From: Bordetella parapertussis
GTDB lineage: Bacteria; Pseudomonadota; Gammaproteobacteria; Burkholderiales; Casimicrobiaceae
Direction of reading: 5' to 3'
Assembly (NCBI GenBank): GCA_943331295.2
Contig: CALQLA020000022.1
Span: 1 to 64,000, forward strand
Length of the DNA: 64,000 nucleotides
The position numbers and the translations under genes are program-made. The first letter of the stretch is position 1, and every line of letters begins with the position of its first letter. The notes under the pieces were generated by a model that saw nothing but the letters and a program-made list of their open reading frames with translations, made no database searches and had not been told where the DNA came from. Below, piece by piece: positions 1 through 64,000 of the stretch.

Positions 1-189
1 GCACACTTGGACGGTCTCTTGGCTTGGTAACCGGAGACTCCCCCAAAGGGTTCGTTTGTTCAAGTGCCCCGAGGGGGATCAACCCGCTTCCATCACGTTG
101 CTTGATCAAAAAGCAACGGATTGCCATCGCGCAGGGTGACCATACTCAGCACGGCGGGTAAACGAAGACGCGCGCCAACAGGCTAAGGA

Positions 190-561
190 CTAATGGCAGA
201 CGGTTCCGGCCGACGAAAATACCTGCCGCGTGATTGGCTTTGTCTGTGTGATGCCGCTGACGGTGTAGGCAAAGGACGCGTTGTTACCATCTGAGAAGGT
301 AAAGGTCGCTGTGCCGACCTCAATCGGGGTTACCTTGGCCGGATCGTAAGGCGCAGAGTTGTACGCAGGGCCAGTGCCTGTGTACAACGTGCCGGAATAG
401 GTGTTGGAGTCCACTTTATTCGCTCCGGTGACTAGCCATAGCGGCTTACCGTCGAAGTCGAAGGTGAACCATGTCGCGAATATCGCATCGCCTTGGTGCG
501 CGAAGTTGATGCCCCATCCAGGCTCCGCGTTTGGCGGCGCTGCCCACCACATGTCCTGGTA
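190..561 (-). repeat. Second copy of the C-terminal protein module
   Basis: Encodes YQDMWWAAPPNAEPGWGINF through the C-terminus. About two thirds of residues match the first copy by eye. This is a tandem intragenic duplication rather than a nucleotide-level repeat. Confidence 0.85.
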
Positions 562-2025
562 GTTGGTCGCAACCGCGAGGTTCGGCTGGTTGCCCCAGAC
601 GCATGTCGGCATCGACGATCCGAACTGTTCGCGCGTAATCTGTTTGGTCTGCGACATGCCGTTCACCGTATACGTGAATGCCGCGCTATCGCTGTTGGCA
701 AAGGTAAAGGTTACGGACCCCACCTCCATTGCCACGACTTTGCTCGGATCAAATGGCACTGAATAGAACGCAGGACCTGTACCCGTATAGAGCCTCCCAG
801 AATAGGTCGCACCAGATGTCTTGGTGGCCGCCGCGACCAGCCAAAGCGGCTTGCCGTCAACCCCAAACGTGAACCAAGTCGCGAACAAAGTATCGCTTTG
901 GTGAGCGAAGTTGATACCCCATCCGGGTTCCGAATTAGCAGGTGACGCCCACCACATCCCCTGGAAGTTGGAGGCGCCCCCAGGCGGAGCGGGCGGTGCC
1001 ATCGGAGCTACGCTATTGGATGGGCCTGAGGCGACGCTGGTACCGACCAAATTGGCCGCCTTCACCGTGAATACATAGGTGACCCCATTGGTCAGTCCAG
1101 TAATTGTATGGGTCGTGCTCGTGCTACCTGCGTTGATGTCGACGCCACCGCTGGGGTTACTCGTTACAGTGTAGCCAGTAATCGCACTTCCACCATCGCT
1201 GACGGGCGCGGCGAAGCTGACTGTCACCTGGCCGTTGCCAGGATTCGCCACGACGGATGTGGGTGCTGCTGGTGCAAGGACCGCAGGCGCAGGCACCACA
1301 TTCGTTGATGTCAACTTCCAAGTCTCCACGGTGCCAGATGAGTTCGGGCCCGAGAACTGGACAGTGCCAACTCCCTCAGCAAACCAATTGGTCGCCACCG
1401 ACGTAATAGTGGAGGTCTGGCCGTTGCTATTCACTCGGACCGTGACCGTGGTGACCACCTTCAATGCCTGCCACGATCTTGTTCCGTAGTAGTCTCTTAC
1501 CAATTCCATGCCAACGATCTTCGAGCTCGATATGTAGTTCGCGTTGATGACCACTACGTTCGCGTAATCGAACGTCATGTTCCCTGAGGATGTGTACGTG
1601 CTGCCCAGAGCGACAACAGCGGGCGCCATAGTGACCGCTGGCGACATCGTCGCTGTAGCGGAGGTATCGCCGTACCCAGGAACCGGTACGCGACTGACGT
1701 ATGTCTGATACTCGCGCAGACCGCTACCATCGTTTGTCATGTAAGAAACAGAGTACCCGGACTCATTCGAACTGACTCTCTGCACAGGACTCGCTGCGAC
1801 TCCTGTTTGCAACACGACGGGGCTGCCGACCGATATCGTCGATGTGGCCAACGTATCACTCTTGTACGTCCATTGGTTTCCAAGGCTTAGTGGATAGTAT
1901 CGGGAAATGGAAAGGGTCTGAGAGGAAACCGGCAGTGCGGTGGCAATCCCGCATGCCAGAACCGCTAGTTGAAGAGATTGAAGTATCAACGAACGAATGC
2001 TCTTAGTACCTACGATGCGGGCCAA
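190..2025 (-). CDS. Secreted protein with FN3 domain and two C-terminal repeat modules
   Basis: Probable exported surface or extracellular protein of unknown function. The open frame runs up to a GTG at 2247 (685 codons), but a hydrophobic export signal (LAVLACGIATALPVSSQ) lies about 90 codons inside it, so I place the start at a TTG at 2025; an ATG at 2115 is an alternative. After the signal comes a region of about 220 residues that I do not recognise. Next is a fibronectin type III domain (begins APAAPTSVVANPGNGQVTVS, contains GYTVTSNPSG and YVFTVKAAN) and then two copies of a 125-residue module, each with WGINFAHQ, ATWFTF, DGKPLWLV and TGTGPA. Such modules occur at the C-termini of secreted proteins of Burkholderiales; their role is not known to me. 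It is isolated next to an insertion sequence. Confidence 0.7.
   Translation of the reverse strand: MARIVGTKSIRSLILQSLQLAVLACGIATALPVSSQTLSISRYYPLSLGNQWTYKSDTLATSTISVGSPVVLQTGVAASPVQRVSSNESGYSVSYMTNDGSGLREYQTYVSRVPVPGYGDTSATATMSPAVTMAPAVVALGSTYTSSGNMTFDYANVVVINANYISSSKIVGMELVRDYYGTRSWQALKVVTTVTVRVNSNGQTSTITSVATNWFAEGVGTVQFSGPNSSGTVETWKLTSTNVVPAPAVLAPAAPTSVVANPGNGQVTVSFAAPVSDGGSAITGYTVTSNPSGGVDINAGSTSTTHTITGLTNGVTYVFTVKAANLVGTSVASGPSNSVAPMAPPAPPGGASNFQGMWWASPANSEPGWGINFAHQSDTLFATWFTFGVDGKPLWLVAAATKTSGATYSGRLYTGTGPAFYSVPFDPSKVVAMEVGSVTFTFANSDSAAFTYTVNGMSQTKQITREQFGSSMPTCVWGNQPNLAVATNYQDMWWAAPPNAEPGWGINFAHQGDAIFATWFTFDFDGKPLWLVTGANKVDSNTYSGTLYTGTGPAYNSAPYDPAKVTPIEVGTATFTFSDGNNASFAYTVSGITQTKPITRQVFSSAGTVCH
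562..966 (-). repeat. First copy of the C-terminal protein module
   Basis: Encodes FQGMWWASPANSEPGWGINF and the following stretch. It is collinear with the second copy at 190-561: MWWA, EPGWGINFAHQ, FATWFTF, DGKPLWLV, YSG.LYTGTGPA, EVG..TFTF and TYTV.G..QTK.ITR are shared. This copy has a short linker containing TCVWGNQPNL before the next copy. Confidence 0.85.
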
Positions 2026-2473
2026 TGTAAGAACAACCCTTGCTACATGAGGCCTAGCCACATCGGACGCCGTAGATTCCGGGAGCAAGCTTTCACATTG
2101 GGCAAACATAGACATTTTTCCTAGAGCTTTGAAGTGGTGCAACCCAAGAAGCGCAAATTTGTCAAAACATTTTGTCGTAGCGTGGCCGAATTGGCGTGAG
2201 TGGTCAGGCGACTCCGTGGACATGCATCTTTCCGAGGGGGTGGTCACGAATTAGCCTCACGTTATGCTTTCCCCATCTTTATGCTGCCGCGCGAGGGAAT
2301 GACGACACCCTCGCCAGTGAATCTATGGCACTGGCCGGCCCTGCTCTCAAGAGCAGGCCTTGCCGAGCATTCGCTGAGGCAATTGTCTGCCTCGGATTCC
2401 AGGGAAGCTTGCGCTAGATCAAGCGGGAACTAGATGTCGTAAGCTTCTCCGTCAAATGGACAGTACTAAACTG
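2026..2473. other. Intergenic region between secreted protein and IS remnant
   Basis: About 450 bases without a convincing gene. It holds the possible 5' extension of the secreted-protein frame (to 2247) and the junction where the IS3 transposase frame runs into non-transposase sequence. No RNA gene or clear terminator was seen. Confidence 0.5.
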
Positions 2474-3157
2474 GCACTCGTCGCGGAACTTGCCGTTGAA
2501 CGATTCATTGGTCCCGTTCTGCCAGGGCTTGCCGGGGTCGATGACCGCCGTGTAGATCCGATTCGCCGTTAGGCAGTGCAGAACAGCGTGGCTGACGAAT
2601 TCCGGGCCGCTATCCGAGCGCAGGAAGGCTGGAGCGCCATGCAGACCGATCAGGCGCGCGAGCACGTCGATCACGCGGCGTGAACGGATCGAGCCGGCCA
2701 CGTCGATCGCCAGGCACTCATGAGTGAACTCGTCGACCACCGTCAGGCATTTGATCTGCTGCCCGTTGGCGCAGGCGTCGGAGACGAAGTCATACGCCCA
2801 GATGTGGTTAGCTGCCCGAGGTGGCAGGGGTCTGGGCCGACCTGTCGCAACACGCCGCCGCGGCCGACGCCGGGGAAGCTGCAACCCAGCTTGGTACCAG
2901 AGCCGCTCAGCGCGCGACGCGCTCACGGTCAAGCCCTCGCGGCGCAGGAAGATCCGAATCCGACGGTAGCCATAGCGCGGATACTGCGATGACAGCCGTT
3001 TCATCGCCGCCATCACCGGCGCGTCCTTCGCCGGCTGCCGGAGCTCGTAAGACAAGGTGGAACGGGCCATGCCCATCAGCCACCAGGCGCGTCGCTTCGG
3101 GATTCCACGCCCACAACCGTAGGCACATTGCTCCCGCCGCCCCTGCGGGCTCACCAC
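2414..3157 (-). pseudogene. IS3-family transposase orfB, 3'-truncated
   Basis: Integrase-core transposase of the IS407 group. It begins at a GTG overlapping the end of orfA. The N-terminal HTH_21 part (ARSTLSYELRQPAKDAPVMA, YPRYGYRRIRIFLRREG) is followed by the rve integrase core, with DDE residues in IWAYDFVSD, LRSDSGPEF and NESFNGKF. The family normally continues another 40 to 50 residues with a conserved R-P-H-SSLGY tail. Here this is replaced after RDECQF by an unrelated 17-residue tail ending at 2414. The catalytic triad is present but the protein is incomplete and orfA is broken, so transposition is unlikely. Confidence 0.8.
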
Positions 3158-3470
3158 TTTTCTTGGTTGACCTCCTTCATGACCTCGATCTCAAAGTAGC
3201 GCTCGGCCAACAGCTCTCTTTTAGCTTGGCGTTCTCCGACGAAAGTGCCTTCAGGCGCTTCACATCAGCCGGCTCCCACTACCCGAAATACTTACGCCAG
3301 GCGTAGATCGTCTGCTCGCTGATCTTGCTCTTCTTGGCGGCCTCGGCGACCGATGTCCGGTCTGCCTCGCGCAAGATCGCAACCATCTGCTCGTCGCTAA
3401 ATCGGCTCTTCCTTTCGGTTGAAGAGCTATCTTTCCAGAAATCAGCCGTCCGAAAATGTCGGGCAGGTCA
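2474..3470 (-). mobile_element. Truncated IS3-family (IS407-like) element
   Basis: The outer end on the right carries TGACCTGCCCGACATTTTC reading inward from 3470, typical of a terminal inverted repeat of this IS group. It is followed by a degenerate orfA and an orfB with DDE motifs. The orfB frame loses family similarity right after the catalytic Glu region (NESFNGKFRDEC), and no matching left-hand inverted repeat is seen, so the 3' end of the element is missing. The element is probably immobile. Confidence 0.75.
3158..3424 (-). pseudogene. IS3-family orfA remnant with in-frame stop and frameshift
   Basis: Reading the minus strand gives KSRFSDEQMVAILREADRTS and then AEAAKKSKISEQTIYAWRKYFG, the helix-turn-helix of an IS3 orfA. 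A TAG stop (3279-3281) follows immediately. The same frame continues as DVKRLKALSSENAKLK and then shifts frame near 3210, before LLAERYFEIEVMKEVNQEKW. No ATG, GTG or TTG start is visible at the expected place. Too broken to give the OrfA partner needed by orfB. Confidence 0.8.
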
Positions 3471-3500
3471 GGAGCGTCCCACTGAGTATCTGCATTGAAA

Positions 3501-4529
3501 CTACGAAAGCCAAAGACGCTGTCGGATCAATGCTTTTAGCACTCGTCGCCGGCCTTTGAAGTCAACTGCGTCCGCAAAGAGGTACTCCCAGAAACGCCGC
3601 GATCGGCAACCCGCGCGAACCCTTTTCTTCATTGCGCGGTCGGCGAGCCGGCGGCAAAGTCGGTCAACTTGCAGGCCCTGACCAACGATCTCGCTCCGCA
3701 GGCACAGCCTTGTGGCTGCGAGCATAGGGCATCGGTCGTTGATGGTGCGTAGCTGCTCTACAATGGAAAAATAGCTATCTATCCGGCGCATTATCGCTGC
3801 GTCGTTCCGCTCGCCGGTTATAGATGTCGAATGCCGGCGATAGCTGTATACGACCTTGTCAACGTAGATCACGCGCACCGCGTGAAGAAGACATTCGGTA
3901 GTCCAGCCAATATCCTCATGAACGACATTTTGCAAGAAATTCATCTCATGTTTGGAAAGGAAGTCGCGCCGATAAAAGCTGAGCCAAGGAAAATGTAGAA
4001 ATTCTTTCTGCCGCAAGACGTATCGGATCCACTCTTCACCAGTTACTACGGTAGATGGCTTCGGCTTAGTGCAGATGGTCGCATGGCCGTCATGATCACC
4101 AAGATATGTGGCGTTAAACGTAACGATGTCGGCGCATTCGATACGTGCCGCGTTCAGGATTAGCGAAAGCGCACCTTCAACGACCACATCATCGGAATCC
4201 ACAAACCAGACATAGTCACCCGTCGCATGACTGAGTCCAACGTTGCGTGCCACTGATGGTCCGAGATTGTTCTGGACCACTACACGCAATCGAGAGTCCC
4301 GCGCACCGATCCTAGTCAATATGGCGTTGCTCTCGTCCTGTGAGCCATCATCAACAGCGATGATCTCGAAATCACGGCAGTCTTGGCCGAGGAGTGAGTT
4401 GATGCACTCGGCCAAGTGCCGCTCGGCGTTGAACACAGGTACAACGATACTAATTGCAGGATTGGGCATGGTATTCGCACTGGGCGTGAATAAGTTGGGA
4501 AGCAGGACTTGTAATCCAACGAATCGCAT
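3501..4529 (-). CDS. Family 2 glycosyltransferase
   Basis: Cytoplasmic GT-A fold glycosyltransferase that would transfer a sugar from a nucleotide donor during surface polysaccharide or exopolysaccharide assembly. It shows the GT2 start (ISIVVPVFNAERHL), the VDDGS loop near residue 60, NVGLSHATGDYVWFVDSDD with the metal-binding DSDD at 111-114, and a C-terminal basic region. At 342 residues it has the usual length. The first ATG (4529) has a GGAGG 12 bases upstream; an internal ATG at 4469, directly before the catalytic domain, is an alternative start. It lies between an IS remnant and another glycosyltransferase. Donor and acceptor cannot be told. Confidence 0.85.
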   Translation of the reverse strand: MRFVGLQVLLPNLFTPSANTMPNPAISIVVPVFNAERHLAECINSLLGQDCRDFEIIAVDDGSQDESNAILTRIGARDSRLRVVVQNNLGPSVARNVGLSHATGDYVWFVDSDDVVVEGALSLILNAARIECADIVTFNATYLGDHDGHATICTKPKPSTVVTGEEWIRYVLRQKEFLHFPWLSFYRRDFLSKHEMNFLQNVVHEDIGWTTECLLHAVRVIYVDKVVYSYRRHSTSITGERNDAAIMRRIDSYFSIVEQLRTINDRCPMLAATRLCLRSEIVGQGLQVDRLCRRLADRAMKKRVRAGCRSRRFWEYLFADAVDFKGRRRVLKALIRQRLWLS

Positions 4530-4808
4530 GTTGGTCTTGCGCCTCCTGCGCGATCACCGACATGCCTCTCGCACGATCTCATCAGCCGCCATTACTGCAG
4601 ATCAATAGATTACGGCGATGCCAACTGACTGGTCATGTTCGCCGTCATTAACTCTTCTGCAACGCCGCGCGGGTGTATGCCTGCTTTCATCCCTAGAGGT
4701 TCGCTGCCATTCTCGCACTTGCGCCTACCTAAAGGGCGACGAACTGCGTGGGTCTAAGCTTTCTCCCCGAAACTCAACTTCGCAGAACAATCTTTCACCT
4801 GCACTGAT

Positions 4809-5645
4809 TCACCCAATCCCAGCACCGGGGCCGGCTAGCCCCAGACGTTCGCCAAGTTCTCTAAGGTAGACAACGGACGGTCCATTGCCATGGATGATAC
4901 AGGGGCGTTGGCCCGTTGCGAGTAGATGCACGCGGCCGTCATTCCGATCAACACTGAGTTCGACATCACTTACCCCAACGAGCGGCAGAAAGAACGTACA
5001 TTGGGTGTCGAGATCTACCGCGTCCGGATGGCTCAGAAAGTATCTGGTCATCGCCAGTTGATCGTCGTCCGTCGTCTGGAGTCCGATTGCTCTGATCATC
5101 GTGCGAATGTCGGAAACATGGCCGATGACGCTGCCACTGTTTAGGAATCTGAATGGAGTAGATGAGGGGGGGTAGCGATCGGCCAGTTCCGGATCGGGAT
5201 AGCAGATCTTCTCCGCGGAAAAGATGATCCGCGCCCCGCTCTCCCGGAATTTTTGGAGAATCTCGCGCTCGTTGGCCAGCATGAGTACATCATAGGCGTC
5301 GATGAACACCATCACATCGTCATTGGGCAGGCGCTGCAAATCGAGATATTCGGCCGTCCACAAATACTTGTTGCCAAATCCCTGCCACAAATTGTTGATT
5401 CCCAACACATGAATCCCTACCCCATTTCGGTGGCAGGATGCACTCAGGGCCTCGAGTTCAGGGCAGTGTCGGGTTGCCACCGTGTAGACATGCAGTTTCT
5501 GCTCAGGCGGAGGCAGAAACACGGCGTTCAGGCGTTGCGAATCTGCCTTTTGGTACATATCCCTGTAGCGTGTCTTGTACCGACGGCGCGTCAGCCAGTA
5601 GGTGAGGGCGGCGGCGATGGCGGCAGCGATTAAGGCTAAGCTCAT
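4809..5645 (-). CDS. PLOD-type (lysyl-hydroxylase-like) glycosyltransferase with N-terminal membrane anchor
   Basis: Predicted membrane-anchored glycosyltransferase. Residues 2-18 form one hydrophobic helix followed by basic residues (TRRRYKTRYR). The body resembles the glycosyltransferase domain of procollagen lysyl hydroxylases: KLHVYTVATRH, NKYLWTAEYL, the metal-binding VMVFIDAYDVLML (DxxD at 116-119), RFLNSGSVIGH, a DDDQ motif near 193 and LDTQCTFF. In the eukaryotic enzymes the corresponding residues bind Mn-UDP-sugar. At 278 residues it is a stand-alone GT domain with no hydroxylase part. The start is well supported by GGAGG six bases before the ATG. The acceptor is unknown; the context suggests a cell-surface glycan or glycoprotein. 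Confidence 0.65.
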   Translation of the reverse strand: MSLALIAAAIAAALTYWLTRRRYKTRYRDMYQKADSQRLNAVFLPPPEQKLHVYTVATRHCPELEALSASCHRNGVGIHVLGINNLWQGFGNKYLWTAEYLDLQRLPNDDVMVFIDAYDVLMLANEREILQKFRESGARIIFSAEKICYPDPELADRYPPSSTPFRFLNSGSVIGHVSDIRTMIRAIGLQTTDDDQLAMTRYFLSHPDAVDLDTQCTFFLPLVGVSDVELSVDRNDGRVHLLATGQRPCIIHGNGPSVVYLRELGERLGLAGPGAGIG

Positions 5646-6076
5646 GACATCCTCCGTGATCGCACGACCCGAATTTCGATGCTTCTGCTTCAGCTGGCTG
5701 CCTTGCGCTCGCTAGATTGTGCTCGTGCCCTCGGCGATGCGACCCAGAAAACTGTGCGAATATGGAGTCTTGGGGGGAGCGCTCGACATACGCCCCGCCC
5801 CCCCGTACGGTCGTACTGAACAGAGATGTGGTGCACGACGTTCCGTCCGCCTACAGCATAAGCTCCGATTATCTCATTGTGAGGCTTCTGCATACATCAA
5901 TCATCATCGCAACCAGCCCGCGGGCAGCGCTGTTACAGGCCTCCACCAGTGGCGATTTCCGGAAGATACTGCGTGCGAATATTGCGTAGAATATGTTCCT
6001 CCGCTGCGGGTAGGCAGCGGCCGAACGGCTAATCAAGCGGCAGCGTCGCTGCGCAGCACAGTGGAATGGTTGTAAG
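5646..6076. other. Divergent intergenic region
   Basis: About 430 bases between a leftward glycosyltransferase and a rightward O-antigen ligase-like gene. It must contain both promoters. Open frames here lack coding character. I see no RNA gene and no repeat. Confidence 0.5.
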
Positions 6077-7405
6077 ATGAAACGGGAGTCTGGATACGCA
6101 TTTGCAACCGCGCAAGCTATCTTGGCCTGCGCCCTTTTTTCCTATCCAGCTTCCATGCTGGTGGCTCGCGGCGTCCCAAGCGTAGCAGTCGCAGTAATAC
6201 TAATCGGTTCGATGCTTTTGTTGCCCTTCGCCATTGCGCGGCGTGCGCAACTCGCTTGTCCCGAGGATCTCGCGCCAGTGGCGGGACTTTTCTTGTTCCT
6301 GGCCATTGGTGCCCTGGGCGCTTCGATGTGGCATTCGCCGATGTGGCTAATCGTGAACTACACGCGACTCTTTGCCGCACTTGCAGTAATCGCCGCCATC
6401 CGGATGCTTAGGCCACCCGAGTGGGTCTTCTACGCCGGATGTGCGATCGGAGCGACGGGTGCCGGCGGATTCGCGATATGGCAGGTCATGTTTGACGGGG
6501 CCCTCCGCGCATCCGGTCCCGACAGCTATTTCGGCTGGCAACGCGCCACAATATTCGGTGCGTTGTCCGTAGTGCTTGGTTTCCTGCCGATCCTCGCCGA
6601 CCCGCCCGGATGGAAGCTACCCGGACGAATCCTTCTCGGTACTGGATTGATCGGTGGCGCCACGGCCGCGGTACTGTCTGGATCGCGCGGCGCGTGGCTC
6701 GCGTGTGCGGTTTTGGCCCTTTGGCGCGTCGGCCGCAGCGGACTTTGGGCTGCTTCGCTCATGCTCGTCGTGATAATCGGAGCTTCAATCATGCTCCCCG
6801 TTCTATCAAACCGCTGGGACGCGGCGTTCGCCGACATCATGGTCTACCAGAGCGGACACTCGGAGACGTCGCTCGGATTACGTTTCAGCATGTGGAAAGC
6901 GGCGGCGGCGGCGTTCGCGTCGCATCCGCTGTTTGGCGTCGGCCCCATGGGCTTCCGCGACGTGCTGGTCGAGCGGGTTCGGGACGGTCTTGCCTCGGCG
7001 ACGATACTGAAGTTCGATCACGCGCACAGTGATCTCATGCATACGCTGGCGACAGGTGGTATGGTTCAGTTGACCGGCTTGGTTGCGGCATTCTGGCTTC
7101 CGTGGCGCTATTTCCGGCACGTAGCCATCGAACGGACCTCGCCAGCGGCCCGTGCCGGGATGGCGCTCATTGTCCTCTTCCTCGTTCTCGGCTTGGCTGA
7201 TAGCATGTTTGTCCACCGGATTGCGTTGACCGCGTATGTGGTTAGTGTCGCGGTACTTATCGGCTATGCAGGGATTAACGGCGACGCATTGTCGCCGCGC
7301 AGCGGTGACCTCGGTAACCGCTGCGCGGCTTTGAATGCTGCTGAAGGCGCCGGCCCGTCAAGAGTAGGCATCGGCCAAATATGGCGACTCAGACCATGGC
7401 CATGA
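6077..7405 (+). CDS. O-antigen ligase/polymerase (Wzy/WaaL-type) membrane protein
   Basis: Polytopic inner-membrane protein with about ten hydrophobic segments and a large periplasmic loop, the layout of O-antigen ligases and Wzy polymerases. The Wzy_C signature is visible: LSGSRGAWLACAV around residue 200, then SLGLRFSMWKAA, HPLFGVGPMGFRD and FDHAHSDLMHTLATGG, where the His residues fall in the loop needed for ligase or polymerase activity. At 442 residues it is normal for the family. It would join or polymerise undecaprenyl-linked glycans. The C-terminal 50 residues are hydrophilic and unusual. It stands alone, with no other lipopolysaccharide genes downstream; an IS21 fragment follows. Confidence 0.8.
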   Translation: MKRESGYAFATAQAILACALFSYPASMLVARGVPSVAVAVILIGSMLLLPFAIARRAQLACPEDLAPVAGLFLFLAIGALGASMWHSPMWLIVNYTRLFAALAVIAAIRMLRPPEWVFYAGCAIGATGAGGFAIWQVMFDGALRASGPDSYFGWQRATIFGALSVVLGFLPILADPPGWKLPGRILLGTGLIGGATAAVLSGSRGAWLACAVLALWRVGRSGLWAASLMLVVIIGASIMLPVLSNRWDAAFADIMVYQSGHSETSLGLRFSMWKAAAAAFASHPLFGVGPMGFRDVLVERVRDGLASATILKFDHAHSDLMHTLATGGMVQLTGLVAAFWLPWRYFRHVAIERTSPAARAGMALIVLFLVLGLADSMFVHRIALTAYVVSVAVLIGYAGINGDALSPRSGDLGNRCAALNAAEGAGPSRVGIGQIWRLRPWP

Positions 7406-7912
7406 TTGGGAAGGTACGGCAGGCGCAACAGCACCAGCAGAAGTCGGTAAGGGCAACGGCGTGGATCACGAGTCTGTCGCAAACTACGATATGAACGCAA
7501 TTGCGGACGTCGGTAGCCGATAAGCATCTTAACCTCCGCAAGTTGGTCTTTCCACGGGGCTAGGCTAGCTCGGGACCCACCAATGCGCGAGTTGCTCATC
7601 GCGCTGCGGTTTCGGATTTACTCCCGCCCCCTCAATAGCGCACGCTGACAAGGAAGGGGGGCTCCGGGTCGTGCAGCACGGCGACGGTCGTGCCCGACGC
7701 GTCAACAACCTCCGGGCTCGGATCAAGGTAGTGGCTGTTGATGAACTCTTGGACTTGTGCCTTGCTTTGGCGCACAGGGCACATCCGAGCACCACTCTTC
7801 GCAGGGTAATCCCTTGGACTCCGCCCCATTGCAGACCGCGCCATGGCCGTGTTGGCTCCACGAACTGCGGTCAGCACTCAGCATTACCGCGCGCTTGATA
7901 TCGCGCTCAACA
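7406..7912. other. Gene-poor region with fragment-like frames
   Basis: About 500 bases between the membrane protein and the istA fragment. A minus-strand frame ending at 7632 (peptide end ATTVAVLHDPEPP-like, then FLVSVRY) might be the tail of a lost gene, but I recognise no family. The region looks like insertion or deletion debris. Confidence 0.4.
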
Positions 7913-8212
7913 CTGGTACTGGCGCGGACGGCCGGGCGTGGCACCTTCGTGCCGCTGACGTTTGCGCCGGGCGAGGCGTTCCAGTTCGACTGGAGCGAGG
8001 ACTGGGCGACGGTGGCCGGCGAGCGGGTCAAGTTGCAGGTGGCGCAGTTCAAGCTGAGCCACAGCCGGGCGTTTCTCCTGCGCGCCTACTTGTTGCAGAC
8101 GCACGAGATGCTGTTCGACGCCCACGTTCATGCGTTCGCGGTGCTTGGCGGCGTTCCTCGCCGCGGCATCTACGACAATATCAAGACGGCGGTCGATCGC
8201 GTCAGGGTGGGT
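7913..8212 (+). pseudogene. istA: IS21-family transposase IstA, internal fragment
   Basis: About 100 codons match the catalytic core of IS21 IstA: GTFVPLTFAPGEAFQFDWSE, then ERVKLQVAQFKLSHSRAF, THEMLFDAHVHAF and GGVPRRGIYDNIKTAVD. The N-terminal DNA-binding part and the C-terminal third are absent, and no istB follows. The similarity stops near 8212, only 60 bases before the 3' end of the oppositely oriented SDR gene. This is a non-functional remnant at the edge between the surface-glycan segment and the catabolic supercluster. Confidence 0.85.
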
Positions 8213-8272
8213 GTCGCGCCGCTGTCGGCCCGACTTGGCGGCAATCCGGTGGCCCCCTTGCGGAACGCAGCC

Positions 8273-9070
8273 TCAGCGCTGATAAACCGCGGTGGCAGGC
8301 TGACCGGCCGTTGATCCCAGGTCGATGGGAATGGCCGCGCCGTTCATGTCCCTGCCGTGCTCGCTGCAAAGGAAGGCAACCATCGCCGGCACGGTCGTCA
8401 CGAACCGCGACCGGTTGCGCATGGCGAGAAACCTCTCCATCGCGACTTCCCGCGAGACCCCTTCGGTTCGTTCGATTTCCACGATCTGCCGCTCCGCGTT
8501 TTCGCCCAGCATCGAGGACGGGCAGATCGCGTTGCACGTTACGTTCGCCCCCCCGGTCTCCGTCGCGATGGCGCGCGTGAGTCCGATCAGGGCGGTCTTG
8601 GTGGTGACGTAGCTCACGCGGTTCGGCGCACCGAACAGGCCAAGGTTCGACGAGATGTTGACGATCCGTCCCCAACCCGATGCTTTCATGCCGCCCAAGG
8701 TCAGTCGGATGAGGTTGAAGGCAGAGGTCAGGTTGACCGCGACGTCCTGCTCCCAGTGCCCCGGGTCGAATGTCTCTACCGGGCCCATGTGCCTGGAAAC
8801 GGCGTTGTTGACCAGGATGTCGATGCCACCGAACGCACGCCTGCTCTCCAGGACGAGATGCTCGATCTCGGCCAGCGAAGTCAGGTCGGCGGGTATGAAC
8901 TCGACGTTGGCGCCCGTCGTCGCCGCGATGGACTTGCGCTGCGCGCTTATCTTTGACGGGTCGCCGAGTCCCGTCATGACCACGTTGCAGCCTTCCGCGG
9001 CCAGGGACGAAACCAGCGTCAGGCCGAGGCCGGACGTGGAGCCGGTAACAAGCGCGGTTCGACCCTTCAT
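8273..9070 (-). CDS. SDR family NAD(P)-dependent oxidoreductase
   Basis: Classical short-chain dehydrogenase of 265 residues, soluble. It has the Rossmann TGSTSGLG motif at 10-17, NNAV after strand 4, catalytic Ser near 140 (NISSNLGLFG) and Y154xxxK158 (YVTTK). The C-terminal pattern (AMVAFLCSEHGRDMNGAAIP) is typical for 3-hydroxyacyl or 3-hydroxybutyrate-type dehydrogenases. The start is the ATG directly before KGRTALVTGST. It lies 92 bases downstream of a 3-hydroxyisobutyrate-dehydrogenase-like gene on the same strand, so the two probably form an operon oxidising a hydroxy acid. Substrate not assignable. Confidence 0.85.
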   Translation of the reverse strand: MKGRTALVTGSTSGLGLTLVSSLAAEGCNVVMTGLGDPSKISAQRKSIAATTGANVEFIPADLTSLAEIEHLVLESRRAFGGIDILVNNAVSRHMGPVETFDPGHWEQDVAVNLTSAFNLIRLTLGGMKASGWGRIVNISSNLGLFGAPNRVSYVTTKTALIGLTRAIATETGGANVTCNAICPSSMLGENAERQIVEIERTEGVSREVAMERFLAMRNRSRFVTTVPAMVAFLCSEHGRDMNGAAIPIDLGSTAGQPATAVYQR

Positions 9071-9162
9071 CCTCGTATTCCTCCACTCTCGTCTTGCGCC
9101 GGCATTTCCATAAATGTGCAAGCCGTGGGCCGTCGGCGCGTCTCGCCCCGGCAGGATTCCGC

Positions 9163-10056
9163 CTACGACCTCTCGTGTTTCTGCGACTGCATGTACTGGA
9201 ACAGACGCATGCTGTCCTCGAGGCGGTAGCCGGCGGCGGCGGCCTCCTCGTAGATCTCCAGAATGCGCGGCGCGAGCCACAGCGGGGCGTTGCAGCGGCG
9301 CGCCTCCTCGATCAGCAGAGCCTCGTCCTTCAATCCGATGGCGAGCGGCCCGTTGAACTTGAAGAGGCCGGAGAGGATGGCGGCGGGCACCTTGTCGGTC
9401 GTGGTGTAGTTGCGGGCCGAGCCCGCGTTGAACACGTCGTTGAGGGTCTTGGGATCGATACCCGCCTTGATGCCCATGGCGAGCCCCTCGAACACCGCGA
9501 CGCGGCCGGCGGCCGAGACGTGGTTGTTGATGAGCTTCGCGACCTGCGAAAGTCCGGGCTTGGCGCCGAGGTAGAAGACTTTGGCGCCGAGGATGTCGAG
9601 CAGCGGACGGGCAAGCGCGAAATCCCCTTCCGCACCGGACACGAGCATCGCAAGCGATCCGGCCCGGGCACCCGGCGGACCACCGCTCACCGGGGCATCG
9701 AGCATCCCGATCCCGCGTGCGCACAGCGCCTCGGCGATGCACTCGATCGTTGCGCTGCCCAGCGTGGAGGTCTCGACGTACACGCGCAGCGCACGGCCGC
9801 CGGCGACACTCGAGCTGCCGGTTGCAACGTCCAGGCTCGCCTCGCGCGACGGCATGGAGGCGACGATAACCTCGCACTCGTCGGCCAGCGCGCGGGGGGT
9901 AGGCGCCACCCGGATCCCGCGGTCCAACAACGTCGCGTACGCCTGCGGATTGCAGTCGCAGACCACCGGATGCACTCCACGGTCGAGCATCCTGAGTGCC
10001 ATCGGCAGGCCCATGTTGCCGACTCCGATCAATCCGACACGCAACTCCGAAATCAC
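9163..10056 (-). CDS. 3-hydroxyisobutyrate dehydrogenase-like beta-hydroxyacid dehydrogenase
   Basis: NAD(P)-dependent beta-hydroxyacid dehydrogenase of 297 residues. N-terminal Rossmann motif GLIGVGNMG (9-16), then the family signature DAPVSGGPPGARAGSLAML at 120-138 and the catalytic Lys in QVAKLINNH (Lys174). The C-terminal all-alpha domain is complete. It would oxidise a small 3-hydroxy acid or reduce the matching semialdehyde (tartronate-semialdehyde, 2-hydroxy-3-oxopropionate or 3-hydroxyisobutyrate types are all possible). It is divergent from the PrpD gene at 10223, with a shared 166-base regulatory region holding one copy of the 17-bp operator. Confidence 0.85.
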   Translation of the reverse strand: MISELRVGLIGVGNMGLPMALRMLDRGVHPVVCDCNPQAYATLLDRGIRVAPTPRALADECEVIVASMPSREASLDVATGSSSVAGGRALRVYVETSTLGSATIECIAEALCARGIGMLDAPVSGGPPGARAGSLAMLVSGAEGDFALARPLLDILGAKVFYLGAKPGLSQVAKLINNHVSAAGRVAVFEGLAMGIKAGIDPKTLNDVFNAGSARNYTTTDKVPAAILSGLFKFNGPLAIGLKDEALLIEEARRCNAPLWLAPRILEIYEEAAAAGYRLEDSMRLFQYMQSQKHERS

Positions 10057-10168
10057 CCCGGTCCTCCTCGTCCCACCGGTGCACCGTTACGTGGTCCAGC
10101 CGGCTCCGGCACCCCTGCGACACACGGCCGGATTGCGGTTCACGGAACCAGCCTTGGATTGGAAAACA

Positions 10169-10185
10169 GTGGCATCATACGAGAT
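10169..10185 (+). promoter_or_regulatory. 17-bp operator copy 1
   Basis: GTGGCATCATACGAGAT, followed by AAATTTAC. It lies 38 bases before the PrpD start at 10223, in the divergent region with the 10056 gene. It matches the consensus RTNGCRNNATRYGRGAY at nearly every position. Confidence 0.65.
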
Positions 10186-10222
10186 AAATTTACAAAGGAA
10201 CAACCTCGGCAAGGACGACGAC

Positions 10223-11608
10223 GTGGCCACCACCCAGGACCTGTGCTTCGAGTTTGCGGGCGCCGCTGCGGAAGCTTCCTACGAACGCCTGCCGCCGGCA
10301 GCGGTCGAGGCGGCCAAGAAGAGCGTCCTCGACGCGCTCGGCGTCATCATTGCGGGGAGCGGCACCGAACCGGCTGTTCGGGCCATCGTCGATCTCGTCC
10401 GGGAGGAAGGTGGCCGTCCCGAATCCTCGATCCTCGGTTTCGGCGGACGCGTGCCGGCCGTCATGGCGGCGTTCGCGAACGGCGCGATGGCCCATTGCCT
10501 CGACTACGACGACCAGACGCCGTGGGGACAGCACGCGGGCAGCTCGATCCTCCCCGCGGTCTTTGCGCTCGCCGAGCGGCGAGGCGGCGTCACCGGCAAG
10601 GAGATGATCACCGCCATCGCGGTGGGACAGGACTTCTTCAACCGAATGCGGTGCCATGTCGACTGGCGCAAGGACTGGAACTTCACCACGGTCGTCGGCG
10701 TCCTCGCCGCCACGGTGGCGGGAAGCGTCCTCCTCCGGCTGCCCCGCGACCGGATCGCGAACGCCTTCGGAATCGCCAGCATGCAGTGCTGCGGATCGAT
10801 GAACGTTGTCCACGCCGTGGGCAGCAACCTGCGTGCGCTGTACGCAGGCTTCCCGGCGAAAGGCGCCGTGCTCGCGACGCTGCTTGCGGAGCGCGGCGTC
10901 AGCGGTGCGCCCGCCATCTTCGAAGGCGAGCACGGCATCATGGACCTGTATTTCCACGGCACCTACGACCGCGCCGCGCTTCTCCGCGACCTCGGGCGCC
11001 ACTACATGGGCGAGCACACGCTCTACAAGCGGTGGCCGACGGTCGGGACGGCGCACAGCCACATCCACGCGACCATCGAGCTCGTGACGGAGCACGCCCT
11101 CGCGCCCGACGACATCGCGCAGATACGCGTCCACGTCGGCGACTACCACCGGATCATGTGCGAGCCGATTGCGGCGCGGCAGGCGCCTGCCACGCTCGTC
11201 GACGCCAAGTTCAGCCTTCCCTACCTGGTGGCCGTGGCTGCGGTCCATCGCGCGGTCGGCCTGCGCGACTTCACGGCCGAGGCCATCGCCCGGCCCGTCG
11301 TCCTCGCCGCCGCGCAACGCGTCGTTCCCGTCGTCGACGACCGCCTCGACTGGAAGCTCGAACTGCCGCCCGGCCGGGTGGAGATCGTTACCCGCGACGG
11401 CCGCCGGTTCGAGCGGATCGGCACCAACGTTCCCGGCAGCGCCGAGGCGCCAATGACGTGGGACGAGCTGGCCGCCAAGTTCGCGGACTGTGCCTCGGCG
11501 GCCATCGTGCCGCCGGCCGCGGCCACCGTCGCACGGGTCGTCACTGCCGCCCGCACGCTCGAGTCGGCGGACGATGCCACGGAACTCATGCGCGCGCTGT
11601 CGCCCTAG
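10223..11608 (+). CDS. MmgE/PrpD family protein (dehydratase/decarboxylase/epimerase-like), copy 1
   Basis: About 461-residue member of the family that includes 2-methylcitrate dehydratase PrpD, cis-aconitate decarboxylase and iminodisuccinate epimerase. It has the all-helical N-terminal domain (VDALGVIIAG-type core, here LDALGVIIAGSG; ANGAMAHCLDYDDQTPWGQHAGSS-like active-site loop) and the C-terminal lid (HTLYKRWPTVGTAHSHIHAT). The start is chosen at a GTG (10223) with AGGA 8 bases upstream; the open frame extends further upstream but that part overlaps the divergent gene. Preceded by operator copy 1. The exact reaction cannot be assigned. Confidence 0.8.
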   Translation: MATTQDLCFEFAGAAAEASYERLPPAAVEAAKKSVLDALGVIIAGSGTEPAVRAIVDLVREEGGRPESSILGFGGRVPAVMAAFANGAMAHCLDYDDQTPWGQHAGSSILPAVFALAERRGGVTGKEMITAIAVGQDFFNRMRCHVDWRKDWNFTTVVGVLAATVAGSVLLRLPRDRIANAFGIASMQCCGSMNVVHAVGSNLRALYAGFPAKGAVLATLLAERGVSGAPAIFEGEHGIMDLYFHGTYDRAALLRDLGRHYMGEHTLYKRWPTVGTAHSHIHATIELVTEHALAPDDIAQIRVHVGDYHRIMCEPIAARQAPATLVDAKFSLPYLVAVAAVHRAVGLRDFTAEAIARPVVLAAAQRVVPVVDDRLDWKLELPPGRVEIVTRDGRRFERIGTNVPGSAEAPMTWDELAAKFADCASAAIVPPAAATVARVVTAARTLESADDATELMRALSP

Positions 11609-11650
11609 CGGGCAACGCTTTCGCGCCGCAAGGGCAAGCGATTGTTGGAA

Positions 11651-11667
11651 ATCCTGATTGGCGGGAT
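11651..11667 (+). promoter_or_regulatory. 17-bp operator copy 2
   Basis: ATCCTGATTGGCGGGAT, followed by AATGCATC. This copy is a good palindrome (ATCC...GGAT). It lies between the PrpD gene and the GMC oxidoreductase start at 11767, implying that the GMC gene has its own promoter. Confidence 0.6.
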
Positions 11668-11766
11668 AATGCATCGCACGCGGCGTGACGCATGCGGCGC
11701 ACCGGTTCACCCGCCCCTGCAAGCCCGCGCCCGCATGCCTACCCGAACCTCCCGGTCCCCATCGCC

Positions 11767-13500
11767 ATGCCCGATCCTTCCGCCTCGACCCTGATGCCGT
11801 TCGGGGTACCCGCCGACGTGGTCGTGATCGGCGGCGGCTCCGCCGGTTGCGTCGTCGCGGCGCGCCTGTCCGAAGACCCGAACCGCAACGTGCTCCTGCT
11901 GGAAGCGGGCTCGGCGTTCGAGCAGGACTCGCTCAACGAGCTCACGGAGCTCTACGGCGGCAAGGCGGTGATGCGCGACCGCTACTACTGGCCCGGGCTC
12001 ACGGCGACGGTGGCAAGTCCGACAGTGGCGCCGAACGGCCGCCCCAAGCGGGTCGGCTACAAGCAGCCGCGGCTCCTGGGGGGCGGCTCGTCCGTGAACG
12101 GACAGGTCGCGTTCCGCGGCGCGCCGGACGACTTCGACGCCTGGCGCCGGCTCGGCGCGGCGGGCTGGGGCTGGGACGACGTCCTGCCGTACTTCCGCAA
12201 GCTCGAGCGCGACATGGACTTCGGCGGCCCGCTGCACGGCACCGACGGCCCGATCGCGATCCGCCGCACACCGCGCGACCAGTGGGACTCGGTGTCGCTC
12301 GCCGTCTCCGATGCGCTGGTCACGATGGGCTTTCCCGCACTCGACGACATGAACGGCGAGTTCGGCGACGGGCACGGGCCCGTTCCGCTCAACAACGACG
12401 GGCAGATGCGCTGCTCGACCGTGCGCTGCTACCTCGGCAAGGACGTGCGCAGGCGCGGCAACCTCAAGGTCGTGACCGACATCCAGGCGCTGCGCGTCCG
12501 GTTCGACGGCGCACGGGTCGCCGGCATCGACGCGCTCACGGGCGGGACGCAGGTCTTCGTTCCCGCCCGCCAGGCGGTCTTGAGCGCCGGGGCCATCATC
12601 ACGCCGTCCCTGCTCCTGCATTCGGGCGTAGGCGATGCGGCCACGCTCCGCCAGCTCGGCATCGCGGTCGTCGCCGACCGCCGCGGGGTCGGCCGCAACC
12701 TGCAGAACCACCCGATGACGTCGATCTCGGCCTACACCGTGCCGCGCGCGCGCGGCGTCCGCCCGTCGCGCCGCGCCGTGCACTACATGCGCTATTCGTC
12801 GCGCGTTCCGGGCTGCGAAGCGACGGACATGGTGCTCTCCACGGGAGCCAAGTCGATGTGGCACGCCGTGGGCGAACGCATGTGCACGCTCTCGCCGTTC
12901 GTGGCCATGCCGTACTCGCGGGGTACCGTGGGCGTCGCATCGCCCGATCCCGCGCAGGTGCCGGTGGTCGACACCAACTGCCTCGCCGACGAGCGCGACC
13001 TGCAGCGGCTGCGCGAGGGCTTCCGGCTGGCCGCGCGTGTGATGCTCGACCACCTGTCGCCGGGCATCGTGTGCGACCCGTTTCCGACCCACCTCTCGGC
13101 CCGCATTCAGCGGCTCGGCAAGCCGACGCTCGCCAACGACTGGCTCTCCCGGGCGGGCGCCATCGTCATGGATGCATCGCCCGCGGCGCGCAGCTACCTG
13201 CTGAACACCGTGGTCCGTGAAGGCCCGACGCTGCAGGAAGTGCTCCGGGACGATGCGGCTCTCGACCGCTTTCTCGGCGCCACGGTCGGTCTTGCCTGGC
13301 ACCACTCCGGGACTGCCCGCATGGGGGCGACGGACGACCCGGACGCTGTCGTCGACCCGCGCTGCGCGGTGATCGGCGTCGAGGGACTCTACGTGGCCGA
13401 CGCTTCGGTGATGCCCCGGATCACGCGGACCAACGTGAACCTGCCCACGATCATGATCGGCGAGCGGGTCGCGGACTTCATCCGTGCCGGTCAGGCGTGA
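11767..13500 (+). CDS. GMC family FAD-dependent oxidoreductase, copy 1
   Basis: Glucose-methanol-choline oxidoreductase of about 577 residues. The dinucleotide-binding motif VVVIGGGSAGCVVAARLSED lies at the N-terminus, followed by the GMC signature LLGGGSSVNGQVAFRGAPDD and the C-terminal active-site stretch GLAWHHSGTARMG and VADASVMPR. The ATG at 11767 is chosen; an in-frame ATG at 11692 would add 25 Pro-rich residues. It would oxidise an alcohol to an aldehyde using FAD. In place of the usual second active-site His/Asn (GNTN) it reads RTNVNLPTIM. Its stop lies close to or overlaps the next PrpD start, suggesting co-transcription. Confidence 0.85.
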   Translation: MPDPSASTLMPFGVPADVVVIGGGSAGCVVAARLSEDPNRNVLLLEAGSAFEQDSLNELTELYGGKAVMRDRYYWPGLTATVASPTVAPNGRPKRVGYKQPRLLGGGSSVNGQVAFRGAPDDFDAWRRLGAAGWGWDDVLPYFRKLERDMDFGGPLHGTDGPIAIRRTPRDQWDSVSLAVSDALVTMGFPALDDMNGEFGDGHGPVPLNNDGQMRCSTVRCYLGKDVRRRGNLKVVTDIQALRVRFDGARVAGIDALTGGTQVFVPARQAVLSAGAIITPSLLLHSGVGDAATLRQLGIAVVADRRGVGRNLQNHPMTSISAYTVPRARGVRPSRRAVHYMRYSSRVPGCEATDMVLSTGAKSMWHAVGERMCTLSPFVAMPYSRGTVGVASPDPAQVPVVDTNCLADERDLQRLREGFRLAARVMLDHLSPGIVCDPFPTHLSARIQRLGKPTLANDWLSRAGAIVMDASPAARSYLLNTVVREGPTLQEVLRDDAALDRFLGATVGLAWHHSGTARMGATDDPDAVVDPRCAVIGVEGLYVADASVMPRITRTNVNLPTIMIGERVADFIRAGQA

Positions 13501-13519
13501 AACGGGCGTTCGTGCGAGC

Positions 13520-14878
13520 GTGAACGACGCATCCGGCACCGCAAGCACGCACGGCCTCGTCGCCTTTGTCCTCGGCTTCGACGCCGACCGCCTGCCCGCC
13601 GCCGTGCGGCACGAGAGCCTCCGCGGTTTCGTCAACGCGCTCGGCTGCACCGTAGGCGGCGCCCGCCACGCGCTCGTGGACCGCGCGCATGCGGCGCTGT
13701 CCGAGTTCGCGGGGCCGCCGGTCGCCTCCCTGCTCGGACGTGGCCAGCGGACCGACGTCCTGACCGCCGCCCTGCTCAACGGCACGGCCGGGGCCGCGTA
13801 TTCGTATTTCGACACGTATTCCGACGCCCTGCTGCATCCGGCCGGGCCGATCGTCGCGGCGCTGCTCGCGCTGGCGGAGCGCACCCCGGTGTCGGGTCCC
13901 GCCTTCCTCTCTGCCTGCGCCGCCGGCATCGAGGTTGCGTGCCGGTTGACGAAGGCCATCGCCGTCGCGCCCGCCGAAGGCGAGATGGCGTGGTCGCAGA
14001 CCGGGATTGCGTGCGGACCCGCCGCGGCCCTCGCGGCGGGCAAGCTCCTCGGCCTCGGCGAGCAGCAGATGGTCTGGGCGCTCGGCATCGCCATCTCGCA
14101 GGCCGCCGGGACCCGCGCGAGCCACGCGAGCATGGCGGCGTCGCTGATCTTCGGCCAGGCGGCGCAGACCGGCCTGCGGGCGGCGCTGCTGGCCGACCAG
14201 GGATTCACGAGCACGGACGGCACGCTCGAGGATCGCTACGGATTTGCCGCGGTGTTCGCGAAGAAGCCGCACCTCCCTGTGCTGCTCGCAGGCCTGGGCG
14301 AGGAATTCGAGCTCATGCGCAACACCTACAAGCCGTTCCCGTGCGGGCTGGTCATCCACCCTGCGATCGACGCCATGCTTCGGCTGCGCGCCGGGCACCG
14401 ACTCGACGACAGCACGCAGATCGAGCGCATCGAACTCGGCGTCAACGCGGGTGCGATGTCGCTCGGCTTCCGGCCCGACCCCAAGGACGACCTCGAGGCG
14501 AAGTTCAGCGTGCAGCACTGGGTGGCCGCGGCGGCCCGCCACGGCAAGGCGGGGTTCGCCGAGGGCAGGCTCGCGGTGGTCGACGACCCGGAAGTCCGGC
14601 GCCTGCGCTCGATCATCGACATGCAGGCCGATCCCGCGCTGGCCGGCGACGCGGCCACCCTCGCGGTGACGCTGCGCAGCGGGGACCGCTTCGCCTGGCG
14701 CATCGAGCACTGCGTGGGCAGTTTGGAGAGCCCCATGTCCGACGCCGACCTCGAGACCAAGTTCCTCGATCAGGTCGAGATGGTCATCGGCCGCCCGCGC
14801 GCCCGCGCTCTGCTGGCCGCGTCGTGGAACGTGGGATCGCAGCCGGACGTGGCGGTACTGGCGAGGCAGGCTTGCTGA
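13520..14878 (+). CDS. MmgE/PrpD family protein, copy 2
   Basis: About 452-residue MmgE/PrpD protein. The N-terminal helical domain includes NGTAGAAYSYFDTYSDALLHPAGP, the equivalent of the active-site HD loop in this family. The C-terminal lid domain carries FPCGLVIHPAIDAMLRL. The GTG at 13520 matches the usual family N-terminus; a GTG at 13484 overlapping the GMC stop is possible. Co-transcribed with the GMC gene. It differs clearly from copy 1, so the two probably act on different carboxylic acids. Confidence 0.75.
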   Translation: MNDASGTASTHGLVAFVLGFDADRLPAAVRHESLRGFVNALGCTVGGARHALVDRAHAALSEFAGPPVASLLGRGQRTDVLTAALLNGTAGAAYSYFDTYSDALLHPAGPIVAALLALAERTPVSGPAFLSACAAGIEVACRLTKAIAVAPAEGEMAWSQTGIACGPAAALAAGKLLGLGEQQMVWALGIAISQAAGTRASHASMAASLIFGQAAQTGLRAALLADQGFTSTDGTLEDRYGFAAVFAKKPHLPVLLAGLGEEFELMRNTYKPFPCGLVIHPAIDAMLRLRAGHRLDDSTQIERIELGVNAGAMSLGFRPDPKDDLEAKFSVQHWVAAAARHGKAGFAEGRLAVVDDPEVRRLRSIIDMQADPALAGDAATLAVTLRSGDRFAWRIEHCVGSLESPMSDADLETKFLDQVEMVIGRPRARALLAASWNVGSQPDVAVLARQAC

Positions 14879-15065
14879 GCGCGGCGGCTTTCGCCCGGCT
14901 GCATCCATCCCTTGCGATCGCAGCGTGGCACCGATGTGCGCTGCCCCGGTTCGCCCACGCGGCAGCGGCGATCGCCCGCCACGGTTGATTCGGGTTTGCG
15001 GTAAGATCGATCACCCCGACGCAGTCCCGAACCTCGTCGCATTTGCCTTCAGCCCGCTTCAGCCC

Positions 15066-15956
15066 ATGCCCGTTTCGGATCGAACCCCCAATACGGCGCG
15101 CAAGCGCACGACGGCCGCCACGCCCAAGAAGGCGCCCGCCCCTGCCAAGAGCAAGCCTGCCCGGGAAAGCGACGGCAGCAACAGCCTCGCGCGGCTCCTG
15201 GGCGTGCTGGACCTCTTCACGCCGGCGGCCCCGGCATGGCCGACGAATGCGCTGATCAAGTCGCTCGGCATGTCGCGCTCGACGGGCTATCGCTACATCA
15301 AGGCGCTCGCCGACGTGCGGCTGCTTACGCCCGTGTCGAACGGGCACTACGTGCTCGGGCCGCGCATCATCCAGCTCGACCGGCAGATCCGCCAGTGCGA
15401 TCCGCTGTACAACGCAGCCGAGCCCGCCATCCGGTGGCTCGCCAGCAAGAGCGGCCATTCCGTGACGCTGTGCGCGCTCTTCAGCGGCGCGGTGCTGTGC
15501 GTCCGCGAGGAACTCACCGCGGACAGCCCCACCAACCTCTTCACGCGGGGCCAGACGCGACCGCTGTTCCGCGGCGCCACGTCCAAGATCATCCTTCCGT
15601 ACCTCCGCCCGCACCAGTTGCGCATCCTCTACACGAAGCACGCGAAGGAGATCGCGACCTCCGGACTCGGGACAGATTGGACGTCGTTCCGCGCCAACCT
15701 CGCGAAGATGCGCCGCGCGGGGTCCGTGGTTACGGTCGGCGAGTTCAACCCCGGCGTGCTCGGCGTCGCCGCCCCGGTCTTCAATCGCGCGGGCCACATC
15801 CTGGGCAGCATCGGCATCGCGGGCGCGGAGGCGAAGTTCACCCGCGAGGAGATCGAGCGCGTCACCGAGCTCGTGGTGGCGGCCGCGAAGAAGGTGAACG
15901 AGCGGATCGCGGTCACCAACATCGGCACCGACCTCGCGGCCCGCGCGATCCGGTAG
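15066..15956 (+). CDS. IclR family transcriptional regulator
   Basis: IclR-type regulator of 296 residues. A 45-residue Ala/Lys/Pro-rich N-terminal arm (TARKRTTAATPKKAPAPAKS) precedes the winged helix-turn-helix (SLARLLGVLDLF, LIKSLGMSRSTGYRYIKALA, LLTPVSNGHYVLGP). Next comes the effector-binding GAF-like domain (HSVTLCALFSGAVLCVREEL, GVLGVAAPVFNRAGHILGSI). IclR proteins bind short palindromic operators as dimers or tetramers and respond to small acids. It is the only regulator gene between 8 and 59 kb, which makes it the candidate reader of the repeated 17-bp element; that link is inference. A weak operator-like sequence (TTTGCGGTAAGATCGAT) lies about 50 bases upstream of its start. Confidence 0.85.
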   Translation: MPVSDRTPNTARKRTTAATPKKAPAPAKSKPARESDGSNSLARLLGVLDLFTPAAPAWPTNALIKSLGMSRSTGYRYIKALADVRLLTPVSNGHYVLGPRIIQLDRQIRQCDPLYNAAEPAIRWLASKSGHSVTLCALFSGAVLCVREELTADSPTNLFTRGQTRPLFRGATSKIILPYLRPHQLRILYTKHAKEIATSGLGTDWTSFRANLAKMRRAGSVVTVGEFNPGVLGVAAPVFNRAGHILGSIGIAGAEAKFTREEIERVTELVVAAAKKVNERIAVTNIGTDLAARAIR

Positions 15957-15995
15957 CGCCAACGCAGGTCCGTCCGGCGCGCCGCGCCGCGGCTT

Positions 15996-16547
15996 TCAGC
16001 GTGCGGCGGGTGGCGGCGGCTCGGCCGGCGGCTCCACACCTACGGCGTTGTGCATGCAGGCCAGCATCGCGTAGAAGCCGATCGCGGTGACCAGCTCGAC
16101 CGCACCCCGCTCCCCGAATCGCACGCGCACGGCGGCGAAGTCCGCCGCCGACAATGCGCGATGGCCGACGAGCTCGCGCGCACAGCGCGCGACGAGCGAC
16201 TCGTCGGGCGCTGCGTCCGCGGGTGTCGCACCGGCGCACAACGCGTCGATTACGGACGGCGCAAGGCCGGCGCGCAGGGCCCCGCCGCGATGCACCGCCT
16301 GCTCGTAGTGATCGCCGAGCTCGGTCGAAACGGCGAGCGCGACAGTCTCCAGCACCGTGGCCGGCAGGCTGGACGAGAACCGGAAGAACGTGCCCACGTT
16401 GACGACCCGCCCCACCAGCTCGGCGCAGTGGAGGAGCGGCGCGTAGCCCGGGAGGATCTTGCCGCGCGTGCGGATCATGTCGTCGAAGGCCCACCGCTCG
16501 CTCTCTTCCAATGCGTCGCGCGTGGTGATGTCCGGCAGGCGTGCCAT
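15996..16547 (-). CDS. Carboxymuconolactone decarboxylase (AhpD-like) family protein, copy 1
   Basis: Helical protein of 183 residues in the CMD/AhpD superfamily. Motif LETVALAVSTELGDHYEQAVH corresponds to the YEW..H form of the CMD signature and lacks the CxxC peroxidase pair, so a peroxidase role is unlikely. A GGGAGG lies directly upstream of the ATG. It is the downstream member of a leftward group with an acyl-CoA dehydrogenase (146 bases away) and a VOC protein. Tail TMHN..GVEPPAEPPPP is Pro-rich. It converges with the IclR gene 40 bases away. Confidence 0.8.
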   Translation of the reverse strand: MARLPDITTRDALEESERWAFDDMIRTRGKILPGYAPLLHCAELVGRVVNVGTFFRFSSSLPATVLETVALAVSTELGDHYEQAVHRGGALRAGLAPSVIDALCAGATPADAAPDESLVARCARELVGHRALSAADFAAVRVRFGERGAVELVTAIGFYAMLACMHNAVGVEPPAEPPPPAAR

Positions 16548-16693
16548 GCAACCTCCCCGTCTGTGTCTCGAGGGCGTCCCCGGCTCAGGTGGCCGGCAGC
16601 TCGCCCGGAAAGCTGTGGAAAACGCTGTACGCGACGCGCGCCTGCTCGCCACACGTCAGCGCGGCCAGATCCTCAGGCGGCCGCGCCGGCAGA

Positions 16694-17866
16694 TCATTCA
16701 CCGGATGCGCCCGACGCCTTGGCGAGCCGCTGTGGAAAGCGTCGATCGAACACGGTCTCGGCGATGCGGTTCAGCAGGATCTCGACCGTGCCGCCGGCGA
16801 TCATCCAGCCGCGCGTGCGACGCAGGCAGTACTCGACCAGCGTCTCGTCGCTGTAACCCATCCCGCCCATGATCTGCAACGCCTCGTTGGCGACGTCGAA
16901 TCCGGTCCGGTTGCACATCACCTTGGCGATGGCGGTCTCCTCGGCCGACGGAAACCCGTTGTCCGCGTTGCACGCGGCGCGATATAGCAGCATCTGCGCC
17001 GCGTCCAGCTGGATCTTCATGTTCGCGAACTTCCACTGCAGGCCCTGGAATTCGCACAAAGGACGCCCGAACTGCTCGCGGGTCAGCGCGTGTTCGCGCG
17101 CCAGATCGAAGGCATACCGCCCAAGCGCCAACGACCGCGAGCTGTTGCCGATGCGCTCCACGTTGAAGCCCGACATCTGCTTCTTGAACCCGCCCGGCCC
17201 CAGCAGCACGTTCTGCTTCGGCACCCAGACGTTGTCGAAGAAGAGCGGGTTCCACTCCTCGCCCCCCAGGAAACGCGACGGCTTGCCGAAGGTGAAGCCC
17301 TCGGCGCCGCGCTCGAGCAGCACCGACCCGATGCCGCCGAGCCCCGGGCCAAAGCGCACGTAGACCAGGAACACTGTGGCGTGCAACCCGTGCGTGGTGA
17401 AGATCTTGCTGCCCGTGATGCGGTAGCCGTCGCCGTCGGGCGTGGCCGTGGTGGTGAGCTCGGTCACCGCCGACCCCGCACCGGGCTCGGTCATCGCCAC
17501 GCAGATCACGCCCTTGCCCTGCAGCAGCGGCTTGAGATAGCGCTCCTTCTGCTCCGAGGTGCCGTACTGCGCGAGCACCCGGATCGCGCCGAAGTTGCCG
17601 GCCTGGATCACGTCGGCGCTGCGCGGGCACGCGGCCGCGATCTGCTCGATGGCCAGCACGGCGTCCATCAGCGTGCCGCCCGCGCCGCCGTCGCGCTCGT
17701 CGATCGTGATGCCGAGGAGCCCGTTTTCGGCCATCCGGGCCGCGACGTCCCAGGGGTAGTCGCTGGCGTGCGCGCGCGCCAGAGCGCCTTCTGCGAGTTC
17801 CCGCTGTCCGAACGCGCGGACCGAATCGCGGAACATCTGCTGCTCGTCGGAAAACGTGAACTTCAC
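16694..17866 (-). CDS. Acyl-CoA dehydrogenase
   Basis: FAD-dependent acyl-CoA dehydrogenase of 390 residues, soluble, with three domains. N-terminal helical part (MKFTFSDEQQMFRDSVRAF), middle beta domain (ICVAMTEPGAGSAVTELTTT, ITGSKIFTTHG) and C-terminal helical domain (MGGMGYSDETLVEYCLRRTR, WMIAGGTVEILLNRIAE). The MCAD-type catalytic Glu of the YEGT motif is replaced by Gly (AGGT), as in the IGGGT subgroup whose base sits elsewhere or whose activity differs. It would introduce a C2-C3 double bond in an acyl-CoA. Spaced 64 bases after the VOC gene on the same strand, so likely one operon. Confidence 0.88.
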   Translation of the reverse strand: MKFTFSDEQQMFRDSVRAFGQRELAEGALARAHASDYPWDVAARMAENGLLGITIDERDGGAGGTLMDAVLAIEQIAAACPRSADVIQAGNFGAIRVLAQYGTSEQKERYLKPLLQGKGVICVAMTEPGAGSAVTELTTTATPDGDGYRITGSKIFTTHGLHATVFLVYVRFGPGLGGIGSVLLERGAEGFTFGKPSRFLGGEEWNPLFFDNVWVPKQNVLLGPGGFKKQMSGFNVERIGNSSRSLALGRYAFDLAREHALTREQFGRPLCEFQGLQWKFANMKIQLDAAQMLLYRAACNADNGFPSAEETAIAKVMCNRTGFDVANEALQIMGGMGYSDETLVEYCLRRTRGWMIAGGTVEILLNRIAETVFDRRFPQRLAKASGASGE

Positions 17867-17930
17867 GGCGTGATCTCCGGGCGGAATGCGTGGTTTCGGG
17901 TGCCGCCTGCGCGGGCGTCCCGGGCGCCGG

Positions 17931-18527
17931 CTAGGCCGGGCAGTCGGGCGACGCCATGTAGGCGACGCGATCCTTGTAGCGGCGGATGGGCCGGCTGCCG
18001 TCCCAGCTCTCGGCCAGCGCCTTGACGCCGCCGAAGTACTTGCCGCGCGTCGGCGTGTACGGAACGATCTCGATCATCGTGCCCAGATGCGCGGGACCGC
18101 TGTAGTAGCTGACGTTCTTGCTGCCGTCGGGCATCTCGATGGTGCACACCTCGGCGAAGCCGTGCCGCTCGAGCTCGGCGCACGCCGCCGGGTAATCGGG
18201 CGGCCAGAACGCGAGATGATGCAGGCCGCCCGCACGCCCGCCCGCGAGGAACTCGGTGTAGGGCGACGGCGCGTCGTTGTGCTGCGAGATGAACTCGATC
18301 TGCACGTCGCCGAAGTAGGAAAACGCGACCGACATCCGCACGTCGCTCTGCCGGCCGCGGTGCATGAACCGGCGGTCCCCGACCGACTCCTCGATGACGA
18401 CGAACGGGCCGACCTTGAACGTCTCGCTCCAGTAGCGCAGCGCGGCATCCATGTCCGCGACGACGTACCCGAGCTGCATCTTCTGGCCGAGGAAGGCGGA
18501 AAGGATCTTCTGTTCCGGAGCGATCAC
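17931..18527 (-). CDS. VOC (glyoxalase-fold) family protein
   Basis: Protein of 198 residues with the vicinal-oxygen-chelate fold, similar to Glyoxalase_4 and methylmalonyl-CoA-epimerase-like members: LGYVVADMDAALRYWSETF, GGLHHLAFWPPDYPAACAEL, GTMIEIVPYTPTRGKYF. The His of HHLAF and the Glu of MIEI are the expected metal ligands. The start is a GTG with GGAG seven bases upstream; the longer open frame upstream lacks coding character. It leads the VOC / acyl-CoA dehydrogenase / CMD operon. Reaction unknown; isomerisation of an acyl-CoA or ring cleavage would fit the neighbours. Confidence 0.75.
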   Translation of the reverse strand: MIAPEQKILSAFLGQKMQLGYVVADMDAALRYWSETFKVGPFVVIEESVGDRRFMHRGRQSDVRMSVAFSYFGDVQIEFISQHNDAPSPYTEFLAGGRAGGLHHLAFWPPDYPAACAELERHGFAEVCTIEMPDGSKNVSYYSGPAHLGTMIEIVPYTPTRGKYFGGVKALAESWDGSRPIRRYKDRVAYMASPDCPA

Positions 18528-18637
18528 GAGATCTCCACGAGTGATGATGGCCGGTCCGACCGGCGGGAGCGCAGCGCCCGACCGCTGCGCTCCCGCCGCC
18601 GGGAGGCAGCCCGTGTCTTGCGGCGAATTTGAATTAT

Positions 18638-18654
18638 ATGTCGCTTTTTGGGAA
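18638..18654 (+). promoter_or_regulatory. Possible degenerate operator copy (13th)
   Basis: ATGTCGCTTTTTGGGAA followed by TTTATG. It resembles the 17-bp element (conserved ATN..CG and GGGA) but lacks the G at position 4. Located between the VOC gene and operator copy 3. Confidence 0.3.
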
Positions 18655-18719
18655 TTTATGCAAGTCAGATCCGGGCGCGCCGGCCCGATCGCGCCGCCAC
18701 CCCGGGCTCGCGCTCCGCT

Positions 18720-18749
18720 TTGACACTGTATCTCACATTGTCGGATAAT
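18720..18749 (+). promoter_or_regulatory. Sigma-70-like promoter overlapping operator copy 3
   Basis: TTGACA at 18720-18725, an 18-base spacer, then GATAAT at 18744-18749. The 17-bp element occupies the spacer, so a bound regulator would cover the polymerase site. It points to the CMD gene at 18847. Confidence 0.5.
18730..18746 (-). promoter_or_regulatory. 17-bp operator copy 3
   Basis: Minus strand ATCCGACAATGTGAGAT. This is the most symmetric copy (ATCYSACA.TGTSRGAT), showing that the element is a dyad and so a likely dimer binding site. Lies between VOC (leftward) and CMD (rightward) genes. Confidence 0.65.
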
Positions 18750-18846
18750 TGGACGTTCGCGCCGAAACGGCCGCCGCCGGCGCGCCTTCCACCCGCCCGG
18801 CGCGCGCGGTCGGCGCGCGCGGGCATCATCCGAGGAGTCCTGCCAA

Positions 18847-19251
18847 GTGTCCAACGTCGATCCGCAACGAACGAAGGAAGTGCTCGAACGCGTCGAGCGC
18901 GAACGGGGCATGGCGCGTGGCTGGACGCGCATCCTCGCGGAGCGCGATCCCGACATGCTCGAGCACCTGCACGATTGCGTGATGCAGGTGCTCACGCGCC
19001 GCAACAGCCTCCCGCTCAAGACCAAGTTCACGCTCATGATCTGCCTCAACGCCTTCCAGTTCCACCCCTTCGGGGTGCGGGCGCAGACGCGGGCCGCCCT
19101 GAAGGCAGGCGCGACCGAGGACGAGATCATCGAGGCGCTCGAGGTCGTCGGCCTCTCCAACCTCCACGGCATGACGACGGCGTTGCCGCTGGTGGTGGAG
19201 GAGTTCGAAGCCTTCCGCAAAGCGGCCGCCGAAGAAGCGGCGAAGGGCTGA
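18847..19251 (+). CDS. Carboxymuconolactone decarboxylase family protein, copy 2
   Basis: Small CMD-family protein of 134 residues. Core LPLKTKFTLMICLNAFQFHP and RAALKAGATEDEIIEALEVV match the family; the Cys present (MICLN) is not in a CxxC pair. It starts at a GTG with GAGGAG upstream, behind the promoter at 18720. It is a single-gene unit ending 67 bases before the oppositely oriented flavoprotein gene. Members act as decarboxylases, peroxidases or unknown helpers in catabolic clusters. Confidence 0.75.
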   Translation: MSNVDPQRTKEVLERVERERGMARGWTRILAERDPDMLEHLHDCVMQVLTRRNSLPLKTKFTLMICLNAFQFHPFGVRAQTRAALKAGATEDEIIEALEVVGLSNLHGMTTALPLVVEEFEAFRKAAAEEAAKG

Positions 19252-19318
19252 CGAGGTCGGGCACTGCCGCATCCGGGCGAAGGCCGGGACAATGGCGCCG
19301 ACCCGGCGCCGTGCCCGG

Positions 19319-21058
19319 TCAGGCGCTTGCTGCCACCGCCGCGCCGGCGACGGCCGGTCCCTCGCTCCGCCGCGCGTCGACCGCGTGCATCGCCGCGCGG
19401 TACGCGAACGTGATCGCCGGGCCCAGCGTCGAGCCGGGCCCCGGGTAGTTGCCCTGCATCACCGAGCACATGTCGTTGCCGCACGCGTAGAGGCCCGGGA
19501 TCACCGCGCCGTCGGCGGCGAGGACCTGCGAGTCGGCGTTCGTGCGCAGCCCGGCGCTGGTGCCGAGCGGCGCCGGGTAGACGGCCATCGCGAAGAACGG
19601 CGCGTGCTCGATGGCCTTGAGGCACGGGTTCGGCCCGTCGTGCTCCGGATCGCCGTTGTGCCGGTTGAGCGCCTTCGATCCCTTGCCGAACGCCTCGTCG
19701 ACCCCGGTGACTGCCGCGCGGTTATGCCGTTCGATCTCCTCGGCCAGGGCCTTGCCGTCGACGCCGATCTTCGCGGCCAGTGCGGCGATGGTCGGCGCCG
19801 AGACGACGTAGCCAATTTTCTCGAAGAAGGCCACCTGCTGCCACACGGGATGGATGGCACCCAGTCCGTAATTGCGCAGGAAGACGCGGTCGCAGACGAG
19901 CCAGGCCGGGATCGACGGCACGGATTCGTTCGACCGGAACATCGCCTTCACGAAGTCATGGTACGAGTCGGCCTCGTTGACGAACCGGCGGCCGGCCGAA
20001 TTCACGGCGATGAGGCCCGGCTTCGGACGGTCCCGGATGTGGGGATAGATGGCCACCCGGCCGTCAGGCCACGCGACCCGCGATGCCGGCATCCACCAGA
20101 ACGCACCTGCCCGGCCGCTGTCCACCACGCCGCCGGTGGCGATGCCTGCCTCGAGCCCGTCCCCGGACGCGCCGTCGAGCGCCGTCGTATAGGCGATCTC
20201 CTGCCCGGTGAGTTCCTTGCGCCACCGCGGGCTGGCCGCGCAGCCGCCCGTGGCGAGCACGACCCCCTGCCGCGCGCGGATCCTGCGCGGCGCGCCCTCC
20301 ATCTCCACGACCGCGCCTTCGACGTGGTCGCCGTTGCGGACGAGTTCGGCCAGCCTCGCGTCGAGTGCGATCTCCACCCCCTTCTGCCGGCAGCTGTGGA
20401 AGAGTCGCCCGACGAGCGCATTGCCGAGGACGAGTCGCGTGCCGCGCCGATGGTCGAGCCGCGCGACGAGGTATTCGAGCAGCCGCCAGGTCGCGAGCCG
20501 GAAAGCGTGGAACGAGCGCCACGGCCGGATCAGGTACTTGATCTCGTCGCGCGACACCATCATGCCGCCGAAGATCATCAGCTCCGGGATCGGCGGACGC
20601 AGCTTGGCGAAGTCGCGGCCGAGCACGCGCGCGTCGAACGGCAGAGGCGACAGCGCCCGGGCGCCCGCCGCCCCCCCCGGCTGTTCCGCGTGATAGTCGG
20701 GGTAAGGGTCGTTCGCCTTGAACCTGACTTCGGTATTGCGGGCAAACCAGTCGACGGCCTCGGGCCCCGACTGGAGGAACGCCTCGCGCAGCGGCGACGC
20801 GTCGGGTCCGATCTCGACGTCCAGGTAACGGCGCGCCGCAGCGATGTCGTCCGGGTGCGAGGTGTTCCGGCTGAGCGAATTGTTGGGAACCCACGCGGTG
20901 CCGCCCGCGGTCGCGGTCGTCCCGCCCACCAGGCCCGTCTTCTCGCACACCAGCACCTCGAGGCCGTGGTGCCTGGCGACCAGCGCCGCGGCCATGCCTG
21001 CCGCGCCCGCGCCGATGACGAGCAGGTCCACCTCACGATCCCATTGCGACTTTGTCAC
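19319..21058 (-). CDS. FAD-binding dehydrogenase, 3-ketosteroid-delta1-dehydrogenase/fumarate-reductase-like
   Basis: Flavoprotein of 579 residues in the succinate-dehydrogenase/KstD superfamily. FAD-binding LLVIGAGAAGMAAALVARHH, VGGTTATAGGTAWVPNN, then the substrate (cap) domain and the C-terminal FAD part GLYACGNDMCSVMQGNYPGP plus GSTLGPAITFAYRAA. KstD enzymes desaturate ring ketones; relatives reduce or oxidise unsaturated acids. There is no signal peptide, so it is cytoplasmic. Last gene of a leftward operon (PrpD, TPP enzyme, aldehyde dehydrogenase, this gene). Steroid genes are otherwise absent, so a role on an acid or enone intermediate is more likely. Confidence 0.8.
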   Translation of the reverse strand: MTKSQWDREVDLLVIGAGAAGMAAALVARHHGLEVLVCEKTGLVGGTTATAGGTAWVPNNSLSRNTSHPDDIAAARRYLDVEIGPDASPLREAFLQSGPEAVDWFARNTEVRFKANDPYPDYHAEQPGGAAGARALSPLPFDARVLGRDFAKLRPPIPELMIFGGMMVSRDEIKYLIRPWRSFHAFRLATWRLLEYLVARLDHRRGTRLVLGNALVGRLFHSCRQKGVEIALDARLAELVRNGDHVEGAVVEMEGAPRRIRARQGVVLATGGCAASPRWRKELTGQEIAYTTALDGASGDGLEAGIATGGVVDSGRAGAFWWMPASRVAWPDGRVAIYPHIRDRPKPGLIAVNSAGRRFVNEADSYHDFVKAMFRSNESVPSIPAWLVCDRVFLRNYGLGAIHPVWQQVAFFEKIGYVVSAPTIAALAAKIGVDGKALAEEIERHNRAAVTGVDEAFGKGSKALNRHNGDPEHDGPNPCLKAIEHAPFFAMAVYPAPLGTSAGLRTNADSQVLAADGAVIPGLYACGNDMCSVMQGNYPGPGSTLGPAITFAYRAAMHAVDARRSEGPAVAGAAVAASA

Positions 21059-21109
21059 CGCCGACTTCCTTTCACCGATCCCATGGCGCGCATGCGCCCG
21101 ATCCGCCGG

Positions 21110-22576
21110 TCACCCGTGCATGCCGCCCAGGCAGATGTACTTCACCTCGAGATAGTCATCGATGCCGTACTTCGAGCCTTCGCGTCCGACGCCGGATTCC
21201 TTGATGCCGCCGAAAGGCACCGACTCGTTGGCCATCAGGCCGACGTTGACACCGACCATCCCGAACTCGAGCGCCTCCGCCACCCGCCAGACGCGCGCGA
21301 CGTCCCTGCTGTAGAAGTACGAGGCCAGGCCGTACTCGGTGGCGTTGGCGGCGGCGACCAGTTCCTTCTCGTCGCGAAAGCGGAAGAGCGGCGCGAGCGG
21401 CCCGAACGTCTCCTCGGTGGCCACCTTCATCGCCTGCGTGGCCTCGCCGATCACGGTGGGCTCGAAGAACGTGCCGCCGAGCGGATGCCGGTGCCCCCCG
21501 GCGAGCAGGCGTCCGCCCTTGGCCAGCGCGTCGGCCACGTGTTCCTCGACCTTGCGCACGCCGCCCATGTCGTGCAGGGGCCCGAAATTGACGCCCGGGT
21601 CCGCACCGTTGCCGACCTTCAGTTCCGCGACCTTCGCCACCAGCTTGCGCGCGAACGCGTCGTAGATCGCATCGTGCACGTAGAAGCGGTTGGCGCCCAC
21701 GCACGCCTGCCCCGCGTTCCGGAACTTGGACGCGAGCGCGCCGTCGACGGCCGCGTCGACGTCCGCATCCTCGAAGACAATGAACGGCGCATTGCCGCCC
21801 AGTTCCAGCGCGAGCTTCTTGATGGTGCCCGCGCTCTGCGCCATCAGCTGCCGCCCAACCTCCGTGGAGCCGGTGAACGAGAGCTTGCGCACGCTCGGAT
21901 TCGACGTGAACTCGCCGCCGATCTCCCGCGACCCGCCGGTGACGACATTGAACACGCCCGGCGGGATGCCGGCACGCGCGGCAAGCTCGGCCAGGCCGAG
22001 CGCGGAGAACGGCGTCGTGCTCGCCGGCCGCACGACGATCGTGCAGCCGGCCGCGAGTGCCGCCGCCACCTTGCGGGTGATGATCGTGTTCGGGAAATTC
22101 CACGGCGTGATCGCCGCGCACACGCCGACCGGCTGCTTGATCACGATGATCCGGCGGTCGTGCGCCGGCGTGGGAATCGTGTCGCCGTAGGTGCGCCGCG
22201 CCTCCTCCGCGAACCACTCGATGAACGCCGCGCCGCTCACCACTTCCGAGCGCGCCTCGGCGAGGGGCTTGCCCTGCTCCGAGGTCATGATGAGCGCCAG
22301 GTCGTCCTGGTTCGCGATGACGAGGTCGAACCACTTGCGCAGCAGCCGGCCGCGCTCCTTGGCGATCGTCGAGCGCCACGCGGGGAGCGCGGCGCTCGCT
22401 GCCAGGATGGCCTCGCGCGCCTCGGCGGCGCCCATGCGCGGCACGACGCCGAGTTCCGCCCCCGTCGCGGGATTGCGTACGGCGAGGGTTGCGCCGGCGT
22501 CGGCATCCACCCACTTGCCGCCGACGTAGCACTGCCGGCGAAGGAGCGTCGCGTCCTTCAGTATCAGTCCGGACAT
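21110..22576 (-). CDS. NAD(P)-dependent succinate-semialdehyde dehydrogenase-like aldehyde dehydrogenase
   Basis: Aldehyde dehydrogenase of 488 residues resembling GabD. It has the cofactor region TPWNFPNTIITRKVAAALAA, FTGSTEVGRQLM, catalytic Glu in LALELGGNAPFIVFEDADVD, catalytic Cys in FRNAGQACVGANRF, and C-terminal PFGGIKESGVGREGSKYGID. The final residues VKYICLGGM are typical of the SSADH subgroup. It oxidises a semialdehyde to an acid. It lies 13 bases after the TPP-enzyme gene, consistent with oxidation of the aldehyde made by that decarboxylase. Confidence 0.88.
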   Translation of the reverse strand: MSGLILKDATLLRRQCYVGGKWVDADAGATLAVRNPATGAELGVVPRMGAAEAREAILAASAALPAWRSTIAKERGRLLRKWFDLVIANQDDLALIMTSEQGKPLAEARSEVVSGAAFIEWFAEEARRTYGDTIPTPAHDRRIIVIKQPVGVCAAITPWNFPNTIITRKVAAALAAGCTIVVRPASTTPFSALGLAELAARAGIPPGVFNVVTGGSREIGGEFTSNPSVRKLSFTGSTEVGRQLMAQSAGTIKKLALELGGNAPFIVFEDADVDAAVDGALASKFRNAGQACVGANRFYVHDAIYDAFARKLVAKVAELKVGNGADPGVNFGPLHDMGGVRKVEEHVADALAKGGRLLAGGHRHPLGGTFFEPTVIGEATQAMKVATEETFGPLAPLFRFRDEKELVAAANATEYGLASYFYSRDVARVWRVAEALEFGMVGVNVGLMANESVPFGGIKESGVGREGSKYGIDDYLEVKYICLGGMHG

Positions 22577-22589
22577 GGTCGTGGCCCGC

Positions 22590-24419
22590 CTACTTCTTGC
22601 CGCCGGCCCCGGGCACCAGCGTCGGCACGACGAAGCCGCTCCCCGTATGGCCGGGGATGGGACCGGGCTTCCACGTCTCTTTCCATTGCGTCGGGTACGG
22701 GTACCACGCCGAGCGGTACTGCGGCGTGTTGATCTCGGTGTCGACGCTGATCACGGTCGGCTTCCGGCTGGCGATGGCACGCTCGAGCGCGGGCTTGAAA
22801 TCCGCGGCGCGCGAGATGCGCACCCCTTCGGCACCCATGCCCTTCGCCATCATCGCGAAGTCCGGGCCCCACAACTGCTCTTCCCCGACCTTGCGGTAGT
22901 CGCACAGCGATTCCCGGCCGTAGAGCTTGAGCATCGCCTCCCGCTCGATCTGCAGCGAGCGGTTGTCGAAGACCACGAAGACCACCGGCAGGTCCTGTTC
23001 CACGGCCGTCAGGACCACCGTCGCCCGCATGATGAAGGCACCGTCGCCCATCAGCGCGATCGCGGGGCCGTTGCCGCTCGCCATGCTGGCGCCGATGGCC
23101 GCCGACGCGCTCCACCCCATGCGATGCATGAACCCGCTGTGGATGACGTGCCGCGACGACGCGCGCAGGAACGGCGGGCCGTAGCTCAGCATGTGCCCCG
23201 TGTCGAAGAACACGGGCGCCTGCGGACACTTCTCGGCGATGACCTGGCTCGCGTCCTCGCACACCCGCGCGTAGTGGAGCGGCGCGATGTCCGACTTGCG
23301 CATGTCGGCCACGGCGGCGTTCCACGACTTGGCTTCGCCGGCGAGCTCGCTCGTCCACGCCGTGCGTTCCTTGATCCCGGCCGCACGCGCGGCGGCGGTG
23401 AGCGCCTCGAGGGCGAGCCGCGCGTCCGACGTGAGCGCAACCGCCGTCGGATAGGCGCGCCCGAGTTCTGAGGTGTCGATGTCGACGTGGACCAGCTGCG
23501 CATTGTTCGGAATGTCGAAGAGCGTCCAGCCGCCCGTGTCGATGTCGGTGAAGTGCGTGCCGATGCCGATGACGAGGTCGGAGCGCCGGGCGGCGTGGTT
23601 GCCCTGCCCGGTGCCGGCGCGGCCGATGCAGCCGACCGACAGGCGATGCGTCTCGGGGAAGGCCGCCTTGCCCGTGGACGTGGCGGCGACGGGGATGCCG
23701 GTCGCCTCCGCAAAGGCCATGAGCGCGTCGTGCGCGCGGGAATTGGCGATGCCGCTGCCCACGACGATCATCGGCCGCTGCGCCTTGGCCATCAGCGCGA
23801 TGGCGTCGTGCACGCCTTCGGGGTCCGGGCCCGGGGGCCGGAACCGCGTGTACGGCATCGGGTCGGGCAGGTCGTCGGGGATGAGCGCGTGCTGGATGTC
23901 GAATGGGATCTCGATGATGACCGGCCCGGGCCGGCCCGACAGCGCGGTCTGGTAGGCACGCAGGAACATGTCGATGGTGGTGTCCGGCCGCGTCACCATG
24001 AAGGCCTTCTTGCTGATCGGCTTCAGCGCCGCGGTCCAGTCCTCCGGCCCCGAGCGGTAGGCCTCCTCGATGCCGCCGCGGTCGAACCAGTGCGTGGCGC
24101 CGGCGCCCGCGAGCACCAGCATGCCGATCGACTCGTAGTACGCGGTGGCGACGGCCGGGGCGATGTTCATGTTGCCGGGACCCACGCTGGTCGTGACGAT
24201 CGGCAGCGGGCCGCCGCGCCGGTAGCGCCAGACGCCGTCGGCCAGTTCCACGGCCTGGTCTTCCATTCGCGCCGCGACGCAGCGGATCTTCGTCTCGTGC
24301 ACCAGGGCATCGAGCAGGCTCCAGTTGCCGTGGCCGTTGACGCCGAACACGAATTCGGTGCCCATCTGCTCGAGCAGGCGGGCGATCGCAGCGGATACCG
24401 TGATCATCTTCTGTTCCAT
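22590..24419 (-). CDS. Thiamine pyrophosphate-dependent enzyme (2-oxo acid decarboxylase / acetolactate-synthase-like)
   Basis: TPP enzyme of 609 residues with all three domains: N-terminal pyrimidine-binding (RMEDQAVELADGVW with the conserved Glu53, TSVGPGNMNIAPAVATA), central domain and C-terminal PP domain (IALMGDGAFIMRATVVLTAV ... LPVVFVVFDN). No FAD-specific features stand out by eye. Candidates are a benzoylformate/oxo-acid decarboxylase or a carboligase. The neighbour aldehyde dehydrogenase favours decarboxylation of a 2-oxo acid to an aldehyde. The N-terminal GVNGHGN replaces the common GxPG motif, which is unusual. The gene follows PrpD copy 3 by 63 bases. Confidence 0.85.
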   Translation of the reverse strand: MEQKMITVSAAIARLLEQMGTEFVFGVNGHGNWSLLDALVHETKIRCVAARMEDQAVELADGVWRYRRGGPLPIVTTSVGPGNMNIAPAVATAYYESIGMLVLAGAGATHWFDRGGIEEAYRSGPEDWTAALKPISKKAFMVTRPDTTIDMFLRAYQTALSGRPGPVIIEIPFDIQHALIPDDLPDPMPYTRFRPPGPDPEGVHDAIALMAKAQRPMIVVGSGIANSRAHDALMAFAEATGIPVAATSTGKAAFPETHRLSVGCIGRAGTGQGNHAARRSDLVIGIGTHFTDIDTGGWTLFDIPNNAQLVHVDIDTSELGRAYPTAVALTSDARLALEALTAAARAAGIKERTAWTSELAGEAKSWNAAVADMRKSDIAPLHYARVCEDASQVIAEKCPQAPVFFDTGHMLSYGPPFLRASSRHVIHSGFMHRMGWSASAAIGASMASGNGPAIALMGDGAFIMRATVVLTAVEQDLPVVFVVFDNRSLQIEREAMLKLYGRESLCDYRKVGEEQLWGPDFAMMAKGMGAEGVRISRAADFKPALERAIASRKPTVISVDTEINTPQYRSAWYPYPTQWKETWKPGPIPGHTGSGFVVPTLVPGAGGKK

Positions 24420-24482
24420 GGTTTTCCTCGTGAGGAGGCCGACGCGGCGGGGCCTGCGTGCACCCGCAGCCGCGACGGCAGC

Positions 24483-25850
24483 CTAGTCGTTGAAGATCGT
24501 CGTGCAGGTCGGCAGGACGTGGGCGGACGGCTGCGAGTCGATGCCGCGCAGGAGGTCGAAGAGCTCGCGTGCCTGCGCCGGCGTGTGGGTCTTTGCGGTG
24601 CAGTCCGAGAACTTGTCCCACAACTGCTCGAGCGTGAGCGGCTCGGCCGCGTAGCCCGGGATGGTGGCGACGGGACCGCTTTTCAGGATCTCGCCGTTGC
24701 GCAGCCTCATGGTCACCGATTCCGTGGGCGAGAACACCGGGTCGCGGGGATCCGTCGCGTCGACCGGGATGAGCTTCACCTTCGGGTAGAACGCCTGCAT
24801 GTCGGGGCGGCGCACGACGTCGTCGTTGATCTGGGCCACGCCCAGCTCACCCATGATCACCGCCGACGCGATGGCGAACGAGCCGCTGAACTGCGCCTCG
24901 TACTGGTTCTTCGGATGCTGGTGCGCGAGCACGAAGACCTGGTTGCGCCCCATCTCGACCTCGACCGACTCGATGTCCTCCGGCTTGATCCGGCGGCCTT
25001 CGAGCATCTTCTTCGCCGCGTTGAACGAGCGGTGCTCGAAGAAGCAGGTCGGGTGCAGCTTGAACTGCGGCTTGTGCTTGGGCAGGTACCACTCCTTGCC
25101 GAGCTTCGACGGGGAGTCGCGGTCGGGCGTGTTGCCGGACGCGAACGCCGTGAGGAAGCCCGTCGGGCCTTCCAGCGCGCTCGCACCGCCGGTCATGCCG
25201 GCTTCGGCGAGGCGCGCGGCGATGACGCCGCTGCGTGCCACCATGCCGGAGTGGTAGCCCTTGGTCATGGTGCCGAAGGACGCGCCCAGACCGCCCGAGT
25301 GACTCGCGGCGATGGCAAGCGCGTGCGACGCCTTCTCCGCGGACAGCTTGCGCAGCACGCTGCAGGCGGCCGCACTCGCGAGCGGCCCGAACACCGACGT
25401 CGGGTGCCACCCGGCCTTGTGATAGTCGCGGTTCCGGCGCCAGACCTCCGACCACACCTCGTAGCCCGCGACGAACGCGGTCGCGATTTCCTGGCCGGTG
25501 GAGTTGAGCACCTCGGCCTCGGCGAGGATGGCCGGCACGAGGATGCCGCCGGGATGGCCGGACAGCGCCTGCACGCCGTAGTCGAGGATGTGCGCGACCG
25601 TGCCCCCGAGCAGCGCGGCATCGGGTCCCGCCACGAGGTGCGACGACAGGCAGGCGCGCGACTCCCTGCGCCCAGCGGGCTCGACCAGCGTCTTGCGCAG
25701 GATGTCCACGATCGGCCGGTCGATGCCGGCCATGATGACGCCGATCGTGTCGACGAAGGAGTCGCGCACGCTCGGCAGCAATTCGGGCGGAAGCTGTTCG
25801 TACCTGACGTTGGCGAGGAACTTCCCCGCTTCGGCAGTGAGAGATTCCAT
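24483..25850 (-). CDS. MmgE/PrpD family protein, copy 3
   Basis: MmgE/PrpD protein of 455 residues. N-terminus MESLTAEAGKFLANVRYEQL matches the family; active-site region GGTVAHILDYGVQALSGHPG and lid domain FKLHPTCFFEHRSFNAAKKM. The start ATG (25850) is chosen over a longer frame to 26021 because the extra part is Arg-rich without family similarity and would run into operator copy 4. First gene of the leftward operon with TPP enzyme, aldehyde dehydrogenase and KstD-like protein, so it probably performs the entry dehydration, decarboxylation or epimerisation. Confidence 0.82.
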   Translation of the reverse strand: MESLTAEAGKFLANVRYEQLPPELLPSVRDSFVDTIGVIMAGIDRPIVDILRKTLVEPAGRRESRACLSSHLVAGPDAALLGGTVAHILDYGVQALSGHPGGILVPAILAEAEVLNSTGQEIATAFVAGYEVWSEVWRRNRDYHKAGWHPTSVFGPLASAAACSVLRKLSAEKASHALAIAASHSGGLGASFGTMTKGYHSGMVARSGVIAARLAEAGMTGGASALEGPTGFLTAFASGNTPDRDSPSKLGKEWYLPKHKPQFKLHPTCFFEHRSFNAAKKMLEGRRIKPEDIESVEVEMGRNQVFVLAHQHPKNQYEAQFSGSFAIASAVIMGELGVAQINDDVVRRPDMQAFYPKVKLIPVDATDPRDPVFSPTESVTMRLRNGEILKSGPVATIPGYAAEPLTLEQLWDKFSDCTAKTHTPAQARELFDLLRGIDSQPSAHVLPTCTTIFND

Positions 25851-26160
25851 GTACGGTCCTCGAGAGAAATTCAACAACCGGAACGTTCCGAAGGCACGCC
25901 CTCTCGACCGGGACCCGCCACGTCGTGAACGCCTGCATCGAACCCGCGCCATCGCGCGCCATTCGCAGCGCACGCCGGTCTTCCTCGTGCCCGGCCTGCG
26001 CAGGACTTCAGCTTGACACATAGTCTCAAATGGTGCAACTTATTGTCCGTGTCGCGAAAGCCCCTGACGAGTGGCGTACCCGCGCCCCCGACGGAGTGAA
26101 TCGCCCGCATCATGTTGGACGCGCCGCTTCCGGCGCGCCATGCCGCCCCGAGGAAGACCG
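25851..26160. other. Divergent intergenic region PrpD copy 3 / Bug 1
   Basis: 310 bases between a leftward enzyme operon and a rightward Bug-receptor operon. It holds operator copy 4 and a TTGACA at 26013-26018 on the plus strand next to it. No gene seen. Confidence 0.55.
26023..26039 (-). promoter_or_regulatory. 17-bp operator copy 4
   Basis: Minus strand GTTGCACCATTTGAGAC, flanked downstream by TATGTGTC. A TTGACA (26013-26018, plus strand) ends five bases before it, so it may again lie in a promoter spacer. Shared by two divergent operons. Confidence 0.62.
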
Positions 26161-27126
26161 GTGCTCAAGTCGCTGCTGACGATCTTTGCAATGCTTTGCG
26201 CGTTCGCCGTCACGCCGGCAGCCGCGCAGCAGCCCGCGTGGCCGGGCACGGTGCGACTCATCGTGCCGTTCGCGGCCGGGGGCGGCACCGACGCCTTCGC
26301 ACGGGCCATCGCGGCGCAACTCGGCCCGCGCCTCGGTGTCACCGTCATCGTCGAGAATCGCGCCGGCGCCGGCAGCCTCATCGGGTCGGCCGCGGTCGCC
26401 AAGGGACCCGCCGACGGCTCGCAGCTCCTCTTCACCTCGTCGAGCCTCGTCACCGCGACCGCGACGTCGCGCAATGCGCAGTTCGACGTCCTGCGGGATC
26501 TCGTGCCGGTCGCGTTCGCGGTCGATGCCCCCCTGCTCGTCGCCCTCTCCGCCAAGTCCGGCATCAGGAGCCCCTCCGAGCTCGTGGCTGCCGCCCGGGC
26601 GCGCCCCGACGAGCTGACCTTTGCGTCCGCGGGCATCGGCAGCCTCACCCAGCTCGCGGAGGAGCTCCTGCTCGACGCCGCGAAGATCAGGATGCGGCAC
26701 ATCCCGTACAAGGGAACGGCCCCGGCGCTCCTCGACGTGGCCACGGGCACGGTCGACCTCACCATCGGCAGCTATTCGGCGCTCGTCGCGCAGTTCCAGA
26801 GCGGACGCGTGATCCCGATCGCGGTCACCACGCTCGCGGCGAGCGCGGCGTTCCCCAACCTGCCGACGATGGCTTCGTCCGCCCCGGGGTACAACGTGAG
26901 CATCTGGTACGGCATGTTCGCGCCCGCCGGTCTGCCGGCGCCCATGGTGCAGCGGCTCCACCGCGAGATCGTCGACATCGCGAGGAGCGCCGAGCTGAAG
27001 CCGATGATGAAGGACGAAGGCGGCGCCGTCGTCGAGGCCGGGCCGGAGGAGCTTTCACGGCGCGTGCGCGACGAGTACGCACTTTGGAAGAAGCTCGCCA
27101 CCGAGAAACAGCTCGTCATCGACTAG
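26161..27126 (+). CDS. Tripartite tricarboxylate transporter receptor (Bug/TctC family) 1
   Basis: Periplasmic solute-binding protein of about 321 residues. Signal peptide LLTIFAMLCAFAVTPAAAQQ, then the Bug signatures VRLIVPFAAGGGTDAFARAI, VIVENRAGAGSLIGSAAVAK, HIPYKGTAPALLDVATG and a C-terminal helix region. GTG start with GAGGAAG upstream; an in-frame ATG at 26140 is possible. Bug proteins usually bind a carboxylate (often C4 to C6 di/tricarboxylates). First gene of a rightward unit with a second Bug, NIPSNAP and NDP-forming acyl-CoA ligase genes; no TctAB nearby. Confidence 0.88.
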   Translation: MLKSLLTIFAMLCAFAVTPAAAQQPAWPGTVRLIVPFAAGGGTDAFARAIAAQLGPRLGVTVIVENRAGAGSLIGSAAVAKGPADGSQLLFTSSSLVTATATSRNAQFDVLRDLVPVAFAVDAPLLVALSAKSGIRSPSELVAAARARPDELTFASAGIGSLTQLAEELLLDAAKIRMRHIPYKGTAPALLDVATGTVDLTIGSYSALVAQFQSGRVIPIAVTTLAASAAFPNLPTMASSAPGYNVSIWYGMFAPAGLPAPMVQRLHREIVDIARSAELKPMMKDEGGAVVEAGPEELSRRVRDEYALWKKLATEKQLVID

Positions 27127-27187
27127 ACCTTCGGATCGCCGCACGCGGTGCGGCAGCCCAACGACAAACACTCACCAAGGGGGAACT

Positions 27188-28162
27188 GTGGCCCATTCGC
27201 TGCACGTCTCTGTGCTGGCAGCAATCACGCTCGGACTCGCACCCGCGGGGCCGGCCGCCGCCCAGGAGTGGCCCACCAAGCCGATCCGCATCGTCGTTCC
27301 CTACACCACGGGCGGGTCGACCGACATCGTCGCGCGGATCGTCTCGCCGCACCTCGGCGACGTCCTCGGCAAGGCGGTCTTCATCGAGAACAAGCCGGGC
27401 GCAGGCTCCTCCATCGGCGTCGATGCGGTGGCCAAGTCGCCGCCGGACGGGACCACGTTCGGGATCGTCAACATCGCGTTCGTGGCCAACCCGAGCCTCA
27501 TCAAGAAGCTGCCCTACGACACCGAAAAGGATCTCACCGCGGTGACGCTGATCTCCACGTCGACACTGGTCGCGGTGGTGCCGCCCTCCGTACCCGCGAA
27601 GACACTGAAGGAGTTCGTCGCCTACGCGAAGTCGAAGCCGGGCGAGGTCTTCTACGCCTCCGCCGGGCAGGGCACCGGCAACCACCTCCTCACCGAGCGC
27701 TTCAACAACCTGGCCGGCATCAAGATGACCCACGTGCCCTACAAGGGCGGCGGGCCCTCGGTGCAGTCGGTCGTCGCGGGCGAGACGTCGCTGCTGCTCG
27801 CGTCGATTCCGTCCGTGGTGCAGTACTTCCCGAACGGCAGGCTGGTGCCGCTGGCGGTCGGCAGCCTGAAGCGCAACCCGGCGCTGCCGGACGTGCCGAC
27901 GATTTCGGAGGCGCTGCTCCCGGGCTTCGAGGCCATGGAGTGGATCGGCCTCGTCGCGCCCGCCGGCACGCCGCCCGCGATCGTCGACAGGATGCAGCAG
28001 GCGATGGCGAAGGTGCTCGCGATGCCGGAGGTGAAGAGTCGCCTCGTCGGCATGGCCGCGGACCCCGTCGGCAGCACGCCGCAGGAGTTCTCCGCGTTCA
28101 TCACCAGGGAGATCGCGGCCTGGAACAAGGTCATCAAGGACGTCGGCATCACCGTCGAATAG
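27188..28162 (+). CDS. Tripartite tricarboxylate transporter receptor (Bug/TctC family) 2
   Basis: Bug receptor of 324 residues starting at a GTG behind AAGGGGGAAC. Signal peptide with cleavage after GPAAAQE-like stretch (ITLGLAPAGPAAAQEWPTKP). Signatures IRIVVPYTTGGSTDIVARIV, FIENKPGAGSSIGVDAVAKS, THVPYKGGGPSVQSVVAGE. Only 61 bases after Bug 1, in the same operon, but clearly different in sequence, so the pair probably recognises different ligands. Confidence 0.88.
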   Translation: MAHSLHVSVLAAITLGLAPAGPAAAQEWPTKPIRIVVPYTTGGSTDIVARIVSPHLGDVLGKAVFIENKPGAGSSIGVDAVAKSPPDGTTFGIVNIAFVANPSLIKKLPYDTEKDLTAVTLISTSTLVAVVPPSVPAKTLKEFVAYAKSKPGEVFYASAGQGTGNHLLTERFNNLAGIKMTHVPYKGGGPSVQSVVAGETSLLLASIPSVVQYFPNGRLVPLAVGSLKRNPALPDVPTISEALLPGFEAMEWIGLVAPAGTPPAIVDRMQQAMAKVLAMPEVKSRLVGMAADPVGSTPQEFSAFITREIAAWNKVIKDVGITVE

Positions 28163-28211
28163 GCGACCCGCCCGACGTGACCGCACACCCTCACCGGCAG
28201 GAACCGCCACC

Positions 28212-28886
28212 ATGACAGACTCGCCCAAGCCGGTCGTCGACCTGCGCACGTACAGGATCCGAAGGGGCGGGATGCCGCTGTTCCTGCGCCTTTCGCAGAC
28301 GCACGTGTTCCCCGTGATGCAGCGCCACGTGGGCGCGCCGCTCGGGTACTACGTCACCGTGATCGGCGCGCAGGACGAGGTCACGCACCTCTGGGGCTAC
28401 GACAGCGTGGGCGACATGGAGACGCGGCGCCTCGCGCGCAACCAGGATCCCGAATGGCCCCGCTACGCGGTGGATTCGCGCGACCTGATCGACGTGCAGG
28501 AGACGCGCGTCGTGCGCCGCCTGGCGCTGCCGTCCCTCGCCGCGGCACCGCGGCCCGATCCGGCGAAGCCGGTGGTGGAGTTCAAGGTCACGACGATCCG
28601 GCGCGGGACGATGCCCGACTTCCTGCGACGCTACGAGGAACTCGCGGTGCCGGCGCAGTTGCGCCACGTCGGGGCGCCGGACGGGCTCTACCTGGCGGAG
28701 ATCGGCCCCCAGAACCAGGTGACCCAGCTTTCCGCGTTCGACAGCCTCGCCGACTACGAGGCGCGCACCGCGGCCCGCGACCGCGAGCCCGCGTGGGCGC
28801 AGTTCCAGGCCGCGACCGAGTCCATGGTCCTGGCCGAGACCACGAAGGCCACCCGGCGGGTGGCGTTCGGCGCCGCCGGACCGTGA
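28212..28886 (+). CDS. NIPSNAP family protein with two domains
   Basis: Protein of 224 residues made of two NIPSNAP-type dimeric alpha/beta-barrel repeats: VVDLRTYRIRRGGMPLFLRL ... VTHLWGYDSVGDMETRR and VVEFKVTTIRRGTMPDFLRR ... VTQLSAFDSLADYEAR. Each repeat has the pattern hydrophobic strand, R-x-G-x-MP-x-FL, then GY/TV strand and D-S-lead helix. The activity of bacterial members is largely unknown; they occur in catabolic operons. Lies between Bug 2 and the acyl-CoA ligase on the same strand with short gaps. Confidence 0.8.
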   Translation: MTDSPKPVVDLRTYRIRRGGMPLFLRLSQTHVFPVMQRHVGAPLGYYVTVIGAQDEVTHLWGYDSVGDMETRRLARNQDPEWPRYAVDSRDLIDVQETRVVRRLALPSLAAAPRPDPAKPVVEFKVTTIRRGTMPDFLRRYEELAVPAQLRHVGAPDGLYLAEIGPQNQVTQLSAFDSLADYEARTAARDREPAWAQFQAATESMVLAETTKATRRVAFGAAGP

Positions 28887-28971
28887 TCGCCACCCTCCAC
28901 CGGCGCGGCGGCCGAGCAGACGCTGCACGCCCTCGCCCACCCACCAACCCGGCCGTGAGCGGAAAACACCG

Positions 28972-31065
28972 TTGAACCCACAAGACCAGCGCTATTTCGA
29001 TGCCCTCTTCGCCCCGCGCACCGTCGCGCTGATCGGCGCTTCGGCCGACCCGAAGAAGCACACGTCCCGTCCGCAGCGCACGCTGCGCAAGCACGGCTAC
29101 GGCGGCACCATCGTGCCCGTGAATCCGAACCGCGACGAGGTGGGCGGCGACCGCGCCTATCCGACGCTCGCCGCCGTACCGGGCCCCGTCGATCACGCGT
29201 TCATCATGGTGCCGCGCGATCTGGTTGCCGATGCGATCCGGCAGTGTGCCGCGAAGCGCGTGCCCATCGCGACGATCTATACCGACGGTTTCGCCGAGGT
29301 CGGCGACGAGGGCCGCCGTCTCCAGGACGCAATGCTCGCGGTCGCACGCGCCGGCGGCGTGCGAATCCTCGGGCCCAACTGCAGCGGCATATACAGCAGC
29401 CGGCCGTCGTGCGCGCTCTCCATCAACGCCGCCATCGAGAAGCTCGAGATCGTGGCCGGGCCGCTCGCGATCATTTCGCAGTCGGGCAGCATGACCGGCG
29501 GCCTCATCTCCCGGGGCCTCGGCCGCGGCGTCGGCTTCTCCAAGGTCGTCTCCATCGGCAACGAGTGCGACCTCACGGTGGGCGAGGTGACCGACTGGCT
29601 GGTCGACGACCCCGAGACCGGCGCCATCCTGCTCTTCATCGAGACCTTCCGCTTCGCACCGCGGCTCGCCCGGGCGGCCCGCCGGGCGGTCGCGGCCGGC
29701 AAGCCGGTGATCGCGTACAAGCTCGGGCGGTCGGACGTCGGCCGCGCGCTGGCCGCGTCGCACACCGGCGCAATGGCGGGCACCGACGAAGTGGCGGATG
29801 CGTTCTTCCGGGCGCACGGCATCCTGCGCGTCGATTGCCTCGAGACGCTGTTCGAGCTGCCCGCCATGCTGGCCGGCCAGCGCCCGGCCGCACGCCATCG
29901 CGTGGCGATGATGACCACCACCGGCGGCGGCGCGGCCACCGTCGCCGACCGGCTGGGCACGTTCGGCGTCGACGTGGTCCCGCCGACCGACGCCGTCGTC
30001 GCGAGCCTTGCCGCCAAGGGCATCCGGATACCGGGCGGACAGCTCACCGACCTCACGCTGGCCGGAACGAAGGCGGAGGTGTACGGGGCCGTCCTGGGCG
30101 AGCTGCTGGCCTCCGATCACTGCGACCTCGTCGTCGCGGTCGCCGGCAGCTCGGCGCAATTCCAGCCGGAGATCACCGTCGACCCCATCGCGCGCGCGGA
30201 CCGGCACGGCAAGCCGCTCGCCGTGTTCATCGCGCCGCACGCCGATGCGTCGCTCAAACAACTGGCCGACGCCGGCATCGCCGGCTTTCGCACCCCCGAG
30301 TCGTGCGCCGACGGCCTGCGCGCCTGGAAAGCGTGGCGCCTTCCCGTGGACGCGCCCGCCGCGGATTCCGCGGCGCTGACGGCCGCCGGTCGCGCGCTCT
30401 CCGCGCTCGCAGGCCGGCGCCCCAACGAGGTCGATGCCTGCGCGCTATTCGCGACCCTCGGCATCCCGGCCGCGCAGTCCACGGTGATCCGGGCGCCCGG
30501 CGATGCGGCGGGCATCGCGTTCCCGGTCGTCGCCAAGGTGCTGTCCGCCGACGTTCCGCACAAGACGGACGCGGGCGGCGTGGTGCTCGGCGTGCAGGAC
30601 GCAGGTGAACTCGAGGCCGCCGCCGCCGCGATCCTCGAGCGCGTCGCGGCCCGGTGTCCCGACGCCGTCGTCGAGGGCATCCTGGTGCAGCACATGGAGC
30701 GCGGCCTCGCGGAGGTGATCCTGGGCTTCCGCCGGGACCCGGAAGTGGGACCCATCGTGGTGCTCGGCGCCGGTGGTGTGCTGGCGGAGGTCTATCGCGA
30801 CATCGCGATCCGCGTCGCACCCACCACGCTCGACGAGGCGCGGTCCATGATCGCCGAAGTGCGGGGCCTTGCCGTGATCCGCGGCTATCGCGGCCTGCCG
30901 CGCGGTGACTGCGAGGCGCTCGCCCGCGCCGTGGTCGCGATGTCGCAGCTGGCGGAACTCGTCGCGCCGGCCATCGCGGATGCAGAGATCAATCCGCTGC
31001 TGGTCAAGCCTGAAGGCCAGGGCGTCGTGGCCGTGGATGGCCTCGTCGTGCTGGAACAGGGGTAG
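28972..31065 (+). CDS. Acetate--CoA ligase family protein (NDP-forming acyl-CoA synthetase)
   Basis: Fused single-chain ADP-forming acyl-CoA synthetase of 697 residues. Order: CoA-binding Rossmann domain (FAPRTVALIGASADPKKHTS, GPNCSGIYSS), succinyl-CoA-ligase-like flavodoxin domains (AIISQSGSMTGGLISRGLGR, SHTGAMAGTDEVADAFFRAH), then an ATP-grasp_5 domain (FPVVAKVLSADVPHKTDAGG, GILVQHMERGLAEVILGF). The His of SHTGAMAG is the expected phospho-His. TTG start. It activates an organic acid to its CoA thioester, or the reverse with ATP gain. Last gene of the Bug/Bug/NIPSNAP operon, matching acid uptake followed by activation. Confidence 0.88.
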   Translation: MNPQDQRYFDALFAPRTVALIGASADPKKHTSRPQRTLRKHGYGGTIVPVNPNRDEVGGDRAYPTLAAVPGPVDHAFIMVPRDLVADAIRQCAAKRVPIATIYTDGFAEVGDEGRRLQDAMLAVARAGGVRILGPNCSGIYSSRPSCALSINAAIEKLEIVAGPLAIISQSGSMTGGLISRGLGRGVGFSKVVSIGNECDLTVGEVTDWLVDDPETGAILLFIETFRFAPRLARAARRAVAAGKPVIAYKLGRSDVGRALAASHTGAMAGTDEVADAFFRAHGILRVDCLETLFELPAMLAGQRPAARHRVAMMTTTGGGAATVADRLGTFGVDVVPPTDAVVASLAAKGIRIPGGQLTDLTLAGTKAEVYGAVLGELLASDHCDLVVAVAGSSAQFQPEITVDPIARADRHGKPLAVFIAPHADASLKQLADAGIAGFRTPESCADGLRAWKAWRLPVDAPAADSAALTAAGRALSALAGRRPNEVDACALFATLGIPAAQSTVIRAPGDAAGIAFPVVAKVLSADVPHKTDAGGVVLGVQDAGELEAAAAAILERVAARCPDAVVEGILVQHMERGLAEVILGFRRDPEVGPIVVLGAGGVLAEVYRDIAIRVAPTTLDEARSMIAEVRGLAVIRGYRGLPRGDCEALARAVVAMSQLAELVAPAIADAEINPLLVKPEGQGVVAVDGLVVLEQG

Positions 31066-31103
31066 CGGTACGGCGGGGCGTCGCGCTGGTCGTGAGACCC
31101 CCG

Positions 31104-32114
31104 TCAATCCGCGACGATCGACTTCTTCGTCGCGACGTCCTTCCAGATCGCGAGCGACTTGCGGATCTTGGCGTCCGACTCGGCCGGCGTCAGCGACAGC
31201 GCGACGGCGCCGTCCACCTTCAGCGCCTCGACGATCTCCTTCGCCTTCACGGCCTCGATGATCTCGCGGTTGAGGTAGGCGATGATCGGCGCCGGCGTGC
31301 CCGCGGGCGCCCAGATGCCCTGCCAGATGGTCGCGTCGTAACCCGGGACCGCCGTCGACATCGGCGGCACGCCCGGGAACGCGGGGCTCGGCTCGAGCGA
31401 CGTCACCGCGACCAGCTGCATCTTGCCTGCCTGGATCAGCGGCATGATGGGGCCCGCCGTGTAGCCGATGCCGATGTCGACAAAACCGCCCATCACGTCG
31501 TTCATCGCCTGCGCGCCGCCCTTGTAGGGAATGTGCTTGATCTGGATCTTTGCGCTGTCGTTCAGCATCTCGGCGGACAGGTGCGAGATGGTGCCCGACC
31601 CCGGGGAGCCGTGGGTGATGATGTCCGGCTTCGCGCGCGCCGCCGCCACGAGGTCGGCCGGTGTCTTGATGCCCGACTTGTTGGACGCGACGATGAGCAT
31701 CGGGCTCTCGGAGAACATCACCACCGGCGCCAGGTCCTTCAGCACGTCGATCGGGAGATTCGGCTTGGTCGCCGCGGCGGTGATCATGCTCACCGACACG
31801 CCGAGCAGCACCGAGCCGTCCTTCGGCGCCCTCGCGACGTAATCGGCGCCGATGAAGGTCGAGGCACCCGGCTTGTTCTCGACGATGACCGTGCGGTTGA
31901 TCCGGGGCCCCAGCTGCGCCGCGATGAGCCGCGCGATGAGGTCATTGCTGCCGCCCGCGGTGAACGGGACGACGATCTTGATGATCGGCGGCAGGTTGAC
32001 CTGCTGGGCGTGCGCGGCCGGTGCGAACGCCATGCCGGCAGAGGCCAGAAGCCCCGCGGCGAAACGGACGACGCCGCCGGCCGCACGGCGGAAGTTGCTG
32101 CTGCTTCCCATCAT
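31104..32114 (-). CDS. Tripartite tricarboxylate transporter receptor (Bug/TctC family) 3
   Basis: Bug receptor of about 336 residues. Signal peptide with Ala-rich core (GLLASAGMAFAPAAHAQQ), IIKIVVPFTAGGSNDLIARL, VIVENKPGASTFIGADYVAR and HIPYKGGAQAMNDVMGG. ATGATG start behind GGAGAGGGACA. It shares the SNDL/I, PKDGSVLL and SLTPAESDAK features with receptors 7 and 8, so the three form a subfamily within this cluster. Stands alone on the minus strand, divergent from the gene at 32288 with operator copy 5 between. Confidence 0.87.
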   Translation of the reverse strand: MMGSSSNFRRAAGGVVRFAAGLLASAGMAFAPAAHAQQVNLPPIIKIVVPFTAGGSNDLIARLIAAQLGPRINRTVIVENKPGASTFIGADYVARAPKDGSVLLGVSVSMITAAATKPNLPIDVLKDLAPVVMFSESPMLIVASNKSGIKTPADLVAAARAKPDIITHGSPGSGTISHLSAEMLNDSAKIQIKHIPYKGGAQAMNDVMGGFVDIGIGYTAGPIMPLIQAGKMQLVAVTSLEPSPAFPGVPPMSTAVPGYDATIWQGIWAPAGTPAPIIAYLNREIIEAVKAKEIVEALKVDGAVALSLTPAESDAKIRKSLAIWKDVATKKSIVAD

Positions 32115-32199
32115 TGTCCCTCTCCTCCGCGAATCGAAGTGGCGGCCCGGCGCGCCGAGGCATGCGCGCAGATCCGGGCCACTTCTTGGTTTGACAGAA

Positions 32200-32216
32200 G
32201 TGGCAGCATATGGGAT
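32200..32216 (+). promoter_or_regulatory. 17-bp operator copy 5
   Basis: GTGGCAGCATATGGGAT, preceded by TTGACAGAA at 32191. It differs from copy 1 at only three positions. Between receptor 3 (leftward) and the tandem-barrel gene (rightward). Confidence 0.65.
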
Positions 32217-32287
32217 TCTTTTCAAGATCACAAGCGGCCGGCTTCAGGTGCTACCCGAACTTCCACACAGCCAGCAAGGAGCGTCAG

Positions 32288-32995
32288 GTGAGCGATCGGC
32301 AAGCTGCGGTTCTTTTCCTGCGCGTGCCGCCTGCGCCGCCGGCGGAGGCGAAGGCGTACGAGCAGTGGTACGACCATTCGCACATCAGGTACCGGATGGA
32401 CAAGCCGCACTTCCTGGGCGCCGAGCGCTACGACGTCCTGCGCGGCAAGCACCGCTACTTCGTGTTCTACGAACTGTCCTCCCCGGCCGCGCTGACGACC
32501 CCGGAGTACCTCGCGTTGCGCGACTGGGAAGCGAAGCAGCCCGAAAGCTCCTTCGAGGCGGTCGGCCGTTCGCGGCCCGGCTTCGAGCGGGGCGTGTACG
32601 AGCAGCGGTCCGGACCCGCGTTCACGGCGCCGCGCGCCGACGCGCCGGTCGCGTACGCGGCCGGGCACACGCCCGCGGCTGCGGACGAGGACGCGTTCGG
32701 CACGTGGTACGACGACGTGCACATCCCGGCGGTCGGGCGCATCGCGGGCGTGCTGGATGTGCGGCGCTTCGTGCTCACCAAGGCGCAGATGGGGACCCAG
32801 TCCGGCCGCCGTACCGAGCGTCCCACCTGCGTGGCGGTCTATTACCTCGCGTCGGAGGCCGTCGCGGAGGACGCATCCTTCGTCCGTGAAATGCAGGCGG
32901 CGAAGGCACGCGAAGGCGGGGCGGACGAACCCTACTTTCTCCTCGGCCGGCGCGCGCACGGCACCGTGGCCGCCGCGGCGACACTGCGCCCGTAG
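32288..32995 (+). CDS. Tandem dimeric alpha/beta-barrel (EthD/DUF-like) protein
   Basis: Protein of 235 residues with no confident family name. It consists of two similar halves, each with a W-Y-D-x-x-H motif: AYEQWYDHSHIRYRMDKPHF and DAFGTWYDDVHIPAVGRIAG. This arrangement (strand, helix with WYxxxH, then F-YEL/VYYLAS strand) is seen in EthD-like dimeric alpha/beta barrels. GTG start behind AAGGAGCGTCAG; an ATG at 32210 is possible but lies on the operator. Expressed from behind operator copy 5. A role as isomerase, cyclase or stress-type monooxygenase is possible but unsupported. Confidence 0.65.
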   Translation: MSDRQAAVLFLRVPPAPPAEAKAYEQWYDHSHIRYRMDKPHFLGAERYDVLRGKHRYFVFYELSSPAALTTPEYLALRDWEAKQPESSFEAVGRSRPGFERGVYEQRSGPAFTAPRADAPVAYAAGHTPAAADEDAFGTWYDDVHIPAVGRIAGVLDVRRFVLTKAQMGTQSGRRTERPTCVAVYYLASEAVAEDASFVREMQAAKAREGGADEPYFLLGRRAHGTVAAAATLRP

Positions 32996-33042
32996 TCCAC
33001 CCCGCCGCCCACCGCGTTCAACCGCACCCACGAGGCGCTCGC

Positions 33043-33276
33043 ATGGATCGATTGCAGGGCAAGGTCGCCGTCATCATCGGCGCGGGACAAAGTCCGGGCG
33101 AAGCGATGGGCAACGGCCGCGCGACGACCATCCGGTTCGCGCAGGAAGGCGCGGCGATCCTCGCCGTCGACCGCGACGTCGCGTCGGCGCCGGCAGTCCC
33201 GACGCGGCAGCGCGATCTGGCGCACCCACCCACCGAACGTCGGAAACGGAAACGCGATCCGGGGCTCTTTCTTTAA
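33043..33276 (+). pseudogene. N-terminal fragment of an SDR gene
   Basis: MDRLQGKVAVIIGAGQSPGE followed by ATTIRFAQEGAAILAVDRDV is the start of a short-chain dehydrogenase, including the GAGxxxGxG cofactor loop and the acidic residue after strand 2. Similarity ends after about 48 residues; the remaining 29 codons are Arg-rich and read into the upstream region of the next gene. The rest of the enzyme (catalytic Ser, YxxxK) is missing. It is most simply a deletion remnant, with operator copy 6 just behind it. Confidence 0.7.
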
Positions 33277-33280
33277 AAAA

Positions 33281-33297
33281 ATCGCGTATTACGAGAC
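33281..33297 (+). promoter_or_regulatory. 17-bp operator copy 6
   Basis: ATCGCGTATTACGAGAC, preceded by seven A and followed by AATTGACG. Six of eight base pairs are symmetric. It lies 124 bases before receptor 4 at 33421. Confidence 0.65.
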
Positions 33298-33420
33298 AAT
33301 TGACGATTTTCGACTGGGGGCCTACAGTCACTCACGCCGCGGACATCGCGCAAGCGTTGGGGCCCGAACCCGAGCCGGATCAAACCGGCCAAGCCACGTT
33401 GCCGCTGGAGGACACGCCCC

Positions 33421-34392
33421 ATGAAACGCCGAGACTTTCTCTCGCTGGCCGCCGCCGTCGCCACCCTGCAGATGCGCCCCGCGTGGGCGCAGACGTTCCC
33501 GACCAAACCCATCCGGCTCGTGGTTCCGTTCGCACCGGGCGGATCGGTGGACGTGCTGGGGCGGATCACCGCCGAGGGCCTGACGCGGACGCTCGGCCAG
33601 CCGGTCGTCGTCGACAACAAGGGCGGGGCCGGCGGTGCGCTCGGCACCATGGAAGTCGTGCGCGCGGCGCCCGACGGCTACACGCTGCTGATGGTGAGCC
33701 CCTCCATCACGGCGTCGAATCCGGCCATCAATCCCAACATCCCGTACAACCCCATCACCGATCTGACCCCGATCATCAACGTGGCGGCGGCGCCCACGAT
33801 CGTCGCGGTGCGTCCGAACTTTCCGGCGAAGAACTACGCGGAGTTCATTGCAGAACTGAAGAAGTATCCCGACCGCTACACCTACTCGTCGTCGGGTGTG
33901 GGCGGCATCCTCCACCTGCAGATGGAGGTATTCAAGACGCTGGCGGGCGTGTCGATGCTGCACGTTCCCTTCAAGGGCGCGGGCCCCGCCGTGGCCGCCG
34001 TGCTGGCCGGGGACGTGGACGTCGCCTTCGACAGCTTGCCGTCGATGCCCTACCTCGCGGATGGGCGCCTGCGTCCCATCGTCGTCGTGGCTCCGGAACG
34101 GGTCAAGGAGTTGCCCAACGTGCCGACGTTCAAGGAGGTCGGCATCGAGCCCCTCAATCGCATGCCGCACTTCGGCATCCTGGGGCCGAAGGGCATGCCC
34201 AAGGACCTCGTGGACAGGATCAACGCGGCGACGCGCCAGGCGCTCGACGACCCCGCGGTGCGCAAGCGCATCGAGGCGTCGGGATCGATCGTGGTCGCCG
34301 GTTCACCGCAGGAATTCGCCGACGAGATCAAGGCGCTCTACGAGCAGCTCAAGAAGGTCGTCGCCGACAAGAACCTCAAGATGGATTCGTAG
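33421..34392 (+). CDS. Tripartite tricarboxylate transporter receptor (Bug/TctC family) 4
   Basis: Bug receptor of 323 residues. The N-terminus MKRRDFLSLAAAVATLQMRP has twin arginines followed by a hydrophobic stretch, so export could use the Tat route. Signatures IRLVVPFAPGGSVDVLGRIT, VVDNKGGAGGALGTMEVVRA, LHVPFKGAGPAVAAVLAGDV. Single gene behind operator copy 6, converging with the CMD gene at 34494. No transporter membrane subunits nearby. Confidence 0.88.
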   Translation: MKRRDFLSLAAAVATLQMRPAWAQTFPTKPIRLVVPFAPGGSVDVLGRITAEGLTRTLGQPVVVDNKGGAGGALGTMEVVRAAPDGYTLLMVSPSITASNPAINPNIPYNPITDLTPIINVAAAPTIVAVRPNFPAKNYAEFIAELKKYPDRYTYSSSGVGGILHLQMEVFKTLAGVSMLHVPFKGAGPAVAAVLAGDVDVAFDSLPSMPYLADGRLRPIVVVAPERVKELPNVPTFKEVGIEPLNRMPHFGILGPKGMPKDLVDRINAATRQALDDPAVRKRIEASGSIVVAGSPQEFADEIKALYEQLKKVVADKNLKMDS

Positions 34393-34493
34393 CGAACGTC
34401 CGCCAAGGGCGTCCGGGAGGACGGTGGACGACACGACGTCGGCGTCGCACCTGTCTTGCGGCCGCCGCACCCGCGGCCGGCGCATGTGTAACT

Positions 34494-35024
34494 TCAGCCC
34501 TGCGGGACCCGCACCTGCAGCGCATTGTGCGTAAAGGCCAGCATCGCGTAATAGCCGATCGTACCGACCAGCTCGACCACGCCTTCGTCGCCGAACGCGC
34601 GATGCGCGTCGGCGAAGAGCGCATCGGTCAGGTGGTGCGTCCGGACAAGTTCCCGCGCGCACGCGATCGGCAGTGCGATCCTGCCGTCGGTCGCCGGCAC
34701 CGGCGCCTTGGCGCGGATGGCGTCGACCACGCCGGGATCGACCCCGAGGCGCGTCGCGGCGCGGCCATGGATCGCGCCTTCGTAGCCATTGTCGAGTTCG
34801 CAGGACACCACGTACGCGAGAAGCTCGATCGTGAGCTCGGTGAGGCTCGACTCGAACCGGAACTTGGTACCCAGGTGGCAGATGCGGCTCGCCATCTCGG
34901 GCGCGTGCAGCATCACCGCATAGCTCGGCGACACCTGGCCGCGGCTCTTGGCAACGAAGTCGTAGGCGGTCCGGATGGAATCCGGCAATGCGTCACGGTC
35001 GAGGAGTTCGGGCAGTCGGGGCAT
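34494..35024 (-). CDS. Carboxymuconolactone decarboxylase family protein, copy 3
   Basis: CMD-family protein of 176 residues, close in layout to copy 1: MPRLPELLDRDALPDSIRTA start, LTIELLAYVVSCELDNGYEG and AIHGRAATRLGVDPGVV. The single Cys is not in a CxxC pair. It lies 9 bases after the aldo/keto reductase gene on the minus strand, so the two are probably co-expressed. Function unassigned. Confidence 0.8.
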   Translation of the reverse strand: MPRLPELLDRDALPDSIRTAYDFVAKSRGQVSPSYAVMLHAPEMASRICHLGTKFRFESSLTELTIELLAYVVSCELDNGYEGAIHGRAATRLGVDPGVVDAIRAKAPVPATDGRIALPIACARELVRTHHLTDALFADAHRAFGDEGVVELVGTIGYYAMLAFTHNALQVRVPQG

Positions 35025-35033
35025 GACGGGCTC

Positions 35034-35963
35034 TCAGGTGGCCGGCGGGACGATCGTGTCGATCCGGGCGAGCGTCTCCGCCGACAGGCGCCCGCGGTAG
35101 GCCGCCGCATTCGTCCGCACCTGCTCCGCCGACATCGCGCCGGCAATCACCGAGGCGACTTCGTCGCGCGTCAGCAGCCACGACACGGCGAGTTCGAGCA
35201 GCGTCATCCCGCTGTCGCGCGCCACCTGCGCGAGTTCATGCACGCGCGCCAGGTTCTCCTCGCTGTACAACTGACGCGTGATCCCGTCGGGGCCGAAGCG
35301 CGGCCCCCCGGGCGACGGCGTGTCCCTGCCGTACTTGCCCGTGAGCAGGCCGCTCGCGAGCGGAAAGAACGGCAGGAATCCGACGCCCAGCCGGGCGCAC
35401 TCGGGCAGCAGGGCGGCTTCGGCGCCGCGCCGCAGCAGGCTGTACTCCTCCTGCGTGCTCACGAAGCGCGGCGCGCCCGCGGCGACCGCCGATTGCGCCT
35501 CGGCGAGCTGGCCGGCACTGAACTTGGAGCAGCCGATCTCGCGGACCTTGCCCTCCCGCACGAGCTCGCCCAGGACGCCGAGCGTATCGGCGACGGGCGT
35601 ATCGGGGTCGGGCACGTGCAGCTGGTAGAGATCGATCCATTCGGTATTCAGGCGGCGCAGGCTCGCCTCCACCGCGCGGCGCACGTACGCGGGGCTGCCT
35701 CCGCCCGGCATGCCGGGGCCGAGCGGCAATCCGAACTTGGTGGCCACGATCACCTCGGAGCGACGCGCGCCCAAGGCGGCACCCAGGTACTCCTCGCTGC
35801 GCAGCCCGCCGTACTTGTCCGCCGTGTCGAAGAAGTTGATGCCGGCGGCCAGCGCCGCATCCACGACGCTCGCCGCGCCCGCCGCGTCCACGCGCTGCCC
35901 GAAGTTGTTGCAGCCGAGCCCGACGACCGAGACCGCGAGCGAACCGATGTTCCTCGTTTCCAT
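35034..35963 (-). CDS. Aldo/keto reductase
   Basis: TIM-barrel NADP-dependent oxidoreductase of 309 residues. METRNIGSLAVSVVGLGCNN start, catalytic Asp/Tyr region INFFDTADKYGG (Asp and Tyr), Lys in EVIVATKFGLP, His in IDLYQLHVPDPDTP, and cofactor region EVASVIAGAMSAEQVRTN. These four residues make the complete AKR tetrad. The ATG at 35963 matches the family start; one at 35975 is also possible. The long frame upstream to 36956 is a shadow of the isomerase gene. Sits between the TIM-barrel isomerase and CMD genes on one strand, with short gaps. Confidence 0.88.
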   Translation of the reverse strand: METRNIGSLAVSVVGLGCNNFGQRVDAAGAASVVDAALAAGINFFDTADKYGGLRSEEYLGAALGARRSEVIVATKFGLPLGPGMPGGGSPAYVRRAVEASLRRLNTEWIDLYQLHVPDPDTPVADTLGVLGELVREGKVREIGCSKFSAGQLAEAQSAVAAGAPRFVSTQEEYSLLRRGAEAALLPECARLGVGFLPFFPLASGLLTGKYGRDTPSPGGPRFGPDGITRQLYSEENLARVHELAQVARDSGMTLLELAVSWLLTRDEVASVIAGAMSAEQVRTNAAAYRGRLSAETLARIDTIVPPAT

Positions 35964-36016
35964 CCGTGTTCCCATGTGATTGCCCGGGCCGATCGCGCGG
36001 CCGGGGCGGATTGAAG

Positions 36017-36880
36017 TCATCCGTTGAGGAGCGCGCGGGTACCCGCCATGATGCGGCGGGCACGCTCGAGCGGCGCCAGCCCGCCATACGTCACGCCGGG
36101 GGCTTCGAGACCGATCGAAAGAGCGGCCGGCACGGCGCGTATCAGCTCGCGCAACGGCAACGCCCCTTCCCCGGGGTAGAGTCGATCGTATCGCGCCTCG
36201 CGCGGAAGGTCTGCGGGCGGGACCGCGGGCGCGTCGCACAACTGCAGGCACGCGAGCATCCTGCCGTCCATTCCCGCTACGGCCGCCGGGCTCCCACCGG
36301 AGCGCATGAGGTGCAGCGCGTCGAGGCAGATGCCGAGGTTGGGATGGTCGACGCTGCGCACGACGCGGATCGCGTCCTCGAGCGTGGCGATGCCGCGGAA
36401 AGCCATGAACTCGATCATGGGTCGGATCCCCCGCGCGGCCGCGAGCTCGCACAAGTCGGCGAGCCGGCGCACGGTCGCGGGCTCGTCCCCGGGCTTCCAG
36501 TCGGCCTTTGCGGGCGCTGTGACCGTCATGCAGCGCGCGCCGACTTCCGCCGCGTAGTCGAGCATGGGCTCGAGCGCCCGCACGTCGGTCGCAGGTCCGA
36601 TGCGCACGACCTCCACCCCCAGCACCTGCATGCCGCTTTCCTGCAGCCGGCGCGCGATGGCCCGTCGCAGCGCAGGGTCGCCGATCACGTCGACGTCGGT
36701 GTCGAGGACGGGCACGAGCCGCAGGTCGACGGCATCGAATCCGGCAGCCTCGGCGGCATCGATCTGCTCGACCGGCGAACACGGCAGAACCGTGAGGGGT
36801 GACAACGAAAGAAGGCGGGAGCGCCCTCCTGCCTGCGGGCGGGACCCTTCCGCGCGCCCACTGCCTGTGGAACCTGCCAT
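36017..36880 (-). CDS. Sugar phosphate isomerase/epimerase-like TIM-barrel protein, copy 1
   Basis: AP-endonuclease-2/xylose-isomerase-like TIM barrel of up to 287 residues. It shows LTVLPCSPVEQIDAAEAAGF, IRPMIEFMAFRGIATLEDA with the first metal-binding Glu, LGICLDALHLMRSGG (Asp and His), LQLCDAPA and RLYPGEGALPLRELI. The N-terminal 20 residues of the longest frame are atypical, so the start may be later (for example a TTG near SLSPLT). Heads a leftward group with the aldo/keto reductase and CMD copy 3. A paralogue lies at 49861. Confidence 0.78.
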   Translation of the reverse strand: MAGSTGSGRAEGSRPQAGGRSRLLSLSPLTVLPCSPVEQIDAAEAAGFDAVDLRLVPVLDTDVDVIGDPALRRAIARRLQESGMQVLGVEVVRIGPATDVRALEPMLDYAAEVGARCMTVTAPAKADWKPGDEPATVRRLADLCELAAARGIRPMIEFMAFRGIATLEDAIRVVRSVDHPNLGICLDALHLMRSGGSPAAVAGMDGRMLACLQLCDAPAVPPADLPREARYDRLYPGEGALPLRELIRAVPAALSIGLEAPGVTYGGLAPLERARRIMAGTRALLNG

Positions 36881-36987
36881 GGCTGCCTTTCAATGAATCG
36901 TCGGGGGATACCGTCGGATGCGCGGCGGGATCCTGCGGCCGCCGGGACGCCTGCACCCGCGACGCTGCCGGGGAGATCGCCGTCGCG

Positions 36988-37950
36988 TCATTGCGCCTCG
37001 ATGCCGGCGCTCTTGACGTGCTTGCCGTATTGGACGACCTGGTTCGCGACGAACTTTGACCATTCCGGAGGCGACATGGCCGGCAGGAGGTCGTAGCCGA
37101 GCGCGTCGATCTGGGCCGGCATGCCGGGCAAGGCGACGATGGCGTTGAGATCCTGGTTCAGGCGCGCGACGATGGCGGGCGGCGTTCCGGCACGCACGAA
37201 GAAACCGGTCCAGTTATCGACCTGCAAGTCCGGAAGGAACTCCGTGATCGCGGGCACGCCGGGCAGCTTGGCATTGCGCGCGGGCATGACGGCCAACGGC
37301 TTGATCCGACCCGCCGTGATGAACGGCAGCGCCGTCGCCGTGTCCGTGAACATGAACTGCGTCTGGCCGTCCATCAGTTCCACCAGCGCCTGGCTGTTGG
37401 TCGTGTAGGGGATCTCCGTCACGTCGATCTTCGCCTGGACCCCGAAGATGCGGCCCGCGATGCGGTTGACGCTGTTGGTGAACGGAAACGACACCTTGCC
37501 TGAATTCGCCTTGGCGTACTCGATCAGGTCGTTGACCGAATTGACCGGCAGGGACTTGTTCACGACGAGGACGTACGGGGCCGCGCCCACGATGCCGATC
37601 GGGATGAAGTCCTTCTCCATGTCGTAGGTCATCGACTTGAAGAAGAACTTGTTCGCGGCATGAGTCGAGTTGGTGCCGATCTGGATCGTGTACCCGTCCG
37701 CCGGCAGCTTGGCGACGTAATCGGTGCCCAGCATGCCGGTGGCGCCCGGCTTGTTCAGGATCACCACGGGCTGGCCGAGTCGCTTCGACCATGCCGCTCC
37801 GATCATCCGCGCGAGCGTGTCGGACTGGTTGCCCGCGGCGAATGGCACGACGATGGTGACCTGGCGCGACGGATAGTCCTGCGCGACGGCGGTGCCGGGA
37901 GCGCCGATGCCGGCCACGACGGCAAGTGCTAGGGCTGCGTAGAACCACAT
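36988..37950 (-). CDS. Tripartite tricarboxylate transporter receptor (Bug/TctC family) 5
   Basis: Bug receptor of 320 residues. Signal peptide MWFYAALALAVVAGIGAPGT through TAVAQ, then VTIVVPFAAGNQSDTLARMI, VILNKPGATGMLGTDYVAKL, ITEIPY-type segment VTEIPYTTNSQALVELMDGQ. The start at 37950 is supported by AGGAGG. It departs from the others in having GNQSD in the ligand loop, which suggests a distinct ligand. Behind operator copy 7. Confidence 0.87.
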   Translation of the reverse strand: MWFYAALALAVVAGIGAPGTAVAQDYPSRQVTIVVPFAAGNQSDTLARMIGAAWSKRLGQPVVILNKPGATGMLGTDYVAKLPADGYTIQIGTNSTHAANKFFFKSMTYDMEKDFIPIGIVGAAPYVLVVNKSLPVNSVNDLIEYAKANSGKVSFPFTNSVNRIAGRIFGVQAKIDVTEIPYTTNSQALVELMDGQTQFMFTDTATALPFITAGRIKPLAVMPARNAKLPGVPAITEFLPDLQVDNWTGFFVRAGTPPAIVARLNQDLNAIVALPGMPAQIDALGYDLLPAMSPPEWSKFVANQVVQYGKHVKSAGIEAQ

Positions 37951-38067
37951 GGGAAATCCTCCTGGGCGGTGGCCGACGGCTGCGTGGCCCGGCAGCTCGT
38001 TGCTCGACGCGGGGATGGCGGACACTTCATCGCCGCCCGCACTTGCTTCGCGCACTTGCTTCGTTTT

Positions 38068-38084
38068 ATCTCAGGGTATAGGAT
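38068..38084 (-). promoter_or_regulatory. 17-bp operator copy 7
   Basis: Minus strand ATCCTATACCCTGAGAT, followed by AAAACGAA. It lies 118 bases upstream of receptor 5 (leftward) and also upstream of the GST gene (rightward). Confidence 0.6.
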
Positions 38085-38258
38085 GTTCTAACAACGCACA
38101 ATAGCCATTGCCTGGGGCCGCCAGTTCGGGTTTTCAGCCACAGAATGCAACACCGGCCATCATTGACAGCGCCTTGCCGGCTGCGTAGATTTTAGGCGTA
38201 CCCCGGTATTTCGGACGGCTGCAGGTCTTTGCGAGCGCTGCCCCCCTTAGCACCCCGC

Positions 38259-38279
38259 ACCCCACACCCCACACCCCAC
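38259..38279 (+). repeat. Short tandem heptamer (ACCCCAC)x3
   Basis: Three perfect copies of ACCCCAC, with an imperfect fourth just before them. Such a tract can vary in copy number by slippage. It lies about 65 bases upstream of the GST start. Confidence 0.7.
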
Positions 38280-38345
38280 ACCGCGCAAGCCTTCGACGGG
38301 CGCTCCCATCCCACGGCCCACAGCGGCCGATTCGAAAGTGCAACC

Positions 38346-38951
38346 ATGAAGCTTCACTACAGCCCCACCTCGCCCTACGTCCGCAAGGTCCTCGTGACCG
38401 CGCTGCTCGGCGGCACGTACGACGGAATCGAACTCGTCCGCGCGACCCTGTCGCCGATCACCCCGAGCGCGGAGGTGCAGAAGGTCAACCCGATCGGCAA
38501 GATACCGGCCCTGCTGCTCGACGACGACACGGCGCTCTACGACTCTCCCGTGATCTGCGAGTACCTCGATTCGTTGAGCAAGGGCCCGCGGCTCGTTCCC
38601 GTCTCGGGCCCCGAGCGGTGGCGGGTGCTGACTCAGAACGCCCTGGCGGATGGACTCCTCGAAGCCGCGCAACTGATCCGCGCCGAGGCGTTGCGTCCCG
38701 ACGGCAGCCACTTCGAGCCGTGGCTAGCCGCCCAGCGCATCCGGATGGAAAACGCGCTCCGCGCGCTTGACGCGGAAGCCGTGCAGGAACTCACCAAGCT
38801 GACGCTGGGTTCCGTCGCGGCCTGCTGCGCATTGGGATGGCTCGACTTCCGGATGCCGGATCTCGGCTGGCGGGAGCGGCATGCTCGCCTGGCGTCGTGG
38901 TACGAAGGTTTCGCGAACGAGTGGTTCATGCGCAAGACGGCGCCGGCGTGA
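38346..38951 (+). CDS. Glutathione S-transferase family protein
   Basis: GST of 201 residues. N-terminal thioredoxin-like domain: MKLHYSPTSPYVRKVLVTAL, NPIGKIPALLLDDDTALYDS with the cis-Pro and DS (glutathione gamma-glutamyl contact: here LYDSPVICEYL). C-terminal helical domain ends WYEGFANEWFMRKTAPA. The Ser of SPTSPYVRK is the likely catalytic residue. It may detoxify or isomerise a pathway intermediate, for example maleyl-type isomerisation. The next gene, a maleate-isomerase/AMDase-type protein, begins 35 bases later. Confidence 0.85.
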   Translation: MKLHYSPTSPYVRKVLVTALLGGTYDGIELVRATLSPITPSAEVQKVNPIGKIPALLLDDDTALYDSPVICEYLDSLSKGPRLVPVSGPERWRVLTQNALADGLLEAAQLIRAEALRPDGSHFEPWLAAQRIRMENALRALDAEAVQELTKLTLGSVAACCALGWLDFRMPDLGWRERHARLASWYEGFANEWFMRKTAPA

Positions 38952-38985
38952 CCGGACCGTCGCATACCCCGCCGCCCCACGGCGC

Positions 38986-39699
38986 ATGACACCGGCCGCG
39001 TCCAGGCCGCGCGTGGGCGTGATGGTCCCCGCGAACAATACGACGGTCGCGCGGGAACTGCCCCAGTGGCTTCCCACCGCGGCGGCGATCGACGTCGTCC
39101 GCATCCCGCGCGGCAGCGGCCTGCTCTCGCCCGAGACACTGCCCGCGTACCGTGACAATGCCGTTGCTCTCGCCCGTCAGCTCGCCCGCGCGGACATCGA
39201 CGTCGTCGGATACGGCTGCACCGCGGCCGGCTTCATCCTCGGCCCCGAGGGCGATCGCGCGCTCACGCAAGACCTGCGGGCCGCCACGGGCAAGCCGGTC
39301 GTGACCATCGCCCATGCGATGAACGCCGCCCTGCTCGAACTCGGCGTGCAACGCGTGGCCCTGGTCACGCCCTACTCCCGGTCCGTCAACGACCAGCTTC
39401 GCTCGTACATCGCGAGCGTGGGCATCGAAGTCGCCGCGATGGACAGCTTCTTCGCCGCGAACGTCGACGAGCTCGGCCGCATCACGGCGCCGCAGGTGGC
39501 CGAGCTGTGCCGGGCGACGATGACCGACGCATGCCACGCCATGTTCATCGCCTGCGCGCAGTTGCCGACGTTCGAGGTACTCGACCGGTTGCGCGAGGAA
39601 TTCGGGCGGCCCGTTCTGTCGTCCGTGCAGTGCATGGCGGCACGGATCGGCGAGGTCGCCACGGCACCGCGTCTGTTTGCAAGACATCCCGATATGTGA
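38986..39699 (+). CDS. Asp/Glu racemase superfamily protein (maleate isomerase / arylmalonate decarboxylase-like)
   Basis: Protein of 237 residues in the Asp/Glu/hydantoin racemase superfamily. N-terminus RVGVMVPANNTTVARELPQW, first active-site loop DVVGYGCTAAGFILGPEGDR with one Cys, second loop MFIACAQLPTFEVLDRLREE with the second Cys. Two Cys at these places occur in maleate cis-trans isomerase and racemases, while arylmalonate decarboxylase keeps only the second. The two-Cys form favours isomerisation of a cis-dicarboxylate or racemisation. Probably co-transcribed with the GST gene. Operator copy 8 overlaps its stop codon. Confidence 0.78.
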   Translation: MTPAASRPRVGVMVPANNTTVARELPQWLPTAAAIDVVRIPRGSGLLSPETLPAYRDNAVALARQLARADIDVVGYGCTAAGFILGPEGDRALTQDLRAATGKPVVTIAHAMNAALLELGVQRVALVTPYSRSVNDQLRSYIASVGIEVAAMDSFFAANVDELGRITAPQVAELCRATMTDACHAMFIACAQLPTFEVLDRLREEFGRPVLSSVQCMAARIGEVATAPRLFARHPDM

Positions 39700-39702
39700 C
39701 AC
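39686..39702 (+). promoter_or_regulatory. 17-bp operator copy 8
   Basis: ATCCCGATATGTGACAC, followed by TATTGAAT. A weaker match (GACAC in place of GAGAC), overlapping the stop codon of the racemase-type gene, 137 bases before the epimerase start at 39839. Confidence 0.45.
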
Positions 39703-39838
39703 TATTGAATAACTCCGGAGGCGAGCAGGCCTCCGGCAAAGCGTCATCAGGCGCATCCCCCCGGATCGACCTCCCCCTCCCGTCAGCCAAAGCCTGGATC
39801 ACCACGACTTGCCGTGACCCAACCCTAGGACCTCACCT

Positions 39839-40819
39839 GTGAACATTTCCGGAACCCGCATCCTCGTCACCGGCGCCGGCGGCCACCTGGGCGGCCACAT
39901 CGTCGAGCAGCTCCGTCGCGAGGACGTTCGCGAGATCATCGCCATGGACCGCGCCTTCCCGACGGCGTCCGCATTGCTGGAGCCGCTCGACGATCCGCGG
40001 GTGACAAAGGCTGAGTGCGACATCACGAGGAAGGACCAGCTGCACGCGCTGCTGAAGGGTGTAGACGGCGTCGTCCACTCGGCGTCCCTGCTTTCGCGCG
40101 AAGTCGGCACCGACCTGCGCAACGCCTTCGACGTCAACATCGCCGGCATGATGGGGCTCCTCGAAGGGTGCGTGGCACAAGGCGTGCGCAAGGTCGTCTA
40201 TACGTCTTCCTCGTCCGTGTACCACGGCCATCCGCCCTATACCGGCGCCATCGCGGAGTCGGCCGGACTCAATCCGGCCTCGATGTACGGCGTCAGCAAG
40301 GCGAGCGGGGAGATGCTGCTGCGCGTCTTCCGCACGGTCCACGGGCTCGACTACGTCGCGCTGCGCATCGCGTCGATCTACGGCGTCCGGCAGAGCCGGC
40401 GCAGCAACCTGGCGCGCGTGATCCCCGAGACGTTCGACCGCGTGCAGCAGGGTCTGCGGCCTTTCGTGCACGGCGACGGCACCCCGACCTACGACTTCAT
40501 CGACGTTGTGGACGTCGCCCGCGCGCACGTGCTGGCAATGAAGAGCGACGTCACTGGCAAGGCGTACAACGTGGCGACCGGTGTCTCTACCGCGGTCAAC
40601 GACCTGGTCCGGCTGATCGCGAAGGTCGGCGGCTCCTCGCTCGAGCCGGAGTACGTCGATCGGGAAGGACGCTACAACATCCCCAACGAGTGTCTCGACG
40701 GCGCTACGGCGGCACGCGAACTGGGATTCCGCGCCGAGCGTTCGCTGCGCCAGGGACTCGAGGCCTACGCCGCGTGGCGGCAAGACTTGGCGGCCAGGGG
40801 CATCGTGCTCGACCAGTAG
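39839..40819 (+). CDS. NAD-dependent epimerase/dehydratase, copy 1
   Basis: Extended SDR of 326 residues. TGAGGHLGGHIVEQL (GxxGxxG), DGVVHSASLLSREVGTDLRN, YTSSSSVYHG with catalytic Ser, and YGVSKASGE (YxxxK) are all present, followed by PTYDFIDVVDVARAHVLAM. GTG start behind CTAGGACC. It could be a sugar-nucleotide epimerase or a lactonase-linked 3-oxo acid dehydrogenase; in this catabolic setting sugar-acid or hydroxy-acid dehydrogenation is as likely as polysaccharide work. Paralogue at 53098. Confidence 0.85.
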   Translation: MNISGTRILVTGAGGHLGGHIVEQLRREDVREIIAMDRAFPTASALLEPLDDPRVTKAECDITRKDQLHALLKGVDGVVHSASLLSREVGTDLRNAFDVNIAGMMGLLEGCVAQGVRKVVYTSSSSVYHGHPPYTGAIAESAGLNPASMYGVSKASGEMLLRVFRTVHGLDYVALRIASIYGVRQSRRSNLARVIPETFDRVQQGLRPFVHGDGTPTYDFIDVVDVARAHVLAMKSDVTGKAYNVATGVSTAVNDLVRLIAKVGGSSLEPEYVDREGRYNIPNECLDGATAARELGFRAERSLRQGLEAYAAWRQDLAARGIVLDQ

Positions 40820-40898
40820 GAACGTCCGCAATGGGCGTCGGTGGCGCGCGCATCCGTCGGCGCAAGGCGGCGTAGTCCCGCCGCCGGCCCGGACATCG

Positions 40899-41639
40899 CT
40901 ACTCCAGGAAGATCGCTTCGGCACCCATCACGTACGTTTCCACGCCCATCAGCGCGGCGAGCGTGAAGATCTCGAGGATCTCACTCTGGGCCGCCCCGGC
41001 CTTGAGCGCGTTGCGGATGTGGATGCGCAGACCCGGTTCGTAGGTGTGGGCCACCGAGCAGTCAATGCCGATGCAGATGAACTCGCGCTCCTTGCGCGAG
41101 AGCGTCCCGTTCTTCCAGCTCTCGGTCGAGAGATCCGTGAGCGCGGCGAAATACTCGGGGACAAGCCGCGCCACGGGATCGCGATCCGGGTTCCAGAAGC
41201 CGCGGATCTCGATGAACTTCTGCTTGGCGGCCTCGAGCTTCGGAGTCCACGCCGACGCCACGTCACCCGCCATCCCCATCGCCTTCATCTCCTCCTCGAG
41301 GATCGGGACCGATGCGTAGAGCGGATGGTTGGCGAGCCCGATCACCGTCACGAGCACGTCGATGATGTCCTCCTTCGACGCGCCTGCGGCCAGTGCGCGG
41401 GGGACGTGCCGCCGCACCTGGCTCGCGTTCAGCGCGGCAGCCGAGGCGTGCATGGCCAGCAGGATCAGCTCTTTCATCCGCGGCGTCAGGTTCGGCGCCG
41501 CCAGCGGCGCTCGCCAGAAGTCGGATACCGTCTGATAGGAACTCGGCGAGACCTCCTGCACTTGCTTCGCGATCGTCGCGTTGCCGAAGAGAGCGTCGAG
41601 CGATCCGAGGTCCGCGTGATGGATATCGTGGGATGACAT
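40899..41639 (-). CDS. Double-domain carboxymuconolactone decarboxylase family protein, copy 4
   Basis: Protein of 246 residues with two CMD repeats: LTPRMKELILLAMHASAAAL then RALAAGASKEDIIDVLVTVI, and LSRKEREFICIGIDCSVAHT then NALKAGAAQSEILEIFTLAA. Duplicated CMD proteins occur with aromatic and terpenoid catabolic genes. The Cys and His of DCSVAH could be catalytic. Leftward, 69 bases after the GMC copy 2 stop is not the case: it ends upstream of it, and the GMC gene lies on the same strand immediately upstream in the chromosome at 41709, so the order of transcription is aldehyde dehydrogenase, GMC, then this gene. Confidence 0.82.
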   Translation of the reverse strand: MSSHDIHHADLGSLDALFGNATIAKQVQEVSPSSYQTVSDFWRAPLAAPNLTPRMKELILLAMHASAAALNASQVRRHVPRALAAGASKEDIIDVLVTVIGLANHPLYASVPILEEEMKAMGMAGDVASAWTPKLEAAKQKFIEIRGFWNPDRDPVARLVPEYFAALTDLSTESWKNGTLSRKEREFICIGIDCSVAHTYEPGLRIHIRNALKAGAAQSEILEIFTLAALMGVETYVMGAEAIFLE

Positions 41640-41708
41640 GTTGCCTCCGAATGGCGGCGTCCTGCGACGCCGTGGCGTGCTCGCGACGCGTACGTCGCAG
41701 GATCCTGA

Positions 41709-43355
41709 CTAGTGGGTCAACGACGCAGCGGGTACTCGCGCGTCGTCGTGGAGCAGACGGGCCGCGCCACGCACGAGGTCGGCGCCCTTCTCGCCGATCA
41801 TGACAGCGGCCGCGTTGGTGTTGCCGGTGACGACGGTGGGCATGATCGACGCATCGATCACGCGCAACCGGCCCACGCCGCGCACGCGCAGCTCACTGTC
41901 GACGACGGCCATGGCGTCGTGGCCCATGCTGCAACTGCCCGCGGGATGGAACACGGAACCGCCGGTGCGCACGAGGTAATCGCGGATCTCGTCATCGGTC
42001 ACCGCGCCGCCGCCGGGGATCAATTCCTTCTGCACGCGTGCCGCCAGCGGTTGGGCCGCGAAGATCCTGCGCGCGAGGCGCACGCCGGCGATCATGGCGG
42101 TGACGTCGTCCCGCGCCGCAAGGTAGTTGGCGACGATGGCCGGCGGGTCCAGCGGATTGGCCGTGCGCAGCGAGATCCGCCCGCGCGACGACGGCCGCAC
42201 GCGGTAGACCGACGTGCTTATCGCGTTGTACGGGTCGATCTCGAATTCCCCGGTCGGCTTCATCGTGAACGTCATCGGCCGGAAGGACAGCTCGAGATCG
42301 GCGTAGTCGAGCGCCGGGTCGCTCTTGACGAACGCTGCGGCGGACGACGTGGCCAGCGCGAGGAAGCCCCGCTTCCGGAGGAGGTAGCGCGCGCCCTCGC
42401 GGTACTTGCGCCACCCGCGCAGCATGCGGTTGTACGAGCTCTCCTCGGTGGTCTGCGCCTGGACCCGGACCGCGAAGTGGTCCTGCAGGTTCTTGCCCAC
42501 GCCGGGGAGGTGCGCGACCACCGGAATGCCCTGCTGCCGGAGCTCGCCCGCGTCGCCGATCCCGGAGAGCATCAGCAGGTGCGGAGACCTGATCGCGCCG
42601 GCGGAGAGGATCACCTCGCGGCGGGCGCAGACCTTGCGCCGTTGCCCGTCGCGGAAGTATTCGACGCCGATGGCGACGTGGTCCTGCACGAGCACGCGGC
42701 AGACATGCACCTCCGATTCGACCTCGAGGTTCGGCCGTCCCAGCACCGGCTTCACGAACGCATCGTAGGAGGATTCGCGGATCCCGTTGCGGATAGTGCA
42801 CTGGACGATGCCCGCCCCGGACATCTCGCCGTCGCTGAAGTCGTCGTGGCGCGCGAGCCCGCTGCGGCGAGCGGCCTCGAGAAAGTCGTGCACGGTCGGA
42901 TGCACGTAGGACGGCTCGGTAACCGCCATCGGACCGTCCGCGCCGTGGATCGCGCTTGCGCCGCGTGCGTTGGATTCGGAACGGATGAAGTACGGCAGGA
43001 CGTCCTGCCACGACCAGCCCGGATTGCCGAGGCGGTCCCAACCGTCGTAGTCGTGGCGGTCGCCGCGAACGTACACCATGCCGTTGATCGCGCTGCCGCC
43101 GCCAAGCGCCTTGCCGCTCGGCCAGTACACGCTGCGCGCCCCAAGGCACGGCTCCGGCTCGGTGACGTAGTTCCAGTTATGGCGTTCGGAACGATGGAGC
43201 TTCGCCATGCCGGCCGGCGTGCGATTCCAGAACCCCGTCGCTGGCGGCCCTGCTTCGAGCAGCAGCACCGTCGCATTGGCGTCGTCGCTCAACCGCCGGG
43301 CGACGACGCATCCCGCCGACCCCGCGCCGATCACCACGTAGTCGAACGCGTCCAT
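41709..43355 (-). CDS. GMC family FAD-dependent oxidoreductase (choline-dehydrogenase-like), copy 2
   Basis: GMC oxidoreductase of 548 residues. FDYVVIGAGSAGCVVARRLS at the N-terminus, signature GKALGGGSAINGMVYVRGDR, and active-site VFHPAGSCSMG with the catalytic His plus VTGNTNAAAVMIGEKGADLV with the Asn of the canonical pair. These residues are complete, unlike copy 1. It oxidises an alcohol to an aldehyde; the aldehyde dehydrogenase 78 bases upstream in the same operon would convert the product to an acid. The start at 43355 fits the family although no clear ribosome site precedes it. Confidence 0.88.
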   Translation of the reverse strand: MDAFDYVVIGAGSAGCVVARRLSDDANATVLLLEAGPPATGFWNRTPAGMAKLHRSERHNWNYVTEPEPCLGARSVYWPSGKALGGGSAINGMVYVRGDRHDYDGWDRLGNPGWSWQDVLPYFIRSESNARGASAIHGADGPMAVTEPSYVHPTVHDFLEAARRSGLARHDDFSDGEMSGAGIVQCTIRNGIRESSYDAFVKPVLGRPNLEVESEVHVCRVLVQDHVAIGVEYFRDGQRRKVCARREVILSAGAIRSPHLLMLSGIGDAGELRQQGIPVVAHLPGVGKNLQDHFAVRVQAQTTEESSYNRMLRGWRKYREGARYLLRKRGFLALATSSAAAFVKSDPALDYADLELSFRPMTFTMKPTGEFEIDPYNAISTSVYRVRPSSRGRISLRTANPLDPPAIVANYLAARDDVTAMIAGVRLARRIFAAQPLAARVQKELIPGGGAVTDDEIRDYLVRTGGSVFHPAGSCSMGHDAMAVVDSELRVRGVGRLRVIDASIMPTVVTGNTNAAAVMIGEKGADLVRGAARLLHDDARVPAASLTH

Positions 43356-43433
43356 CGGATCAGGAGGCGGCAGGCGGAAGCGCCGCGCGGCGCGCCGCAA
43401 CAAGCGCCGTCGAGCGGCCCGCGAGGGGGTTGG

Positions 43434-44930
43434 TCACAGCTTGACGATGACCGGCTTCGTCTGCGTGTAGGCGTCGATCGACTCGGGCCCCATCTCCCGG
43501 CCGACACCTGACTGCTTGTAGCCGCCGGTCGAGAAGACCTGGTCGATCTCGCCGTAAGTGTTGACCCACACGCGCCCCGCCTTGAGCGCGCGCGCGACCT
43601 TGTGGGCACGGGAAAGGTCGCGCGTCCAGACGGCGGCGGCGAGACCGTACTGCGTGTCGTTGGCCTTCCGCACGGCGTCGTCGTCGTCCTTGAACGGGAT
43701 CACCGAAAGCACGGGGCCGAAGATCTCCTCCTGCGCGATCTTCATATCGTTGCCGACCCGGCTGAACACCGTTGGCGCGACGAAGTAGCCGACGTTGCCC
43801 ACGCGTCCACCGCCCAGCGACAGGGTCGCTCCCTGCTGGCGCCCGGAATCGACGTAGCCCAGCACGCGCTCCATCTGCCTGGCGGAAATAAGGGGGCCGA
43901 GCTCCGTCTTGGCGTCGAAGGGCGATCCCACCTTGTAGCCGGCCGCACGCTTCGCGATCTTCTCGGCCACCTCGTCGTGCAGCGACTCGTGCACGAAGAG
44001 CCGGGTGCCGGCAGAGCAGATCTGCCCGGAGTTGCGCGTGAAGGCGTTGACCGCGGCGACGATCGCAGCGTCCAGGTCCGCATCCGCAAAGATGATGTTC
44101 GGAGACTTGCCGCCGAGTTCGAGCGTCAGCTTCTTGAGGTTGCCCGCCGAGGCGGCGAGTATCTGCTTGCCGATGACGGTGGAGCCGGTGAACGCCACCT
44201 TGTCCACGCCGTCATGCGCAACGATCGCAGCCCCCGCCTTCGCGCCGAAGCCCGGCAGCACGTTGATCACGCCCGGCGGCAGGTCGGCTTCCATGATCAG
44301 CTCGCAAAGCCGCAGCGTCGTCAGCGGCGTCTGCTCCGCGGGCTTGACGAGCACGGTGTTGCCGCACGCCAGCGCCGGCGCGATCTTGGTGGCGGCCTGG
44401 CCGAGCGGCGCATTCCACGCATTGATGAGGCCGCACACGCCCACCGGCTCGCGCAGTACGTAAACGAGCTTCGACGGATCGGTGGGACTGGTCGTCCCCA
44501 TGATCTTCGTCGGCCACCCGGCGTAGTAGCGGAAGGTCTGCGCGGCATACGCGACGAAGCGGCGGGTGATCGTCAGCGGCGCGCCGTTGTCGAGCGTCTC
44601 GAGGACCGCCAGCTCCTCGGCATGTCGCTCCATCAGGTCCGCGATCCTGAGCAGGACCTGGGTGCGCGCGTGGGGTGACATCCCGGCCCACGCCTTGCTT
44701 TCGAAGGCGGTGCGCGCCGCGCGCACGGCGGCATCGACGTCGGCGACCTCCGCCTCCGCGACTTCGACGAGCGTGCCCTCTGTTTCCGGATTCTCGGTCT
44801 TGAACGTGCGGCCCGAGAGCGCGTCCACATGCTTCCCGCCGATGAGCATCCGCTTGGGGCCGGCCTCGATCCACGCGAGCGCGGCACGGTGCCCCTCGCT
44901 CAGTTCGACGCCTGCATTGTTCTCCGCCAT
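43434..44930 (-). CDS. Aldehyde dehydrogenase family protein
   Basis: NAD(P)-dependent aldehyde dehydrogenase of 498 residues. Cofactor region LINAWNAPLGQAATKIAPAL, FTGSTVIGKQILAASAG, catalytic Glu in LTLELGGKSPNIIFADADLD, catalytic Cys in RNSGQICSAGTRLF, and the C-terminal GGYKQSGVGREMGPESIDAY. First gene of the leftward unit with GMC copy 2 and CMD copy 4, giving a plausible alcohol to aldehyde to acid relay. The ATG at 44930 is chosen over a longer frame to 44996. Behind operator copy 9. Confidence 0.9.
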   Translation of the reverse strand: MAENNAGVELSEGHRAALAWIEAGPKRMLIGGKHVDALSGRTFKTENPETEGTLVEVAEAEVADVDAAVRAARTAFESKAWAGMSPHARTQVLLRIADLMERHAEELAVLETLDNGAPLTITRRFVAYAAQTFRYYAGWPTKIMGTTSPTDPSKLVYVLREPVGVCGLINAWNAPLGQAATKIAPALACGNTVLVKPAEQTPLTTLRLCELIMEADLPPGVINVLPGFGAKAGAAIVAHDGVDKVAFTGSTVIGKQILAASAGNLKKLTLELGGKSPNIIFADADLDAAIVAAVNAFTRNSGQICSAGTRLFVHESLHDEVAEKIAKRAAGYKVGSPFDAKTELGPLISARQMERVLGYVDSGRQQGATLSLGGGRVGNVGYFVAPTVFSRVGNDMKIAQEEIFGPVLSVIPFKDDDDAVRKANDTQYGLAAAVWTRDLSRAHKVARALKAGRVWVNTYGEIDQVFSTGGYKQSGVGREMGPESIDAYTQTKPVIVKL

Positions 44931-45025
44931 GTTCACGCTCCAACTCGAGGGGTACCAGGATCGCCGGGCGCCAAAGGCGTGGGCAGGGAAGAGCATAACG
45001 TCCTCCGGCGTCCATCGTCAATAAA

Positions 45026-45042
45026 GTCCCGATTGGCGCGAT
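45026..45042 (-). promoter_or_regulatory. 17-bp operator copy 9
   Basis: Minus strand ATCGCGCCAATCGGGAC, followed by TTTATTGACG. It lies 96 bases upstream of the aldehyde dehydrogenase start and also near the rightward Ldh-type gene. Confidence 0.62.
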
Positions 45043-45062
45043 CTTTTGTCAATCGTGCACCC

Positions 45063-45090
45063 TTGACAAGCCCGCCGGGTCGGCCATAAT
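45063..45090 (+). promoter_or_regulatory. Sigma-70-like promoter for the Ldh-type gene
   Basis: TTGACA at 45063-45068, 16-base spacer, CATAAT at 45085-45090, reading toward the gene at 45181. The operator copy 9 lies just upstream of this promoter. Confidence 0.5.
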
Positions 45091-45180
45091 CCTTCCGTTG
45101 TTTTATCCCATCTCCTCGGATGTCTTCCTGTCGTCCGACCCCAAACGGCGGTTTTCCGAGCGCGCAGGCTTTCATCAGCC

Positions 45181-46179
45181 ATGGACGTTTCCCGCATCAC
45201 CCTTAGCGTCGAGCAGGCGCTGCAGTTGGGCTGCGATGCGTTGGCCGGCGCCGGCCTTCCGGCCGACGAGGCGCAGGTCATCGCCGAACACCTCGTCGAC
45301 AACATGCTCTGCGGCTACGAGTTCGCCGGCCTGCCGCGGGTGCTCGCGATCGCGGACAGCCCCAACCTGCGGGCGCCGCAGACGGCCATCCAGGTCGTGC
45401 ACGAGACGTCCGCCTCGGCGCTCATCGACGGCGGCAACCACGTCGGCTACTGGCCCGTGCTGCAGGGGGCGCAGCTCGCCGCAAGGAAGGCCCAGGAAAA
45501 CGGCATTGCGCTCGTGGGCGTCAACAATTGCTGGTTCAGCGGACGCAACGCCTATTACCTCGAGCACATCGCTCGCAAGGGATTGATCGCCATCCACACG
45601 GCCTCCGCGCTGGGCCAGGTCGTGCCGCCCGGTGCCACGCGGCCGCTCCTTGGGACCAATCCGCTCGCGTTCGGGCTGCCGGGGCGCGACGATCCGCTGA
45701 TCTTCGACATGTGCACGTCGGCCACGACGTGGGGCGACGTGCTGCTGTATGCGATGCTCGACAAGCACTTTCCCGAAGGCGTGGGGGTGGACGCGGACGG
45801 GAACGCCACGACCTCTGCCAAGGACATGGTCAAGGGCGGCATCCTGCCCTTCGGCGGCCACAAAGGGTTCGGCCTGTCGCTGGTAATCCAGGCGCTCGGC
45901 ATCCTCGCCGGCGCGAAGCGCGCTGCAGGCAAGGTCGTCGACAGCGGGTTCATCTTCATCGTGATCGATCCGGGGTTGCTGATGCCGCGGGAAGCGTTCC
46001 AGGACCAGCTGGCGGAGATGCTGGACCAGGTGCGCGCCCTGCCCCTGCAGCCCGGCGTCGACAGCATCCGCATCCCGTCCGAGCGCGCATTCGCCGAGCG
46101 CGCGAAGCGGCTGCGGGAAGGCGTCGCGGTGCCCGTCAAGGTGGTGGAGCAGCTGCGCGCGCTGGCGGCGCGCAAGTGA
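45181..46179 (+). CDS. Malate/L-lactate dehydrogenase (Ldh_2) family oxidoreductase with altered active site
   Basis: NAD(P)-dependent oxidoreductase of 332 residues in the Ldh_2/YbiC/YiaK family. Recognisable: ATRPLLGTNPLAFGLPGRDD, MVKGGILPFGGHKGFGLSLV and the C-terminal IRIPSERAFAERAKR. The family's catalytic SHG motif (DSHGxxRLP) is replaced by YEFAGLPR, putting Ala49 where the catalytic His normally is. The NHFG motif reads NNCWFSG, with Trp118 for His. It may act on a different substrate or by a different mechanism, or be inactive. Possible start ATG 45181. A single-gene unit converging with receptor 6. Confidence 0.78.
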   Translation: MDVSRITLSVEQALQLGCDALAGAGLPADEAQVIAEHLVDNMLCGYEFAGLPRVLAIADSPNLRAPQTAIQVVHETSASALIDGGNHVGYWPVLQGAQLAARKAQENGIALVGVNNCWFSGRNAYYLEHIARKGLIAIHTASALGQVVPPGATRPLLGTNPLAFGLPGRDDPLIFDMCTSATTWGDVLLYAMLDKHFPEGVGVDADGNATTSAKDMVKGGILPFGGHKGFGLSLVIQALGILAGAKRAAGKVVDSGFIFIVIDPGLLMPREAFQDQLAEMLDQVRALPLQPGVDSIRIPSERAFAERAKRLREGVAVPVKVVEQLRALAARK

Positions 46180-46230
46180 ACCCGCGCGTGCGCCGGTCCC
46201 GGCGCTCGAACGGGGTCCGCGACGAGTTCG

Positions 46231-47235
46231 TTACTCGATCCTGACCTTCGCTTCCTTCACCAGGCGACTGTAGACCGGAATCTCGGTCGTGATCACCTTG
46301 GTGAACTGCTCCGGGGTGCCGGCGATGACCTCGATGCCCTGCCCGCCGAGCTTCTCCTTGATCTCGGGGGTGCGCAGCGCCTTGACGATCTCGGAGTTGA
46401 GACGCGTGACGATGTCCTTCGGTGTGCCCGCCGGGGCCAGCAAACCGAACCAGCCGACGAGATTGACCTCCGGAAAACCGGCCTCGCTGAACGTGGGGAT
46501 GTCCGGCGTGGCGGCGCCCCGGGCGTTGCCGGTGGTGGCGAGCGCCTTGAGCTTCCCCGCGCGCGCATTGGCGAGCGACGAATAGCCGGCGAATCCGGCC
46601 TGCACTTCGCCGGATAGCATCGCCACGGATGCGGGACCGCCGCCCTTGTAGGGCACATGCACGATGTCGACCTTCGCGACCGACTTGAAGAGCTCGCCGG
46701 TCAGGTGGAAGACCCCGCCTGCCCCCACCGACGCGTAGTTGATCGTCCCGGGTTTCGCCCGGGCGAGCTTGACGAAGTCGGCGACCGAATTGACGCCGAG
46801 CGTGGGATGCACGTACAGGATTACCTGGACGTAGGCCGCCTGGGTGATCGGTGCGAGCGAAGCAAGCGGATCGGCCGGCGCATTGGGGTACAGGTGCTGG
46901 TTGATCACCATCTGCGCCTCGTTGCTGATCAGCAACGTGTACCCGTCGGGAGCGGCCTTGGAGACCGCGTCGGTCGCGAGGGTGCCGTTGGCCCCCGAGC
47001 GATTCTCGACCACCACCGGCTGCCCGAGCTGCTCCTGCAGTTTCTGCGCGAGTGTGCGCGCGAAGAAGTCCAGGCCGCCGCCAGGCGGAAAGCCCACCAT
47101 CAGGCGCAGCGGCTTCGTCGGCCACTCTTCTGCGGCGGCCGGGGCCGCCCACGGCAGCACGGCGAGCACGCACGCGAGTGCCAACAGGTAGCGCGGGAGG
47201 GAAGGAAGCGTGGGGGTGCGCATGGTCGTTCGCAA
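46231..47235 (-). CDS. Tripartite tricarboxylate transporter receptor (Bug/TctC family) 6
   Basis: Bug receptor of about 334 residues. Signal peptide YLLALACVLAVLPWAAPAAA, then LRLMVGFPPGGGLDFFARTL, VVENRSGANGTLATDAVSKA and VHVPYKGGGPASVAMLSGEV. A TTG start (47235) has GAGGATTCC directly upstream; an ATG at 47223 lacks a ribosome site but is possible. Divergent from PrpD copy 4, sharing operator copy 10. Confidence 0.87.
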   Translation of the reverse strand: MRTTMRTPTLPSLPRYLLALACVLAVLPWAAPAAAEEWPTKPLRLMVGFPPGGGLDFFARTLAQKLQEQLGQPVVVENRSGANGTLATDAVSKAAPDGYTLLISNEAQMVINQHLYPNAPADPLASLAPITQAAYVQVILYVHPTLGVNSVADFVKLARAKPGTINYASVGAGGVFHLTGELFKSVAKVDIVHVPYKGGGPASVAMLSGEVQAGFAGYSSLANARAGKLKALATTGNARGAATPDIPTFSEAGFPEVNLVGWFGLLAPAGTPKDIVTRLNSEIVKALRTPEIKEKLGGQGIEVIAGTPEQFTKVITTEIPVYSRLVKEAKVRIE

Positions 47236-47278
47236 GGAATCCTCGAGTGGCTGACCGCACTTGTCGATTCTACTAAAA

Positions 47279-47295
47279 ATCCCATATTATGCTAC
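47279..47295 (-). promoter_or_regulatory. 17-bp operator copy 10
   Basis: Minus strand GTAGCATAATATGGGAT, followed by TTTTTAGTAG. It lies 44 bases upstream of receptor 6 and 101 upstream of PrpD copy 4. Confidence 0.65.
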
Positions 47296-47395
47296 TTATG
47301 TCAATCCCGGCCGGGGACCTGCGTTCGGCCCCCGGTCCCGACCGATGCCCCGCACACCGCGGCCATCGGGTCGACCGCACGCAAGGGCACCTCTT

Positions 47396-48856
47396 ATGAC
47401 CACCGTCGTCGAGCGATTTGTCGAATTTGCCTCCGGACTTCGACACGAGGCACTGCCGGATGCCGTGAGTGGCGAGGCCAAGCGCCTGCTGCTGGACAGC
47501 GTGGGCTGCGCGCTCGCGGCGCACGGCACCGACAAGGGCCGGATCGCCGTGAAGGTCGCGACCGACATGGCGGGTCCGCCCGAGGCCACGATCATCGGCG
47601 GCCGGGGACGGCAGTCGATGGCCGCCGCAGCCTTCGCGAACGGCGAACTCATCACCACGCTCGATTACGACGCCCTGATCAGCCCGCCCGGACACGTCGC
47701 GCCCTACGTCATTCCAGCCGCGATCGCCGCCGCGGAGAAGCATGGGCGCTCAGGTCCCGACCTCATCGTCGCGCTGGTCGCGGCGCACGAGATCTCCGCG
47801 CGGTTCGGGTACGCGATGGCCGATCCGCGCAGCGTGGCTCCCGGCGAGAAGATCACGTTCCCCGCGATCAGCGGTTACAGCAGCACCGTCTTCGGCGGCA
47901 CTTTGGGTGCCGCGATGCTGGTCGGCCTGACCCCTGCGGAATCGGCCCATGCGCTCGGGCTCGCCGGGCACATCGCACCGACGCAATCGATGGGCAAGTG
48001 GGTCCGGACCCTTCCCGCCACGATGGACAAGTACGTGATGGCCGGCTGGATCAGCCAGGCCGAGTTGCTGGCCGTGGCGCTTGCCGCCGGCGGCTACACC
48101 GGCGACGTCTCGGTGCTGGAAGGCGACCACGGCTTCTGGAAATTCATGGGCTCGGGCCGCTGGGTACCCGAGCCGCTGGTCGACCGGCTCGGCGAGACCT
48201 GGCGCCTCCCCGCAGCCGCCATCTACAAGCCGTATGCGCACTGCCGCATCTCGCAGACGGTGTTCGACTGCCTCGGCAGCGTCATGCGCGAGCACGACCT
48301 CGCGGTGGACGAGATCGAGCGCATCGACGCGTGGTGCGACCCCCACGGCGCGCTGCTGCCGATGTGGTCCACGAAGGACATCCGCTCCTGCCTCGACGCA
48401 CAGATGAGCGTGCCCTTCGGGGTGTCGCTGGTCGCGCACGGCGTGCCGAATGGCCCCGTGTGGCAGTCCGCCGGGACGATCGCGAATCCGCGTTACCTCG
48501 CGTTCATGGACAAGGTCACGGTGCGCGCGCATCCTGACTTCGAGGCGACCATCCGGCAGGAGCCGGGCAGCCGCATCGGCAAGGTGGACGTGTTCGCGCG
48601 CGGCCGGACCTTCTCCGAGGAACGGAAGTACCGGAAGGGCTCGCCGGCCACGCCACAGACACGAATGTCCGACGACGAGCTCGAGGAGAAATTCCGGGTG
48701 AATGCCGCCGGCGTGCTGTCGACGGCGGCCATCGACGAGCTCGCCCATGCGCTCCGTCATCTGGAAGATGTCGGCGACATCGCGCAGCTCGCGCGCCTGT
48801 GGCGCGTGCAGGATCAGAGCGACGCCCCTTCGCCTTCCCGTGGTGTCGAGCGATGA
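47396..48856 (+). CDS. MmgE/PrpD family protein, copy 4
   Basis: MmgE/PrpD protein of 486 residues. MTTVVERFVEFASGLRHEAL start, LLLDSVGCALAAHG, active-site loop NGELITTLDYDALISPPGHV (Asp and His) and lid YKPYAHCRISQTVFDCL. AAGGGCAC precedes the ATG. Its stop overlaps the ATG of the next gene as ATGA, giving translational coupling with the quinone-reductase-like protein. Controlled from the operator copy 10 region. Confidence 0.83.
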   Translation: MTTVVERFVEFASGLRHEALPDAVSGEAKRLLLDSVGCALAAHGTDKGRIAVKVATDMAGPPEATIIGGRGRQSMAAAAFANGELITTLDYDALISPPGHVAPYVIPAAIAAAEKHGRSGPDLIVALVAAHEISARFGYAMADPRSVAPGEKITFPAISGYSSTVFGGTLGAAMLVGLTPAESAHALGLAGHIAPTQSMGKWVRTLPATMDKYVMAGWISQAELLAVALAAGGYTGDVSVLEGDHGFWKFMGSGRWVPEPLVDRLGETWRLPAAAIYKPYAHCRISQTVFDCLGSVMREHDLAVDEIERIDAWCDPHGALLPMWSTKDIRSCLDAQMSVPFGVSLVAHGVPNGPVWQSAGTIANPRYLAFMDKVTVRAHPDFEATIRQEPGSRIGKVDVFARGRTFSEERKYRKGSPATPQTRMSDDELEEKFRVNAAGVLSTAAIDELAHALRHLEDVGDIAQLARLWRVQDQSDAPSPSRGVER

Positions 48857-49791
48857 AAGCGGTCGTCTTTCGCGAGTTCGGCGGGCCCGAAGTGCTGCAC
48901 GTCGCAGAACTCCCCGATCCCGTCCCCGGCCCCGAGGACGTCGTGGTCCGGGTGGCAGCCGCGACCGTGAACCCAACCGACCTGATGATGCGCTCCGGCG
49001 TGCAGGCGGATCGCATGCGCGACCTGGTGCCACCCTACATCTGTGGCCAGGAGTTTTCGGGGCACGTGCACGCCGTCGGCAGCCCGTCGACTCGCCTGTC
49101 GCCCGGACTGCGCGTCATGGGCATCGTGCACCCCCGCCGGCCGCAGGGAGGCGCGTACGCGGAGCTCGTGTGCGTCCCGCAGGCGTCGGTGGTCCAGGTT
49201 CCCGACAGCCTCGATCTCGTCGACGCCGCCACGATCCCCATGAACGGCATGACCGCGCGGGTGGCGCTGGAAACCCTGGCGCTGAGGCCCGGGCAGGCGC
49301 TGCTGGTCACCGGCGGTGCGGGTTCGCTCGGCGGCTACGTGATCCAGATCGCCAGCAACGCGGGGATCGTCGTTGTCGCCGACGCGAAGGACGAAGACCG
49401 CGACCTCCTGCACCGTCTCGGCACGCGGCACGTTGTCGCGCGGGGGCCGCAGATGGCCGCGGCCGTGCGCGCGTTGTATCCGGATGGCGTGGACGCGCTT
49501 GTCGACTGCGCGCTGCTCGGCGACGAGGCCGCGCCGCTGGTTCGCGCAAGCGGCGGCATCGCGTCCGTGCGCACCGCACAGAAGTTCGCGACTCCGGGCC
49601 GGACGGTCAGCCACGTCGGCGTGATGGAGCAGATCAGGAACACGGACTGGCTCACGGCATTGGCCGCCCAGGCGCGCCGGAACGTCATCACCCCGCGCGT
49701 GGCACGGCGGCTGCCGATGACGCAGGCGGCCGAAGCGCACCGCATCGTCGAGCGTGGCGGCCTGCGCGGCCGCATGGTGCTCACCTTCTGA
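48853..49791 (+). CDS. Zinc-type alcohol dehydrogenase-like / quinone oxidoreductase
   Basis: MDR-superfamily NADPH-dependent reductase of 312 residues. MKAVVFREFGGPEVLHVAEL start, GQEFSGHVHAVGS, Rossmann VTGGAGSLGGYVIQIASN (AxGxxG-like nucleotide loop) and the C-terminal RLPMTQAAEAHRIVERGGLR. No structural-zinc Cys cluster is seen, so it belongs to the quinone oxidoreductase/enoyl reductase type. It would reduce an enone or quinone with NADPH. Translationally coupled (ATGA) to PrpD copy 4, which suggests reduction of the alkene made by a PrpD-type dehydration; that is inference. Confidence 0.85.
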   Translation: MKAVVFREFGGPEVLHVAELPDPVPGPEDVVVRVAAATVNPTDLMMRSGVQADRMRDLVPPYICGQEFSGHVHAVGSPSTRLSPGLRVMGIVHPRRPQGGAYAELVCVPQASVVQVPDSLDLVDAATIPMNGMTARVALETLALRPGQALLVTGGAGSLGGYVIQIASNAGIVVVADAKDEDRDLLHRLGTRHVVARGPQMAAAVRALYPDGVDALVDCALLGDEAAPLVRASGGIASVRTAQKFATPGRTVSHVGVMEQIRNTDWLTALAAQARRNVITPRVARRLPMTQAAEAHRIVERGGLRGRMVLTF

Positions 49792-49860
49792 ACCGGCGGG
49801 ATCCGCGGCGCGCCCGGCGCCGCGCATCTGCGAGTTTCCGGTGCCGTACGCTGCGTCCCT

Positions 49861-50691
49861 CTAGCCAGGCGATCGCTTCGCCGCGGCGTGCGCGGCGAGG
49901 AAACGATCGAGCGCGTCCCGCACCTTGGCCGCGCGTTGCCGGGCGGACAACGCCTCGTCCGCCGTGCTGGCCACCTCGACCTCGATCTCGCACCCGGGCG
50001 GCAGGACGTCCAGGAATTCGTGGAGGGGCAGCCCGCCCTCTCCCGGATACAGGCGCCCGCCCCGCGACTCCGCAAGGCGCAGCTCGAGCGTGGACGGAAC
50101 GGCTGCCGGCGCGTCGCAGAGCTGCGCCCAGCCGATGAGGCTCGCCGGAATCGCGGCCACGTCCTGCGCAAGGCCGCCGGAACGTGACAGGTGCAGCGGA
50201 TCGAACACGATGCCTGCGTTGTCCGCGCCCGTAGCGGTGACGAGCCGCAGCGCCTGCGGAAGACTGCGGATCGAGTGGAAGGGCACGAACTCCACCCCGA
50301 CTTTCATGCCCGCTTCGCGCGCGTGCGCCGCCAACGCGGCGAGATTCGCCACGAGCCGCGACTCGTCGTCATCGTGTCCATTGACGAGCAATTGCCGGCT
50401 GCCGAGGGTGGCCGCCGCGTCGACGAGACGACGCAGTTCGTCGTCCGTCGTGTCGGTCTCCAGCGATCGGCCGATGACGTTGGACAACGCCACGCCGAGG
50501 TCCGCGAGACGCTGCCTGACCTCCCGCAGCCGCTGCGGGTTGCCCACGATCGAGTGCGCGAACGTGTCGCCGGCGCGCCGCGCCTCGACGCGCAGTCCCA
50601 CCGCGTCGAAGCGCGCAGCGGCCGCGGCTTCGACGAACTCCACCTGCGACGCGCCGAAGCAGGTGAGATAGCCGAGCGTCAGGGTTCCCAT
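49861..50691 (-). CDS. Sugar phosphate isomerase/epimerase-like TIM-barrel protein, copy 2
   Basis: TIM-barrel protein of 276 residues, paralogue of 36017. MGTLTLGYLTCFGASQVEFV start, MKVGVEFVPFHSIRSLPQAL with the metal-binding Glu, AGIVFDPLHLSRSGGLAQDV, AQLCDAPA and GRLYPGEGGLPLHEFLDVL. It shares the LCDAPA and LYPGEG motifs with copy 1, so both belong to the same subgroup. It follows receptor 7 by 9 bases on the minus strand. Likely isomerises or dehydrates an acid or keto-sugar intermediate. Confidence 0.8.
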   Translation of the reverse strand: MGTLTLGYLTCFGASQVEFVEAAAAARFDAVGLRVEARRAGDTFAHSIVGNPQRLREVRQRLADLGVALSNVIGRSLETDTTDDELRRLVDAAATLGSRQLLVNGHDDDESRLVANLAALAAHAREAGMKVGVEFVPFHSIRSLPQALRLVTATGADNAGIVFDPLHLSRSGGLAQDVAAIPASLIGWAQLCDAPAAVPSTLELRLAESRGGRLYPGEGGLPLHEFLDVLPPGCEIEVEVASTADEALSARQRAAKVRDALDRFLAAHAAAKRSPG

Positions 50692-50700
50692 CGCGCCCCG

Positions 50701-51720
50701 TCAGTCCACCACGATGTTCTTGTTCTTCGCGAGGTTGCGCCACTGCTCGAACGACGCCCGCACCTTCGCATCGGCCTGCGCCGGCGTCAGCGCCCGCGGC
50801 ACGCCGCCGTCCTCGCGCAGCAACGGAGCGAAGTCGGGCGTCTTCATGATGTCGTTGATCTCGCGGTTCAGCTTGTCGATGATGGCGGGCGGCGTTCCGG
50901 CCGGCGCCCAGACCGCCTGCCATTGATCGACCTCGAATCCGGGGATCACCGTCGCCATCGTCGGCACGCCGGGGAAGGCGGGGCTCGGATTGGCCGACGT
51001 GACCGCAATCGGCCGCAACTTGCCCTGGGCCACCTGGGCCGCGGTCGAGCTGTTCGAGACCACGTTGATGTCGATGCGGCCGGCCAGGAGGTCGATCATC
51101 GCCGGGCTGCCTCCTTGATAGGGAATGTGGCGCAACTGGACCTTTGCGGTCTCGTTGATCAGTTCTCCCGTGAGATGAGCGATCGTGCCGAGGCCGGGCG
51201 TGCCGTTGGTGAGCGTGTCCGGCTTCGCGCGCGCGGCAGCGAGCAGGTCCGCCGGCGTGCGTATGGGCGATTCCGCGTTGACGATGACGAGCAGCGGCGA
51301 ATCGGAAAGGATCGAGACCGGGCTAAGCTCCCTCAGGATGTCCACCGACGGATTACCCTTGGTTGCAGCGGCGGTGATCATGCTCGACGACGACAGCAGG
51401 AGCACGGAGCCGTCCTTCGGGCTGCGCGCCACCACGGCGGCGCCGATGAATCCCGAGGCACCCGGGCGATTCTCCACGATGACGTTCTTGCCCGTCCGCG
51501 CGGTTATCAGCTTGGCGATCATGCGCGCCGAGATGTCGTTGCTGCCGCCGGTAGCGAAGGGCACGACAATCTTGATAACTGCGGGCAATTCCGCCGTCTG
51601 GCCGAAGCTCGCGGACGCGGCGAGCGCCGTGATGGCGCACAACGCGGCAATCGCCGCCCTGCGCGTCACCACGGGACGGGCTGACCGGGATTGCACATCG
51701 AAGCGTGCTGGCGCTTTCAT
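50701..51720 (-). CDS. Tripartite tricarboxylate transporter receptor (Bug/TctC family) 7
   Basis: Bug receptor of 339 residues. Signal peptide AAIAALCAITALAASASFGQ, then VIKIVVPFATGGSNDISARM, VIVENRPGASGFIGAAVVAR, RHIPYQGGSPAMIDLLAGRI, WQAVWAPAGTPPAIIDKLNR. GGAGGAG precedes the ATG. It is roughly 60 percent identical by eye to receptor 8 at 52053 on the opposite strand. Heads a leftward pair with the TIM-barrel isomerase copy 2. Confidence 0.88.
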   Translation of the reverse strand: MKAPARFDVQSRSARPVVTRRAAIAALCAITALAASASFGQTAELPAVIKIVVPFATGGSNDISARMIAKLITARTGKNVIVENRPGASGFIGAAVVARSPKDGSVLLLSSSSMITAAATKGNPSVDILRELSPVSILSDSPLLVIVNAESPIRTPADLLAAARAKPDTLTNGTPGLGTIAHLTGELINETAKVQLRHIPYQGGSPAMIDLLAGRIDINVVSNSSTAAQVAQGKLRPIAVTSANPSPAFPGVPTMATVIPGFEVDQWQAVWAPAGTPPAIIDKLNREINDIMKTPDFAPLLREDGGVPRALTPAQADAKVRASFEQWRNLAKNKNIVVD

Positions 51721-52052
51721 CACGACTCCTCCAATCTGGACGTCACTCTCGCTGGGGTGCGACGCCGACCGTCCCTCAGCGACTGCAATTGGCCGCCCCG
51801 CGGTTTTCGTAAAATCGCACATGGCGAGACTATTCGATAAGGTTGCCCGCCTTCAGGCGGGGAGTCAAGGGCCGCCGCTCCTGCGGCCCAGGAAATCCCC
51901 GCGGCCCGTCTTCCGCCGGCGCCCGTGCCGGTGCCTCCGGATTGCTGCACTGACCCGCGCTGCGGGGCGCACGCGACGCGCGGGATTGCATTCGTCCTAC
52001 ATCGTGGGACAATGCTCATCCGAGTCGGAATCCGTCCGGAGCCAGTGGGAAT
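51721..52052. other. Divergent intergenic region receptor 7 / receptor 8
   Basis: 332 bases between two paralogous receptors reading apart. It contains operator copy 11. Open frames here are shadows. No RNA gene seen. Confidence 0.55.
51814..51830 (+). promoter_or_regulatory. 17-bp operator copy 11
   Basis: ATCGCACATGGCGAGAC, preceded by AAA and followed by TATTCGAT. It is close to copy 6 (33281) and, in the last six bases plus TAT, to copy 4. Lies 94 bases from receptor 7 and 223 from receptor 8. Confidence 0.65.
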
Positions 52053-53081
52053 ATGAGAGGTTTGCACCTGTCCGGCGCCATGCCATCCGCTGGCGCGTTC
52101 GCCGCACGTCGCGTGGTGCGATTTGGCATCGCGGCACTCGCCGTCGTGTCGGCGTTGGTCACGCCGCACGCGAGGGCGCAGACCCCTCCTGAACTGCCGG
52201 CCGTCATCCGGTTGGTCGTGCCGTTCCCTCCGGGTGGGAGCAACGACATTGCGGCGCGCATGATCGCCAGGCTGCTCGCGCCGCGTCTCAACCGGAACGT
52301 CGTCGTCGAGAACCGCGCGGGCGCCTCCGGATTCATCGGCGCCATGGCGGTCGCGCGCGCCCCGAAGGACGGGTCCGTGCTGTTGGTGGGCTCGGGAAGC
52401 CTCGTGAGCGCGGCGGCCACCAAGAACAACGTGACCGTGGACATCCTGAAGGACCTCACGCCAATCGCGATCCTGTCGGAGGCACCGCAGTTCATCCTCG
52501 TGCCCGCCGCGTCGCCGCTGCGGACGCCCGCCGATCTCGTTGCCGCCGCACGCGCGAATCCGGACACGATCACCAATGGATCCCCAGGCACGGGAACCAT
52601 GGGACACCTCGCCGGCGAACTCATCAACGACATGGCGAAGATCCAGATCAAGCACATTCCGTACACGGGGGGCGGCCCGGCGGCGATCGACCTCATCGCC
52701 GGCCGCCTCGACATCAACATCGTCTCCAACAGTGCGACAGCCGCGTTCGTCACCCAGGGCAAGCTGCGCCCGATCGCCATCACGCTGCCCAATCCGAGCC
52801 CCGACTTCCCCGGCGTGCCCACCGTCGCGTCGGTCGTCCCCGGATACGAGGTCACGCAATGGCAGGCCGTCTGGGCGCCGGCAGGCACGCCGGCCGCCAT
52901 CATCGAACGACTGAACCGCGAGATCAACGAGGTCGTCAAGGCGCCCGAATTCGCGGGCCCGCTGCGGGATGACGGAGGCGTCGCACTGTCGCTCACCCCT
53001 GCGCAGGCGGACGCCAAGGCACGTGCCGCCTACCAGATGTGGCGGACCCTCGCGAAGAACAACAACCTGATCATCGATTGA
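52053..53081 (+). CDS. Tripartite tricarboxylate transporter receptor (Bug/TctC family) 8
   Basis: Bug receptor of 342 residues. Signal peptide FGIAALAVVSALVTPHARAQ, then VIRLVVPFPPGGSNDIAARM, VVVENRAGASGFIGAMAVAR, KHIPYTGGGPAAIDLIAGRL, WQAVWAPAGTPAAIIERLNR. A close paralogue of receptor 7, and less close to receptor 3. Followed after 16 bases by the epimerase copy 2, so the two are one operon. Confidence 0.88.
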   Translation: MRGLHLSGAMPSAGAFAARRVVRFGIAALAVVSALVTPHARAQTPPELPAVIRLVVPFPPGGSNDIAARMIARLLAPRLNRNVVVENRAGASGFIGAMAVARAPKDGSVLLVGSGSLVSAAATKNNVTVDILKDLTPIAILSEAPQFILVPAASPLRTPADLVAAARANPDTITNGSPGTGTMGHLAGELINDMAKIQIKHIPYTGGGPAAIDLIAGRLDINIVSNSATAAFVTQGKLRPIAITLPNPSPDFPGVPTVASVVPGYEVTQWQAVWAPAGTPAAIIERLNREINEVVKAPEFAGPLRDDGGVALSLTPAQADAKARAAYQMWRTLAKNNNLIID

Positions 53082-53097
53082 AGGCAAGTCCCGACCC

Positions 53098-54087
53098 ATG
53101 CAGATCGAAGGCAAGCGGTTTCTCCTGACCGGCGGCGCCAGCATGATCGGCACGCACACCACCGAACTCCTGCTGGAACAAGGGGCGCGCGAGGTCGTGC
53201 TGTTCGACAACCTCTCGTTCGACAAGCCCGACGGCACCGTCGACGCGCTGTGCCGGACCGGTCGCGTCTCGCTGGTAGAGGGCGACGTGCTCGACGCGGC
53301 TGCGGTGCGCGAGGCCAGCGCCGGGATCGACGGCGTCTACTCGCTGGCCGGATTCATGTCCGCCGGAATCGCGAAGAATCCCGCGCTTGGCCTCGACGTG
53401 AACATACGCGGCACCCGGCACGTGCTGGAAGCCTGTGTTGCGCAGGGAGTGGGGCGGCTGGTGTTCGCGTCGTCCTCCGCCGCCTATGGTTACGGTGCGA
53501 TCGGAGGTGCGATCCGCGAGGACGAGCCCTTTCACTCCGACCGGGTTCCCGCCCCTCCTGCGCTGTACGGCGCGTCGAAGGTGATCGGGGAGCAACTCTG
53601 CCACCTGTACCGCGCGCAGCATGGCCTGCCCTTCGTGGCGCTGCGCTACTCCACGGTGTACGGCGAGCGCCAGCATTACCGCTCGACGAATGCGCTCTAC
53701 ATCATCGAGGCCTACGATCGCGTAGCGCGCGGCGAGCGCCCGATCCTCTATGGCGACGGCAGCGAGACCAAGGATTTCGTGTATGTGAGGGACGTCGCAC
53801 GTGCCAACGTACTCGCCATGCGCTCGGACGTCGCGGGCGAAACGTTCAACATCTCGGGCGGGCGCCCACTCACTACGCGCTACCTCGCGGAGACCATCAT
53901 CCGCCTCGCGGGTTCGTCGCTCGCGCCGGAGTACCGCGACCCGCCAACGGCAGGTTTCCGCATCACGACGGACGGGCCATTCCACTACGACAATACGAAG
54001 GCAAAGCGTGTGTTGGGGTGGGTGCCCGAGGTCTCGATCGAGGATGGCATCGAACGCATGATCGCATGGCGCCGCTCCGCTCCGTAG
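53098..54087 (+). CDS. NAD-dependent epimerase/dehydratase, copy 2
   Basis: Extended SDR of 329 residues. FLLTGGASMIGTHTTELLLE (GxxGxxG-like loop with Ala/Ser/Met in it), DGVYSLAGFMSAGIAKNPAL, VFASSSAAYGYG with catalytic Ser, YGASKVIGEQL (YxxxK), then ETKDFVYVRDVARANVLAMR. Complete catalytic triad. In operon with receptor 8. Paralogue of 39839, with the same DFVYVRDVA region. May dehydrogenate or epimerise a sugar acid or related ligand of the receptor. Confidence 0.85.
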   Translation: MQIEGKRFLLTGGASMIGTHTTELLLEQGAREVVLFDNLSFDKPDGTVDALCRTGRVSLVEGDVLDAAAVREASAGIDGVYSLAGFMSAGIAKNPALGLDVNIRGTRHVLEACVAQGVGRLVFASSSAAYGYGAIGGAIREDEPFHSDRVPAPPALYGASKVIGEQLCHLYRAQHGLPFVALRYSTVYGERQHYRSTNALYIIEAYDRVARGERPILYGDGSETKDFVYVRDVARANVLAMRSDVAGETFNISGGRPLTTRYLAETIIRLAGSSLAPEYRDPPTAGFRITTDGPFHYDNTKAKRVLGWVPEVSIEDGIERMIAWRRSAP

Positions 54088-54402
54088 AGAAGGGATGCGG
54101 AACACGTTCGCGGCCGCATACTCGGAACGGGCAAACGCTCTTGTAAGTGTCGTGCGAAGCCGCAGTCGCTAGTCGCACCCGTCACGAGATCCTGACGAGT
54201 GGTGACCCTTCGCCAGGCCGACCGCTGTCGCGGGACCAGACTCCACCTTGCGACGCACCGCCGTTCCGGATCAACGCGATGCACTCGTCCAACTGCTGCA
54301 GACAACGCACGCCATGCCATGCGGCGCCGCTGCCGCAACAGCGCAGTGCGGCGCATTCCGTGACAACGCACGTCGTTGTCCCACCCGACAGCTGCCTTCA
54401 GG

Positions 54403-55383
54403 CTACTCCGGCTTTATGCCTGCGGTCGCGACCACCTTCTTCCAAAGCGCGATCTCATCCTCGACGAAGCGCGTGAACTGCGGCGAGGTGCTGCCAACGG
54501 GGCGCGCCCCCTGCCTCGCGAAGGCCTCGCGCAGCGACGGGCTCGTAAGCGCCTTCGCGACCTCCTGCTCGAGACGCGTGACGATCTCCTTTGGGGTACC
54601 GGCCGGCACGAAGATGCCGAACCAGTAGCTCGTGCGGAAGTCGGGGAGCCCGCTTTCCGCGAACGTGGGGACCTTGGGCAGCACGGGGGTGCGCTCCTTG
54701 CCCGTGACCGCCAGTGGCTCGACCTTGCCGGAGGCGATGTAGGGAGCGCCCGTGGCCACGCTGCTCAGGACGAGATCGACGCGGCCTGCGACGAGTTCTG
54801 GAATGGAGGCGGCCGCGCCCTTGAACGGTACGTGCAGCATTTTCGTGCCAGTCAGGGTCTGGAACCACTCGAGCGGCAGGTGCGACGACGAGCCCTGTCC
54901 CGCCGTCCCGAACGAGACGCCCTCAGGCTTCGCCTTCGCGAGGACGATGAGTTCCTGCACCGTTTTCGCCGGAAAGCCGCTACGGGCCATGAGCACGGCA
55001 GCCGCTTCGGCGTATTGGGTGACCGGCACGAGATCCTTCACGGGATCATAGGGCAGCTTCGCGAAGATCGCCGGCACCATCCCATATGACGTCTCGGTGA
55101 TGAGTATCGTGTAGCCATCCGGCGCGGACTTCGCCACGGTGTCGACGCCGATGGTCCCGCTGGCACCGAGCTTGTTCTCGACCAGCACGGGTTGCCCAAG
55201 CTGATCGGAGAGTTCCTTGGCGACGAGACGCGCCGACGAATCCGTGAAAGCGCCGGGCGAAAAGGGAACGATGACGCGGATGGGCTTCGTCGGCCAAGCG
55301 GGCGACTGGGCTCCGACCGGCTGCAAGGACACGCATGCAGCCGCGATGGCCACGCCGCAGGCAACTGCCAAATGACGAAACAT
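54403..55383 (-). CDS. Tripartite tricarboxylate transporter receptor (Bug/TctC family) 9
   Basis: Bug receptor of 326 residues. Signal peptide FRHLAVACGVAIAAACVSLQ and PVGAQ, then IRVIVPFSPGAFTDSSARLV, VLVENKLGASGTIGVDTVAK and LHVPFKGAAASIPELVAGRV. ATG behind GGAGGATCGAC. The ligand loop PGAFTDSSA lacks the usual GG, unlike the other receptors. Single gene behind operator copy 12. Confidence 0.87.
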   Translation of the reverse strand: MFRHLAVACGVAIAAACVSLQPVGAQSPAWPTKPIRVIVPFSPGAFTDSSARLVAKELSDQLGQPVLVENKLGASGTIGVDTVAKSAPDGYTILITETSYGMVPAIFAKLPYDPVKDLVPVTQYAEAAAVLMARSGFPAKTVQELIVLAKAKPEGVSFGTAGQGSSSHLPLEWFQTLTGTKMLHVPFKGAAASIPELVAGRVDLVLSSVATGAPYIASGKVEPLAVTGKERTPVLPKVPTFAESGLPDFRTSYWFGIFVPAGTPKEIVTRLEQEVAKALTSPSLREAFARQGARPVGSTSPQFTRFVEDEIALWKKVVATAGIKPE

Positions 55384-55825
55384 GTCGATCCTCCGATACC
55401 GGCAGACCGCCGGCCCGTAAGGATTGAACATTTTCCCGCATTATGCAACCTCTTACTGTACGGACGAAGGCACCCGACTGCCGAGTCTGGGCTCCGGTTG
55501 GGCATGACTCGTTCAGGCGTTTGTGCAAGCTTTCAGCACTTCGCCGGCCCTGCGATATCGCTCGTCAGTAGCGCGCTCCATCCATTCGACGGCCATATTG
55601 GGGGAAAGCGCGACCAGGGGAAGCAGCGGCGCGCTGCTATCTGCTGAGTCACCATAGCCTCGATGTTGCCGCCAAGGGCGTCGTGGCTCTGCGACGCCAC
55701 CTGGAGGCCGCGTGGCCGGCATCCAGAACCGTTCCCGCCTTCGTGTGACCCTACGTCCGCCGTCACGCGACCGCGGGCTCGCGCAATGACAGGGACAGCG
55801 CGGGCCCGTACGGCGGGCCGGAACG
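55384..55825. other. Intergenic region receptor 9 / lactonase
   Basis: 442 bases holding operator copy 12 near its left end. Beyond the operator I see only shadow frames. This marks the right edge of the operator-bearing supercluster. Confidence 0.5.
55433..55449 (-). promoter_or_regulatory. 17-bp operator copy 12
   Basis: Minus strand GTTGCATAATGCGGGAA, followed by AATGTTCA. It lies 50 bases upstream of receptor 9. The last base departs from consensus (A for Y). Confidence 0.6.
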
Positions 55826-56743
55826 TTAGAGGTGGGAGTACAGCCGCAGGCCCGGCGCCGGCATGTCGGCCTGCAGCAGCGTGCCGCTCTCCGACTCGGT
55901 GATGAACAGCGTTCGACCGTCGGGTCCGCCGAACGCCATGTTGGTCGTGTGGTGGCCGACGGTGGACTGGATGCGCGCCATCGGTTCGCCGCGCTTGCTG
56001 AACAGCCACACCGCGCCGATGCCGATGTGCGCCACCGCGAGGTTGCCCTCGCTGTCCACCGCCAGGCCGTCGGGGCCGCCGCCCCCGGAGAGCTGGATGT
56101 AGTTGCCGACCTTGGCCACGGTGCCGTCGGCCATCAGCGGCACCCGCCACACTGCGTTGGCGCGCGTGACCGCGACGTAGAGCATGGTCTCGGCGGGGTC
56201 GAGCGCGATGCCGTTCGGGCTCGGGATATTGTCGAGGAGGCAGTCGATGCGGCCGTCGGCGCGCACGCGGAAGACCCGTCCCGTCGGATCGTGCAGTCCG
56301 GTAAGGCCCTGGTCGGTGAAATACAGGTCGCCGTTGCTGGCGAACACGAGGTCGTTCACCGCCTTGAAGCGCTCCAGCCGCACCCGCGTCAGGAACGGCT
56401 CCACGCGGCAGGTCACCGGGTCCAGCACCATGATGCCGTGGGCGTAGTCCGCGATGAAGATGCGGCCGTCGCGATGGATGGCGAGGCCGTTGGGCTCGCC
56501 GTCGTACTCGACCGCGATGCTGAACTGCCCGTCGGGCGAGACGCGGAAGATCCGGCCGTACGGCAGGTCGACCAGCCACAGCGTGCCGTCGCGATCGAAG
56601 GCCGGCCCCTCGATCAGCGAGTGCTCGGGATGCACACCCGGCTGTCCGCGATGCCAGGCGGAGTTGTGGCCGGTCCTGCGCATCGCATCGGGCACGCGCG
56701 AGAAGGTGCGGGTCGGCAGGACGGGCGGGGCATTGAAGAACAT
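55826..56743 (-). CDS. SMP-30/gluconolactonase/LRE family protein
   Basis: Six-bladed beta-propeller lactonase of 305 residues. Metal-binding Glu in LIEGPAFDRDGTLWLVDLPY, Asn in AVNDLVFASNGDLYFTDQG, NIPSPNGIALDPAETMLYVA and GPDGLAVDSEGNLAVAHIG with the final Asp. It hydrolyses sugar-acid lactones. No signal peptide, so cytoplasmic. It lies four bases after the TRAP large permease gene in a leftward operon, which fits conversion of an imported four-carbon sugar lactone to the acid used by the kinase gene nearby. Confidence 0.88.
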   Translation of the reverse strand: MFFNAPPVLPTRTFSRVPDAMRRTGHNSAWHRGQPGVHPEHSLIEGPAFDRDGTLWLVDLPYGRIFRVSPDGQFSIAVEYDGEPNGLAIHRDGRIFIADYAHGIMVLDPVTCRVEPFLTRVRLERFKAVNDLVFASNGDLYFTDQGLTGLHDPTGRVFRVRADGRIDCLLDNIPSPNGIALDPAETMLYVAVTRANAVWRVPLMADGTVAKVGNYIQLSGGGGPDGLAVDSEGNLAVAHIGIGAVWLFSKRGEPMARIQSTVGHHTTNMAFGGPDGRTLFITESESGTLLQADMPAPGLRLYSHL

Positions 56744-56747
56744 GGCG

Positions 56748-58055
56748 TCAGGTCGCTTTCATCATGGCGGGCAGCCACAGGGCGATGCCCGGAAAGGCGT
56801 AGAGCAGGAACGCGAAGGCGGAAATCATCAGCGTGTAAGGCATCGAAGCCCAGGCGACTTCGCCGAGACTGCGGTCGCTTGCGATCGACTGGATGGCGAA
56901 CAGGTTGAGCCCCATCGGCGGCGTCAGCGCTCCCAGTTCGATGAACACCACGATGATCACGCCCACCCAGACGCCGTCGAAACCCATGGTCACGAACGAC
57001 GGGTAGAGCAGCGGCACCGTGAGCAGCATGATCGACAGGCCGTCGATGAACATGCCGACGATCAGGTACACGACGAACAGCAGGCAGAAGAAGACGAGGC
57101 GCGAGAGGCCGAGGTCCGCCAGCCCGTGCGCGAGGCCCTGGCCGATGCCCGAGGTGACCACGGCGAAGTTCAGGATCTGCGCATTGAGCGTGATGAACAT
57201 CACGACGCCGCTGGTGACGACGGCATTGCGCAGCGCTTCGACGAGGCGCGCCCGGGTGAGCTCGCCGTATGCGAGCGCCATCGCGAACGCGAGCAGGCAG
57301 CCCAGCGCCGAGGCCTCCGTCGGCGTGACCAGGCCGAAGTACATGCTGCCGATCACCGCGGCGATCAATGCGACCACGGGAATGGCGTCGAGGCTCGCGC
57401 GCCACTTTTCCGGCCCCGACGCCGGCGGGTCCGGCGGCGGTATCAGCGACGGCGTCATCCACACCCGCACGGCGACGTAGCCCATGAAGATCGCGGCGAG
57501 CGCGAGCCCCGGGATCACGCCGGCCATGAACAGGTCGATCACCGACACCTGCGTCATCGACGCATACACGATCATCGGGATCGAAGGCGGGATCAGGATG
57601 CCGAGGCAGCCGCCGCCGGTCAGCGTGCCGATCGTCAGGCGGTCGGAATAGCCGCGCTTGCGCATCTCGGGAATCGCCACGGTGCCGACCGTCATCGCCG
57701 TCGCCACCGACGAGCCGGCGATCGCGGAAAAAATCGCGCACCCGACGATATTGGTCTGCGCGAGGCCGCCGGGCAGTCGCCGCAGCAGCACCGCGACGCC
57801 GTTGTAGAAGCGATTGGAAATCCCGCTGCGCAGGATGATCTCGCCCATCAGCACGAACAGCGGGATCGAGACCAGCGTGAACGTGTTGGTCGTGTTCCAG
57901 ACGATGTCGCCGAGCGAAAGCCAGAGCTGGGTGCCGGAGACGAGGCTGATGCCGATGATGCCGACCAGCCCTATCGCCGCGCCGATGCCGACGCCGCCCA
58001 GCAGGAAGCCGAGCAGCAGCACCCCGTAGATGGCCAGTGCGATCTGCCAGCTCAT
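56748..58055 (-). CDS. TRAP transporter large permease (DctM family)
   Basis: Membrane protein of 435 residues with about twelve hydrophobic segments, typical of TRAP DctM. Motifs: IPLFVLMGEIILRSGISNRF, IFSAIAGSSVATAMTVGTVA, GGGCLGILIPPSIPMIVYA, and LGALTPPMGLNLFAIQ near the end. It forms the sodium-driven channel with the DctQ protein and receives substrate from DctP. ATGA overlap with the upstream dctQ gives translational coupling. The long frame upstream to 58421 is a shadow of dctQ. Confidence 0.92.
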   Translation of the reverse strand: MSWQIALAIYGVLLLGFLLGGVGIGAAIGLVGIIGISLVSGTQLWLSLGDIVWNTTNTFTLVSIPLFVLMGEIILRSGISNRFYNGVAVLLRRLPGGLAQTNIVGCAIFSAIAGSSVATAMTVGTVAIPEMRKRGYSDRLTIGTLTGGGCLGILIPPSIPMIVYASMTQVSVIDLFMAGVIPGLALAAIFMGYVAVRVWMTPSLIPPPDPPASGPEKWRASLDAIPVVALIAAVIGSMYFGLVTPTEASALGCLLAFAMALAYGELTRARLVEALRNAVVTSGVVMFITLNAQILNFAVVTSGIGQGLAHGLADLGLSRLVFFCLLFVVYLIVGMFIDGLSIMLLTVPLLYPSFVTMGFDGVWVGVIIVVFIELGALTPPMGLNLFAIQSIASDRSLGEVAWASMPYTLMISAFAFLLYAFPGIALWLPAMMKAT

Positions 58056-58600
58056 TCGTAGGACGTCGGTTGCGGCGCGTTGCTCTCCGCGACCGGGATG
58101 CGCCCCAGCGCCTGCAGCAGCGACGTCACGCCGGAATGGAAAAAGGCCAGCAGGAGCAGGGCGAAGCCGGCCGGCATGATCGCCTGCGGAAGATAGAGCG
58201 GCGTCTGCGACGGCTGGATCGACAGCGTTTCGAACGTCACGCTGCCGCGAAACGTCTCCCACGTGGCATAGAGGAGCACGGCGGAGAGCATCGCGCCCAG
58301 CACTGCCGCCGCGGCGTCCATCCCGGCCCGCACGCGTGGCGACAGCCGGTGGCGCAGCGAATCGACGCGCAGGAACCGGTCGCTGCGCTGCGCGTAGAGG
58401 AAGCAGCACATCGTCATCCACGTGAACAGGTAGCCGGCGTACTCGTCGGCAACCTGCGTGGAGGTCTTCAAGAGCGCGCGCGACCCGATTTCGGCGCCCA
58501 TCAGCAACACCATCAGCAGCAGCATCACCGCCGACACGGCGATGAGCAGGTCGCCGAACCGGTCAAGCAGGCGGCCCAGCCGCATCCAGGCGGACATCAC
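58052..58600 (-). CDS. TRAP transporter small permease (DctQ family)
   Basis: Membrane protein of 182 residues with four hydrophobic segments (DLLIAVSAVMLLLMVLLMGA, YAGYLFTWMTMCCFLYAQRS, AAAVLGAMLSAVLLYATWET and AIMPAGFALLLLAFFHSG), the usual DctQ layout. EYAGYLFTWMTM fits the family core. It lies between dctP (16 bases) and dctM (overlap) and forms the permease complex with them. Confidence 0.9.
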   Translation of the reverse strand: MMSAWMRLGRLLDRFGDLLIAVSAVMLLLMVLLMGAEIGSRALLKTSTQVADEYAGYLFTWMTMCCFLYAQRSDRFLRVDSLRHRLSPRVRAGMDAAAAVLGAMLSAVLLYATWETFRGSVTFETLSIQPSQTPLYLPQAIMPAGFALLLLAFFHSGVTSLLQALGRIPVAESNAPQPTSYE

Positions 58601-58616
58601 GACCGGGCCCGGTCGC

Positions 58617-59618
58617 TCAGCGGCACGCTTCGAGCGCGGCAGCGAGCATCTTCTCCGCGACCGGACCGTTCTTGGTCGTCCACTCCGTCCACATCGGCCG
58701 CGTGACCGAGCGGAACTTCTCCATGTCCTGCGGCGTCGGTTCGAGCAGCGTCACGCCCTTCTCGGCGAGCACCTTGCGCGCGTTCTTGTCGGCCTCGATC
58801 AGCGCTGCGCGATACTTGGGCGCCCACTCCTTGGTCTTGTCGAGCAGGAGCTGGCGCAGGTCGGCCGGCAGCTTGGCCAGTTCCGCCTCGTTGACGGCCA
58901 CGATCTGGTGCGCGAGCGTCAGGTTGATCATGTAGCCCATCTTGGTCACTTCATTGAACTTCCAGTCGAGCGCGGGAACCGCAGCGGTGAACGCGCCGTC
59001 GACCACGCCGCGCTGCAGCGCGGGAATGACTTCGGCCGGCGTGATCGTGACACCCGATCCTCCCAGCAGTTTCATCATGTCGGCCTGCTCGCGGTTCCAC
59101 GAGCGCACCTTCAGGTTCTTCAGTCCGTCGATCCCGGCGATGGGCTTGACGAGCCACAGCTGCTGCGGCGGCATCACCCACTGCATGATCGAGCGCGTCT
59201 TGAACTTCTTGGTGAGCACCGCCTCGATGTCGGCCGCGACCGCGGGCGCAGCCTTGTCGTAGAACTTTTCCATCGACGTGCACGCGAAGGGCATCGCGAA
59301 GGCATTGAGCTCAGGCACGTCGCCGGCGACGAAGCCGAACGCCACGTCGCCCATCTGGATCTGGTCGGTGGCGACCGCACGCAGCACGTCGGCCGCCTTG
59401 TAGGGCAGCTCGCCGGAAGCGTAGACCTGGATCTTCAGCCGCTGCTTGCTCGCCTTGTAGATGTCCTCGGCGAATTCCTTGTGCAGCTCGGTCGGCTTAT
59501 CGTTGGCGGCGAAGTAGGTGTAGAACTTCCATTCGACTTCGGCCGCCGTGGCGGACGCGGAAAACGCCAGCGCGGACGCGACGACGAGCCCGGGCAGCAT
59601 GCGGAATGCGATCTTCAA
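58617..59618 (-). CDS. TRAP transporter substrate-binding protein (DctP family)
   Basis: Periplasmic receptor of 333 residues. TTG start with AGGAGG seven bases upstream; signal peptide MLPGLVVASALAFSASATAA. Core: TELHKEFAEDIYKASKQRLK, QIQMGDVAFGFVAGDVPELN, then LKNLKVRSWNREQADMMKLL with the Arg that binds the substrate carboxylate in TRAP receptors, and VIPALQRGVVDGAFTAAVPA. It is first in the leftward TRAP operon, opposite the DeoR regulator. Substrate likely threonate or erythronate from context. Confidence 0.9.
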   Translation of the reverse strand: MKIAFRMLPGLVVASALAFSASATAAEVEWKFYTYFAANDKPTELHKEFAEDIYKASKQRLKIQVYASGELPYKAADVLRAVATDQIQMGDVAFGFVAGDVPELNAFAMPFACTSMEKFYDKAAPAVAADIEAVLTKKFKTRSIMQWVMPPQQLWLVKPIAGIDGLKNLKVRSWNREQADMMKLLGGSGVTITPAEVIPALQRGVVDGAFTAAVPALDWKFNEVTKMGYMINLTLAHQIVAVNEAELAKLPADLRQLLLDKTKEWAPKYRAALIEADKNARKVLAEKGVTLLEPTPQDMEKFRSVTRPMWTEWTTKNGPVAEKMLAAALEACR

Positions 59619-59742
59619 GGGAACTCCTCCTGGGGTGAAAGGATGCGCGGGCAGCCCGCGGGACGGCGCATGGAGCCGACACGCGCCTGGCGCGCGGTTT
59701 CTTCTTGCATCGGCGCGAAATCGTCGCACGACAAATTTCCAA

Positions 59743-59771
59743 TGTCAATCAAGTTGTGGAATACTTTGACG
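59743..59771. promoter_or_regulatory. Inverted repeat GTCAA-N17-TTGAC upstream of the DeoR gene
   Basis: GTCAA at 59744-59748 and TTGAC at 59766-59770 are reverse complements in the 157-base region between dctP and the DeoR gene. It may be the operator for the local regulator, controlling both the TRAP operon and the kinase operon. Confidence 0.4.
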
Positions 59772-59775
59772 TAAT

Positions 59776-60633
59776 ATGACCAAACGTGAGCACCCGCCAG
59801 CGCCGTCGGCCCGCGCGACCAGGCCGTCGCGCGGCCGCCGCGGGCGGGTCGAGCTGATCCCGGCCGAGCGGCACGCGCGGCTGCTGGAAATACTGCGAAT
59901 ACGCCGCGCCGCGTCGATACACGAGCTGGCTGCGCTGCTGGGCGGATCGGCCAGCACCGTTCGCCGCGACCTCGAGTACCTGGCCGAGCGTGGCGCCCTC
60001 ACGCGCTCGTTCGGCGGCGCGGCGCTGAACGAGGCGGCGGCGAGCACGTTCGAGCCGGACGCGGAGATCGCAGAGCACCTCGAGCGCGGCGAGAAGCAGC
60101 TGATCGGCCGCTACGCCGCGGGCCTCATCGCTTTCGACCAGTCGGTGATCTTCGACAGCAGCTCCACGGTGCTCGAGGCGGCGCGCGCCTTCGTCGAGCG
60201 CCGCATCCCCGCGACGGCTGTCACCAACGACCTCGGCATCGCCCGCGTCCTCGCCGCCGCGCGGGACTTGCGCGTCGTCGTGCTCGGCGGCGCCGTCCGT
60301 CCGCGGTCGGGCACGCTGCTCGGCGAGCCCGCCGAGCGCCTGCTCGGCGAGTTGCACGTCGATCTCGCGCTGCTCGGCACGCACGCCATCACCGGCGACC
60401 TGCTCACCGAGACTTCGCTCGACCTCGCGCGAGTCAAGCGCGCGATGATCAGGTCGGCGCGCCGAACCGTCGTGCTCGCCGACCACACCAAGTTTCGCGA
60501 GCCCGCGCTCGCGAAGATCTGCACGGCGGCCGAGGTGTCCGCGGTGATCACGACGCGCAAGGCCGGCCGCGCCGCGCTGGCGCAACTGCGCGACGCCGGC
60601 ATCGAGGTTCACTTCGCGGACGGGTCGGCGTAG
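59776..60633 (+). CDS. DeoR/GlpR family transcriptional regulator
   Basis: DeoR-type repressor of 285 residues. A basic N-terminal arm precedes the HTH (HARLLEILRIRRAASIHELA and then GSASTVRRDLEYLAERGALT). The sugar-phosphate sensor domain follows: VIFDSSSTVLEAARAF, AVTNDLGIARVLA, VVVLGGAVRPRSGTLLGEPA, VVLADHTKFREPALAK. Such proteins are relieved by phosphorylated sugar intermediates. Its stop abuts the kinase ATG (60634), so regulator, kinase and dehydrogenase form one operon. Confidence 0.9.
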   Translation: MTKREHPPAPSARATRPSRGRRGRVELIPAERHARLLEILRIRRAASIHELAALLGGSASTVRRDLEYLAERGALTRSFGGAALNEAAASTFEPDAEIAEHLERGEKQLIGRYAAGLIAFDQSVIFDSSSTVLEAARAFVERRIPATAVTNDLGIARVLAAARDLRVVVLGGAVRPRSGTLLGEPAERLLGELHVDLALLGTHAITGDLLTETSLDLARVKRAMIRSARRTVVLADHTKFREPALAKICTAAEVSAVITTRKAGRAALAQLRDAGIEVHFADGSA

Positions 60634-61806
60634 ATGAACGCCGGCACGCTCGCGGTCCGCATCGTCGCCGACGACCTGACGGGAGCGCTCGACGCGGCCG
60701 CGCCGCTGGCGGCGCGCCTCGGCGCGTTCACGGTCGGCTGGCACGCGGACGCGGTCCCGGACGCGGAGCGCGCGGCCTTCGACACCGGGACCCGCGACCT
60801 CGGCTCCGAGGCGGCGGTCCGCCGCACGGCCGCCGTCGCGCGGCGGTGGTGGCGTGGCTTCTCCGGCCTCGCGTTCAAGAAGGTGGACAGCGTCTGGCGC
60901 GGGCACGCGGCAGCGGAGATCGCCGCCGCGATGGCCGTCGCCGAATTCGACATCGCCGTCGTCGCGCCGGCCTTTCCGGCGCTGGGCCGCATCACGCGCG
61001 ACGGCGCGCAATGGGTGACGACCGATGCCCAGGCGCGATGCGTGGCGAGCGACCTCGTCGCCGACCTTCGCGCCGCCGGCCTCGACGCGGCGCGCGACGG
61101 CGCCGGCGGTGCTGCGGCGCGCGTCGTCGTCTGCGATGCCGGCGACCAGCGGGCGCTGGAAGCGATCGTCGAGCGCCATGCCGTCGCCGGGAGGCGCAGG
61201 CTGTGGTGCGGTTCCGCCGGACTGGCCCATGCGCTTGCGCGCGCGCTGCCCGGGGCCGATGGTGCCCTGCCGTCCGCGCCCCCGGCGGCCATCGGCAGCC
61301 GGGGCCCCATCGTGGTCGTCGTCGGCACCGACCACCCGGTGGCGCAAGCGCAGGCAGCGGCTCTCGCGCGCGTTCCCGGCGTGTTCGAAATGTGGATCGA
61401 CGTCGACCAGGAGGACGGCGCCGGTGCGCCTGTCGCTCCGGTCGGCGCGTCGGTCATCCTGCTGCGGTTCGCCGTTCGCGCCGGCCAGCGGCGCGCCGAC
61501 GTGCAGCGGCACGCGCGGCAGGCGCTGCTGCGTGCGGCACCCCGCCTTCCGCGGCCGCGCCTTGCCATCGCCACCGGCGGCGAGACGCTCAGTGCGCTCG
61601 CCGCGGCGCTTGGCGCCAGCGAACTCGCGGTCGCGGGCGAGCGTCGAACCGGCGTGCCTTCCTGCGCGTGGATGGACGGCCGCTGGGCCGGCACTGCGCT
61701 GTTCAGCAAATCCGGCGGCTTCGGCGCGCCGGACCTCCTGGCGTCGCTGGTCCTGGACGCCGGCGCTCCCGTGGCCGCGCCGCACGCGCTCCTGCGCAAC
61801 AACTAG
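60634..61806 (+). CDS. dtnK: Four-carbon acid sugar kinase (DUF1537 family)
   Basis: Kinase of 390 residues with both DUF1537 domains. The N-terminal RIVADDLTGALDAAAPLAAR is the substrate-binding hallmark, with KKVDSVWRGHAAAEIAAAMA next. C-terminal nucleotide-binding domain LAIATGGETLSALAAALGAS. Family members phosphorylate D-threonate, L- or D-erythronate at O4; the PdxA2 partner directly downstream is characteristic of the threonate/erythronate pathway. The gene symbol is by analogy, since threonate versus erythronate cannot be told from sequence. Confidence 0.85.
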   Translation: MNAGTLAVRIVADDLTGALDAAAPLAARLGAFTVGWHADAVPDAERAAFDTGTRDLGSEAAVRRTAAVARRWWRGFSGLAFKKVDSVWRGHAAAEIAAAMAVAEFDIAVVAPAFPALGRITRDGAQWVTTDAQARCVASDLVADLRAAGLDAARDGAGGAAARVVVCDAGDQRALEAIVERHAVAGRRRLWCGSAGLAHALARALPGADGALPSAPPAAIGSRGPIVVVVGTDHPVAQAQAAALARVPGVFEMWIDVDQEDGAGAPVAPVGASVILLRFAVRAGQRRADVQRHARQALLRAAPRLPRPRLAIATGGETLSALAAALGASELAVAGERRTGVPSCAWMDGRWAGTALFSKSGGFGAPDLLASLVLDAGAPVAAPHALLRNN

Positions 61807-61819
61807 AAAGGAAACTCAA

Positions 61820-62827
61820 ATGTCGCGCCTTGCCATTACGCTGGGCGATCCCGCCGGGATCGGCCCCGAGATCATCCTCAAGGCGGCCGCGCGAATGCGC
61901 GGCAACCCCGACATCGAGCTGGTGGTGGTCGCGCCGCACGCCTGCCTCGAGGCGGCCGCGCGGTCGACAGGCGGCGCCATCGCCGACGCCTGGAACGGCG
62001 GCGCCGCGACGCGCGGCTTTGCCGTCGAGGCACTCCCCGCCCCCGCCACGCCGATCCGCATCGGCGAAGTCTCGGCGGAAGCCGGCGCGGTGGCCTACGC
62101 ATCGATCGCGCGTGCCGTCGAACTCGTGCTGCAGGGACAGGCCGACGCAATCGTCACCGCGCCGATCAGCAAGGAGGCGATGAACCTCGCGGGCTATCCG
62201 TTCTCCGGCCACACCGAGTTGCTCGCGCACCTCACCGGCGGCGAGAGCCCGGTGATGATGCTGGCGCACGGGGCGATGCGGGTGAGCCACCTTTCGACGC
62301 ACATCAAGCTGAGCGAGGTGACCGCGCGCCTGACGCCGCAACGACTGCGCCGCGTGATCGAGCTCACCTGCGACGCGCTGGCGCGGATGGGCATCGCGCG
62401 GCCGCGGATCGCCGTCGCCGCGCTCAATCCGCACGCCGGCGAAGGCGGGGTGATCGGACGCGAAGACCAGGACATCACGCGGCCGCTCATCGAGACGCTC
62501 GTCGCGGAGGGCCGCGACGTCGAGGGACCGGTGCCCGGCGATACCGTGTTCGTGAAACTGCGCGCGGGACAGTACGACGCGGTGGTCGCGATGTACCACG
62601 ACCAGGGCCACATCCCGGTCAAGCTGCTCGGTTTCCAGGTGAATCCCGCCACCGGCAAATGGGATTCGCTGAGCGGGGTGAACATCACGCTGGGCCTGCC
62701 TGTGTTCCGCACGTCGGTCGACCATGGAACGGCGTTCGACATCGCGGGCCGGAACATCGCGTCGGAACAGAGCCTGGTCGAGGCCATCGACTACGCCCAC
62801 GCGCTGGTGGGAACGCGCCGCGGCTAA
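61820..62827 (+). CDS. pdxA2: 4-phospho-D-threonate/erythronate 3-dehydrogenase (PdxA2-type)
   Basis: PdxA-like NAD-dependent dehydrogenase of 335 residues. LAITLGDPAGIGPEIILKAA start, TAPISKEAMNLAGYPFSGHT, metal-ligand His in AVAMYHDQGHIPVKLLGFQV and SVDHGTAFDIAGR. AAAGGAAAC precedes the ATG. In known pathways it oxidises the C3 hydroxyl of the 4-phospho acid and decarboxylates to dihydroxyacetone phosphate. It lies 13 bases after the kinase. A role in pyridoxal synthesis is unlikely here because pdxJ-type genes are absent, though not excluded. Confidence 0.88.
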   Translation: MSRLAITLGDPAGIGPEIILKAAARMRGNPDIELVVVAPHACLEAAARSTGGAIADAWNGGAATRGFAVEALPAPATPIRIGEVSAEAGAVAYASIARAVELVLQGQADAIVTAPISKEAMNLAGYPFSGHTELLAHLTGGESPVMMLAHGAMRVSHLSTHIKLSEVTARLTPQRLRRVIELTCDALARMGIARPRIAVAALNPHAGEGGVIGREDQDITRPLIETLVAEGRDVEGPVPGDTVFVKLRAGQYDAVVAMYHDQGHIPVKLLGFQVNPATGKWDSLSGVNITLGLPVFRTSVDHGTAFDIAGRNIASEQSLVEAIDYAHALVGTRRG

Positions 62828-63705
62828 GCCGGCTGCGCCAGCGTCGGCGCGCAGTCCTGCAGCGTGAGCCGGCGCATGTCGCGACGGTGGCGCACGTCGT
62901 CGTAGGCGCGGCCGCGGTGCATCGTGCAGCGGTTGTCCCAGATCACGAGATCATGGACCCGCCACGCATGGCGATAGACGAATTCGCGCTGCGTGGCGTG
63001 CTCGATCAGGTCGCGGACCAGCATCAGCGCCTCCGGCCGGGGCATCCCGTCGATGGCGCCGATGTGCGACGCGAGGAAGAGCGAGCGCCGGCCCGAGCCC
63101 GGGTGCCGGCGCACGAGGCGCTGCCGCACCGGCGCGAACGCGTGCCGCTCGTCGTCGGTGAATCCATCGAATCCCAGCAGCGCGCGCGAGTAGAGCAGCG
63201 AATGCTCGCAAACCAGCGACTCGACCACCTGCCGAGACTTCGCCGGCAGCGCGTCCCATGCGGCGCGCATGTCGGCGAACTCGGTCTCGCCGCCTTCCGG
63301 CGGCACCACCCGGGCATGCAGCATGGAGTACTTCGCCGGCGTCGCCTTGAAGCTCGAGTCGGTGTGCCAGAGCTGGTTGCCGAGGTTGAAGAGGCGCCTG
63401 CGGTCGTCGGCGGGCAGCAGCGATCCGTCGACTTCCAGGTTGGAGATGTCGATCATCTCGCGGTGCTTCAGCCGCTGCTTGTCGATGCCGACCTGCGCCG
63501 GCGTCGGCTCGAGCGGGCCGAGCGCCCTGGCGAAGGCCATCTGCTGGTCGTCGTCGATGCGCTGGTCGCGCAGCACGATCACGGCATGGCGGTCCATCGC
63601 CGCGTCGATCGCCGCGCACAGCGATGCATCGGGCGCCTCGCGCAGATCGACGCCGATCACCTCGGCGGCGAACAGCGGATGCAGCGTTCGGGTATCGAGG
63701 TCCAT
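62824..63705 (-). CDS. TauD/TfdA family 2-oxoglutarate-dependent dioxygenase
   Basis: Fe(II)/2-oxoglutarate dioxygenase of 293 residues. The facial triad is present: HxD in LGNQLWHTDSSFK and the distal His in DNRCTMHRGRAYDDV, with the 2-oxoglutarate-binding Arg in RRDMRRLTLQ. The N-terminal HPLFAAEVIGVDLREAP is typical of TauD/TfdA. ATG behind GGAG. Members hydroxylate sulfonates, aryloxy acids or other small acids, releasing the product by breakdown. It converges with pdxA2, overlapping it by four bases, so it is a separate transcript. Confidence 0.88.
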   Translation of the reverse strand: MDLDTRTLHPLFAAEVIGVDLREAPDASLCAAIDAAMDRHAVIVLRDQRIDDDQQMAFARALGPLEPTPAQVGIDKQRLKHREMIDISNLEVDGSLLPADDRRRLFNLGNQLWHTDSSFKATPAKYSMLHARVVPPEGGETEFADMRAAWDALPAKSRQVVESLVCEHSLLYSRALLGFDGFTDDERHAFAPVRQRLVRRHPGSGRRSLFLASHIGAIDGMPRPEALMLVRDLIEHATQREFVYRHAWRVHDLVIWDNRCTMHRGRAYDDVRHRRDMRRLTLQDCAPTLAQPA

Positions 63706-63895
63706 GCCGTCGCTCCTCCAGGTAGGCGCACGGATTCCATTGTAGAGAAACCGGGGCGCCGGGGCAGCCAGCACGCCGGACTGGCGGCTTGGGACCCTAT
63801 GCCTGCCGGGCGCCAAGCCGAGGCAAGCTCACTGCGGTCGATGCCAAGCTGCGCATCGCCGTGACCGGCCCGGGCGGCAGCGGTGCGCGGCGCGT

Positions 63896-64000
63896 CAGGA
63901 CTCCCTGACCCGCGCCTCGTAACGCGACGTGGCGCTCGTCCAGACCTGCGCAGTCGACGCGTCGAGCACCTCGTCCATCCGGTCGCGGATCATCTCGGGC
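63896..64000 (-). CDS. C-terminal end of a gene continuing beyond the window
   Basis: An open minus-strand frame runs from the window edge to a stop at 63896, ending in EVLDASTAQVWTSATSRYEA and RVRES. The 34 visible residues are not enough to assign a family. The frame is oriented like the dioxygenase gene, 190 bases downstream of it in reading order toward the edge. Confidence 0.35.

What the first reader, a model, noticed from the sequence alone, without database searches (positions are those of the whole stretch)
4809..5645. Bacterial stand-alone PLOD-type glycosyltransferase
The protein has FIDAYD, FLNSG, DDDQ and DTQCTFF in the order found in the glycosyltransferase domain of lysyl hydroxylases, plus an N-terminal membrane helix. 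Bacterial members are little studied. It sits beside a GT2 and a Wzy/WaaL-type protein, so it may decorate a surface glycan rather than collagen-like protein.
Basis: partly seen in the sequence, partly recalled or inferred. Interest (0 to 1): 0.5.

Follow-up and report, generated by a model that had tools for sequence, protein, structure and literature searches.

The report
Bacterial stand-alone collagen-type sugar transferase
A bacterium carries, next to genes for its outer surface sugars, a small membrane-tethered version of the enzyme domain that animals use to put sugars on collagen, probably used here to build a surface glycan rather than to modify collagen.

Summary
The gene is real: window 4809-5645, minus strand, 278 aa. 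It matches Pfam GT_PLOD (E 1.2e-48) and human LH3 (E 5.8e-33). Of 20 LH3 functional positions checked, 15 are identical. Exceptions include the diphosphate-contacting Lys259 (Val here) and the UDP-covering glycoloop, cut from 13 to 5 residues. The loop has 12-15 residues in 30 of 34 family rows with a long C-terminal extension (hydroxylase where tested) and 4-5 in 22 of 37 rows without one, including this gene. An N-terminal anchor probably leaves the enzyme cytosolic. The gene lies in a low-GC segment between IS remnants with a GT2 and a Wzy_C ligase; four of six Wzy_C relatives were read, and all lie with LPS-core genes. No GT25 or PLOD-type hydroxylase was found in the genome, although Gly-X-Y proteins exist. 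Best reading: a short-loop, metal-dependent, probably UDP-glucose transferase for LPS or another surface glycan. Activity and acceptor are inferred; the tree does not place the gene firmly.

The parts
4809..5645 (-). GT_PLOD glycosyltransferase, 278 aa; N-terminal anchor (helix 3-38 of the model, hydrophobic part about 3-18 by eye), catalytic GT-A domain about 48-267
   Evidence: Pfam PF25342 E 1.2e-48; LH3 E 5.8e-33; AlphaFold2 model pLDDT 91.7; LH3/R699 Z 28.6-32.0
5289..5300 (-). DxxD metal motif D116-A-Y-D119 (LH3 D112/Y114/D115)
   Evidence: alignment to LH3; both Asp invariant in 71 rows
5367..5387 (-). shortened glycoloop W87-QGFGN-K93 (5 residues between Trp and Lys; 13 in LH3)
5058..5069 (-). 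DDDQ 193-196 (holds the LH3 D190, D191, Q192 equivalents)
4881..4892 (-). HGNG 252-255 (LH3 H253, N255, G256); the following Lys259 equivalent is Val258
3501..4529 (-). GT2 glycosyltransferase, downstream on the same strand
   Evidence: Pfam PF00535 E 8.9e-33; best NCBIfam model PRK10073 at 237 bits, below its cut-off of 423
6077..7405 (+). Wzy_C family O-antigen ligase/polymerase-like membrane protein, divergent
   Evidence: Pfam PF04932 E 4.6e-17; several hydrophobic stretches
2414..3157 (-). part of an IS3-family transposase, on one side of the segment
   Evidence: rve and HTH_21; NF033516 at 162 bits (cut-off 160) over 101-329 of 369 positions
7757..8314 (+). IS21-family transposase remnant on the other side
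   Evidence: NF033546 at 112 bits, below its cut-off of 160, over 97 residues only

Best explanation
A membrane-anchored, cytosol-facing, metal-dependent retaining glycosyltransferase of the PLOD GT family, in the short-loop form common among bacterial members without a C-terminal hydroxylase. It most likely takes a hexose (probably glucose) from UDP-hexose, held by D116/Y118/D119/H252 with a divalent metal and W87, and transfers it to a sugar of a lipid-linked surface glycan (LPS core or O-antigen intermediate) built with the neighbouring GT2 and joined by the Wzy_C ligase. It does not depend on hydroxylysine. Shown: family, predicted fold, conserved donor site, short loop, gene setting. Inferred: orientation, donor, alpha linkage, acceptor, activity.
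For: GT_PLOD by HMM, LH3 by sequence, the profile of the family hits only LH3 and R699 in the PDB at E 0.01 or better, and the predicted fold agrees. 15 of 20 LH3 functional positions are identical, including D112, Y114, D115, E141, N165, D190, D191, Q192, H253, N255, G256 and W75 (roles from passages of PMC6082870 and PMC10342707). R699 makes alpha-1,2-linked kojibiose from UDP-Glc (PMC11838735 abstract and part of the results), so a retaining reaction is expected. No Lys/Arg lies in residues 1-3 and seven in 19-35, which by the positive-inside rule puts the enzyme in the cytosol, where UDP-sugars are. The neighbours are glycan genes. In 3 genomes of the same family the Wzy_C relative lies beside a GT2 and behind an ABC transporter that is MsbA in the two tested; in one genome of the order it lies near a KDO transferase and GalE. 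No GT25 was found in the genome (the same search rings in 2 other genomes), and no PLOD-type hydroxylase with one single-sequence query (the control is that query finding its own genome).
Against: LH3 Lys259, which contacts the UDP diphosphate, is Val258 here; of 64 rows examined, window included, 53 have a Lys/Arg within +2 to +6 after the HGNG site and the window does not. Trp145, essential in LH3, is Tyr. The gene sits between IS remnants near a contig start, so it may be a relic. Wzy_C relatives are only 25-31% identical; two of the six were not read. The GT2 matches are mostly generic, and the surroundings of its best ones (G080, G072) were not read. By eye, none of the 23 bacterial GT_PLOD loci printed has the window's GT2/GT_PLOD/Wzy_C arrangement. 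Nothing was assayed.
Confidence: 0.5

Rival explanations
1. It glycosylates a collagen-like (Gly-X-Y) protein of the same cell, as LH3 does.
For: The genome encodes Gly-X-Y stretches on contigs C107, C2 and C3, and the C2 protein has GDKGDRGEKGD with Lys in the Y position. One gammaproteobacterial MAG (L102) carries a collagen-like protein, a PLOD-type hydroxylase and a GT25-GT_PLOD protein in a row.
Against: No GT25 and no PLOD-type hydroxylase (a single-sequence query) were found in the genome, so galactosyl-hydroxylysine would not be made by the known enzymes. The one PF13640 hit of the own genome looks by eye like another kind of 2OG protein. The glycoloop is of the short type. The Gly-X-Y genes are on other contigs. 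The assembly is about 90% complete, so absence is not proof.
Confidence: 0.12
2. It glycosylates another protein, a secreted peptide or a small molecule, as the Bacteroidota context suggests for relatives.
For: A Bacteroidota relative is fused to VKOR and a weak C39 match (L106), another follows an HlyD gene and, by eye, a C39-type ABC transporter (L119), another follows a GH94/glucoamylase giant protein (L107); R699 uses free glucose as acceptor.
Against: No such gene is next to the window's copy; its neighbours are surface-glycan genes.
Confidence: 0.18
3. It is a decayed or inactive relic on a mobile-element-rich island.
For: Val at the Lys259 site, IS3 and IS21 parts on both sides, GC 57.6% in 1-7700 against 68.9% beyond, present in 1 of 100 relatives, the own genome.
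Against: Open frame with a ribosome-binding site, most catalytic residues kept, codon-position GC pattern of a coding gene (GC2 42.7, GC3 64.5).
Confidence: 0.15

Closest known systems
GT domain of human LH3/PLOD3 (Pfam GT_PLOD, PF25342)
   Same: Predicted fold (Z up to 32.0), 79 of 217 aligned residues identical, DxxD, His, two of the poly-Asp residues, HGNG and Trp75 site
   Different: No accessory or hydroxylase domain; glycoloop 5 instead of 13 residues; Lys259 to Val, Trp145 to Tyr, Trp148 to Pro, Asn223 to Val; bacterial membrane anchor
Mimivirus R699 collagen glucosyltransferase
   Same: Same catalytic domain fold (Z 31.9, rmsd 1.5); acts without a hydroxylase domain
   Different: R699 has a second (accessory) Rossmann domain; its UDP-contacting Lys222 matters (K222E severely impairs it; PMC11838735), while the window protein lacks the Lys at LH3's UDP-contacting site (that the two Lys sites correspond was not tested)
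GT_PLOD proteins of Chlamydiota (L096-L098)
   Same: Closest by sequence (36-41%), short loop of 4-5 residues, about 230-280 aa
   Different: Phe in place of Trp87; Lys/Arg kept after HGNG; L097 and L098 begin with signal-peptide-like stretches (my reading); no surface-glycan genes seen by eye beside them
Phage GT25-GT_PLOD-LH proteins (PHROG 61)
   Same: GT_PLOD domain
   Different: Three-part proteins near collagen-like tail fibre genes; long loop: 12 residues in L008 and 11 in L010 by eye, 12-15 in the IMG/VR rows with a C-terminal extension that could be measured

Membership tests
GT_PLOD (PF25342) | Profile score above the curated cut-off over the whole domain | tested here: met
   165.9 bits against 27, positions 2-234 of 246
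GT_PLOD (PF25342) | LH3-type GT-A fold | tested here: met
   Model pLDDT 91.7; LH3 and R699 Z 28.6-32.0 against 14.5 for the next entry
GT_PLOD (PF25342) | DxxD plus His metal site, Tyr stacking on uracil | tested here: met
   D116, Y118, D119, H252
GT_PLOD (PF25342) | Glu141 and Asp190/Asp191 needed for LH3 activity | tested here: met
   E145, D194, D195; LH3 mutants from passages of PMC10342707
GT_PLOD (PF25342) | Trp145, needed for LH3 activity | tested here: not met
   Tyr149; Tyr or another residue also in many relatives
GT_PLOD (PF25342) | Lys259 contact to the UDP diphosphate | tested here: not met
   V258; it is not universal in the family either: 11 of 64 rows, window included, lack a nearby Lys/Arg
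GT_PLOD (PF25342) | UDP-hexose transferase activity | not testable with these tools
   no assay
Collagen-type PLOD GT (LH-linked) | Glycoloop of 12-15 residues (my criterion, from 30 of 34 rows with a long C-terminal extension, and LH3) | tested here: not met
   5 residues, WQGFGNK
Multifunctional lysyl hydroxylase (PLOD) | C-terminal 2OG-Fe(II) lysyl hydroxylase domain | tested here: not met
   The protein ends about 12 residues after the GT domain; no LH match
Multifunctional lysyl hydroxylase (PLOD) | Accessory Rossmann domain | tested here: not met
   278 aa with a single GT domain
Collagen glucosyltransferase | Collagen-like acceptor with galactosyl-hydroxylysine | tested here: inconclusive
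   Gly-X-Y proteins exist; GT25 and PLOD-type LH not found in a 90%-complete assembly

The most novel reading that the evidence does not exclude
Short-loop bacterial PLOD glycosyltransferases form a working branch of surface-glycan (and perhaps peptide) hexosyltransferases. The collagen glucosyltransferase of animals and phages would be a derived form that gained the long glycoloop together with a lysyl hydroxylase partner (the R699 loop was not measured here).
Probability: 0.25. Interest if true: 0.65.

Novelty: new variant of a known kind. Interest (0 to 1): 0.42.

Why it matters
In the papers I saw, the enzyme family is treated as a collagen modifier. Small bacterial members that lack the hydroxylase, the accessory domain and the long glycoloop give a stripped-down system in which donor binding and acceptor choice can be tested, and suggest where the collagen enzyme came from. 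If the acceptor is LPS, it adds a glycosyltransferase family to LPS assembly.

Tried and rejected
Single-sequence AlphaFold2 failed (pLDDT 36.6); the 71-row alignment gave a confident model. The first genome-contig scan with the lone protein found nothing, and the plasmid collection gave no match. The tree (72 rows) puts the window beside Chlamydiota (support 83/81, not starred) and outside the LH3/phage set (37 rows, 95/95). However, forcing the window into that set is not rejected (p-AU 0.444), so I do not use the tree as evidence on function. The Gly-X-Y hit on C8 is below the cut-off and is a charged tail after a ribosomal-S6-like sequence (my reading); I dropped it as a collagen candidate. 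I looked for literature on bacterial GT_PLOD enzymes: searches showed no title on that subject among the papers listed; that covers open-licence PMC papers only.

Rows dropped or chosen: of the 80 viral loci kept (of 463 confirmed) I chose 36 for spread, L005 among them, plus L006. Of 44 bacterial loci, L127 was dropped because the frame at its match did not give the domain. From those 80 rows, L046 and L105 fell out for a stop or unknown letters and 8 as near-duplicates, leaving 70. The patterns are narrow, so family counts from them are lower bounds.

Full report
What is there. The 837-base frame at 4809-5645 reads on the minus strand as a 278-aa protein. It opens with ATG behind a GGAGG. 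Residues 48-266 match Pfam GT_PLOD at E 1.2e-48. In the PDB, phmmer finds human LH3 (E 5.8e-33) and mimivirus R699 (E 1.5e-22), then only a chance match at E 0.46. A profile of 71 rows finds only LH3 and R699 at E 0.01 or better.

Fold. The single-sequence model was poor. With an alignment of 71 rows (P0001 plus 70 from loci fetched by the search for related loci) AlphaFold2 gave mean pLDDT 91.7. VIA-align 2 puts the LH3 and R699 entries at Z 28.6-32.0; the next entry, a PBCV-1 capsid glycosyltransferase, has Z 14.5. Foldseek agrees.

Active site. I mapped 20 LH3 positions named in PMC6082870 and PMC10342707 (passages read), anchoring the numbering on D112, by local alignment. Fifteen are identical: T46, W75, K89, W92, D112, Y114, D115, E141, N165, D190, D191, Q192, H253, N255, G256. 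Five are not: V80 falls in the deleted loop, W145 is Tyr, W148 is Pro, N223 is Val and K259 is Val. K259 contacts the UDP diphosphate in LH3. In R699 a Lys (K222) also contacts the UDP phosphate, and K222E severely impairs the enzyme; I did not test whether the two Lys sites correspond. In 53 of 64 rows with enough sequence, window included, a Lys or Arg lies at +2 to +6 after the HGNG-equivalent site; the window has none there, with Arg262 just beyond. This is the main mark against activity.

Glycoloop. LH3 has 13 residues between W75 and K89, in the glycoloop that closes over UDP; the window has 5. I measured this for all 71 rows. Of the 34 rows with more than 150 aa after the GT domain, 30 have 12-15, one has 8 (Kaistia), one 7 (Acetobacter), one 5 (a verrucomicrobial protein) and one could not be measured. 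Of the other 37 rows, window included, 22 have 4-5, two have 7, two have 12 (both run off their contig before the C-terminus), one has 13 and 10 could not be measured. The row with 13 is L102, whose hydroxylase is the neighbouring gene. Some of the 37 are not stand-alone: L099, L106 and L115 have long N-terminal parts, and L102 and L006 have a GT25-like one (by eye in L006). The extension is a PLOD-type hydroxylase where I tested a phage protein (L011) and a 2OG-Fe(II) domain in Kaistia; I did not test it row by row. Many rows are related, so this is a pattern rather than a count of independent events. The window shares the short form.

Topology. The first three residues hold no Lys or Arg and residues 19-35 hold seven. 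By the positive-inside rule (established knowledge) the anchor would leave the enzyme in the cytosol. This is an inference.

Setting. The segment 1-7700 has 57.6% GC against 68.9% for the rest of the window. The GT2, GT_PLOD and Wzy_C genes lie between part of an IS3 transposase and a partial IS21 match. GT_PLOD is in 1 of 100 relatives searched, the window's own genome, 3 of 369 genomes of the class and 2 of 398 of the phylum, own included each time. Wzy_C has relatives at E 1e-10 or better in 7 of 100, own included, at 25-31% identity outside the own genome. I read the surroundings of four of the six others. In G022, G026 and G039 (same family) the order is ABC transporter, GT2, Wzy_C protein, then another gene. 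The transporter scores above the TIGR02203 MsbA cut-off in the two tested. Wzy_C is confirmed in all three and the last gene is GT4 in the one tested. In G022 a putative LPS heptosyltransferase III lies further on, beyond a gene on the other strand. In G066 (same order) a KDO transferase lies upstream, with two other frames between, and GalE is the next gene. So these relatives of the window's ligase sit with LPS-core genes. Identity is low, and I did not read the surroundings of the best GT2 relatives, so this supports but does not prove an LPS role.

Collagen alternative. The own genome has Pfam Collagen matches above the cut-off on three contigs (C107, C2, C3). The C2 protein contains GDKGDRGEKGD. 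No GT25 was found, and the same search rings in two other genomes. The L102 hydroxylase as query finds nothing in the own genome while finding itself and one weak match in its own; one single-sequence query can miss distant ones. The one PF13640 match is a different kind of 2OG protein by eye. The assembly is about 90% complete.

Relatives. Named bacterial carriers include Chlamydiota, Stappiaceae, Bacteroidota, Acetobacteraceae, cyanobacteria, Streptomyces and Kaistia (44 loci; a lower bound). The window is closest to Chlamydiota (L096 41%), but the tree does not fix its place.

Literature. Papers on R699 (PMC11838735 abstract, passages and part of the results; PMC9546862 passages) and LH3 (passages) describe animal and giant-virus enzymes; the R699 papers mention bacterial collagen-modifying enzymes only in general terms in the passages seen. 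A review of prokaryotic collagens describes glycosylation of BclA and says that in most cases bacterial collagens are not hydroxylated or glycosylated (passages of PMC8968730). I saw no title on bacterial GT_PLOD enzymes in searches.

Verdict. The identity is secure. The short loop, the anchor and the setting make a surface-glycan role the best bet, at about one half. The finding is a new variant of a known kind.

Noticed in passing
L008 5365-7206, L009 5362-7206, L010 5467-7236, L011 5314-7179 (phages S-CAM9, S-PRM1, CRP-6, S-8S55): Marine phages encode proteins of about 590-620 aa with a GT25 part (Pfam hit in L008), a GT_PLOD part and a PLOD-type lysyl hydroxylase (PDB hit in L011), close downstream of tail-fibre genes with long Gly-X-Y stretches rich in KGQKG. 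PHROG 61 calls L010 and L011 only 2OG-Fe(II) oxygenase. They look like complete collagen lysine hydroxylation and glycosylation enzymes for phage fibres; 463 IMG/VR stretches encode GT_PLOD relatives.
   Followed up: partly
L102 845-4673 (Gammaproteobacteria MAG APA_bin_21): A collagen-like protein with a YadA-type anchor, a PLOD-type lysyl hydroxylase and a GT25-GT_PLOD fusion lie in a row: a candidate bacterial collagen-modifying operon.
   Followed up: partly
L003 1438-3113 and L104 2517-4174 (gammaproteobacterial and Legionella MAGs): A GT_PLOD gene with a hydrophobic N-terminus follows a 2OG-Fe(II) oxygenase-like gene in both; in L104 the oxygenase is PF13640.
   Followed up: no
L106 8306-10789 (Dyadobacter tibetensis) and L119 (Sphingobacterium arenae): GT_PLOD is fused to VKOR and a weak C39 match in one, and in the other follows an HlyD gene and, by eye, a C39-type ABC transporter, near proteins with GG-type leader-like stretches: a possible peptide-modifying role.
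   Followed up: no
L107 3868-10648 (Chitinophaga eiseniae): GT_PLOD directly follows a 1986-aa GH94/glucoamylase protein; the likeness to cyclic glucan synthases is recalled, not tested.
   Followed up: no
   Followed up: no
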